Below, piece after piece: positions 1-37,850 of a stretch of 37,850 bases of DNA; positions within the stretch are counted from its first letter, which is position 1, and every line of letters begins with the position of its first letter. Where the stretch lies: assembly GCA_026705345.1 (NCBI GenBank), contig JAPPAV010000025.1, positions 1-37,850 on the forward strand, given 5' to 3'. The translations under genes and the position numbers were made by a program. The notes beneath the pieces were generated by a model. That model had not been told where the DNA came from and made no database searches. It was given only the letters and a program-made list of their open reading frames with translations. Origin of the DNA: Gammaproteobacteria bacterium (GTDB lineage Bacteria; Pseudomonadota; Gammaproteobacteria; Pseudomonadales; Azotimanducaceae).

Positions 1-51
1 CGTCAGCATAGACCCCGCTTGCGGGTCCCGTCAAAACAAGTTAACGCTTAT

Positions 52-74
52 GGGGACAAGCCCGTCCCCTACGG
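52..74 (-). repeat. single copy of the CGTAGGGG palindromic element
   Basis: On the minus strand this reads CCGTAGGGG, then a stem arm, the CTTGT loop and a partial second arm. It is one half of the composite element found at many other gaps in the window. The first 108 bases hold nothing else that I can recognise. Confidence 0.7.
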
Positions 75-108
75 CTCGTCGGTCTGAGGCGGCACCTCGC
101 TAGTCCAA

Positions 109-2241
109 ATGACTGCTCGAACGGGAACTGGTCACTTGAAGCGGCTGTTTTTCGTCGTGCTCCTGACGTTCGCGATCCCCGGTCTGCCAGCGTCTGATAC
201 CGCCACCGACACCGATGAATCGCCGGCAAGGTCCAGTCCAGAGGGTACTGACGCGATGAATCGAGCCCGGGATCTTCGCGACGCCGGCAAGATCGACGAT
301 GCCATCGCCGCCTACGAGCAAGCCCTCGACCTCGATCCGTCCCTCGTCGATGCCTGGCTCGAGTTGATCCTGCTGCTGACCGAGGTGTCTCAGCACCGGC
401 GAGCCCTCGAGGCAAGCGAACGCGCCGTTCGGGTACTTCCCGACGAACCCAAGATCCTCGCGAGGTTGGTGTTCAGCCTGGCCGCATCGGGGGATGAAAC
501 CATCCGCGACGGCGAGCGCGCGGTGGAGGTGGCCGGGCGCCTGTTCGAGATCGAAACGGCCTATGTGACCGCACGGCTGGTGGCCGTGTCACATGCCGAG
601 GCCGGGAACTGCGAAGAGGCGCTCGACTGGATGCAGCGAGCGATCAACTTGGCCGAGGCGGACTGGCAACATCCCTGGGTGCCGGGACCGGTCGGGCGAG
701 CCCAGGTCGTGAAGGCATTGAACCGGCACCGCGACGAGATCGCCAACTCGCCGGTTTGTTCCACGCCCAAGCCCGCGCCGGGTGAGCACCCGGGACGTGC
801 CTTCGCGCTGCAGCATTGCCAGACGTGCCACCTCTTCGTGGAACCACAGATGCTGCCGAGGCAAGTCTGGAAGGACTACGTCATTCCCAACATGGGTGCC
901 TTTCTCGGCATGCACAACGCGGGATACGACTACGACGTGTTCCCGGGCCGGTCCCCCGCGGAACGGGAGATCATCGCCCGCGCCAATGTCTACCCGGATG
1001 AAGCCCAGGTCCCGACGGCCGAGTGGGATGCACTCGTGGCGTACTTTCTGAACCAGGCACCCGCAACACCCGCACCCCGAGAATCCGAACCCGAAGCCCG
1101 GATCGGCCTCGACCAGTTCCGTGTCGTCGAGTCCGGGCCTTCCCGGAAGACCCCGGCGACCACGCTGGTTCACATCGACAACGGCCGGCTTCTCGTGGGT
1201 GATTTCGAGCGTTCCGGTCTGACCGTATTCGATGGTGCAGGGCGCATCGTCGAGGAACTCACCACCCCCCATGCCCCGATTGCCCTGCGCCGTCGCGGGC
1301 GCGAACTGTGGGTCACCGATATCGGAAGCGTCTTCCCCTCCGACATGCCCAGCGGCAGTCTGCTCGTGTTTCGCGAGGAGGATGAGGGGTACGGTCTATC
1401 CGAGACGCAACTCGCCAATCTCCAACGGCCGACTCACACCACGTTCGGGGACGTCAACCAGGATGGGGTCGAGGATCTCGTCGTGTCCGAGTTCGGCCAT
1501 CGCGTCGGCCGACTGGTGTGGTACGAGGGCCGAGGGCAAGGCGGCTACACGCCCCATGTCCTGCTCGACGAACCGGGGGCCCTCACGTCGTATCTGCACG
1601 ATCTGGACGGCGACGGAAGGAAAGACATCGCGGTTGCGTTCGGGCAGAACCGCGAGGGCATCCACATCTTCTACAACCTCGGCGGCGGTGCGTTCCGTCA
1701 CTCCTATGCCCTACCGCTGCCACCCACCTACGGGACGAATTTCTTCGCGCTTCACGACTTCAACGACGACGGACTCGTCGACATCCTCGCCACGAACGGG
1801 GACAACGGCGACTACGTGAGCGAGTTTCCGAAGCCCCATCACGGAATCCGGATCTATCTCAACGACGGCAACAATACCTTTGTCGAGCGGTTTTTCTTCC
1901 CCATGTATGGCGCAAGCAAATCGCTCGCGGTGGACTTCGATGCGGATGGCGATCTCGACATCGCCGGGATCGCCATGTTCGCCGACTTCATGCGTCGCCC
2001 CGAGGCCGGTTTCGTCTACCTGGAGAACCAGGGCGATCTGCAGTTCGATGCCGCCTACGCGCCCGAAGCCGCCGACGGCCGTTGGGTCGCCATGGACGTC
2101 GGCGACATGGACGGCGACGAGGACATCGACATCGTTCTCGGATCCTTCATCGAGGGACCGGGTGCCGTGCCGGCGGTACTCATGGAGCGATGGTTAGACC
2201 TACAGCGACCGCTACTCCACCTCGAGAATCAACTGAGGTGA
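109..2241 (+). CDS. exported TPR / heme-c / FG-GAP (VCBS) repeat protein
   Basis: A 710-residue protein with a hydrophobic signal segment at about residues 11-28, so it is probably periplasmic or secreted. Residues of about 48-110 form tetratricopeptide-like helices (DAIAAYEQALDLDP is a typical TPR). A single c-type heme motif CQTCH follows at 237-241, inside a cytochrome-like stretch that ends near 320. The C-terminal half (about 440-700) has at least five FG-GAP/VCBS calcium-binding-type repeats, e.g. DLDGDGRKDIAVAFG and DFDADGDLDIAG, expected to build a beta-propeller. No enzymatic motif is visible. Known VCBS/heme proteins of this style occur beside DUF1552/DUF1592 proteins in marine bacteria. 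An electron-transfer or binding role is inference. The start chosen is the ATG that precedes the signal segment. Confidence 0.85.
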   Translation: MTARTGTGHLKRLFFVVLLTFAIPGLPASDTATDTDESPARSSPEGTDAMNRARDLRDAGKIDDAIAAYEQALDLDPSLVDAWLELILLLTEVSQHRRALEASERAVRVLPDEPKILARLVFSLAASGDETIRDGERAVEVAGRLFEIETAYVTARLVAVSHAEAGNCEEALDWMQRAINLAEADWQHPWVPGPVGRAQVVKALNRHRDEIANSPVCSTPKPAPGEHPGRAFALQHCQTCHLFVEPQMLPRQVWKDYVIPNMGAFLGMHNAGYDYDVFPGRSPAEREIIARANVYPDEAQVPTAEWDALVAYFLNQAPATPAPRESEPEARIGLDQFRVVESGPSRKTPATTLVHIDNGRLLVGDFERSGLTVFDGAGRIVEELTTPHAPIALRRRGRELWVTDIGSVFPSDMPSGSLLVFREEDEGYGLSETQLANLQRPTHTTFGDVNQDGVEDLVVSEFGHRVGRLVWYEGRGQGGYTPHVLLDEPGALTSYLHDLDGDGRKDIAVAFGQNREGIHIFYNLGGGAFRHSYALPLPPTYGTNFFALHDFNDDGLVDILATNGDNGDYVSEFPKPHHGIRIYLNDGNNTFVERFFFPMYGASKSLAVDFDADGDLDIAGIAMFADFMRRPEAGFVYLENQGDLQFDAAYAPEAADGRWVAMDVGDMDGDEDIDIVLGSFIEGPGAVPAVLMERWLDLQRPLLHLENQLR

Positions 2242-2296
2242 GGCGGAAGGCCGGGGGGACAGGCACCTAGCCCGCGCTGAGCCAACGAGACGTGCC

Positions 2297-3364
2297 CTAT
2301 TCCGGAGGCATCGGCCGTGGTTGGCGCTTCGCGATCCGGACCTCGTTGACCAGCAACAGTTCACTGCTGTTCTCTGCCCGCGTTTTTCGCCAACGGTCGA
2401 GGGCTCGATCCGTTGTGCGCGCCGTATCACCCCGCAGGCCCTCCTCCCGAAGGACAGTCCGCTCGCCCCTCGCGTTAGAGACCACGATCTCGTACCAGCA
2501 TCGAAGACGCATGCGAAGCGGGGGCGTGCGCCTCGGGGCGAGGCCGTCGCGCAACCCGCCGATCCACCGTACATGACGGTAGCGCCGGTCCGTGTCGACA
2601 TTCCGCCACCCGTCACGCCCTTGTTCGTCCAGAAAGATCCGTCCGGCACGGACCGCCTCGACCTGTTCAACGGCGTCAACCAGCGCAATCCGACGTTCGA
2701 CCCACCTGGCGTTGCCGATCCAGGCCAGCATGGACGGGTTGCGCCCGGTTCCGATCGCGCCGGGAACGCGCGGATCCACGTAGTCCTCGTGCCCGCGTAT
2801 CCAGATGCCGTTCTCGCCGTACCCTTCGGGCACTGGACGACTACAGCCATCGGCCGTCTCGATGCGGTGAATGGACACCTCGCCGATGGACCACAGCCCC
2901 TCGTCGTCCCGATCGAACCAATCGTCGTCGAGGATCGCATCCAGTTCCGCCATGCCGCCGTCGATCCGGTACACCGTGCCGTTGGTTGTCAGCGCGCGAA
3001 GCACAAGCACGCCCCCGGCATGGTCCGATCCGACATCCGCAACCGGCACATCCGCCGGATTGCCTGTCCAGAATCGGCGCTGGTGTTCAAGAACGTGCCG
3101 TGCTTGGCGAATGCGGGGTCCCGCGAACCACTCCGTGCGACCGCCAACGGTGCGCCGGTGCACAACTTCGTCGAATCGAATTCCCGACAGCGCGAGCGAC
3201 TCCCGCGTCTGCGAAAGCGCCCGTCCGATGCCCTTGACGTTCTTCACCCCGAGTAGCGCGGCAACTTCCGCGCTCGTCAATCGATCCCCCGCATTGGCGA
3301 GTCGATCCAGGATTTCGATGCCGAGCCAATACCCGGCGAGCTGTCGCTCTTTGTCAGCCTTCAC
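2297..3364 (-). CDS. protein of unknown function with an N-terminal HTH-like segment
   Basis: About 355 residues. I do not recognise the family. After the start comes a helical stretch containing LTSAEVAALLGVKNVKGIGR, which looks like a winged-helix or helix-turn-helix segment deciding between repeats of a recognition helix. The rest is charged, Trp- and Arg-rich, with no membrane segment or catalytic motif I can name. The open frame extends to an ATG at 3439 overlapping the divergent VOC gene, but a GTG at 3364, preceded by a purine-rich GGAGGG stretch, avoids that overlap and is preferred. The long antisense open frame on the plus strand has no protein-like composition and is treated as a shadow. 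Confidence 0.6.
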   Translation of the reverse strand: MKADKERQLAGYWLGIEILDRLANAGDRLTSAEVAALLGVKNVKGIGRALSQTRESLALSGIRFDEVVHRRTVGGRTEWFAGPRIRQARHVLEHQRRFWTGNPADVPVADVGSDHAGGVLVLRALTTNGTVYRIDGGMAELDAILDDDWFDRDDEGLWSIGEVSIHRIETADGCSRPVPEGYGENGIWIRGHEDYVDPRVPGAIGTGRNPSMLAWIGNARWVERRIALVDAVEQVEAVRAGRIFLDEQGRDGWRNVDTDRRYRHVRWIGGLRDGLAPRRTPPLRMRLRCWYEIVVSNARGERTVLREEGLRGDTARTTDRALDRWRKTRAENSSELLLVNEVRIAKRQPRPMPPE

Positions 3365-3423
3365 GTTCTTCCCGATCCCCCTCCGTCTTCGGCTATTATC
3401 GCCAACGCTTGCCAGAGGTTCCC

Positions 3424-3858
3424 ATGCAGATTGAGTCACTTGGCCACGTGGTCATCAAGGTCCGGGACGTCAAGCGGTCCGAAGCGTTCTACAACGGCGT
3501 GCTCGGTCTGCCCATCGTCGCGCGCAGCACCCGCTCGCCGATGACGTTCTTCTCGCTGGGCGACCACCACGACTTCGCCATCGCGGGTCTCGGCGACGAT
3601 GCGGAAGCCGCTGGGAGCAATACGGTGGGTCTCGCCCACGTCGCGTTTAAGATCGGTAATTCGCTCGACGAACTGAAGGACGCCAAGCGGCACCTGGACG
3701 AAGCCGGCATCGCGTGTGCGCCCATCGATCACGAAGTCACGCAGTCGTTGTACTTCGCGGATCCGGACGGGAACCAGGTCGAGTTGTACGTGGATGTCTC
3801 CGACGTGTGGAAGCAGGAGCCCCAGCGGGTGGCGCAGGCTTCGAAGCTCGAGATCTGA
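3424..3858 (+). CDS. VOC superfamily (glyoxalase/dioxygenase-like) protein
   Basis: A 144-residue vicinal-oxygen-chelate protein. It shows two beta-alpha-beta-beta-beta modules beginning GHVVIKV and AHVAFKI. The metal ligands expected for the family are visible as H8, H72 and E120 (in NQVELYVD). Such proteins are glyoxalases, fosfomycin/antibiotic-resistance enzymes or extradiol dioxygenases; the substrate cannot be read from the sequence. The ATG at 3424 has an AGAGG ribosome-binding site six bases upstream; an in-frame upstream start at 3409 would lack one. A TATTAT -10-like box lies near 3395 in the short divergent promoter region shared with the unknown minus-strand gene. Confidence 0.85.
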   Translation: MQIESLGHVVIKVRDVKRSEAFYNGVLGLPIVARSTRSPMTFFSLGDHHDFAIAGLGDDAEAAGSNTVGLAHVAFKIGNSLDELKDAKRHLDEAGIACAPIDHEVTQSLYFADPDGNQVELYVDVSDVWKQEPQRVAQASKLEI

Positions 3859-3924
3859 CTGTCAGCGACTAAACGCGTGGCGTCCAGCCGCGGGTCGGGC
3901 TGCGGACGCGCGGGGAACACGGAC

Positions 3925-4092
3925 CGTAGGGGACGGGCTTGTCCCGTCCCGCCACACCGTACGCAGCGGGCGACCACAAGGGTCGCCCCTACGGACCCAG
4001 CCAGGACCGTCCGTAGGGGACGGGCTTGTCCCGTCCCGTTCCCGTGGCATCGGCAGGTCCGGCGCGGGCGGGGACAAGCCCCGCCCCTACGA
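3925..4092. repeat. two composite palindromic elements back to back
   Basis: Four hairpins alternate in orientation: a plus-oriented ACGGG-stem copy (3925-3950), a minus-oriented CGACC-stem copy (about 3967-3993), a plus ACGGG copy (about 4011-4037) and a minus CGGGG copy (about 4065-4092). Each pair is bounded by CCGTAGGGG and CCCCTACG. The right end supplies the TAG stop codon of the DUF4143 ATPase gene. This accounts for the whole gap between the VOC and ATPase genes. Confidence 0.85.
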
Positions 4093-5241
4093 TAGCGTCC
4101 TCAGAAAATCCAGTGCGGGCATGGCCCTGATGCCATGGGGAGATACGTAGCCGCGTTGTCCCGATAAGGCAATCTGGTAGGCATCCGCGTTGGGGAACCG
4201 TATTTTCAGGTAACGCAGGCCACGGTCGATGTCGCGGTCCGCGAGCTTGCATTCCACGAGCATCGCCGGTTGTCGATTCTCCAGGACCACGAAGTCGACT
4301 TCGCGACCGTCGATGTCGCGGAAGAAGCGAAGTTCGAGGTCGCGCCCTTGTGTGTCCTGTTGGAAGTGGACCCACTTCAGCAAGTGGCACGCGACCAGGT
4401 TTTCGAACCGGGCGGCCGGGTCGGCAACCACCGACCAGTCGAAGTGGTAGTGCTTGCGCTCCTGCTTGACGGCGCGAATGCGTGGGGCGCCGAACGGCGG
4501 GAGCCGAAACAGGGCGAACAGACGTTCCAGCGTATCGAGCCACGCGGCAACCGTCTTGTGAGCGACTTGCAGATCCTCGCGTAGCGCGTTTATGGACAAG
4601 GGCGAGCCGACGAGGTCGGGTAGCCGGAGCATCATTTCCTCCAACCGCCCGAGGTCGCGAATGCTGGTCATCCCCGTCACGTCCTCCTCGATCAGACGCG
4701 TTCGATTCTGTCTCGACCAGCGTCGCGCTTCGATCTCCTTGCCGCCCAGAAACGGTTCGGGGAAGCCGCCGAGGCGCAACAGGTCCGCCAGACCCCCGGC
4801 ATCGTCAATGCCCGCCTCGGCGACGGAAAACGGATGCAGGCGGTGGAGGTGATAGCGGCCCTGAAGCGAATCGCCGCCGAACGAGAAGAGCTCCAGCCTG
4901 CCGCTTCCCGTCACCAATATCCGCTGGCCTTGCCGCCTTGCATCGTAGAGACCCTTGAGGAAGTTCCGCCACGGCCGGTACTTGTGGAGTTCGTCGAAGA
5001 CCCAAAACCCGGTTGCGGGCAACTCACGGCGCAGGATGCGTTCCCGATCAGCCGGGACATCCCAGTTGAGGTACCCAGCGCGGGCTCCCGGCAGGTCCAG
5101 CGCCAGCGTCGTCTTGCCGACCTGCCGTGGCCCGACGACGAACACCATCTTGGTCGCCAAGTCGTCTTCAACTTGGGATGCCAGGTATCGCGTCGAGACA
5201 GCCACGAAGCGAACGCTACGAGCATTTTGGATCAATGTCAA
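4087..5241 (-). CDS. AAA+ ATPase with DUF4143 / PD-(D/E)XK C-terminal domain
   Basis: A 384-residue protein of the AAA_14-DUF4143 family. The Walker A motif GPRQVGKT is at 37-44 and Walker B VFDE at 81-84. A winged-helix region follows around 212-240, then a nuclease-like fold with D316, E330 and K332 (VDFVVL ... VECK). Family members are common, patchily distributed and of unsettled function; some have been linked to defence or mobile DNA. The longest frame begins with TTG at 5241, inside a 28-bp palindrome; a GTG at 5205 (just before STRYLASQV, the usual family N-terminus) is an equally good start and would leave the palindrome as an upstream operator. The TAG stop is provided by a palindromic element. 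Confidence 0.85.
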   Translation of the reverse strand: MTLIQNARSVRFVAVSTRYLASQVEDDLATKMVFVVGPRQVGKTTLALDLPGARAGYLNWDVPADRERILRRELPATGFWVFDELHKYRPWRNFLKGLYDARRQGQRILVTGSGRLELFSFGGDSLQGRYHLHRLHPFSVAEAGIDDAGGLADLLRLGGFPEPFLGGKEIEARRWSRQNRTRLIEEDVTGMTSIRDLGRLEEMMLRLPDLVGSPLSINALREDLQVAHKTVAAWLDTLERLFALFRLPPFGAPRIRAVKQERKHYHFDWSVVADPAARFENLVACHLLKWVHFQQDTQGRDLELRFFRDIDGREVDFVVLENRQPAMLVECKLADRDIDRGLRYLKIRFPNADAYQIALSGQRGYVSPHGIRAMPALDFLRTLS

Positions 5242-5264
5242 AATTACTCGCGTGTATTTTTGAC
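5237..5264. promoter_or_regulatory. 28-bp near-perfect palindrome, candidate operator
   Basis: The half-sites are GTCAAAA and TTTTGAC at the outside, with TAC/GTA inside and CGCG at the centre (5249-5252). Twelve of fourteen base pairs match; the two mismatches are T-T pairs at 5244/5257 and 5248/5253. It lies across the TTG start, or 32 bases upstream of the GTG start, of the DUF4143 ATPase. Autoregulation is inferred, not shown. Confidence 0.6.
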
Positions 5265-5325
5265 CTTACTACAATACACTCGCCTGGTTCAGGACGACTG
5301 AGGTCAGTTCGAGGAGGATGACGCC

Positions 5326-6102
5326 GTGCCAACACACCGCAACGCCGAGAACGGGGAAACCGCGCTGATCGTCGGGGGCGGTCCCGGCATCAGCGCAAGC
5401 TGCGCGCGTTTGTTTACCCGCAACGGCATGCGTGTGGCCATCGCGGCGCGTACGCCGGACAAGCCAGTGCTCGTCGACCTAGCTGCGCAACTCGGCGTAC
5501 GGAACTACGCCTGCGACGCCGCCGACCCGGTAGCGGTCGGACGTTTGTTCGAATCGGTCACGGCGGAACTCGGCAGCCCGACGCTGGTGGTGCACAACAT
5601 CGACGGGCGGATGGGGGGCATCTTCCGCAAGGGCATAACCGAGGCGGACCCGGACCTAGTTCGCGATACCGTGTTGAACTCGGCCTACAGCGCCTTTCTC
5701 GTCGCGCAGCAAGCAGCGAGACAGATGCTCGACGGACCGCCCGATGCCGCAAACGCCGGGCATCGGGGAACGATCATCTTCACCAACGCCAGCGCGGCGA
5801 TGAAGGGCTATCCAAGGAGCGGCGCCTTCGCCATGGCTTGCCAAGCCAAGGCGGGGCTCGCGCAAAGCATGGCGCGGGAACTCATGGGACAGGGCATCCA
5901 CGTCGCCCAGGTGCCGATCGACGCCGCCATCGGGTGGACGCAACCGGACGGCACGCGGGCCCACCGCATGGCCGGCACCTCGGTCGACGACAACATGGCC
6001 GATCCCGACCGCATCGCCGAAACCTACCTGCAACTGCATCGGCAACACCGTTCGACCTGGGCGTTCGAGGTGGTCCTGCGCCCCTGGGTGGAGAACTGGT
6101 AG
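5326..6102 (+). CDS. atypical short-chain dehydrogenase/reductase (SDR)
   Basis: A 258-residue Rossmann-fold SDR with the nucleotide-binding motif GGGPGIS at 17-23. The active-site Ser is present (S156 in NASAAM), and K175 occupies the YxxxK lysine position, but the residue four before it is Ala171, so the catalytic Tyr is missing. The C-terminal half (SMARELMGQGIHVAQVPID) matches a known divergent SDR subgroup that also lacks the Tyr, so this is probably a family trait rather than damage. Substrate unknown. The start is a GTG with a strong GAGGAGG site upstream. It is divergent from the DUF4143 ATPase and shares the AT-rich intergenic region. Confidence 0.85.
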   Translation: MPTHRNAENGETALIVGGGPGISASCARLFTRNGMRVAIAARTPDKPVLVDLAAQLGVRNYACDAADPVAVGRLFESVTAELGSPTLVVHNIDGRMGGIFRKGITEADPDLVRDTVLNSAYSAFLVAQQAARQMLDGPPDAANAGHRGTIIFTNASAAMKGYPRSGAFAMACQAKAGLAQSMARELMGQGIHVAQVPIDAAIGWTQPDGTRAHRMAGTSVDDNMADPDRIAETYLQLHRQHRSTWAFEVVLRPWVENW

Positions 6103-6136
6103 CGCCCGGCCACGGACGTGCGAGGAACAACGGGAC

Positions 6137-6611
6137 CGTAGAGGACGGGCTTGTCCCGTCCCACCATCCGGGCGGAGCCGGAAATGTCCAGCGCGCGGGC
6201 GACGACAAGCGTCGCCCCTACGATGCCAAATCGGCGCTGGGTGCGGTCGTAGGGGACAGGCGTGTCCCGTCACGCCAGGCGGGCGGAGCCGGAATGTCCA
6301 GCGCGCGGGCGACGACAAGCGTCGCCCCTACGATGCGGATCGGCGTTGGGTGCGGTCGCAGGGGATGGGCTTGTCCCGTCCCGCCAGGCGGAGCCGGCGT
6401 GTCCAGCGCGGGCGACGACAAGCGTCGCCCCTACGATGCGGATCGGCGCTTGGTGCGGTCGTAGGGGACGGGCTTGTCCCGTCCCGCCATCCGGGCGGAG
6501 CCGGAATGTCCAGCGCGCGGGCGACGACAAGCGTCGCCCCTACGATGCGGATCGGCGTTTCGTGCGGTCGTAGGGGACGGGCTTGTCCCGTCCCGCTATC
6601 CGGGCAAAGCC
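6137..6611. repeat. tandem array of about 4.4 units of ~109 bp
   Basis: Units start at 6137, 6248, 6357, 6460 and 6569 (lengths 111, 109, 103, 109 and a partial of about 43). Each begins with CGTAGGGG and the ACGGG-stem hairpin, continues with a spacer containing GGGCGGAGCCGG, then a CGACG-stem hairpin in the opposite orientation ending CCCCTACG, and ends with a linker like GATGCGGATCGGCG. The array fills the 516-base gap between the SDR and the DUF1552 gene. Short open frames inside it are repeat artefacts. Confidence 0.9.
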
Positions 6612-6618
6612 GTCACGG

Positions 6619-7887
6619 TCAACTCCAGGTTAGCGCGCCCGTGCTCTGACCGAAGGACTCCGCCTCTACGCCCACGGAGCGCAGCATCGTCACGAACAGG
6701 TTGCACAGCGGGGCGTTGTGCTCGCCTTCGTGGACGACGTGCTTGCCGTGGCTGAATCCGCCGCCGGCGAGGAGGATCGGCAGATTCACCGCGACGTGGG
6801 AGTTGGCGTTGCCGAGGTTGCTACCGAACAGCAGCGTGGTGTGGTCGAGGAGCGACCCGCCGCCCTCGTTCTGTCCGCGTAGCGCGGTAAGCAGTTCACC
6901 GAAGCGACGCACGATCTCGGTCTCGACGATCTTCAACTGGTCGATCTTGCCCTGGTCCCGGCCGTGGTGCGACAGGTTGTGCTGGTCCGCCGTGACGCCT
7001 TCGACCTTGGGCACGGTCTGGTGATCCTGGATCATCACGCTGACCACCCGTGAGGAGTCGGTGGCGAGAATGAGCGGGATCAGGTCGAACAGGAGTCTCA
7101 CCCGACCGATGATGTCGGTGCTGTCTCCGATGTCCGTCGGAGGCTCTGCGGCGACGACCGGCTTCGGGCGTTTGGTCCAGGCCTGCACCTCGACGAGATC
7201 GCGTTCGGCAATGCGTACGGCGTCGAAGTAGGCGTCGAGTACCTCCCGGTCCGTGGCACTGACACGTTTGCCCAATGCGGTCGTCTGTGCGGAGAGGGTG
7301 TCGAGGATGCTCCGGCCGTCGCTCAAGCGTCGGGTCTCACGCGCGACTTCCTCCGGCTTGCCCTGCAGGAACAGCTTGCCGAAAAGCCGGGCCGGGCTGG
7401 TCTCCGCGGGAACCATCACGCCGTTTTGCGTATACGACTGGCTCTGGGGCGAGTACGTGCCGAGGACGGTCGACGGGTATCGCGTCACGTACCCGTAGTG
7501 GTTCGACACCACCTGATCGACGGAGATGGTGTTCTGGAATCCGTCGAGGCCCGGATGCCGCGCAGAGGTGAGCCAGGTGATCTCCGAATTGTGGGCCTGG
7601 CGACCGGTCTGCTCCTCGTGGCAGAGGCCCGAGAACAGCGTGTAGTGGTCCCGGTGCTCGTCGATGAGCGCGAGGTAGTCCGAGGCCTCGTAGTCCGTCC
7701 CCGCGGTCTTCGGGAACCAATAGTCCGAGTAGAGCCCCAAGGTCGCGCAGATATTCACCATGCGCCGGGGTGGCTGCGCAGCGATGCCCGCAAATGCAGG
7801 TCGCATCGACTCCAGGAACGGTAGCGCGAGCGCCACGCCGGTTGCGCGCAGAAACGTGCGCCGGTCGATGGGTCGTGAGATGGCCAC
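6619..7887 (-). CDS. Tat-exported DUF1552 family protein
   Basis: A 422-residue protein with a twin-arginine signal (RRTFLRATG at 9-17, then a hydrophobic stretch), so it is predicted to be folded before export to the periplasm. The body matches the DUF1552 family, known mainly from Planctomycetes, Verrucomicrobia, Myxococcota and some marine Gammaproteobacteria and related to the sulfatase/alkaline-phosphatase-like DUF1501 group. Typical stretches include GLYSDYWFP, HNSEITWLTSA and LLFGSNLGN. Its GTG start lies three bases after the TGA of the DUF1592-type cytochrome gene, in the same frame, so translation is probably coupled by re-initiation. Function is not established for the family. Confidence 0.88.
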   Translation of the reverse strand: MAISRPIDRRTFLRATGVALALPFLESMRPAFAGIAAQPPRRMVNICATLGLYSDYWFPKTAGTDYEASDYLALIDEHRDHYTLFSGLCHEEQTGRQAHNSEITWLTSARHPGLDGFQNTISVDQVVSNHYGYVTRYPSTVLGTYSPQSQSYTQNGVMVPAETSPARLFGKLFLQGKPEEVARETRRLSDGRSILDTLSAQTTALGKRVSATDREVLDAYFDAVRIAERDLVEVQAWTKRPKPVVAAEPPTDIGDSTDIIGRVRLLFDLIPLILATDSSRVVSVMIQDHQTVPKVEGVTADQHNLSHHGRDQGKIDQLKIVETEIVRRFGELLTALRGQNEGGGSLLDHTTLLFGSNLGNANSHVAVNLPILLAGGGFSHGKHVVHEGEHNAPLCNLFVTMLRSVGVEAESFGQSTGALTWS

Positions 7888-7890
7888 TCC

Positions 7891-10335
7891 TCAAAGACTC
7901 TGGAACAGGTCGCTTTGCACGACCTCGTGAATGATGGAACGGACGGGATAGCCGCGATCCGCAACCGAGGTCACGATGCGGTGGACTTCGTCCCTGTCCG
8001 CAAACTCGACCTCAGCACCCGTCGCCAGCGTGATCAGTTGCGAGGCGAAGTGACGGGCGATCTGGCCGAGTTCCTTGTCGAGCAGGATCGCCTTGTACTC
8101 CTCGATGTCGGCGAACGCATCGCCCGTAGGGGTGACGCCGCTCGGATCGACGGGCGGACCCTTGCCGTAGGGCCGGGGCACCGAGAAGTCTCCAAACTTC
8201 GTCTCGCCCCGGGACGCCCGGTAGTTCTTGCGGAAGCCGCCGATGGGATCGAACGACTCGAGAGCGAAGCCCGGCGGATCGATGGACTGGTGGCAGCTGT
8301 TGCAAACCGCGTTGGCGCGGTGGGCCGTCAACTGCTCGCGGATCGTCGTGGTTCCGCGGATGTCCGGCTCGAGACCTTCAATCCCCGGCGGGGGCGGCGG
8401 CGCCGGCCGTCCCAGGATGTTGGCTAGTACGAAGTTGCCCCGGGGAACCGGCGAGGTCACCGTCCCGTTGGCGGTGATCTTGTGGATGCTGGCGTGGGTC
8501 AGCAGTCCGCCGCGCGGACTGTCCGCCGCCAACTCGACGCGGCGCATCTGCTGCCCCTTGATGCCAGGGATGCCGTAGTGCTCGGCTAGACGGCGGTTGA
8601 CGTACGTGAAGTCCGCGTCAATCAGACCGCCGACGCCGTGGTTCTCGTCGATTAGTTCCTTGAGGAAAAGTTCGGTCTCCGCCGCCATCGCCTTGCCCAG
8701 GCGGTCGTCGTATTCCGGGTAGAGGCCGCCATCCGGCGTCGTCTGGTTCATTTCGTAGAGCCGGAACGCCTGACCGGCAAAATCCTTCACGAAACGCTGC
8801 GACCGGTCGTCGTCGAGCATCCGGTCGACCTGGGCCGCGAGCACATGGGGTTCCGAGAGTTTCCCGCTCCCGGCGAGCTCGAACAGTTCGTCGTCCGGCA
8901 TGCTGCGCCACAGGAAATAGGAGAGCCTCGCGGCTAGCGCGAAGTCGTCCAGCGGACCGGCGGAAGCCGTTTGGTAGAGGAATGGCGGCGCACTCAGGAT
9001 CGCCCGCATCGGCACGCGGGCCGCCTCGACGAGGGGTGCGCCGGCGGCCAGCGACGGAGCCGCCAAGCTGGCATAGGCCTCGGCTTCGCCGTCCTTCAAC
9101 GGTCGGCGAAAGGCGCGCGTCGCGAACTCCCTGACGATGTCGAGGACATGCTCTTCCGAGGCTCTTGTCGACAGAACCTGTCCGGTCTCGTCGAAGTCGA
9201 GCCCCGGCAGCAGACGCCGGGTGCCCTCGGGCGGCCATTCGTCGATCAGCGGACCCTCCACCGTCAGGGACTTGATGGCAACGCCCTCGCCCTTGTAGTT
9301 CGCGACGGTCTTGTCCGGCGCGAAATAGTTGACGTAGTCACCGGGCGGCCGGTCGAGTTCGGCCACCGAAGGCGCCAACAGATCGCCCGGGCGCATGAAG
9401 GTGGTCACCTCCACCGTTCTCGCGGTGTCGTCCAAGAGATCGAAGGTCCCGATCAGGTCATCGAGCGATGCCACGACGCCCTGCTTGATGCCCTGGTAGA
9501 GGGTCAGCACCACCGGCGTATCCGCCTGGTAGGGCTTGGCGTCCATGGTGACACGGTACCGACCGGGATACGGCACGGCATAGCCCTCGGCCTCCGTGTG
9601 CAGCATGTACGTGGAGCCGGCGTCGTAGAACATCACGACGCGGTCGTCGACCCGTTTCGTGATGCCCCCGCCGAGGATCTTTGCCGTGTGCATGAAGTTC
9701 ATGTAACCGGATTTGGCGTACTGGATGTCACGCCGCGTGGTCTCCGGCCGCGGACCCAGCACGAGGGCGGCATCCAACGCCCTGTCCGCCGCCTCGAGAT
9801 AGCTGCGCACGTGCAGCGCCGAAATCCCCTGCTTGGCCGCGACCGTGTCGAAACCGCCGGTATCGGCTTCCGCCGGCAGGTTCTGGATGAGATCCATCCC
9901 TTGGGCTTCGTCGAGCCCGAGAAGATCACCGATGCTGTAGGCGTACTCCAGCCGGGTAAGTCGTCTCAAGGGGGTTCGTTGCCCGCTTCGAGCCGCGAGA
10001 TTGGCTTCGAACAGCAATTCCTTCATCGACGCAAGCGCCGTCGCCAGTTCGTCGGGTTCGGGCATAAGCGCGCCAGCGGGTGGCATCTCGCCGTTTTCGA
10101 GGCGTTCGTAAACCCGGGCCCAAGCCCCGAAGGTCGCGGGGTCGGTGAGATCGTAGCCGAGCCCGGCCAAGTCGAGCGGTGCCAGGATCGTGCCGGTGTG
10201 GCAGGCGATGCAGTGCTTCTGAACGAGCGGCGCCACCTCCGCCTCGAACGCGTGGGCTGGATGGACGAGCGCTAGCCCGGCAAGCACGGCGGTCAGGCGG
10301 ATTGGTGCAGGTTCGCCGACCCGTCTCGAACCCAT
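7891..10335 (-). CDS. DUF1592/DUF1588/DUF1585-type cytochrome c protein
   Basis: An 814-residue exported protein with a signal peptide at about 10-29 and two c-type heme motifs: CIACH at 42-46 near the N-terminus and CNSCH at 678-682 in the C-terminal DUF1588/DUF1585 region. Between them are stretches typical of DUF1587 (RLTRLEYAYSIGDLLG), DUF1595 and DUF1592 (LAARLSYFLWRSMPDDEL). These planctomycete-type multi-domain proteins usually sit directly upstream of a DUF1552 gene, exactly as here. They are thought to be periplasmic electron-transfer or oxidative enzymes, but no substrate is known. The ATG has a GGGAGG site six bases upstream. Confidence 0.9.
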   Translation of the reverse strand: MGSRRVGEPAPIRLTAVLAGLALVHPAHAFEAEVAPLVQKHCIACHTGTILAPLDLAGLGYDLTDPATFGAWARVYERLENGEMPPAGALMPEPDELATALASMKELLFEANLAARSGQRTPLRRLTRLEYAYSIGDLLGLDEAQGMDLIQNLPAEADTGGFDTVAAKQGISALHVRSYLEAADRALDAALVLGPRPETTRRDIQYAKSGYMNFMHTAKILGGGITKRVDDRVVMFYDAGSTYMLHTEAEGYAVPYPGRYRVTMDAKPYQADTPVVLTLYQGIKQGVVASLDDLIGTFDLLDDTARTVEVTTFMRPGDLLAPSVAELDRPPGDYVNYFAPDKTVANYKGEGVAIKSLTVEGPLIDEWPPEGTRRLLPGLDFDETGQVLSTRASEEHVLDIVREFATRAFRRPLKDGEAEAYASLAAPSLAAGAPLVEAARVPMRAILSAPPFLYQTASAGPLDDFALAARLSYFLWRSMPDDELFELAGSGKLSEPHVLAAQVDRMLDDDRSQRFVKDFAGQAFRLYEMNQTTPDGGLYPEYDDRLGKAMAAETELFLKELIDENHGVGGLIDADFTYVNRRLAEHYGIPGIKGQQMRRVELAADSPRGGLLTHASIHKITANGTVTSPVPRGNFVLANILGRPAPPPPPGIEGLEPDIRGTTTIREQLTAHRANAVCNSCHQSIDPPGFALESFDPIGGFRKNYRASRGETKFGDFSVPRPYGKGPPVDPSGVTPTGDAFADIEEYKAILLDKELGQIARHFASQLITLATGAEVEFADRDEVHRIVTSVADRGYPVRSIIHEVVQSDLFQSL

Positions 10336-10435
10336 CGTCGACCTCCCACGCAGCCTAGGTTCCGGCGTCCAACGTCCCGACCCTCAAGAGTGCCACCACT
10401 CGGGCAGCATTGCCATTGCGACGCCGCGGCACGAA

Positions 10436-10532
10436 CCGTAGGGGACGGGCTTGTCCCGTCCCGTTTCCCCGGCAACGGCAAGCCGGCGCGGGCGGGGGCG
10501 CGCCCTTCGGGCGCGATAGCCCCGCCCCTACG
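10436..10532. repeat. composite palindromic element
   Basis: It opens with CCGTAGGGG and the ACGGG-stem hairpin and closes with a reverse-oriented arm ending CCCCTACG. The second hairpin has an extra GCGCGCCC/GGGCGCG insert in place of the ACAAG loop. The right end gives the TAG stop of the HipA remnant. Confidence 0.85.
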
Positions 10533-10824
10533 AACGACCGCCGAAACGGCCCAAGAGTGTTCGAACGCGATCGCGAACCAACGCTGCGACGCGCTCCGAG
10601 ACAGGGTGCGGCTTTTCGACATCGTCGATCTTCGCGAGGGTAGTCTCCAGCAGTTCGAGTGCTCGGCGCAGGACCAGCGGAGCGCCGAGTCCTGCTTCGA
10701 CTGAAAGTCGACGGAGGTCATTCGGCGCGACCTGATCCGCAATATGCTGTCCGCCCAGGCGCATCGCCATCCTGCGGGCAAGCTCCGGATAGAAAGCCGT
10801 ACTCACGAGGTCGTAGAGCGGCAA
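10528..10824 (-). pseudogene. HipA-like kinase, C-terminal remnant
   Basis: About 98 codons that match only the C-terminal helical end of HipA-type serine/threonine kinases (PLYDLVSTAFYPEL, then MAMRLGGQ and a block ending in VLRRALELLE). The kinase core, the N-subdomain and any HipB partner are absent. Homology begins immediately after the stop of the enoyl-CoA hydratase gene, and the frame ends at the TAG of a palindromic element, so the fragment fills the gap between two unrelated sequences. The only available start is a TTG three bases past that stop; translation is doubtful. Identification rests on pattern recognition of the family tail. Confidence 0.65.
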
Positions 10825-10825
10825 T

Positions 10826-11710
10826 TCAGTCCGCTTTGCCGCGGAATCCCTCGTTGCCTTGGTAGGGAGCGTCCCGGGTCGTGAAGGCGTGCTTCAGGCC
10901 GCCTTCGCGGATCGACTCGCCGAAGCTGTAGGTCCACTCGGTCATCTGCGCCAACGCGTCCTGCTCGGTGGCACTGCGCACCGACGAGTAGATGCCCATG
11001 TTCTCGTAGAAGCGGTTCATGGTGAGCTTCAGCACCGCCAGGTGGTCCGCGGAACCGTTGGCGATCCGTTCGGCGAACTCGATGGTGTTGGCATCGAGTT
11101 CTTCCTTCGGCCAGGCGTAGTTGATCATCTCCACTTCCGCCGCTTCGGCACCGGTCATGTTGTCGCCGGTGTAGTAGTACTCCTTGGCCTTGCGCATGCT
11201 GAGCACCAGCGGCCAGATGCAGCCGTTGCGAGCCGTGCCGAGGCCGCGCAGGCCCGGGTGGCCGATCTGCGTGTCTTCGGCCGCGACAACGAGGTCCGCC
11301 ATCATCGCCAGTTCGCAACCGCCCGCGAGCGCGTAGCCGTGCAGTTGAGTAATTGTGATCTTCGCCATGTTCCACAGGTACATCTGCACGTCGGTGATCT
11401 GCTGCATGGACGTGCGAACGTTCATCATCAACGTGCGTCGTTTCGCATCGACGGTCTGGTATGTGCGCTCGCCCGGCCGCCGTTCGCGACCGGGTGTTAA
11501 GTCGTAGCCGGCACTGAAACAGCGTCCCGCGCCGCGGATGATAATGACCCGGCAGCTTTGGTCCGCCTCCAGATCGTGCAGGCAGTCGTTGAGTTCGGTG
11601 AAGAGTTCGCCCGTCAAGGCGTTCATCTTCTCCGGCCGGTTCAAGGTGATCCGCGCCAACCGGTCTTCCGTGCCGAGGCGCTCCAGGATGAGCGTGTTGT
11701 AGTCCGCCAT
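10826..11710 (-). CDS. enoyl-CoA hydratase/isomerase (crotonase) family protein
   Basis: A 294-residue crotonase-fold protein. The oxyanion-hole elements are visible as FSAGYD at 65-70 and GYALAGGCEL at 125-134, followed by GHPGLRG. Family members act on acyl-CoA thioesters in fatty-acid or aromatic degradation. The C-terminal end (RDAPYQGNEGFRGK) is typical of the subgroup, so the gene looks complete. The ATG at 11710 has GGGAGG five bases upstream; the open frame extends 19 codons further without such a site. No acyl-CoA ligase or dehydrogenase is adjacent, so the pathway is undefined. It is divergent from the 2-hydroxyacid dehydrogenase. Confidence 0.9.
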   Translation of the reverse strand: MADYNTLILERLGTEDRLARITLNRPEKMNALTGELFTELNDCLHDLEADQSCRVIIIRGAGRCFSAGYDLTPGRERRPGERTYQTVDAKRRTLMMNVRTSMQQITDVQMYLWNMAKITITQLHGYALAGGCELAMMADLVVAAEDTQIGHPGLRGLGTARNGCIWPLVLSMRKAKEYYYTGDNMTGAEAAEVEMINYAWPKEELDANTIEFAERIANGSADHLAVLKLTMNRFYENMGIYSSVRSATEQDALAQMTEWTYSFGESIREGGLKHAFTTRDAPYQGNEGFRGKAD

Positions 11711-11846
11711 GCGGTCCTCCCAAGTCCTATGTTCCAGGACAGCCCTGAGTGGGTGTCCCCTTGGCAAAAAGCATAAGCGCGTGGGTCGAAGAGGTCACGA
11801 GGCGGTGCAGTTGTTACGCTTAGGTTAATTTCCCGAGGGGGTCACC

Positions 11847-12851
11847 ATGCGGCACAAGGTAATCCTCGACCCGGCGTTCCGCCGCATGGACGAGATCTTC
11901 CATCCCGACGACCTATTGCGTCTGCGTGCGGTGTGCGACGTGGTCTGGGGCAAGGACGAGCCCATGCCACGCGAGCTGATCGAACGAGAGTGTCGCGACG
12001 CCTTCGCCATCGTCACCACGCGGTGGCGCTACGGCGAACTCGCCGATTTGCCGAAGCTGCGCGCGATCATGGAGGTCGGCGGTCGGCACCCGAGTCCCGC
12101 CGTCATCGACTACGACTACTGCCGGGCAAACGGCATCCGGGTGTTGAGTTGCGCACCGGCGTTCGGCCCGATGGTCGCCGAGATGGCGCTCGGCATGGCC
12201 ATTGACGCCGCCCGCCAGATCACCGCCGGTCACGAGGCGTTTCGGAACGGTGACGAGAAGTATCTCTGGGACGGCAACGAGGGGACGTTCACGCTCTACG
12301 GCGAAACGGTCGGATTCGTCGGGTTCGGCGGCCTCGCCCAACGCCTCAAACCGCTGATCGAGCCGTTCGGTTGCCGCCTGCTCGCCTACGACCCGTGGCG
12401 CACCGACCAGTTCCTGAAGGACCAGGGCGCGGAACCCTTCGGGCTCCACGACCTGTTGTCACGAGCGCGGGTGATCTTCGTCTTGGCGATTCCCTCCACC
12501 GAGAACAGGGCGCAGATCGGTGCCCGCGAACTGGCGCTGATCCGTCGCGACGCCGTGTTCGTGTTGATAAGCCGTTCACACGTGGTCGACTTCGAAGCGC
12601 TCACGACGGCGCTGACCGAAGGTCGGTTCAGGGCGGCGATCGACGTGTTTCCTCAGGAGCCTATGCCGGCAGACCACCCGATTCGGCGTGCGCCCAAGGT
12701 CGTGCTCTCCGCCCATCGGGCCGGCAGCGTCGTCGGCGACTCGAACCTCATCGGCCGCATGGTGGTGGACGACTTGGAAGCCATGGCTCACGGCCTGCCG
12801 CCGTGGCAAATGCAGGTGGCAGAGCCGGAGATCGTGGCACGGTTGCCCTAG
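11847..12851 (+). CDS. D-isomer-specific 2-hydroxyacid dehydrogenase family protein
   Basis: A 334-residue NAD(P)-dependent dehydrogenase. The Rossmann motif is at 157-164 (FVGFGGLA) and the cofactor-ribose Asp is D182 in YDPW. The catalytic triad is readable as R243, E271 (FPQEPM) and H290 (SAHRAGS). These enzymes interconvert 2-keto acids and D-2-hydroxy acids. Substrate is unknown. A GAGGGGG ribosome-binding site lies five bases before the ATG. Confidence 0.9.
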   Translation: MRHKVILDPAFRRMDEIFHPDDLLRLRAVCDVVWGKDEPMPRELIERECRDAFAIVTTRWRYGELADLPKLRAIMEVGGRHPSPAVIDYDYCRANGIRVLSCAPAFGPMVAEMALGMAIDAARQITAGHEAFRNGDEKYLWDGNEGTFTLYGETVGFVGFGGLAQRLKPLIEPFGCRLLAYDPWRTDQFLKDQGAEPFGLHDLLSRARVIFVLAIPSTENRAQIGARELALIRRDAVFVLISRSHVVDFEALTTALTEGRFRAAIDVFPQEPMPADHPIRRAPKVVLSAHRAGSVVGDSNLIGRMVVDDLEAMAHGLPPWQMQVAEPEIVARLP

Positions 12852-12874
12852 CGGCTCGAGGGCACAGCGAACGG

Positions 12875-13138
12875 TCAACTCGGCGGCAATTCGTCGCCCG
12901 GCACAGGTGGGACGTCGGGCGCATCGTTGAGATGGTGCTCCAACGCCCCGGGCTTTGCCATGGCGGCTCTTCGGCCAAGGAACTCGCTTGCAACTTCAAC
13001 AGCACCCACCTTCTGCGCCACGGCGACGGTGATCCATTGGTTGAGTGACACGCCATCGTCTTTGGCAAGACGCACGACCGTCTCCTTCAGCGAAGCAGGC
13101 AGTTTCAGCGGATACTTGTAGCGCGGGGTCTCACTCAT
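12875..13138 (-). CDS. ribbon-helix-helix (HicB-like) antitoxin
   Basis: An 87-residue protein. The N-terminal part, YPLKLPASLKETVVRLAKDD followed by GVSLNQWITVAVAQKVGA, is the classic Arc/MetJ-type ribbon-helix-helix DNA-binding domain of toxin-antitoxin regulators; the tail is Pro-rich and probably disordered, as in antitoxins. Its ATG overlaps by four bases (ATGA) the stop of an upstream PIN toxin remnant, so it derives from a PIN/RHH toxin-antitoxin operon whose toxin is now broken. Whether it still represses its promoter cannot be told. Confidence 0.8.
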   Translation of the reverse strand: MSETPRYKYPLKLPASLKETVVRLAKDDGVSLNQWITVAVAQKVGAVEVASEFLGRRAAMAKPGALEHHLNDAPDVPPVPGDELPPS

Positions 13139-13392
13139 TCTTCTTGACTCCTGACGATCTCGCCGGGTGTGGTCACTTCAATACCCGGAGCCCGGGCCGG
13201 TTCGAAATCCCGAGTGTTGTGCGTGACGATGAAATCGGCTTCACCGTTGAGCGCGACCTCCAACACCATTCCGTCGTCGGCATCATGCAGAGACGGCCGA
13301 GTCTTGAGAGGCACGTCGACCGGCTCGGCACCGTACAGACATCTCCTAGGATGTCAACGCATACAAACCAACGTCGGAGCGTCCATCGCTTC
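13135..13392 (-). pseudogene. PIN-domain toxin, 5'-truncated and interrupted
   Basis: Reading upstream from the TGA that overlaps the antitoxin start gives a clean PIN C-terminal half: RPSLHDADDGMVLEVALNG, then EADFIVTHNTRDF, with the late acidic residues of the family (DADD and the D of RDF). Continuing upstream, the frame meets a TGA at 13354-13356, and beyond it only a weak partial match (HVPEEAMDAPTLVC) before another stop. The N-terminal strand with the first catalytic Asp is absent. This is therefore a decayed RNase toxin. It accounts for most of the 340-base gap between the antitoxin and the next gene. Confidence 0.6.
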
Positions 13393-13479
13393 CTCGGGGA
13401 CATGGACAGTCGGGGGACGTCACAACTTGGTGCGCTGTTGGTACGCTAATAGCGCGACTTAGCCCCAATCAGGAGCAAC

Positions 13480-14394
13480 ATGAAGAAAGCGCTGACGGTC
13501 CTAGGTTTCGTTGTCGCGATCTGCATGGGTCCGTTGGGAGGCTACTGGGCCCAAGAATGGGCTAAAGAAAAAGCCGACTGGAGGCAGCATCACCCCATCA
13601 CCGAAATCACCGTCAACGGCGTAGAGAGGAAATACCACCTCTTCGTGCCGACGAGTTCGCAGGAACGCCCCATGTCGCTCGTGGTGATGCTGATGGGTGG
13701 TGACGCGGGGAGTTGGAAGTTCCCGCAACAGGGCAAATGGGAGGAACTGGCGGAAACCGAGGGGATGGTCATCGCCTTCCCGGTAGGAAAACTGTTCCCG
13801 CCGAACGAAAGCGCATGGCAACTGAATACCCATTCACAGGCGCGCCATGACATCGACTTCATGGCGGCCATGATCGATGACATCTCAGCCAGCCACGCGA
13901 TCGACTCAAGGCGGGTCTTCGCAGTTGGCTACTCGCTGGGCTCCATGTTCTCCTACGAACTCGCGTGCCAGATGAGCGAGCGTTTCGCGGCAATAGCCTC
14001 GTTCGCCGGCACCATGCCGGTCTCGCCGAAGTCCTGTGATCCACAACGCAACGTCCCCCTCATGCACATCCACGGCGTGAAAGATCCCATCATCTCGTAC
14101 GAGCACGCATGGGACTGGAAAGACTGGGACTCTGTCGGAACGATGCGGGACATCCCGAGCTTGGTTCAATTCTGGCGCGATCGATACAACTGCCAAGAGG
14201 AACGCCGGGTCGTGTCCGAGAGTCGCGTCCACCTCGTCTACGATTCGTGCGAACAGGGAGCGCGGGTCGAGCACTATCGACTCGAAACGGTAGGGCATGA
14301 ATGGCCGGAAACCCTGCGCGGCGTTTCGACCCATGAAGTCATCTGGTCGTTCTTCAGCGATTTCACGACACGCCAGCGCGTCGACGATGGATAA
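13480..14394 (+). CDS. exported PHB-depolymerase/LpqC-type esterase
   Basis: A 304-residue alpha/beta hydrolase with an N-terminal hydrophobic signal or anchor segment (about 4-22). The nucleophile elbow is GYSLGSM with S152; downstream HGVKDP carries the likely Asp and GHEWPE the His. The arrangement (FVPTSS ... LVVMLMGGDAGSW ... AFPVG) matches the polyhydroxybutyrate depolymerase/feruloyl esterase family, which cleaves extracellular esters. The ATG has AGGAG four bases upstream. It lies 58 bases before the PQQ dehydrogenase start on the same strand, so the two may be co-transcribed. Confidence 0.85.
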   Translation: MKKALTVLGFVVAICMGPLGGYWAQEWAKEKADWRQHHPITEITVNGVERKYHLFVPTSSQERPMSLVVMLMGGDAGSWKFPQQGKWEELAETEGMVIAFPVGKLFPPNESAWQLNTHSQARHDIDFMAAMIDDISASHAIDSRRVFAVGYSLGSMFSYELACQMSERFAAIASFAGTMPVSPKSCDPQRNVPLMHIHGVKDPIISYEHAWDWKDWDSVGTMRDIPSLVQFWRDRYNCQEERRVVSESRVHLVYDSCEQGARVEHYRLETVGHEWPETLRGVSTHEVIWSFFSDFTTRQRVDDG

Positions 14395-14451
14395 AGGAAC
14401 ACCGCATGGTTGGTGACGACCACACTGACCAGCAGACTGAGGAGAATTCCA

Positions 14452-16359
14452 TTGCTACCTACACGTCTTGATCGGTCGAGGCGACTCGTTGCCAGGGCCG
14501 CGTTGGCAGCAGTACTCGGTGCCGGAAATAGCTTCTCGTCCGAAACAGCCGACAGCTGGCCCCACTACGGCGGTTCGCTTGGCGGCGACCGCTATGCCGC
14601 CCCTTCGGGGATAACCCCGGAGAGCGTCGGACGTCTCTCGCGCGCGTGGGTCTACAGAACCGGCGACGGTAAATCATCGAAGTTCCAGGCTACGCCGATC
14701 GTCGTCGGGGGCAAGCTGATCGCCTCCACGGGTTTCAACCGCGTGTTCGCCTTGGATGCGGCCACGGGTACGGAGATCTGGACGTTCGACCCGCAGGTTG
14801 ACCGTCCGGACTCGTATAGCGAGTCGTATACATCCCGCGGCGTGTCGGCCTGGCGGGATGCAGCTACCGACCCGGGACCATGCCGCACACGGGTCTTCCT
14901 AGGAACCCTCGATGCCCGGCTCTTTGCACTCGATGCCGACACGGGCGTTCCATGCGCCGACTTTGGCGAGCGCGGCGTAGTCGATCTGTCGGCCGGCGTC
15001 CCGCGGTACGACAAGCGCGACTATTCCGTGACGTCGCCAACCACGGTGGTCGGAGACCTCGTCATCGTGGGTTCCGCCGTCGGCGACAACGGCGCGGCGG
15101 AGCTCGCGCCCGGCGTTGTCCGGGCCTACAACGTGCGCGACGGCTCTCTCGTTTGGGCCTGGGATCCCGTGCCCCGCTCGGACGATCATCCGGGCGCCGA
15201 CAGCTGGGCGAGGGTCCAGGACAACCGTACCGGCGGAGCCAACGTGTGGAGCGTCATGGCCGCCGACCCCGGGCGGGACCTGGTTTTCCTCCCCACGACA
15301 TCGCCTTCGCCGGATTTCTATGGCGGCAAACGTTTAGGGCACAACGCCTTCGCAAACTCGGTGGTTGCCCTCCGGGCATCCAGGGGCGAGTTCGTGTGGG
15401 GCTATCAGACCGTCCGCCATGACCTGTGGGACTACGACCTCGCCTCCCAGCCGCTTCTGTTCGAACACACGGCTCGGGACGGCACGAACCGTTCTGCCCT
15501 CGCCCAGGCGACCAAGACAGGTTTCGTGTTCGTGCTGGACCGGGCGAGCGGCGAGCCGCTTCACCCGGTGGAGGAGCGGGCCGTGCCGCGGAGCGACGTT
15601 CCCGGGGAGGAAGCTGCCCGGACGCAACCGTTCCCGAAACTGCGGTTGCACGACACCGATGCGCGACCGCTTCGGTTCTGGGGCCTTACGAAGGAACACC
15701 GAGCAGCATGTCAGAGACTCATGGAAGGGGTGCGCTACGAGGGCATTTTCACGCCGCCGAGCCTCGAAGGCACGATGCTCTATCCGGGCAACCCCGGCGG
15801 CACCAATTGGGGTTCGATGGCCTACGACCGCGGTTCGCGCATCGGCTACCTGGCCGTGGCCCGTTTGCCCACCATCGTCAAGCTGATACCACGCGATCGG
15901 TATGGCGCGGCCAGCCGCAAAGGCACGCTGAACGGGAAATCAGCGCAACACACCTCTCAGTCCGGCACGCCCTACGGGATGGCGCGCACGGAGCTGACCC
16001 ACAATGGTCAGCCCTGCCTCCAAGGCCCCTGGGCGACGCTCGCGGCTGTCGACTTGGATGGCGGCGAGGTTCTGTGGGAACAACCCGTGGGCACGTTCAG
16101 AAGCGGCGGTCCGATGGTCACCGAGGGTGGTGTCGTGTTCTTGGCAACATCCTCGACGCTGCGGGCCTATGACGGAAGCGGGGGCAACGAGCTATGGACC
16201 GGGGCGCTGCCCGCCGGCGCGCATTCAACCCCCATGGGATACCGGCATCGCGGCATGGACTACGTCGTGATCACAGCGGGCGGGCATCTCGTCGAGGGCG
16301 AGGGGCGCGGCGACTACGTGGTTGCATTCCGGTTGGCTACGGAAGCCGCCGGACCGTAG
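14452..16359 (+). CDS. PQQ-dependent (quinoprotein) dehydrogenase
   Basis: An eight-bladed propeller quinoprotein of about 635 residues, without a heme motif. Typical blade sequences are GGKLIASTGFNRVFALDAAT, FALDADTG and LAAVDLDGGEVLW; HDLWDYDLASQP is the characteristic family block. It resembles the periplasmic domain of membrane glucose dehydrogenase, so it probably oxidises an alcohol or sugar in the periplasm and passes electrons to the respiratory chain. The open frame runs back to 14410, but the TTG at 14452 has GAGGAG seven bases upstream and directly precedes a basic-plus-hydrophobic signal sequence. It ends in CCGTAG at a degenerate palindromic element. Confidence 0.85.
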   Translation: MLPTRLDRSRRLVARAALAAVLGAGNSFSSETADSWPHYGGSLGGDRYAAPSGITPESVGRLSRAWVYRTGDGKSSKFQATPIVVGGKLIASTGFNRVFALDAATGTEIWTFDPQVDRPDSYSESYTSRGVSAWRDAATDPGPCRTRVFLGTLDARLFALDADTGVPCADFGERGVVDLSAGVPRYDKRDYSVTSPTTVVGDLVIVGSAVGDNGAAELAPGVVRAYNVRDGSLVWAWDPVPRSDDHPGADSWARVQDNRTGGANVWSVMAADPGRDLVFLPTTSPSPDFYGGKRLGHNAFANSVVALRASRGEFVWGYQTVRHDLWDYDLASQPLLFEHTARDGTNRSALAQATKTGFVFVLDRASGEPLHPVEERAVPRSDVPGEEAARTQPFPKLRLHDTDARPLRFWGLTKEHRAACQRLMEGVRYEGIFTPPSLEGTMLYPGNPGGTNWGSMAYDRGSRIGYLAVARLPTIVKLIPRDRYGAASRKGTLNGKSAQHTSQSGTPYGMARTELTHNGQPCLQGPWATLAAVDLDGGEVLWEQPVGTFRSGGPMVTEGGVVFLATSSTLRAYDGSGGNELWTGALPAGAHSTPMGYRHRGMDYVVITAGGHLVEGEGRGDYVVAFRLATEAAGP

Positions 16360-16393
16360 CGCCCTGGCGGGTGCGATAGGGTCGCCCCCACGA
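16353..16393. repeat. degenerate palindromic element
   Basis: It keeps the CCGTAG left end and a GGGTCGCCCC-CACG right end, but the hairpin arms have decayed. The left end holds the TAG stop of the PQQ dehydrogenase. Confidence 0.45.
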
Positions 16394-16448
16394 TTCTCAT
16401 CATGTGATTCAATGGGTTGAGGGTTCGTTCAATGGAAGGAGACAGCAA

Positions 16449-17918
16449 ATGAGTGGGATCAATCGGAGATCAGTACTGAAGGCGGGCACTGGGGTCGTCG
16501 TCGCGTCGTCCTTCAGCCGGCTCTGGGCCCGAGAGTCCGCGGTACCCGCCACGCTGGCACCAGTCGCAGACTCCGCCACAGGTCTGCCCCTCCTCAAGCT
16601 TCCCAAGGGGTTCACCTACCGATCCTTTTCCTGGTCGGGCGATGCGATGGCGGACGGCGAACCAACGCCCGAAAGACACGATGGCATGGCCGCCATTCCG
16701 ACCGCCGGGGATGGCGTGATGCTTCTCCGCAACCACGAAGAGATCGTCGCGCCACGGATTAGAGGGGAAAACGTCCCCACCTACGACGATTTCGAGATTC
16801 CACCCGGCACGGAGGGGGCACCAGAGGGATTCCCGGGTTTCGGAGGCGGCGTAACCGGGGTTTCCTACGCTCCCGATCGGGCACCCGCGACGGTGCCGCT
16901 CCTCGCCGGGACCGCCATGAACTGTGCGGGGGGGCCGACGCCTTGGGGATCCTGGCTGACCTGCGAGGAGATCGTCCTCAGAACGAGTCGGGTCGGTGGC
17001 AAGGACCACGGCTATGTCTTTGAAGTTCCCGCCGAAGGTCGCGCGAGTGCTCGGCCGATCGTGGAGATGGGTCTGTTCCGGCACGAGGCGGTCGCCGTCG
17101 ACCCCAAGACAGGCATCGTCTACCTGACCGAGGACAACGGCGCGAACTCCGGCTTCTACCGGTTCCTGCCACAAAACCGGCAACCCAAACACGGTGCGCT
17201 GGAAGAAGGCGGTCGCCTCGAGATGCTCCGTGTGGTGGGCACCCCGAACGCCGACCTGCGCGCCCCGTCGACCGGCGAGGTGCATGCAGTCGATTGGGTA
17301 CCCATCGCCGAACCCGACAGCGATCCCGAGGGCTTCGCGCCGGAGCAATTCGGTGGCAACGTCGTCAGCGTCGGAAAGTCAGGGCCGTACCTGCAGGGCG
17401 AAGCCGCCGGCGGCGCACGCTTCGCCCGTGGCGAGGGCGCGTGGTGGCACGGCGACCTGATCTACTGGGTGGACACGTCAGCTGGCGCTGCGGGCGCTGG
17501 TGCGGTCTGGACCTACGACCCTGCCAAGTCCCTGCTCACCGCTTTCTACGTGTCACCGGACGAAACCGTCGTCGACGCGCCCGACAACATCACGGTGCAC
17601 GACAACGGCCTCGTACTCGCGTGCGAAGACGGCGGCGGTCTGGTCGATGCGTCCGGCGAAGTCCTCCGCGGCGCGCGGCTCCACGCCCTGGACAGACAGG
17701 GCGGATCGTTCGAAGTCGGGGAGAACAATATCGTGATCGATGAACCCATCCCGGATAGGCCGGCGATCGAACCCGGCGACTATCGCCGATCGGAATGGGC
17801 GGGCGCCACGTTCTCGCCCGACGGCAAGACCCTGTTCGTCAACATCCAAACTCCGGGCATCACGTTCGCGATTACTGGGCCTTGGGAGGAGTTGGCCTCA
17901 GGTCGGCATCCGTCCTAG
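16449..17918 (+). CDS. Tat-exported PhoX / DUF839 family protein
   Basis: A 489-residue protein with a twin-arginine signal (NRRSVLKAGTG near the N-terminus). The body matches the PhoX/DUF839 family: LLRNHEE, NCAGGPTPWGSWLTCEE, FRHEAVAVDP, YLTEDNG and GEGAWWHGD are characteristic blocks of the propeller that binds Ca and Fe in PhoX phosphatases. It is shorter than classical PhoX, so phosphatase activity is likely but not certain. The ATG at 16449 has AAGGAG seven bases upstream; an earlier ATG at 16404 has none. It is co-directional with the PQQ dehydrogenase. Confidence 0.85.
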   Translation: MSGINRRSVLKAGTGVVVASSFSRLWARESAVPATLAPVADSATGLPLLKLPKGFTYRSFSWSGDAMADGEPTPERHDGMAAIPTAGDGVMLLRNHEEIVAPRIRGENVPTYDDFEIPPGTEGAPEGFPGFGGGVTGVSYAPDRAPATVPLLAGTAMNCAGGPTPWGSWLTCEEIVLRTSRVGGKDHGYVFEVPAEGRASARPIVEMGLFRHEAVAVDPKTGIVYLTEDNGANSGFYRFLPQNRQPKHGALEEGGRLEMLRVVGTPNADLRAPSTGEVHAVDWVPIAEPDSDPEGFAPEQFGGNVVSVGKSGPYLQGEAAGGARFARGEGAWWHGDLIYWVDTSAGAAGAGAVWTYDPAKSLLTAFYVSPDETVVDAPDNITVHDNGLVLACEDGGGLVDASGEVLRGARLHALDRQGGSFEVGENNIVIDEPIPDRPAIEPGDYRRSEWAGATFSPDGKTLFVNIQTPGITFAITGPWEELASGRHPS

Positions 17919-17973
17919 GAGATTTCCCGGGATACCGCGCGGCGAAACCCAACCGCGGCAATGGTCGACAGGT

Positions 17974-18001
17974 CCGTAGGGGACGGGCTTGTCCCGTCCC
18001 G
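17974..18001 (+). repeat. single palindromic element
   Basis: One plus-oriented copy with the ACGGG stem, between the PhoX-like gene and the convergent aldo/keto reductase. A hairpin here could also act as a transcription barrier, but there is no U-tract. Confidence 0.8.
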
Positions 18002-18031
18002 TTGCCGAGTTCAACTCCCCGTTCGCAGACG

Positions 18032-19036
18032 TCACCTAGCCTGGGCTTCATCCACGTAGGTAGGGACGCCTTCCTCCTCGAAGATCTCGTCGATGGCGTG
18101 GCGATCAGCTTCGCTTAACTGCCAATCCGCTGCCGCAGTGTTTTCCTCGAGTTCGCGTTCGTTTCGCATGCCCACCAGTGCGACGGTCAGGGCCGGGTTG
18201 CCCATTACCCAGGCAATGGCCAGTTGGGCTACGGACTTCCCGTGGTCGGCGGCGAACGTCTTGAGCTTGTCGACGACGCGAAGCTCCGCGCGAAAGTGCT
18301 CGCCCTCGAAGAGCGGCAACCCGAACGCCTTGCCGCTGCTGCGCCAGTCCCAGTCGACGAAGGTGGTCTCGGGCGTCATCGCACCCGTCAAGAGCCCGAA
18401 GCCGAGGCTGCCGTAGGACATGAAGCCGATTCCGGCCTCGCCACAGAACGGAAGGACTTGGGCTTCCATGCGACGGTCGAACAGGTGATAGCCGACCTGG
18501 TTTGCGGTCAGATGCCCGTGCCGTTCGCACTCGCGCATCATGGGGACGTCGTAGTTGGAGACGCCGTAGTGGCGGATCTTTCCGGCCTGCTTCAAGGCCT
18601 CGAGCGCGCCAATAGTGTCGTCGTGGGGCGTCTTGTGATCCGGCCAGTGGATCAACAGCAGGTCGATGTAGTCGGTGTCTAGCCGGCGCAGGCAATCCTC
18701 GGCGTGGGCGGTGATGTGTGCGGGAGAGGCATCGCGGCCCGTAACGGCGGCCCGACCCCGGGTGTCGTCGTCCCGGTAGGCGAATCCGACCTTGGTGACT
18801 ACGACGACGTCCCTGCGTCGCGGGCCCAAGCCCTGGGCAAGCAACTCCTCGGACGTGAAAGGCCCGTAGACCTCGGCGGTATCGAACAGGGTGATGCCGT
18901 GGTCGACGGCCATTTCGACGGCGCGGACGGCCGCCTTGAGGTCGATGTCGCCGTATTGGGTGCCACCCATTTCCCAGGTACCGAAGCCGACCACGGAGCA
19001 GGCGAGGTCGGTGTTGCCGAATTTGCGGTGTTCCAT
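18032..19036 (-). CDS. aldo/keto reductase
   Basis: A 334-residue (beta/alpha)8 NADPH-dependent reductase. The catalytic tetrad is visible: D52 and Y57 in FDTAEVYG, K82 in VVTKVG and H131 in LLIHWPD. The cofactor-binding segment near the C-terminus (VALVGMRNERELEEN) is typical. The physiological carbonyl substrate is unknown. The ATG has a GGAAAG site five bases upstream. It follows the small membrane protein by 21 bases on the same strand. Confidence 0.92.
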   Translation of the reverse strand: MEHRKFGNTDLACSVVGFGTWEMGGTQYGDIDLKAAVRAVEMAVDHGITLFDTAEVYGPFTSEELLAQGLGPRRRDVVVVTKVGFAYRDDDTRGRAAVTGRDASPAHITAHAEDCLRRLDTDYIDLLLIHWPDHKTPHDDTIGALEALKQAGKIRHYGVSNYDVPMMRECERHGHLTANQVGYHLFDRRMEAQVLPFCGEAGIGFMSYGSLGFGLLTGAMTPETTFVDWDWRSSGKAFGLPLFEGEHFRAELRVVDKLKTFAADHGKSVAQLAIAWVMGNPALTVALVGMRNERELEENTAAADWQLSEADRHAIDEIFEEEGVPTYVDEAQAR

Positions 19037-19057
19037 GGCGTCTTTCCGTGGAAACGG

Positions 19058-19372
19058 CTAGCCGCCGGCCCTTCTCCTTGAGACGCGCTTGGCGATTGCG
19101 TGAATCGGTATGGCCAGTAGCCCTACGATGATCGACACGACCGTGATCGCGACGACCAGACCCATGACCGGAATCAGGATGACCGCAAGCAGCAAGGCGA
19201 TCGGCACCATCACGGCCAGCACGACCAACACGATCGGCACGGCCAACGGCAAGGCGACCAGTGCCCCAAACAGGGCCTCGGGCAACGCCGCCAACGCCTT
19301 CGGCTTAGTCGCGGCCAAGACCACCCCCGCACCCACAGCAACCCCGACGAGCACCCATGCCCAAGGTTCCAT
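19058..19372 (-). CDS. small integral membrane protein, unknown function
   Basis: About 104 residues, mostly hydrophobic, with three likely transmembrane helices (WVLVGVAVGAGVVLA; LVALPLAVPIVLVVLAVMV; ILIPVMGLVVAITVVSIIVG) and a basic C-terminal tail (AKRVSRRRAGG) predicted to be cytoplasmic. I do not recognise the family. The frame extends upstream to an ATG at 19414; the internal ATG at 19372 is preferred because the hydrophobic segment starts right after it, although neither has a strong ribosome-binding site. It lies directly upstream of the aldo/keto reductase and may share its transcript. Confidence 0.6.
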   Translation of the reverse strand: MEPWAWVLVGVAVGAGVVLAATKPKALAALPEALFGALVALPLAVPIVLVVLAVMVPIALLLAVILIPVMGLVVAITVVSIIVGLLAIPIHAIAKRVSRRRAGG

Positions 19373-19489
19373 TACCGTCCCCATTTGTTGGTCGACGACC
19401 CGATCATACGCCATGCGGTCGGCAACCCGGGCAAGGGGCCGATTCGAGTAGGCGACCGCGTAGTTGCCGCTGGGGTTTGACTCAACCGA

Positions 19490-20291
19490 TCAAGCTTCAA
19501 TCACCCGCGGATGGGCTTGCACCGACGGCGGCGCCATGAGCCGCCGTTGTCGATCCGTTGCCTCGGGAAAGTCCGTGGGATCGTAGGGCCGCTTGGCCCA
19601 GGTCGAGTGCGGCGGGCTGTACTTGTAGAGCAGCGTCCGGCGTTCGTGATCCGCCGTCCACGTGGTCGTGCCATGGATCAGGGCCTCGGTGAAGATCAGC
19701 ACGTCGCCCGCAGCCATGCTCGGCTGCACGACCCAGTCCTCCCTGCGCTCGAACCGCGCGACGTCCCTCGGCATGTGCTGGAGGAAATTCGACTTGTGGC
19801 TACCGGGAACGCAGGCGAAACCGCCGTCGCCGGGGCCGACATCGGTGAGGTTCCAGGTGGCCACGGTGAGGCCGTTGCGCATCACGCCGTCGTGGTAGCG
19901 GTACCAGTGGTCGGACTCGTACCGCCACGGGCCGCCGTGGAGGGCGTTCGAGCCCGCGCCCTTTCTCATGAAGATGCAATAGTCGTGGTCGATGCGCAGC
20001 CGGCTGCCGACCAGGTCCACGAGATAGGGCAGCAGCCTGTCGTCATCCATGAGGTCGACGAATTGCTGACCCCAGGACGAGATGCCGTTGAAACGTCGGA
20101 ACGGCCCGTCCTCGGGCTGCCGCGGCCAGATTTCGTCCGCGAGCCGGATGAGGTCCTCGCACTCGTCAAGGCTTAATACGTTGGGTACGACGACGAATCC
20201 CCGCAGGTCGAAGAGGAACTTCCCCTCGTCCGTCAGGGCGCTACTGCGTTCAGGGGCGCTCTTGGGTTCGATAACGGTCGCCGACAGTCAT
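19490..20291 (-). CDS. phytanoyl-CoA dioxygenase (PhyH) family protein with an apparent frameshift
   Basis: Codons from about 20260 down to 19490 encode a PhyH-type Fe(II)/2-oxoglutarate dioxygenase: LTDEGKFLFDLRGFVVVPN, then GPGDGGFACVPGSHKSNF, and a second His in ALIHGTTTW. No ATG, GTG or TTG opens this frame before an internal ATG at 20050, which would remove about 80 conserved residues. An ATG at 20291 starts a short frame (MTVGDRYRTQERP) that would join the main frame if one C were missing from a C4 run (20253-20256 on the plus strand). This is either a real frameshift, a sequencing error, or non-canonical initiation. The first ligand motif reads H-G-G rather than H-x-D. Confidence 0.7.
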
Positions 20292-20426
20292 TTGATTCGA
20301 GCCTATGTCATCCGGCTGGGTTGTTCCAATGGCCATGCTTGCCAGCTTGCGCTGACAGGTGCCCTATGAGTTGCGTGTGTCCAGCCCGAGACGTTTAATC
20401 TTGCGGGACCATCCCTAGGTGGCCCC

Positions 20427-20669
20427 ATGGCATCTATCACTGCGGCCGAGGCACGCACCAATCTCTGTCGGCTCATCGACGAGGTGGCGGCGTCACATCA
20501 GCCCCTGCTTATCTGCGGAAAGCAAAACTCGGCCGTATTGGTATCCCAGGAAGATTGGGCCGCCATACAAGAAACGCTGTTTCTGCTTTGTGTTCCAGGA
20601 ATGCGCGGATCCATTCGGGATGGCTTGGCCACACGTGTCGAGAACTGCGGCAAGTTACTCGATTGGTGA
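20427..20669 (+). CDS. Phd/YefM-type antitoxin, orphan
   Basis: An 80-residue antitoxin: MASITAAEARTNLCRLIDEV, then an LLICGKQNSAVLVSQEDWAA block and a C-terminal toxin-binding tail ending GKLLDW, as in canonical YefM. AGGTGG four bases upstream supports the ATG. The usual YoeB/Txe toxin, expected to start within a few bases of the stop, is absent: the downstream plus-strand frames are short and toxin-unlike, and a palindromic element follows at 20730. It may now act alone as an anti-addiction module or simply be decaying. Confidence 0.85.
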   Translation: MASITAAEARTNLCRLIDEVAASHQPLLICGKQNSAVLVSQEDWAAIQETLFLLCVPGMRGSIRDGLATRVENCGKLLDW

Positions 20670-20729
20670 GCGCCGCACTTCCACGGAACAGCTTGTCAAC
20701 CCGTTGAATTGCGTGAGCAAAATCGTTGA

Positions 20730-20805
20730 GGCGACGTTTGTCGTCGCCCGTCCCAAACGCTCCGGTTTCCTCGGCAACGGGACGGGACAAGCCCGTCCCC
20801 TACGG
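20730..20805. repeat. composite palindromic element
   Basis: It has a left hairpin with CGACG-type arms around a short T-loop, a spacer, then a minus-oriented ACGGG copy ending CCCCTACGG. Besides this element, the 213-base gap between the antitoxin and the methyltransferase shows nothing I recognise. Confidence 0.75.
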
Positions 20806-20883
20806 TTTCGATGTTCCTTGCACGTCCGCAGCCCGGCTCCAACGAAGCCGAGGAACCGAGAGCTCGTTCATCGTGGATCATTC

Positions 20884-21672
20884 CTACCGGAGTCTGACTC
20901 CCGTAACGAGGAACTGCGGTAGACAGAACAGGTAGCGGTCGTCGTCGATTGCCGCTTCCGCCTCGGCAAGCAGGGCGTTGACCTCGTCGGCGGAGATTGC
21001 ATCGAAGGCACTCGCATAGCTCGCCATGTTGCGAAGCACGAGCAGGCTGCCGCCCTCGGTGTCCACGCCGGCTTGCACGCGCACATCGACATCGTCGAAT
21101 CCGGCATCGAGCAAGTGGGCACGCAGCTTGCGGCCGATCTCCGGTTCCTTGAACGCCGGTGCCGCCGCATCGAAGAAGCGTCGGGTGCGTTGCCTGCCCC
21201 AGGGTTCGACGGCGATGAAGCCCCAGTCGCTGTCGATCAGGAGTAGACGTCCGCCCGGTTCGAGAACGCGCCGGAACTCGGCGAGCGTGGTCTGGACATC
21301 CGGAACGTACTCGAGGACGTTCTTGCACAAGACGCGATCCACACTGGCGTCGGCGAGCGGTATGCGGTTGCCGTCGACCAGGTGAAAGGAGATGTTGTCC
21401 GATGCCGCATTCCTATGCGACGCCTTCGAGACGAAACTGGCATTGAGATCGACCCCGTAGACGCGCCCGCCGGGTCCGACGATTCCAGCCATTCCCTCGG
21501 TAACGAAACCGGGACCGCAGCCGTAGTCCAATACGCGGGACCCCGAGCGAAGATCGAGGGGGGCGAGCAGCGCCGCGTGACCATCCCGCCACACGAACAT
21601 GCGCTCGTAGCGGGCAACGCGTTCGTCGTCGATTTCCCGCCAATGGTCGGTGTAGAAGGTGTTTTTGGTCAC
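20884..21672 (-). CDS. class I SAM-dependent methyltransferase
   Basis: A 262-residue methyltransferase. The SAM-binding motif I is VLDYGCGPGF at about 47-56; the following acidic strand-end is YGVDLN, and the later blocks VDRVLCKNVLEYV and FRRVLEPGGRLLLID are motifs II and III of UbiE/Methyltransf_11 enzymes. The acceptor cannot be deduced. The start is a GTG with only a weak upstream site. It lies 40 bases downstream of the amidohydrolase on the same strand, with a palindromic element between them. Confidence 0.88.
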   Translation of the reverse strand: MTKNTFYTDHWREIDDERVARYERMFVWRDGHAALLAPLDLRSGSRVLDYGCGPGFVTEGMAGIVGPGGRVYGVDLNASFVSKASHRNAASDNISFHLVDGNRIPLADASVDRVLCKNVLEYVPDVQTTLAEFRRVLEPGGRLLLIDSDWGFIAVEPWGRQRTRRFFDAAAPAFKEPEIGRKLRAHLLDAGFDDVDVRVQAGVDTEGGSLLVLRNMASYASAFDAISADEVNALLAEAEAAIDDDRYLFCLPQFLVTGVRLR

Positions 21673-21691
21673 GGCATCTCGTCAGCAGTGC

Positions 21692-21719
21692 GGGAGACCA
21701 CAAGGGTCTCGCCTACGGG
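21692..21719 (-). repeat. palindromic element, GAGACC-arm variant
   Basis: A short minus-oriented copy with arms GGGAGACC/GGTCTC around an ACAAG loop. Its CCTACGGG end contains the TAG stop of the amidohydrolase gene. Confidence 0.65.
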
Positions 21720-22729
21720 CTTGCCGGCAATCGGTAGACCCGCGCGGCGGTCCCGCTGAAGATCGACGCCTTCTCGGTTTCGCTGAGGCCCATCTTACCG
21801 GCGATGCGCTTCATCAGGTTCCAGAGGGTGCGGTAGGAAACGCATTCCTTGTCCACCGGGAAGTTGCTTTCGAACATGCAACGGTCCGGCCCGAAGGCTT
21901 CGATGGCGTATTGGTAGAACGGGTAGAGCAACTCGCAAAGCTCCGCCGATCCCATGGGGCCCCCGGGGCGTTGATGCATGTGAAACGGCGGCTCCCAGTC
22001 CCGACCGACGCGCTGCTGGGCACCGCCGCATTTGATGACGACGTTCGGGTACGCGGCGATGGAGTCGATGCACAAACGCCAGCGGGTGTTCTCTGCCGCG
22101 GTGGCGTTGGGATCGATCTTCCCGCCGAGGTGGTTGACGATGATCGGCACGTCCGGGTGTGCCGCCGCGAGCTTCGCAAGGGCAGGCAGGCGTTCGTAGT
22201 CGGGAGAGTAGTTGTCGAAGCTCAGGTTGTGCTTGCCGAGCAGCGCGTAGCCCTCCTGGAATTGCTCGTTCAGGTCCGAAGGAAAAGGGCTGCGGATGCC
22301 GCGGAAGTTGGGCGAGGCGGCGAGATGTGCCTCGAGCACTGGCTCCGCTCCCGCACCGAGACGCAGATCGGCAGTACTGAAGATCCCGGTACACAGGCGC
22401 GCGCCGCCGTACTTCCCGGACCGGCTCATCGCGGCAATGCCGTGTACGAACTCCGTCTCCCCGACGCAACGCATCTCCTCCGGACCGTCGGCGCGGTAGA
22501 AGGCGCCGCACTGGGCAAAGACCGTCTGCACCACGTTGTGTCCGGATATCCGAATCTCCTCGGCCATCTCTTCGCAGAGGTAGACGCTCTGCTCCCAAAG
22601 CGCTCCTTCGCCCCGCATGTCCCACAGGTGATGATGGGGATCGACGATCGGCAGGTGCGGCTCCAGTACGTCTTCAGGCTGCTCTTTGGCCAGCCATTCC
22701 TCCAACGGCGCGTTCTCGGCATAAGGCAT
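21713..22729 (-). CDS. amidohydrolase family protein (amidohydrolase 2 type)
   Basis: A 338-residue TIM-barrel metal hydrolase. The N-terminal metal-binding motif is PHHHLWD (H32-x-H34), an internal VNHLGG supplies another His, and FESNFPVD near the C-terminus gives the Asp-bearing loop typical of the PF04909 family (2-pyrone-4,6-dicarboxylate lactonase-like and decarboxylase-like enzymes). The substrate is probably a lactone or a small aromatic acid; this is inference. AGGAG lies nine bases before the ATG. The stop codon is the TAG of a palindromic element. Confidence 0.88.
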   Translation of the reverse strand: MPYAENAPLEEWLAKEQPEDVLEPHLPIVDPHHHLWDMRGEGALWEQSVYLCEEMAEEIRISGHNVVQTVFAQCGAFYRADGPEEMRCVGETEFVHGIAAMSRSGKYGGARLCTGIFSTADLRLGAGAEPVLEAHLAASPNFRGIRSPFPSDLNEQFQEGYALLGKHNLSFDNYSPDYERLPALAKLAAAHPDVPIIVNHLGGKIDPNATAAENTRWRLCIDSIAAYPNVVIKCGGAQQRVGRDWEPPFHMHQRPGGPMGSAELCELLYPFYQYAIEAFGPDRCMFESNFPVDKECVSYRTLWNLMKRIAGKMGLSETEKASIFSGTAARVYRLPASP

Positions 22730-22782
22730 TGCAGACTGCTCCTAGTGTTTGGTTGCGAAGGGCAACGATACAGAACCCAATA

Positions 22783-22828
22783 CGCGGGCGACCACAATGC
22801 GCCCGCAGGGCGCGCGGTCGCCCCCTAC
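22783..22828. repeat. palindromic element with GC-rich insert
   Basis: Reverse-oriented arms GGGCGACC ... GGTCGCCCC-CTAC enclose an inner GCGCCCGC/GCGGGCGC-like hairpin. It occupies the divergent gap between the amidohydrolase and the PqaA-like gene. Confidence 0.65.
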
Positions 22829-22892
22829 ATCGCTCAGCCCGCCCATGTTGTGAAGTATGCTCACGCGTTCATTGGATCCCAATGGGGATCGG

Positions 22893-24539
22893 ATGCGCAC
22901 GACGCTTGCGACATTGCTTGCTAGCCTGTGCCTGTCGACATCGGCGGCGGAGCTGGCCCAGCGGACACTGCTCGACGACTACGTCAAGCAGGACGACGAC
23001 AGCCATGCTTGGCAGGTCGCCGCCTCGAAGACGCTCGAAGGCACGCGCATCGTCGTCTTGGACATGGTGTCCCAGCATTGGCTCACCAAACCGCAAGTCG
23101 ACCGGACGGAGTGGCGCCATTGGCTTCGCCTGTCCATCCCGCCCACGGTCTCGACCGACATCGCCTTCCTCTACATCCAAGGTGGCGGAAACAACAGCGA
23201 GGCGCCCGCGGATGCGGATCCCGGGATGGTCGCTATCGCGAACGCCACCGGATCGGTGGTGGCCGAACTCGGCATGGTTCCCAACCAACCCCTGTCCTTC
23301 GATGGCGACGGCGTGCCGCGTTGGGAGGACGACTTGATCGCCTACAACTGGGCGCGGTCCTTGACGGGCGACGGCCAGAAAAGGCTCGTACTCGAGGCCA
23401 TGACCAAGAGCGCGGTGCGTGCCATGGACACGGTGACCGCGGTCATGGCGAGACCCGAGTGGGGCGAACGACTCATCGAACGGTTCGTGGTTTCCGGCGG
23501 TTCGAAACGCGGGTGGACGAGTTGGCTCACCGCCGCCGTGGACGAGCGGGTCGTGGCCATTGCGCCGATCGTGTTCGACGTGCTCAACATGGAGGCATCG
23601 ATCCGCCATCACTTCGCGGCGTACGGGCACTTCTCGCAGGCGGTTGCCGACTTCGCCTTGCACGGCATCCTGCCGCGAGTCGGCCAGAGGGCGGTGAATG
23701 AACTGATGTGGATCGCGGACCCGTACCGCTACCGGCATCGCGTGACCGTTCCCAAGCTGATCCTCAACGCCTCGGGGGACGAGTTCTTCCTACCCGATTC
23801 ATCGCGGTTCTACTGGGACGAATTGCGCGGCGAGAACTACCTCCGGTATGTCCCGAACGCACCGCACAGCATGTCGGGCACCGATGCCCTCGACACGGTC
23901 GCCGCTTTCCATTGGCTGGTCGTCAACGATCAGCGGCCACCGCGGTACTCCTGGGCACAGCGCGACGACGGAACGTTGCAGGTGATGCCGCTGGATCAGC
24001 CGCAGGGAGTGCTGCTCTGGCAGGCGACCAACCCCGAGGCACGGGACTTCCGCCTCGCCACCTTGGGTCGCGCGTTCAGCAGCACGCCGGTCGAGGCCGA
24101 TACGCGGGGCATGTACACGGCCCGTGTCCCCGCGCCCGAACGCGGGTGGAGTGCCTGGTTCCTCGAACTCACCTACGACGTGGGCGCGCCCAAACCGCTG
24201 AAGCTCACCACGGAGGTCGTGGTCACGCCTGATGTCCTGCCGTTCGAGGGCAAGCCACTCGACCTGCCGACGTCGATCACCATCGCCTGCTCGGGGGCCG
24301 ACCCGGCGTCGGCGCGTGACATCGGTGTCGCCGTCGTCAACGCGCCGAAGGAAGACTTGGATACCGAAACGATCACCACGGAAGTCCTCGACGATCGACT
24401 CTACGTCAACTGGACGCCGAGTACCGATAGTCGCGCGAGCGCAGTTGCCGTAGCCAAGTTCCTCGAGACCGAAGGGTGCACGGACGGGCTATACCAGCTC
24501 GAGTCAGGTGAGGGCATGACCCTGCCGCCGGTGCGTTGA
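22893..24539 (+). CDS. PhoPQ-activated pathogenicity-related (PqaA-like) protein
   Basis: A 548-residue exported protein with a cleavable signal (MRTTLATLLASLCLSTSAAE). The body matches the PhoPQ-regulated PF10142 family, an alpha/beta-hydrolase-like fold: IAFLYIQGGGNN, DLIAYNW, then VVSGGSKRGWTSWLTAAVD around the putative nucleophile elbow (GGSKRG) and LILNASGDEFFLPD with the acidic residue; APHSM may hold the His. The family also occurs in Dictyostelium (AprA) and many marine bacteria; enzymatic activity is unproven. The ATG at 22893 follows a GGGGA site and starts the signal peptide, so the longer frame from 22857 is rejected. Confidence 0.88.
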   Translation: MRTTLATLLASLCLSTSAAELAQRTLLDDYVKQDDDSHAWQVAASKTLEGTRIVVLDMVSQHWLTKPQVDRTEWRHWLRLSIPPTVSTDIAFLYIQGGGNNSEAPADADPGMVAIANATGSVVAELGMVPNQPLSFDGDGVPRWEDDLIAYNWARSLTGDGQKRLVLEAMTKSAVRAMDTVTAVMARPEWGERLIERFVVSGGSKRGWTSWLTAAVDERVVAIAPIVFDVLNMEASIRHHFAAYGHFSQAVADFALHGILPRVGQRAVNELMWIADPYRYRHRVTVPKLILNASGDEFFLPDSSRFYWDELRGENYLRYVPNAPHSMSGTDALDTVAAFHWLVVNDQRPPRYSWAQRDDGTLQVMPLDQPQGVLLWQATNPEARDFRLATLGRAFSSTPVEADTRGMYTARVPAPERGWSAWFLELTYDVGAPKPLKLTTEVVVTPDVLPFEGKPLDLPTSITIACSGADPASARDIGVAVVNAPKEDLDTETITTEVLDDRLYVNWTPSTDSRASAVAVAKFLETEGCTDGLYQLESGEGMTLPPVR

Positions 24540-24546
24540 CCTAGGC

Positions 24547-24593
24547 GGCCGGGCGGCGGCGCGCCCTACGGGCGCGATAGCCCCGCCCTAGGG
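24547..24593. repeat. degenerate palindromic element
   Basis: It carries the GCGCGCCC-TACGGGCGCG inner hairpin seen in the copies at 10436 and 30632, and a right arm AGCCCCGCCCTAGGG in which the terminal CTACG has changed. It lies between the convergent PqaA-like and methyltransferase genes. Confidence 0.6.
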
Positions 24594-24617
24594 CCGATTA
24601 GGCCGCGCGCGAGCAGC

Positions 24618-25232
24618 TCACACCGCGTATCCCCAGTAGGTGAATCCGGCGATCCTTGGCGTAGAAGGCAGGTACATCGTCTCGAGCTGACCGATGTTGA
24701 AGCCGCCTTCGCCAAGCAGGCTGGGGATATCGCGGTTCAGGTGGCAGCCGCCAGCGATCTTCGACCAGAGCGGATCGATGCGATCCTGCCAGCGCCGGAC
24801 ACCGTCGTCAGGTGCTCTGCCGTGCTCACTGAACAGCAGCTTGCCGCCCGGTTTGAGTACGCGGCGCATCTGCCTAAGGGCCGCTTTCCAACCGGGGATC
24901 GTGCACAGCGTGTAGGTTAGGACGACCGTGTCGGCACTGTTGTCGGGAAGCGGGATCTCCTCCCCGGGTAGATCGAGCATGCGCAACTCGAATGGCGCGG
25001 CCTCAACCCGGGCGCGCGCTCTCTCGCGCATGCCCGCCGACGGCTCCAAGCCCCAGACCAACTCGACCTTGTCGACCGTATAGAAGGGGATGTTGAGGCC
25101 GGAACCCATGCCCACCTCTAGGATTCGACCCTCGGCCTGGGGGACGACCTTTTCGCGCTGCCTGCCGATGGGTTTGGCGGCGCACCCCTTGTCAATGCAA
25201 TGGGGCAGGATTCGATCGCTGTAGAAACCCAT
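24618..25232 (-). CDS. class I SAM-dependent methyltransferase
   Basis: A 204-residue methyltransferase. Motif I is ILEVGMGSGLN (about 37-47), followed by VWGLEPSAGM and motif III MRRVLKPGGKLLFSEHG. The N-terminus MGFYSDRILPHCIDKGC is typical of a bacterial subgroup related to the human METTL7 (thiol methyltransferase) family; the acceptor here is unknown. The frame runs upstream inside the sulfatase gene, but the ATG at 25232, eight bases after the sulfatase stop, matches the usual family start. The two genes are probably co-transcribed. Confidence 0.85.
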   Translation of the reverse strand: MGFYSDRILPHCIDKGCAAKPIGRQREKVVPQAEGRILEVGMGSGLNIPFYTVDKVELVWGLEPSAGMRERARARVEAAPFELRMLDLPGEEIPLPDNSADTVVLTYTLCTIPGWKAALRQMRRVLKPGGKLLFSEHGRAPDDGVRRWQDRIDPLWSKIAGGCHLNRDIPSLLGEGGFNIGQLETMYLPSTPRIAGFTYWGYAV

Positions 25233-25240
25233 GATCGTCT

Positions 25241-26611
25241 TTAGTACTCGTGCATCTGGCTCTGGGCAATCCGCTCGAGGACTCTTAGTCGCAGCGCGTC
25301 TGCTTCGTTCCGGTACTCGCTCAAGCCCGCAAGATTGTGTTCCTCGTCGGGATCGTTCTCGCGGTTGAACAACATGCAGGTCTCGCCATCCTTGTTGAGC
25401 GCGATCTTCCACTCGTCGTTCATCAGCATGAACTCGCCCATGATCTCGGACAGCGCATCGTCCCGATGCCGACTGCCATCGAGGGCACCCACGAGCGATT
25501 TGCCGAATTGGCGATACCCGAGTTCGCCGCCGGCGAGCTCCGCCAGCGTCGGTCCGAGATCGACGGTCTCCGCGGGCGAGTCGTTCACGATCCCCGAGTA
25601 CTCGGCACCCGGCGTCCTGACAATCAGCGGCACCCGGACCGCGCCGTCGTAGAAGTTGCTCTTGGAGATCAGACCATGGTCGCCATTCATCTCCCCGTGG
25701 TCCGACGTGAACGCGATGGCCGTCGCATCCATTTCGCCCCGATCCTCGATGACGGCGAGAATCTCGCCAATCTGGTCGTCGATCAGGGAGACGCTACCGG
25801 CATAGTCAGCACGCATGGCACCCACTTCGTCTGTCGTGAAGGGCGGATAGCGTTGCATGCTCTCGAACCTTCGGTCGATTTGTCCCCTCGGCCTTGGCGG
25901 GTCGGCATTGTTCATCGCAGGCGGAGGCATCGACTCGGGGTCGTACAGGCTGGCATAGGGTTCCGGGGTGTCCCAGGGCTGGTGCGGACCCCCCCAGCTG
26001 ACCCAGCAGAACCAGGGCTCGTCCCGATCATAGGATGACAAGTAGCGTTTCGCCTGCTGACCCACATAGACGTCGTAGTAGTCCGGGAACGGTAGAACAG
26101 AAGGGCGAACAACCCATGCCTTGTTGGACGCCCGTTCCTTGAAGTCGTCCCGGTACGCCTTGAGCAGACCCTTGTCCTCCCACAACGCCGTCATGTGGCT
26201 CATCCCGCTCGTGGAGGCGCGAGGGCCGCCGATCTCGTCCACATCATCCAGACCCAAGGCGTGCAGCAGATCCTCCTTTTCTCGGAGGTCGGAGGCGCCA
26301 TGCGGGTGCAGATGCGTCTTGCCGAACAGGCTTGTTCGATGACCGAGTTTCCGGATCTCGCGCATCCAGTTGGCGGCGTCGGCCGGGACGGAATAGGGTA
26401 TGTGGCCCCAGACACCGTTGTTGTGCGGGTAGGCGCCGGTGGCCAGCGTCACCCGCGCCGGCACGCAAAGCGGCGATGTCGTGACGCAGTTGGTGAAGCG
26501 CACGCCCTCGGCGGCGATGCGATCCAGATTCGGCGTGTCGACCCAGCCGCCACTGCAACCCATCGCGTCCCAGCGCTGCTGATCGGTCATCAGAAAGAGG
26601 ATGTTGTGCAT
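25241..26611 (-). CDS. sulfatase (formylglycine-dependent)
   Basis: A 456-residue arylsulfatase-family enzyme. The N-terminal metal site MTDQQRWD is followed by the CxPxR signature (C49-V-P-A-R) that is converted to formylglycine, then the LATGAYPHNNG block; TSDHGEMNGDHG supplies further metal ligands. No signal peptide is seen, so it is probably cytoplasmic and may act on choline-O-sulfate-like or carbohydrate sulfates; this is inference. No formylglycine-generating enzyme or sulfatase maturase is in the window. The ATG at 26611 directly precedes HNILFLMTDQQ; the upstream extension to 26647 is not needed. Confidence 0.9.
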   Translation of the reverse strand: MHNILFLMTDQQRWDAMGCSGGWVDTPNLDRIAAEGVRFTNCVTTSPLCVPARVTLATGAYPHNNGVWGHIPYSVPADAANWMREIRKLGHRTSLFGKTHLHPHGASDLREKEDLLHALGLDDVDEIGGPRASTSGMSHMTALWEDKGLLKAYRDDFKERASNKAWVVRPSVLPFPDYYDVYVGQQAKRYLSSYDRDEPWFCWVSWGGPHQPWDTPEPYASLYDPESMPPPAMNNADPPRPRGQIDRRFESMQRYPPFTTDEVGAMRADYAGSVSLIDDQIGEILAVIEDRGEMDATAIAFTSDHGEMNGDHGLISKSNFYDGAVRVPLIVRTPGAEYSGIVNDSPAETVDLGPTLAELAGGELGYRQFGKSLVGALDGSRHRDDALSEIMGEFMLMNDEWKIALNKDGETCMLFNRENDPDEEHNLAGLSEYRNEADALRLRVLERIAQSQMHEY

Positions 26612-26798
26612 AGGATCCCACACGCCTTTGGTCGATCCGGGGAACACGTCAGCGCCGTATCCATCATTGTCGCATGGTCAAGCTGAGAGACTGGATCAAT
26701 CGAATCAGCCTGTCCGCGGGCATGGCCAACTTGGATCGGGCGTCGGAAACCGGCACCATCGACGGTCAACCAAGGTTCTGGTGGCCCGTGGAGACGAT

Positions 26799-27617
26799 GT
26801 GGTGGAACACAAATGGCACTGGCGGCTTGCCGTCGTGTTGGCAATGACACTCCCGCAAGTAGGGGAAAGTGCCGCCGAGGTCGAGCCCTCGGATTTGATC
26901 GAGTATTCCAACGAGCAGGACATCGCCTTGCGCGCTCACGTCTTCGCTGCCCAAGTCGGAGAACCTCCGCACCCCGCCATCCTGTTTTTCTTCGGCGGCG
27001 GCTGGTCATCCGGAACGCCTCGACAGTTCTATCCGTTTGCCGCTCGGCTCGCCAAGGAGGGGTTCGTCGCGATACCGATGGAGTACCGCGTCCGTCAACG
27101 CCACGGCAGCAGCATCCCCGACAGCATGGCGGATGCGTTCACGGCCTTCCGATGGGCGCAGGATCAGGCCGACCAACTGGGCATAGACCCGGCGCGCATC
27201 GTGGTGAGCGGTGGTTCGGCAGGCGGACACCTGGCGGCCGCCGTCGGCACAATTGCCGAACATGCTCGCTTCGGACCTGCGGCCATGGTTCTCTACAATC
27301 CGGTTACCGACTTGAGCGGCTTCGTCGGTGTACCACGGCTTCGAGACCTGATCGCGGGCGATGCCGATGCCGTGTCGCCGTTGTCGCACGTCGGGGCGGG
27401 CGCCCCGCGGACGATCATTTTTCACGGCGAAGACGACAAGACCGTACCCATCGCGCAGAGCGAGGCGTTTTGTCAGGCAATGACCGCTGCCGGAAACGAC
27501 TGCGAGTTGAAGCGGTTCGCCGGCGAAGGCCACGGGTTCTTCAATGCCCGGCGCCAAGCCTTCGATCCCGTGCTGAACGAGACGGTGCGGTTCGTGCTCG
27601 CCGAAGTTCGTGAGTGA
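26799..27617 (+). CDS. exported alpha/beta hydrolase (BD-FAE/acetylesterase-like)
   Basis: About 272 residues with an N-terminal signal segment (LAVVLAMTLPQ). The oxyanion loop reads FFFGGGW where most relatives have HGGGW. The nucleophile elbow is SGGSAGG (S140), the acid is in GEDDKTVP and the His in GHGFF. Relatives are carboxylesterases and glucuronoyl or acetylxylan esterases. The frame extends back to 26601 in divergent upstream DNA, but a GTG at 26799 (with a second GTG just after) has GGAG five bases upstream and directly precedes the signal. The 187-base gap to the divergent sulfatase holds no other gene that I see. Confidence 0.8.
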   Translation: MVEHKWHWRLAVVLAMTLPQVGESAAEVEPSDLIEYSNEQDIALRAHVFAAQVGEPPHPAILFFFGGGWSSGTPRQFYPFAARLAKEGFVAIPMEYRVRQRHGSSIPDSMADAFTAFRWAQDQADQLGIDPARIVVSGGSAGGHLAAAVGTIAEHARFGPAAMVLYNPVTDLSGFVGVPRLRDLIAGDADAVSPLSHVGAGAPRTIIFHGEDDKTVPIAQSEAFCQAMTAAGNDCELKRFAGEGHGFFNARRQAFDPVLNETVRFVLAEVRE

Positions 27618-27637
27618 TCCCCGGGTAGATTAGTCCG

Positions 27638-28456
27638 ATGACCGATGCGATCGCCTTCTATCCATCTTCGCCCGAACGGACGAAGACGCTGACCGGCGAG
27701 CAGATCCAGCGATTCAATGCGGATGGATTCGTACGACCGCTCGATGCGCTCACAGCGGATCAGGTTGATTCGGCCCGTGCCTACTTCGAATCGCTGCTGT
27801 CTCGCATGCAGGCAATGAAGGACCGGCGCAACACCTACGCGCTCGACGGCTACCACCTGCGTTGCCGCGGCATCTGGGAGATGGCACTACATCCCAAGAT
27901 TCTCGACTACGTCGAAGATCTGCTCGGGCCCGACTTCGTGTGCTGGTCGACGCACTACTTCTGCAAGATGGGGGGCGATCCGAAGCGCGTGCCGTGGCAT
28001 CAGGATGCCACCTACTGGCCCGTGCGCCCGACCAAGACCGTCACCGTGTGGCTCGCCATCGACGACGTGGACCTCGGCAACTCGCCACTTCGGTTCGTAC
28101 CGGGCAGCCATCGGCTCGGCGCCGTGGAATGGCGCAAGGCCGAAGGCGACATCGTGCTCCACCAGGAAGTTCCGGATGCGGAACGCTTCGGCAAGGCGGT
28201 GGACAACGTCCTGAAAGCCGGACAGGTCTCGATCCACACGAGTACGCTTATCCACGGCTCGGAACCGAATCGTTCCGACCGCCGGCGCTGTGGCCTCGCG
28301 CTACGCTACATACCGTCAAGTTGTGGTGCGGTACCCGGCGCGGAACGCGTCCTGAACATCGGGATCCCTTGTCGCGGCGATCTCGGCAAATGGCATCGCA
28401 ACGAAGCGCCCAAGGGCGACGATCTCACGGCCTTGCATCAACACTATCGCGACTGA
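27638..28456 (+). CDS. phytanoyl-CoA dioxygenase (PhyH) family protein
   Basis: A 272-residue Fe(II)/2-oxoglutarate oxygenase. The iron triad is clear: H121-Q-D123 in PWHQDATYWP and H206 in STLIHGSEPN; an Arg in NRSDRRR is the likely 2-oxoglutarate anchor. The middle block VTVWLAIDDVDLGNSPLRF is typical. The substrate is unknown; the family hydroxylates acyl-CoAs, ectoine and small secondary metabolites. There is no clear Shine-Dalgarno site before the ATG; a TAGATT box ends six bases upstream, so a leaderless transcript is possible. It follows the alpha/beta hydrolase by 20 bases. Confidence 0.9.
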   Translation: MTDAIAFYPSSPERTKTLTGEQIQRFNADGFVRPLDALTADQVDSARAYFESLLSRMQAMKDRRNTYALDGYHLRCRGIWEMALHPKILDYVEDLLGPDFVCWSTHYFCKMGGDPKRVPWHQDATYWPVRPTKTVTVWLAIDDVDLGNSPLRFVPGSHRLGAVEWRKAEGDIVLHQEVPDAERFGKAVDNVLKAGQVSIHTSTLIHGSEPNRSDRRRCGLALRYIPSSCGAVPGAERVLNIGIPCRGDLGKWHRNEAPKGDDLTALHQHYRD

Positions 28457-28487
28457 CGGGTTGCCGCAGACACGTGATCGGGTCGAC

Positions 28488-28516
28488 GCGGGCGGGGACA
28501 AGCCCCGCCCCTACGG
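28488..28516 (-). repeat. single palindromic element, CGGGG stem
   Basis: A minus-oriented copy with arms GGCGGGG/CCCCGCC around ACAAG and the CCCCTACG end. It separates the PhyH and TauD genes. Confidence 0.8.
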
Positions 28517-28565
28517 GTAGGATTGAACGCTGCACGACTGGGAACGCCCCAAGGAGATGACCAAA

Positions 28566-29516
28566 ATGTCCATCGAGGTAGCTCCAATCGATGCCACGCT
28601 CGGGGCCGTCGTCAACGGCGTCGATCTCGCGGCGCTCGACGACGACACGTGGGAGGAAATCCACGACGCCTTTCTGACCTACGGATTGCTGGTTTTTCCG
28701 GGCCAGGACAATCTCGACGACGAGTCGCAGGGGGCGTTCGCGCTGCGCTTCGGCAAGACCGAGAAGCTGTACCCGAAGCAGGAGAGCCCGATCGCGAGGT
28801 TCTCCAACCAAAAGGCGGACGGCACGCTGGCGCGGCCCGGACAGCCGCAATACCAGATGCTGAAGGGCAACGAGGGTTGGCACACGGACAGCACGTACAT
28901 GCCGCTGGCCGCCAAGGCCGGCATGTTGATGGCCTTGGTGGTGCCGCCCGAGGGCGGGGAGACCGAGTTCGCCGACATGCGGGCCGCATACGAGGAACTG
29001 GATGACGCCACCAAGGAGCAGCTCGAGGGGCTGTCCGCCTACCACTCGCTGTACCACTCCCAATCCAAGATGGGCTACACCCACACCACCGACAACCAGT
29101 ACGGCTTCCACGACAAGGGCGCACCGTTGCGCCCGGTCATCAAAACGCACCCGGAGACCGGCCGTAAGTCCCTCTACACCGGGCGACATGCCTATGGAAT
29201 CCCGGGGATGAGCGAGGAAGAGTCGGATGCCCTGCTCAACAAGCTGCTGGCCGACGCTTGCCGGCCGCCACGCACCTACCGACATTCGTGGACGGTTGGC
29301 GATTTGGTGGTCTGGGACAATCGCTGCGTAATGCACCGGGCGAGACCGTACGATCCGAATCACAAACGCCTGCTCAGGGCATCCAGGATCTCCGGCGAGC
29401 CGGAGTCCGAATTGGCGCCGACGTTCGCCGATCCCAGGGCCGACTCGTTCCACCCGTCGTCGACAAACGAGTCGTCGTTGAACCAAGAGCGGGAGGCGGC
29501 CGCGAGCGCCCAATAG
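28566..29516 (+). CDS. TauD/TfdA family Fe(II)/2-oxoglutarate dioxygenase
   Basis: About 316 residues. The iron ligands are H106-T-D108 in WHTDSTY and H257 in VMHRARPYD; R271 or R274 in LLRASRISGE binds 2-oxoglutarate. Other family blocks are GLLVFPGQ, GGETEFADMRAAYE and HPETGRKSLYTG. Family members release sulfite from taurine or hydroxylate 2,4-D-like ethers and other small acids; this one has no transporter beside it to indicate a substrate. An AAGGAG site lies nine bases before the ATG at 28566; the earlier in-frame ATG at 28557 directly abuts it and is less likely. Confidence 0.9.
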   Translation: MSIEVAPIDATLGAVVNGVDLAALDDDTWEEIHDAFLTYGLLVFPGQDNLDDESQGAFALRFGKTEKLYPKQESPIARFSNQKADGTLARPGQPQYQMLKGNEGWHTDSTYMPLAAKAGMLMALVVPPEGGETEFADMRAAYEELDDATKEQLEGLSAYHSLYHSQSKMGYTHTTDNQYGFHDKGAPLRPVIKTHPETGRKSLYTGRHAYGIPGMSEEESDALLNKLLADACRPPRTYRHSWTVGDLVVWDNRCVMHRARPYDPNHKRLLRASRISGEPESELAPTFADPRADSFHPSSTNESSLNQEREAAASAQ

Positions 29517-29557
29517 GCCACCGATCGCTTCCCCACCACAAGCCGAAGGAGGTCGCC

Positions 29558-30220
29558 GTGTGCAACATCCAAGACCGTTCCGGGTCAAAGCCCAGCCAAG
29601 TCGCTACTAGGTGGAGTCTCGGCGCAACGCTTTGCGTCGCCCTTTTTTCTGTTGCCCACGGTCAAACAGGCGATTTGTTGAGCGTCCAACCCGCGACCGT
29701 CAAGAACGGCGCTGTCGAGGTCTACGGGATCATCCGCGAACTCGGAGACCACCCGTTCGAGGACGGTACCAGCCTCGCCGTCCAGGTCACGGCGGCGGAT
29801 TCCGATGCGTCGACCACCCTAAGGCTGCAAGCGGACGGCGAACCGTGCCCGGACTGTACGACAACCCACTACTTCCTCGTGCGTGAAGTCGGTGATGAAG
29901 ATCCCGAGCTGCTGGCGCGTGCGGCCCCCGGTCCAGTGACCCACCTCCACCTCGACGGCAAGGAATACATGGTGAGCGAAGTCGTCTTGTCGTGGACCGA
30001 CGGCGAGCCGCGACTCGAGCGCGCGACACTGTGGCAGACCGGTTTCGCACCGCCGATTCTCAAGCGGAAGCTGAGAATCCGCTTCGATGCGCCGCTCAAT
30101 TCCGGTCCTCTCGCCGACGATGTCGCCGGGATGGCGATGCGCGACGCGATGGAACAAGGCCGACGTGCCCAACGCGCGTATGAAGAGGCTGTACGACAAC
30201 ATGAGCAGGGCGAACGATGA
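29558..30220 (+). CDS. exported protein of unknown function with a CPDC motif
   Basis: About 220 residues. A signal peptide (LGATLCVALFSVAHGQ) precedes a predicted beta-rich domain of about 150 residues, then a charged helical tail rich in Arg and Glu (AMEQGRRAQRAYEEAVRQ). A CPDC pair sits in GEPCPDCTTTHYFLV and could be a disulfide or metal site. I do not recognise the family. The GTG at 29558 has AAGGAGG five bases upstream; the frame that runs back into the TauD gene is ignored. The next gene overlaps its stop by four bases, which indicates a two-gene transcription unit. Confidence 0.65.
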   Translation: MCNIQDRSGSKPSQVATRWSLGATLCVALFSVAHGQTGDLLSVQPATVKNGAVEVYGIIRELGDHPFEDGTSLAVQVTAADSDASTTLRLQADGEPCPDCTTTHYFLVREVGDEDPELLARAAPGPVTHLHLDGKEYMVSEVVLSWTDGEPRLERATLWQTGFAPPILKRKLRIRFDAPLNSGPLADDVAGMAMRDAMEQGRRAQRAYEEAVRQHEQGER

Positions 30221-30612
30221 ATGAAGAGAGCGCCAAACAGGCCATTGCGGTCACCAAAGCGTTCGTCGAGACGTTCAATGCGCAAGACCACGAACGCCAT
30301 GCGGCAACTCTGAACTATCCGCACATCCGCTTCGCGAACGGAAGGTTCGCCACCATCGAGAACGCCGAGGCGTTCATTGCCGGTTCGAAACGCGGCGAAT
30401 CCCGGTTGCAGGAGGAGGGCTGGCACCACACCGTCATGGCGAGTCTGGAAGTCGTGCACGCAGGGAAGGACAAGGTGCACATCGCCATACGCAATGACCG
30501 TTGTCGCGCGGATGGAACGGTCTACCACAGCTTCGACACGTTCTGGATCGCCACGCTGGTCGACGGCCACTGGGGCATCCAGTTCCGATCGAGTTTCCTG
30601 CACGCGGAATAG
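30217..30612 (+). CDS. NTF2-like / SnoaL-like small protein
   Basis: A 131-residue protein whose N-terminus (VTKAFVETFNAQDHERHAAT), internal SLEVVHAGKDKVHIAIRND and C-terminus (STFW-like FDTFWIATLVDGHWGIQF) match the NTF2-like cone fold seen in SnoaL, DUF4440 and steroid isomerase-type proteins. No catalytic set can be assigned. The ATG overlaps the stop of the upstream exported protein (ATGA), so translation is likely coupled. Confidence 0.75.
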   Translation: MNEESAKQAIAVTKAFVETFNAQDHERHAATLNYPHIRFANGRFATIENAEAFIAGSKRGESRLQEEGWHHTVMASLEVVHAGKDKVHIAIRNDRCRADGTVYHSFDTFWIATLVDGHWGIQFRSSFLHAE

Positions 30613-30631
30613 GGACCCTACTACTCGGCTG

Positions 30632-30697
30632 CGGGCGACCGCGCGCCCTTCGGGCGCGATAGGGTCGCCGGGCGACCACAAGGGTCGCCCCTACGGG
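30632..30697. repeat. composite palindromic element
   Basis: A left part with arms GGGCGACC ... GGGTCGCC encloses a GCGCGCCC/GGGCGCG hairpin, and a right minus-oriented CGACC copy ends CCCCTACGG. The right end supplies the TAG stop codon of the selenoprotein gene. Confidence 0.8.
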
Positions 30698-31212
30698 GTC
30701 GTCAGGATCTCGATCGCCTGTTCGCATGCCACGGCAGCACGTGCACTGACCTCCTCGGGCGTGCAACTGCCGAGGGGATGCTCGAGAATGACGAAGGGGT
30801 AGTCCGGCAGGCCCATCATCCTGGCGATGTTCTTCGCCGTGACCTCGAACGGTTCGGTGCAAAGAACCACCGCCCGTTTTCCGGACTGCTCGAAGGTGAT
30901 GCCGTCATGCAAACTGCACGTCGAGCAACTACCTCAGTCGCCCGCGGCGGTAATGAGGTAGTCACACTCCGGCGTGAGGTTGGTCAGTAGATCCGCGGGT
31001 GCGGGTGCCGAGGCGTTTCCCTTCGACGCGATCGGCAATACCTTGCCCCCGAAACGGGCCCGCAGCAGATCCGCCGTTTCCGTCAACAATCGATCGGCGT
31101 TGAGCTTGCCGTTCCAAAGCAGGCCGATAGTCCGGCCTTCGAGGCTTCCAAGCGCGGGCGCTCGCTTTGCCTCTCCCTCCTTCGAGGGGACGGTTGGATT
31201 GACGAGTTTCAT
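30691..31212 (-). CDS. UGSC-motif selenoprotein (Sec encoded by in-frame TGA)
   Basis: Two frames, 30934-31212 and 30691-30912, join without a gap if the TGA at 30934-30936 is read as selenocysteine, giving 173 residues with Sec93. Around it the protein reads LITAAGD-U-GSCSTCSLHDGITFE, the UGSC signature of a selenoprotein family first noticed in marine metagenomes; C96 and C99 make a possible redox set. The parts before (GKVLPIASKGNASAP) and after (TEPFEVTAKNIARMMGLPDY) look conserved and undamaged. A hairpin just after the TGA fits a bacterial SECIS. The ATG has GGAGGG three bases upstream. It is the second gene of an operon, 19 bases after the 356-residue protein. The function is unknown; a redox role is inferred. 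Confidence 0.88.
30902..30924 (-). promoter_or_regulatory. putative bacterial SECIS hairpin
   Basis: Counting from the base after the UGA, positions 10-18 pair with 24-32 (one A-A mismatch, two G-U pairs) around the five-base loop AGUUU at 19-23. Spacing and a G-U in the apical loop fit the bacterial SECIS pattern recognised by SelB. The pairing was done by eye. Confidence 0.5.
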
Positions 31213-31231
31213 ACTCCCTCCCTAGGACGGC

Positions 31232-32302
31232 TCAACAGTCGATGCAAACCCCAATGGCCTGGGTCTGCATGATGGATCCCCGACCACGGCTCCACGACGG
31301 GATGAAGGACGAGTGACCGCCCGCATCGCCACCACCCACGGTGACGAGGATGTCGTCCGGCCCAAAGCCGCGATGACAGTCTTCTCGCCCCTGCCTCAAG
31401 TAGCCACGGTCGAGCTTGCCGAGGCGTTCGATGGTCTGCCGGGGATGCTTCGCGTGTTCAAACAGGTATTCCCGGACCTCGGCCTTGGTCCATCCCGTTC
31501 GGGCGACGATGTCCGCGTGTTCGGGCGATAGCACGACGACGCTCTGCCCGGTGCTGATGCAGCCGTAGTTGGCCATGGCGCTCGCCATGGTGTCCAGGAT
31601 CGCCTCCGGGGTGTTTCCGCCATGGTTTTCCACGTTGCAGAACCCCGCGCCCGCGAACACGGTGACGGAACTAACACCCTCGGGATAGCCGAACTCTTCA
31701 CACAACGCCGGCCAGGGGTTGCGGTCCGCCCGCTCGGCGATACAAAAGCTGTACTTGCCAGGGTTTCCCTGCGTCGACTTGTCGGCAATCCCCGGCACGA
31801 TCCTGAATACGTTGAGCAGCGTCAGCCGAATAGACCGCCCAATGGTCGCGTTGGCTCGGTTCCCCGGTCCGAACAGGTTGACGCCCGCGTTCATGCCGAT
31901 CTCGTCGACGATCGGTCCGCTGACGATCAACAGGTGGCCGGATCCGCCGGTGCTGACCGTGCTGCCGTGGAAGTTGAAGGGTTCGCGGTCCATCGCCTCG
32001 AAAGCCGCGACGACGATCGGGAAGTACTCCGGGAGACAGCCCGCCATCACGGCGTTGACCGCCGCCGCCTGCAACGTCAATTCCAGGCGGGTTGCCGGGT
32101 GATGGGCGATGACGGTTGCGCCTGGACGGCCTTCCATCGCCAACATGGACTGAACGCGGCCCTCTTCGGGTGGCACAACCGGCAGGCCGTCGGTCCAGCC
32201 CTGCTCGTAGCAGTAGTCGATGGCATCCAACGGATCGTCGGCAATGTCGTGGAGGATCGTCTCGGGCACGGCGTCCCGTATGGCAATTGCAACACCACGC
32301 AT
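31232..32302 (-). CDS. unknown protein co-operonic with the UGSC selenoprotein
   Basis: A 356-residue protein with no signal peptide or membrane segment. Conserved-looking blocks are GWTDGLPVVPP, the HGSTVSTGGSGHLLIVSGP stretch, GNRANATIGRS, FAGAGFCNVENHGG and a glycine-rich VTVGGGDAGGHSSFIPSW near the end. It ends with VCIDC, a terminal Cys-x-x-Cys. I do not recognise a named domain, although I believe close homologues accompany UGSC proteins in other marine bacteria. A GGGGG site lies seven bases before the ATG. The stop is 19 bases from the selenoprotein start on the same strand, so a shared transcript is likely and a joint function (for example a substrate-binding or catalytic subunit with a redox partner) is inferred. 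Confidence 0.75.
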   Translation of the reverse strand: MRGVAIAIRDAVPETILHDIADDPLDAIDYCYEQGWTDGLPVVPPEEGRVQSMLAMEGRPGATVIAHHPATRLELTLQAAAVNAVMAGCLPEYFPIVVAAFEAMDREPFNFHGSTVSTGGSGHLLIVSGPIVDEIGMNAGVNLFGPGNRANATIGRSIRLTLLNVFRIVPGIADKSTQGNPGKYSFCIAERADRNPWPALCEEFGYPEGVSSVTVFAGAGFCNVENHGGNTPEAILDTMASAMANYGCISTGQSVVVLSPEHADIVARTGWTKAEVREYLFEHAKHPRQTIERLGKLDRGYLRQGREDCHRGFGPDDILVTVGGGDAGGHSSFIPSWSRGRGSIMQTQAIGVCIDC

Positions 32303-32380
32303 GCTACTACCCCCAAAGCGTTCGATGTACCTCGCGCTTTTGGGCGACGTCGACTCCCGGGTGTGGACGTCGGCGTCACG

Positions 32381-33124
32381 TTATCCCGGCTCCCCGCTGT
32401 CCTGTTGCGCCTCCAACAGGTCTACGACGTCGGAGACGACCTCCGAGAGCGAACCGGCCACCGCGGCCAACTGCGCCTTGAGGACGGTCTCGCGGAAGTT
32501 CAAGTCACCCGCGGATTGTTCGACATCGAAGGTTCTGGACGCGACGGCGGAGAGCGGCACGACGCCCGTGCGCGTATCGATCAGCACGGCCTCAACGCCG
32601 CAGAACGCGCGTGCGCGATTGTCTCGGAAAACCCGGTATTTCTGAAAACTCCGACAGAAACTGCGGTAGACGAACATCAGATCGGCCTGAAATCTTGCCG
32701 CCGCTTCGCGGAGGTGGGGTACCGAACGCCTCTCCGGGGTCAACACCGACGGAAGGAAAGCGGCGTCGTAGACGCGAGGCGACGCCTCGAGCACTTCGAC
32801 TACGTCTCTCTCAAGCTGTTCGGTAGCGACGGCCAACCCTTCGGACCAGCCCGACCACATCTGCCTGCCGGCAGGCATCAGGGCGATGCGACTAAGGGTC
32901 GGCGGTGCATAGCGGTAGTCTAGGATGCGCCTGATCGCATCGTCGGTGAGGACGCTGGCATCTCCCGGAAACAGGGAAACCGGCTCATCCCTGTCCAGCG
33001 ACGCGGCTCGCACGCCGTCGTAGTAGCTCTCCGGGCGCACGGTTGAGGCGACACTGCATCCTCCCAGAACAAGCGGTATCGCGAGGAACAACAGAAGTAC
33101 ACGAGGGCAGGAGAGGACGTTCAT
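32381..33124 (-). CDS. lipoprotein of unknown function
   Basis: About 247 residues. The N-terminus MNVLSCPRVLLLFLAIPLVL ends in the lipobox LGGC, so it is predicted to be lipid-anchored. The mature part has an LSRIALMPAGRQ strand, a paired-helix region (EQLERDVVEVLEASPRV) and ADLMFVYRSFCRSFQKYRVF, followed by AVLIDTRTGVVPLSAVASR, a layout like CsgG- or DUF799-type assembly lipoproteins, but I cannot assign it. The ATG at 33124 follows a GGGAA site; the longer frame to 33319 overlaps the Gfo/Idh/MocA gene. Confidence 0.75.
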   Translation of the reverse strand: MNVLSCPRVLLLFLAIPLVLGGCSVASTVRPESYYDGVRAASLDRDEPVSLFPGDASVLTDDAIRRILDYRYAPPTLSRIALMPAGRQMWSGWSEGLAVATEQLERDVVEVLEASPRVYDAAFLPSVLTPERRSVPHLREAAARFQADLMFVYRSFCRSFQKYRVFRDNRARAFCGVEAVLIDTRTGVVPLSAVASRTFDVEQSAGDLNFRETVLKAQLAAVAGSLSEVVSDVVDLLEAQQDSGEPG

Positions 33125-33195
33125 CAAACATTCCCGAAGCGAGTCCACCGTCCTGTAGCGCCCGGCCGAGGCGAAAGGTTCACGTTGGGGCGGTT

Positions 33196-34215
33196 TCAGT
33201 CCCAGACCTTCTCCCAGGTACCACTCGTCACCGACCGGTACATGGCCAGCGCGGTGCGAAATTCGCCGAGCGAGTAGGCGGGTGATGCTTCGGGCGCCTT
33301 GCCGTCGAGAACCGCGCAACTGAAGTCGTGCAGCTCCACGCCGTAGCTTGCAGCCTTGCCTTCGAATGCGCTCATTACGGCCAGGCCGCCGGGATGCTCG
33401 CCGTTGAAGAGCATCAGGCGACCGTCGCGACCACGTTCCATGACCAGTTCCCCGTCGGTACCGGTCACCCGGAAGTCCTCGACCGGGCCAACGGCACCCG
33501 TGCTGAGCAGGGCGTCGAAGGTTGCGATGACGCCACTCTTGAAGCGGAACAAAGCGTGCGCCGAGGACTCGCCCTCCATGTTCGGAATGTGTCGGTCGGT
33601 CGCTGCGATGACTTCGTCGATCTCGCCGAGAATCATCCGCAGTGGGCGAATCCAGTGGGCTCCGCCGTCGATGGAAATCCCGCCGCCGGACCGGGCTAAC
33701 TCGTAGCGCCAGGGTTTAGCGCCCGGCACGACAGGCGACGGGTCGTAGAAACAGGCTCGGGCCATGATGACCTCGCCGATGGCCCCGTCGTCGATCAACT
33801 CTCGAGCTCGTCGCACGTCGGTCCAGTATTGGGCTTGCTCCGCGATCATGAATACCGTGTCGGCTTGCTCCGCCGCCGCGAGGATCCGTTCGCAGCTTTC
33901 CAGGCTGTGCGCCATCGGCTTCTCGAGACAGACATGCTTGCCGGCGGCGAAAGACTGAAGCGCCGCCTCTTCGTGCAGGTCGTGGGGAAGCATGATGTCG
34001 ACCGCGTCGAAGTCGCCGTTGGCCAACGCGTCGGCCAGGGACGAGAACGCCGGGGCGCCGGTGCGTTCGGACATCGCCGCAACGCTCTGTGGAACCGTGT
34101 CCACCACGGCGGTGACGTCGATTCGAGGGGCGTGGTGCTGGATGCCGCGCCAATGCGCCCGGGCGATGTTGCCGCAGCCGACGAGTGCCATCGTCAGCCG
34201 ATTCTTGCCTGCCAC
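33196..34215 (-). CDS. Gfo/Idh/MocA family oxidoreductase
   Basis: A 339-residue NAD(P)-dependent sugar or inositol dehydrogenase-type enzyme. The Rossmann motif is ALVGCGNIARAH at 10-21, the conserved E98-K99-P100 follows VCLEKP, and the catalytic D182 and H186 are in ISIDGGAHW. Substrate is unknown. The start is a GTG one base after the stop of the enolase-superfamily gene, so the two are translationally coupled; an ATG at 34191 is an alternative. The pair suggests catabolism of a sugar acid. Confidence 0.9.
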   Translation of the reverse strand: MAGKNRLTMALVGCGNIARAHWRGIQHHAPRIDVTAVVDTVPQSVAAMSERTGAPAFSSLADALANGDFDAVDIMLPHDLHEEAALQSFAAGKHVCLEKPMAHSLESCERILAAAEQADTVFMIAEQAQYWTDVRRARELIDDGAIGEVIMARACFYDPSPVVPGAKPWRYELARSGGGISIDGGAHWIRPLRMILGEIDEVIAATDRHIPNMEGESSAHALFRFKSGVIATFDALLSTGAVGPVEDFRVTGTDGELVMERGRDGRLMLFNGEHPGGLAVMSAFEGKAASYGVELHDFSCAVLDGKAPEASPAYSLGEFRTALAMYRSVTSGTWEKVWD

Positions 34216-34216
34216 G

Positions 34217-35305
34217 TCAGCGCGCCGTCAGCCGGGCGAGGGCGATTTCGTTGAGGTCGATGCCGAAGCCGGGTTTGTCGGTCAGCGACATGGCGCCGTC
34301 CTTCGGCAGGACGTCGTCCCCGTAGAGTTCCCCCACCTCGTCGAGGGGGCCGGAGAACTCGATCGAGAACTCGTGCGGGCGAGTGGCGTTCTGCACCGTC
34401 GCGTAGACGTGCAGCGACGCCATGGAGTTGATGCCCGCTTGCGGGCTATGGGGCATGACCGGCTTGTTCAGGGCCGTAGCCATCTCGTAGATGCGCTTGA
34501 CCTCGCTTGGGCCGCCGGCATTCAGGATGTCGGGCTGCAGGATGTCCGGGTCGCCGAGCAGGACCAGGTGATGGAACCACCAGCGGAACGCGTCCTGCTC
34601 GCCGGCGGAGACCGCGACGTCCAAGGCATCGCTGATCTGCTTCAAGCCGGGCAGGTCGTAGTTCGGGATGGGCTCTTCGAAGTGGTCGATGCCGAGCGCT
34701 TCGAAGCGTCGGCCTTGTTGAATAGCCGTGGACACCGAATAGCCGTTGTTGGCGTCGAAGCCGAGATACTCGCCGCCCGCGAGGAATTCGCGCGCTGCCT
34801 TGAAGAGTTGGTAGTCCTTCTCGGGGTCGATGTCCTGGCGCCAACCCCGCCAGTCCATACGGATCTTGAAGGCGCGGAAGCCTCGTTCCCAACCGTCCTT
34901 GACCAGGGCCAACATCTCTTTGGGCTGCATCCGCCAGCCGGAACCCGTGCTCCAGTAGAGGGGAATCGTGGTTCGCCTGGCACCCCCCATGAGGGTGTGG
35001 ACCGGCAACCCGGTGTCCTTTCCGAGCAGGTCCCACAGGGCTACGTCGACGACGCCGACCACCCAGCCGGGCAGTTTGTAGAACCGCTCGTCCCGACCCA
35101 GTGCAAAGGTCTCCCAATGGCGGTCGACAAGCCGAGGATCTTCGCCCACCAAGGCGGGTTTGATGGCCCCGGCCAAGTAGCCGTTGAAGACCGCATTGTT
35201 GCGGCCCGGGACTTCCGCCCATCCCTCGACTTGGGCGTTGGTCTGGATTCGTAGGAGCCCCTTGCCGAGGCTGAGGGGCGTGCAGGTGATATCGGTTATC
35301 TTCAT
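34217..35305 (-). CDS. enolase-superfamily (mandelate racemase/muconate lactonizing-like) protein
   Basis: A 362-residue TIM-barrel enzyme. Metal ligands are D184 (FDANNGYS), E210 (HFEEPIP) and E236 (SAGEQD). The acid/base on the second strand is K147 in KIR, where the second Lys of the usual KxK is Arg149, and the other side offers H286 in PHSPQAG. This set fits mandelate racemase-subgroup acid-sugar dehydratases. There is no clear ribosome-binding site; an extended -10 (TGT-TATAGT) ends eight bases before the ATG, so the transcript may be leaderless. It is the first gene of the operon with the Gfo/Idh/MocA enzyme. Confidence 0.9.
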   Translation of the reverse strand: MKITDITCTPLSLGKGLLRIQTNAQVEGWAEVPGRNNAVFNGYLAGAIKPALVGEDPRLVDRHWETFALGRDERFYKLPGWVVGVVDVALWDLLGKDTGLPVHTLMGGARRTTIPLYWSTGSGWRMQPKEMLALVKDGWERGFRAFKIRMDWRGWRQDIDPEKDYQLFKAAREFLAGGEYLGFDANNGYSVSTAIQQGRRFEALGIDHFEEPIPNYDLPGLKQISDALDVAVSAGEQDAFRWWFHHLVLLGDPDILQPDILNAGGPSEVKRIYEMATALNKPVMPHSPQAGINSMASLHVYATVQNATRPHEFSIEFSGPLDEVGELYGDDVLPKDGAMSLTDKPGFGIDLNEIALARLTAR

Positions 35306-35359
35306 AGCGCAAGACTATAACAAGGCACCGCTTTTCGAAGCGAAGGTATACTCGATCGA
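35306..35359. promoter_or_regulatory. divergent promoter region with -10 boxes next to both start codons
   Basis: On the minus strand TATAGT (35314-35319, preceded by TGT) lies eight bases before the enolase-superfamily ATG. On the plus strand TATACT (35347-35352) lies seven bases before the PhyH ATG. Neither gene has a Shine-Dalgarno site. A small inverted repeat CGCTT-TTCG-AAGCG lies between the two boxes and could be an operator. Confidence 0.5.
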
Positions 35360-36394
35360 ATGCAGATCGAAGACTGGCCCTCGGCGAAATCCCTGTCGCC
35401 TCTCTACAGGGAACTGAAGCAACTGCATCTCTTGGAGCACGTCGCCGAACTCGACGCGTTCGGGTTCACGGTGTTGCCCCCCGATGTGGTCGGTCCGCCC
35501 GAGCAGCACGAGGCCGTTCGCGAGGCGTTGCTGACGGTCGCGTGCGAACGCAAGAAATGCACCGAGACCGAACTGCCCGAGGTGTTCCGCGACGGCCAGG
35601 AGTTGATGCGTTTCATGCTCTGGGACGACCCGATCTTCGAGCAGATCATCGTGCATCCCGCGGCGCTGGGACTCATCCAGTACCTACTCGGCACCAATTG
35701 CATCCTGAGTCTTTGCGACGGTTGGCTGAAGGGCACCGGCGAGTCTCGCACGGGGATACACTGCGACTGGGCTCAGTTCGAGATGCCCACCTTCCCGCCC
35801 GAGCCGTACACGGCGAACTTCAACTATCTCCTGTCGGACTACAGCAAGGACGATGGCGCGCTGGCTTTCGTACCCGGTAGTCACCGCTGGCGTCGATGGC
35901 CGTCGTCGGAGGAGGGCGAGTACTGGAACGATCGCAGCCACGCGGTCGAAGCGCCGATGGGGTCGATGGTCATTTGGGGCGACCACACCTGGCACGGGTC
36001 GTACCCGCGCAAGACCGACGGGTTGCGGCTGATGATGCTTGGCACCTACTGCCGGGCGCACATGCAGACGCAGGAACCGTTCCGACAAACCGTTGACCAA
36101 GACGCGCTCGACCGAAACCCGGTGCGTTTCGGGCGGCTGATGGACGTCTACGGTGCGTTCCCGTTCGGCAAATCACCACCACGGCCCGGGAAGGACGCAC
36201 AGAACGCACCGCGCGCGGGCTACTTGAGCCTATTCGATACCGAACCGGCCGCCGGCAAGGTCAAGCTGCGTCCTGAGCACGACTACGGCACCTACGACAC
36301 GAAGTTCGCCGCGGCCATCGCCAAGCGGTCCAAGGGCACAAAGATCCGGTTCCCGGATCTCTATCGCGACCGTGGACGCCGCGAACCGTCGTAG
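35360..36394 (+). CDS. phytanoyl-CoA dioxygenase (PhyH) family protein
   Basis: A 344-residue Fe(II)/2-oxoglutarate oxygenase, longer than the other PhyH proteins here. Iron ligands are H134-C-D136 in GIHCDWAQF and H212 in DHTWHGSYPRKTDG; the nearby Arg of LRLMML probably binds 2-oxoglutarate. ALAFVPGSHRWRRW is the family's typical core. The C-terminal 100 residues are basic and Pro-rich and have no assignable role. It is divergent from the enolase-superfamily operon with only 54 bases between them, so they may be co-regulated. The SDR gene follows 32 bases downstream. Confidence 0.9.
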   Translation: MQIEDWPSAKSLSPLYRELKQLHLLEHVAELDAFGFTVLPPDVVGPPEQHEAVREALLTVACERKKCTETELPEVFRDGQELMRFMLWDDPIFEQIIVHPAALGLIQYLLGTNCILSLCDGWLKGTGESRTGIHCDWAQFEMPTFPPEPYTANFNYLLSDYSKDDGALAFVPGSHRWRRWPSSEEGEYWNDRSHAVEAPMGSMVIWGDHTWHGSYPRKTDGLRLMMLGTYCRAHMQTQEPFRQTVDQDALDRNPVRFGRLMDVYGAFPFGKSPPRPGKDAQNAPRAGYLSLFDTEPAAGKVKLRPEHDYGTYDTKFAAAIAKRSKGTKIRFPDLYRDRGRREPS

Positions 36395-36426
36395 TTTGAG
36401 AATCACAACCCTTAGGAGCACGCAAC

Positions 36427-37230
36427 GTGTCAAACAGACTGGAAGGCAAGGTGGCGGTCATCACCGGCGGCAACAGCGGCATCGGCGAGGCCACTGGCCA
36501 CCTGTTTGCGCGGGAAGGCGCGAGGGTCATCCTCATGGCGCGCCGGGAAGCCCAGGGCCAAGCTGTCGCAGCCAACATCCGCGATGCCGGTTTCGAAGCG
36601 ACGTTTATTGCATGCGACGTCGGAAACGACGACTCCGTAAAGGCCGCCGTAGCCAAGGCGGCAGAGGCCTACGGCCAAATCGATGTCCTGTTCAACAACG
36701 CCGGCGGCGGTGGTGCCGGTCGCTTCCCGGACGAACCCAATTCGGACTGGCTGCGCATCATCAACACCAACCTGACCGGTACGTTCTTTGTCAGCCAGGC
36801 CGTGTGGCCACATCTCGTGGCGGCAGGCGGGGGCACGGTGGTCAACATGTCCTCACTCGCCGCGCAGCGGGGGTTCAGCCCGAAGATGCAGGACGAGTTC
36901 GGAACCGCGGCGGCGTCCTACTACGCGGCAAAGGCGGGTGTCGACGCACTGACACGCTACATGGCCGGGGCCGGCGGACGGGACAATATCCGGGTCAATT
37001 GCGTGCGTCCGGGTCAGATCCTCACCCCGGGCGCCACGCGCGGCACCATCAACGACCCCGACGGCGGGCATCATGTGTTCGAGAAGATGTTCGACTACGC
37101 GCAGATCGTGCAGGGACCGGGGTATCCCGATGACGTGGCAAACCTGGTCCTGTTCCTCGCCTGCGACGAGTCGCGGTTCATCTCCGGCGAGATCATCAAC
37201 GTCGACGGGGGCGTTGCCGCCAAGATTTGA
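36427..37230 (+). CDS. short-chain dehydrogenase/reductase (classical SDR)
   Basis: A 267-residue classical SDR. The cofactor motif is TGGNSGIG at 13-20, NNAG follows at 90-93, the catalytic Ser is in NMSSLA, and Y165-x-x-x-K169 is in SYYAAK. The C-terminal FISGEIINVDGGV is standard. Reduction or oxidation of a hydroxy or keto group is expected; the substrate is unknown. The start is a GTG with AGGAG eight bases upstream. It probably shares a transcript with the PhyH gene just before it and ends at a strong terminator. Confidence 0.93.
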   Translation: MSNRLEGKVAVITGGNSGIGEATGHLFAREGARVILMARREAQGQAVAANIRDAGFEATFIACDVGNDDSVKAAVAKAAEAYGQIDVLFNNAGGGGAGRFPDEPNSDWLRIINTNLTGTFFVSQAVWPHLVAAGGGTVVNMSSLAAQRGFSPKMQDEFGTAAASYYAAKAGVDALTRYMAGAGGRDNIRVNCVRPGQILTPGATRGTINDPDGGHHVFEKMFDYAQIVQGPGYPDDVANLVLFLACDESRFISGEIINVDGGVAAKI

Positions 37231-37256
37231 TCCCGCGTGGCCACGCTACAAAAAAA

Positions 37257-37281
37257 GCCCGAGGGGGATTTTCCCTCGGGC
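37257..37281. terminator. bidirectional intrinsic terminator
   Basis: A perfect nine-base stem GCCCGAGGG/CCCTCGGGC encloses the loop GGATTTT. An A7 run precedes it (U-tract for the minus strand) and TTTT-G-TTT follows it (U-tract for the plus strand). It therefore ends both the SDR transcript and the rRNA operon arriving from the right. Confidence 0.9.
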
Positions 37282-37291
37282 TTTTGTTTGA

Positions 37292-37410
37292 TGCCTGACA
37301 ACGACCTACTCTCACATGGGGAGACCCCACACTACCATCGGCGCTGAGACGTTTCACTGCTGAGTTCGGGATGGAATCAGGTGGTACCGACCCGCTATGG
37401 TCGTCAGGCA
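37292..37410 (-). rRNA. rrf: 5S ribosomal RNA
   Basis: On the minus strand it starts TGCCTGACGACCATAGCGGG, has the conserved CCGAACTCAGCAGTGAAACG block, and closes with GTCGTTGTCAGGCA pairing with the 5' end. The length of 119 bases and the sequence are of gammaproteobacterial type. Confidence 0.95.
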
Positions 37411-37542
37411 AACCGTTTAACCGGTTGTCACAATTCGTAGCCAACGAAGCCGCGACGCCAAGTGCGTCGACCGACAAAGAGAAGAATGATGTGCGCCCGG
37501 GTGCTACCGGTGCTTCACGCCGAGTCGTGCGGACTCGGTTAT
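37411..37542 (-). other. 23S-5S internal transcribed spacer
   Basis: A 132-base spacer with no tRNA gene. A hairpin CGAGTC-GTGC-GGACTCG (about 37521-37537) next to the 23S end is probably part of the rRNA processing stem. Confidence 0.7.

Positions 37543-37850
<308 letters not shown>

Follow-up and report, generated by a model that had tools for sequence, protein, structure and literature searches.

A UGSC-family selenoprotein gene with a linked partner gene and a probable relation to GrdB of glycine reductase

Overview

We analysed a stretch of 37,850 nucleotides, hereafter the window, in which the minus-strand gene at 31212..30691 almost certainly encodes a selenoprotein of the UGSC family, judging from its sequence and that of its relatives. 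We consider it very probable that this protein works with the product of a linked partner gene, and sequence comparison likewise gives strong grounds for deriving its selenocysteine (Sec) half and the Sec-bearing end of glycine reductase GrdB from a common ancestor. Whether the pair is also a GrdB-like reductase is a more evenly balanced question, to which we return under the proposed mechanism. In ocean metagenomes, UGSC proteins belong to the major selenoproteins according to PMC2398784 and PMC9402790. The standard list of open reading frames (ORFs) cuts the protein at its TGA, and neither Pfam nor NCBIfam has a model for the partner. With a linked partner and a tie to a mechanistically studied enzyme (GrdB), a concrete test of UGSC function comes within reach. 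The assignment to the minus strand, the partner gene and the GrdB relation are additions to the original prediction, which was made from this DNA alone.

The UGSC gene and its in-frame TGA codon

The gene comprises 173 codons from ATG to TAG (30691..31212, minus strand). Under the standard code its ORF ends at a TGA after 92 aa (30934..31212), which is the truncation that the original prediction expected of a gene caller. When this TGA (codon 93; 30934..30936, minus strand) is read as Sec (U), as translation and related loci indicate, the product has 173 residues with U at position 93 in the motif GD-U-GSC-STC; the coordinates, the in-frame TGA and the UGSC motif originally proposed are all correct. 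One base 5' of the ATG is the purine-rich AGGGAGGGAG (31214..31223, minus strand), from its sequence a probable ribosome-binding site. Just after the stop codon are GGTCGCC/GGCGACC inverted repeats (30640-30700) that, by eye, resemble a dispersed intergenic palindrome or a terminator.

The translated protein matches PF24696 over residues 3-171 (E = 8.5e-51; 172.9 bits against a cut-off of 25) and NF041046 narrowly above its cut-off (127.8 bits against 125); these profile matches make it one more member of a family already known. PMC2398784 counts 255 Sec and 21 Cys UGSC sequences in ocean metagenomes, and PMC9402790 gives UGSC as 8.2% of selenoprotein genes. The earlier statement that the motif is known from marine metagenomes while the function is not established agrees with PMC2398784 and with a 2026 review (PMC13188914), which describes the functions as largely uncharacterised.

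Standard gene calling stops at the TGA, as it would if the codon were a true stop, or a lesion in a pseudogene, with no more than remnant similarity beyond it. We regard this reading as exceedingly improbable, for the codons 3' of the TGA bear the mark of purifying selection. In comparisons with six relatives, codons after the TGA have pN of 0.07-0.14 and pS of 0.52-0.75, whereas pN is higher (0.14-0.22) in the codons before it. Selection on the downstream codons, which the original prediction had named as a check, is thus evident from pN well below pS in all six comparisons. The upstream partner gene (32302..31232) itself terminates in TGT-TGA; TGA is therefore still a stop codon in this organism, without general readthrough.

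A hairpin at the right distance after the TGA had also been predicted, and both folding and covariation over 73 distinct sequences bear it out: a bacterial SECIS hairpin with a conserved apical G is present after the UGA. With the first base after the TGA numbered 0, the apical hairpin occupies positions 13-27 (30906..30920, minus strand) and consists of the stem CGUGC/GCAUG and the loop AGUUU, which includes an invariant GU. The structure after the TGA has a minimum free energy of -17.5 kcal/mol, with z = -1.94; of 200 shuffled sequences, 4 equal or exceed its stability. Across the 73 distinct sequences (79 in total), 364 of 365 cells preserve the five apical pairs (13-27 to 17-23), whereas 1000 shuffles average 94.0% and reach at most 95.9%, and four of the five pairs show compensatory, both-sided change at least once, counts that are inflated by kinship among the 73 sequences. 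In the loop, G19, T20 and T22 are invariant and the serine codon found in 70 of the 73 sequences is always AGT, out of six possible serine codons; at the wobble base at position 11, all four letters occur. Compensatory changes combined with fixed wobble bases would be hard to explain by the protein alone, and the covariation is a further argument against a true stop or lesion. An Rfam search around the TGA returned 0 matches up to E = 1.

Selenocysteine machinery and the residue at position 93

The search for Sec machinery suggested in the original prediction recovered selA, selB, selD and tRNA-Sec in the host genome (5.07 Mb, 151 contigs), again contrary to the reading of the TGA as a stop or lesion. 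The selB gene directly follows selA, the tRNA-Sec gene lies in the same stretch (70.5 bits, with ARAGORN in agreement) and selD is located elsewhere. The selD match (G000:C128:35471-36364, L190) lies within a 733-residue open frame and is possibly fused to another enzyme. There are three UGSC genes in this genome, each with TGA at the motif.

Partner loci were taken from named genomes as the best 80 of 422 confirmed, and at the 76 of these where UGSC was found, the motif has Sec (TGA) in 76 and Cys in none; this shared TGA, too, argues against a stop or lesion. Sec was likewise found at 30 of 30 further UGSC-centred loci. At the position where Sec or Cys had been anticipated, homologues therefore have Sec and rarely Cys, the Cys forms being in genomes G143 and G277. 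These are two of the four other UGSC genomes in an unpicked draw of 398 Pseudomonadota genomes, among which UGSC is rare (5 of 398, host included). In G277, the N-terminal part of the Cys-form gene (L101/L104) lies in a different frame, and an in-frame TGA follows the Cys site; this gene may be broken, either through decay or through sequencing error.

We found selA above cut-off in 44 of 48 genomes, a set comprising 43 genomes chosen from partner loci (44 loci given, two of them in one genome), the host and the four other UGSC genomes of the 398 draw. Of the four genomes without it, G143 gave no match and G277 one that falls short of the cut-off (E = 7e-4); the other two, G406 and G412, are MAGs, of completeness not given, that have a Sec UGSC yet no selA match, and may represent assembly gaps. 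With these two exceptions, the Sec form appears to go with the selenium machinery, and G143 is left as the only clean case of Cys without selA because the G277 gene looks broken. Two listed stop-free UGSC matches (G404 and G430, both in genomes with selA) may be Cys forms.

A partner gene linked to UGSC

Directly upstream of UGSC and in the same direction is a gene of 356 aa (31232..32302, minus strand), defined by its ORF and a profile of its relatives, with 19 bases between its stop and the UGSC ATG. This partner matched no Pfam or NCBIfam family; its own family members are about 330-370 aa in length. Among the partners, Cys89 is invariant and Cys187 nearly so. The C-terminal end reads CIDC (window positions 31235-31246). 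Roughly every second partner ends in a CxxC (each of the two sites is Cys in 39 of 80), and in these proteins it may act as a flexible redox tail.

Among the best 80 of the 422 partner loci, UGSC is present in the fetched stretch at 76, on the partner's strand in 73 and downstream of the partner in 71; the four stretches without it (L084, L087, L089 and L096) include two that are short. The partner is found within 1.5 kb at 27 of 30 UGSC-centred loci, from genomes picked for holding it, and at 5 of 5 UGSC places in the four other genomes of the unpicked 398 draw. In a paralogue in the host genome (C13), UGSC and partner are fused in one frame. Three partners carry a thioredoxin-like (Trx-like) domain with CPTC, and all three score weakly: that of C18, in the host genome, matches AhpC-TSA under the curated cut-off (E = 1.7e-4), and L095 and L097 match it at 0.0029 and 0.035. 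A fusion of UGSC to a domain named Unknown_1 was reported in 2008 (PMC2398784), and Unknown_1 may be the partner described here. In the literature searched, outside which most subscription papers lie, we found no report of the partner as a constant companion or of the GrdB relation, and both appear to be unreported so far.

Profile comparison gave no match that would indicate kinship between partner and UGSC, and PDB sequence searches with the UGSC, partner and GrdB profiles gave nothing better than E = 0.05. The gap between the two genes exceeds 400 nt at eight loci, with no single gene common to all; a similar small ORF is seen by eye at two of these (L085 and L086). Inside the ORF just 5' of the partner (window 32381-33319, minus strand) is a further start with a signal of the lipoprotein type; this ORF has no Pfam match and is probably unrelated to the pair.

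By structure, Foldseek ranks the alpha subunit of a fumarate hydratase with two subunits first among matches to the partner (E = 6.6e-5, probability 0.97), and cyclic amide hydrolases are next in the list. The pair might accordingly be a non-reductive hydratase, lyase or isomerase; Sec would then serve as a nucleophile or as a ligand to a metal, and the partner would resemble either class I fumarase or the cyclic amide hydrolases. These matches and the two conserved cysteines of the partner favour such an activity; for the partner as a class I fumarase, TM and Z are low and profile comparison gave no support. We retain the non-reductive reading as a rival, one that we think improbable.

Relation to glycine reductase GrdB

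In hhalign comparisons, UGSC aligns with GrdB Sec on Sec (95.7%, E = 9.7e-9), and does so with all Cys masked (92.5%, E = 4.8e-7). The score of 61.1 compares with at most 18.2 in 60 column shuffles, and the alignment is confined to the Sec half of UGSC. A GrdB-like protein is also hit at its Sec by Pfam's UGSC model, at a score below the cut-off (E = 0.012). On the other side of the balance, besides the restriction to the Sec half, a broader GrdB/PrdB-like profile gives only 38% (E = 3e-4), and the second Cys of UxxCxxC is absent in 10 of 77 UGSC sequences. The GRDB model (PF07355) was unmatched by these 77 sequences up to E = 1, in a search where the HMMER filters drop most weak matches; it had no match in the host genome and matched in 33 of 43 other genomes.

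GrdB works with GrdE. According to PMC13188914, it also works with GrdA, has the UxxCxxC motif and is homologous to PrdB, while PMC10838667 links GrdB-like proteins to C-F cleavage. We considered GrdE as a candidate identity for the partner and rejected it: PF09338, described in Pfam as component B subunits, was unmatched by 80 partners, and hhalign gave 0.1%. GrdA was found 0 times in the host genome and in 4 of 48 genomes.

The chosen genomes also hold other Sec frames. A second Sec family, with UPxC and often about 400 aa long (L110-L134, for example L128:1453-2619), matches PF07355 only in its last part up to the Sec, with several copies in some genomes. Full-length Sec GrdB is present in 5 of 43 genomes (L105-L109, L135-L143 and L146-L154), some with two or three copies; several of these genes adjoin a GrdE-like gene, and L139 has UGSC as its Sec motif.

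The predicted fold of UGSC

UGSC, modelled with Cys for Sec, is predicted (pLDDT 92.9) to fold as a Rossmann-type alpha/beta layer. Published accounts place the family elsewhere: PMC2398784 calls the fold likely Trx-like, and PMC13188914 lists UGSC among Trx-like proteins. UGSC would then serve in redox defence as a thiol-disulfide oxidoreductase or peroxidase with a thioredoxin fold, and the partner would be its substrate or docking protein; both the resemblance of UxxC to a thioredoxin-type site and the Trx-like domains fused to three partners fit this reading. The Rossmann-kind model does not, however, and no thioredoxin chain is among the 50 Foldseek and 50 VIA matches listed for UGSC; hhalign against the three partner Trx domains gives 0.2%, and the significant match goes to GrdB instead. 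These comparisons give no support for a thioredoxin fold, and we judge a thioredoxin-type role unlikely.

Genomic surroundings and copy number

The neighbours in the window include a mandelate-racemase-type enzyme, a Gfo/Idh oxidoreductase, TauD and PhyH oxygenases, a sulfatase and esterases. UGSC copy number ranges from 1 to 12 per genome (180 matches summed over 43 genomes, fragments included). We found no fixed third gene: in 83 stretches (the best 80 of the 422 partner loci plus three from the host genome), flanking ORFs cluster weakly beyond the pair, the next clusters occurring in 15, 11 and 11 stretches. Read from their first residues, these are short-chain dehydrogenases, luciferase-like monooxygenases and acyl-CoA dehydrogenases. 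Pfam searches of 113 flanking ORFs, selected from 140 listed of 288 with 24 near-duplicate loci skipped, gave 132 varied families, the same three included and the commonest in six members. The flanking families are varied, and therefore no substrate can be read from the context.

Proposed mechanism

We give roughly even weight to the proposal that UGSC and its partner form a compact, thiol-driven, GrdB-like two-subunit reductase with the partner holding the substrate. Reductive bond cleavage as the chemistry of the pair is plausible from the sequence relation, at slightly under even weight, and counted against it is that Sec chemistry fits peroxide or disulfide reduction too. In the proposed reductase, the partner would hold the substrate, a task that falls to GrdE in glycine reductase, although no kinship between partner and GrdE is detectable. 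The selenol of Sec93, at a helix start, would attack the substrate, and a carbon-heteroatom bond would break; Cys96 and the partner cysteines would resolve the Se adduct, and a thioredoxin-type donor would re-reduce the pair. GrdA would not be needed. We infer a two-subunit, GrdA-free arrangement because GrdA is missing and sequence comparison sets the partner apart from GrdE; the proposed scheme, reduction by thioredoxin included, is supported by the Trx-like domains fused to partners and by the fact that Cys forms are rare.

That a genome can carry several copies, in catabolic settings that differ, suggests that their substrates differ as well. Our broadest proposal is tentative: the pair may represent a compact form within the glycine-reductase lineage that is driven by thioredoxin and independent of GrdA, spread across Gammaproteobacteria, Alphaproteobacteria, Chloroflexota, Acidimicrobiia and other phyla. 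Its copies, as many as a dozen in one genome, would each cleave a C-N, C-O, C-S or C-halogen bond of a different compound.

Comparison with known systems

The closest known system is the UGSC family itself (PF24696, NF041046), with which the gene studied shares a full-length match, the UGSC motif and Sec; the linked partner and the GrdB homology are added here, neither of which we found stated in the published descriptions consulted. PrdB, the Sec subunit of D-proline reductase, and the PrdB-like UPxC proteins of the same genomes have, as UGSC does, a UxxC after a strand; the UPxC proteins differ in their motif and architecture, and in a mixed profile reach 38% by hhalign. In Synergistota, the far operon for fluoroacetate is a case in which PMC10838667 proposes GrdB-type substrate-binding proteins for a non-amino-acid substrate, although that system, as described there, is anaerobic and has other companion genes. 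Unlike GrdB, UGSC is without the N-terminal part and much shorter (173 aa, against GrdB frames of about 430-475 aa here), its partner is not GrdE by sequence and GrdA is absent. GrdB (PF07355) and UGSC nevertheless have in common the Sec, E and G at +15 and +18 and, in most sequences, HPxG, and GrdB works with a second subunit, as UGSC very probably does with its partner.
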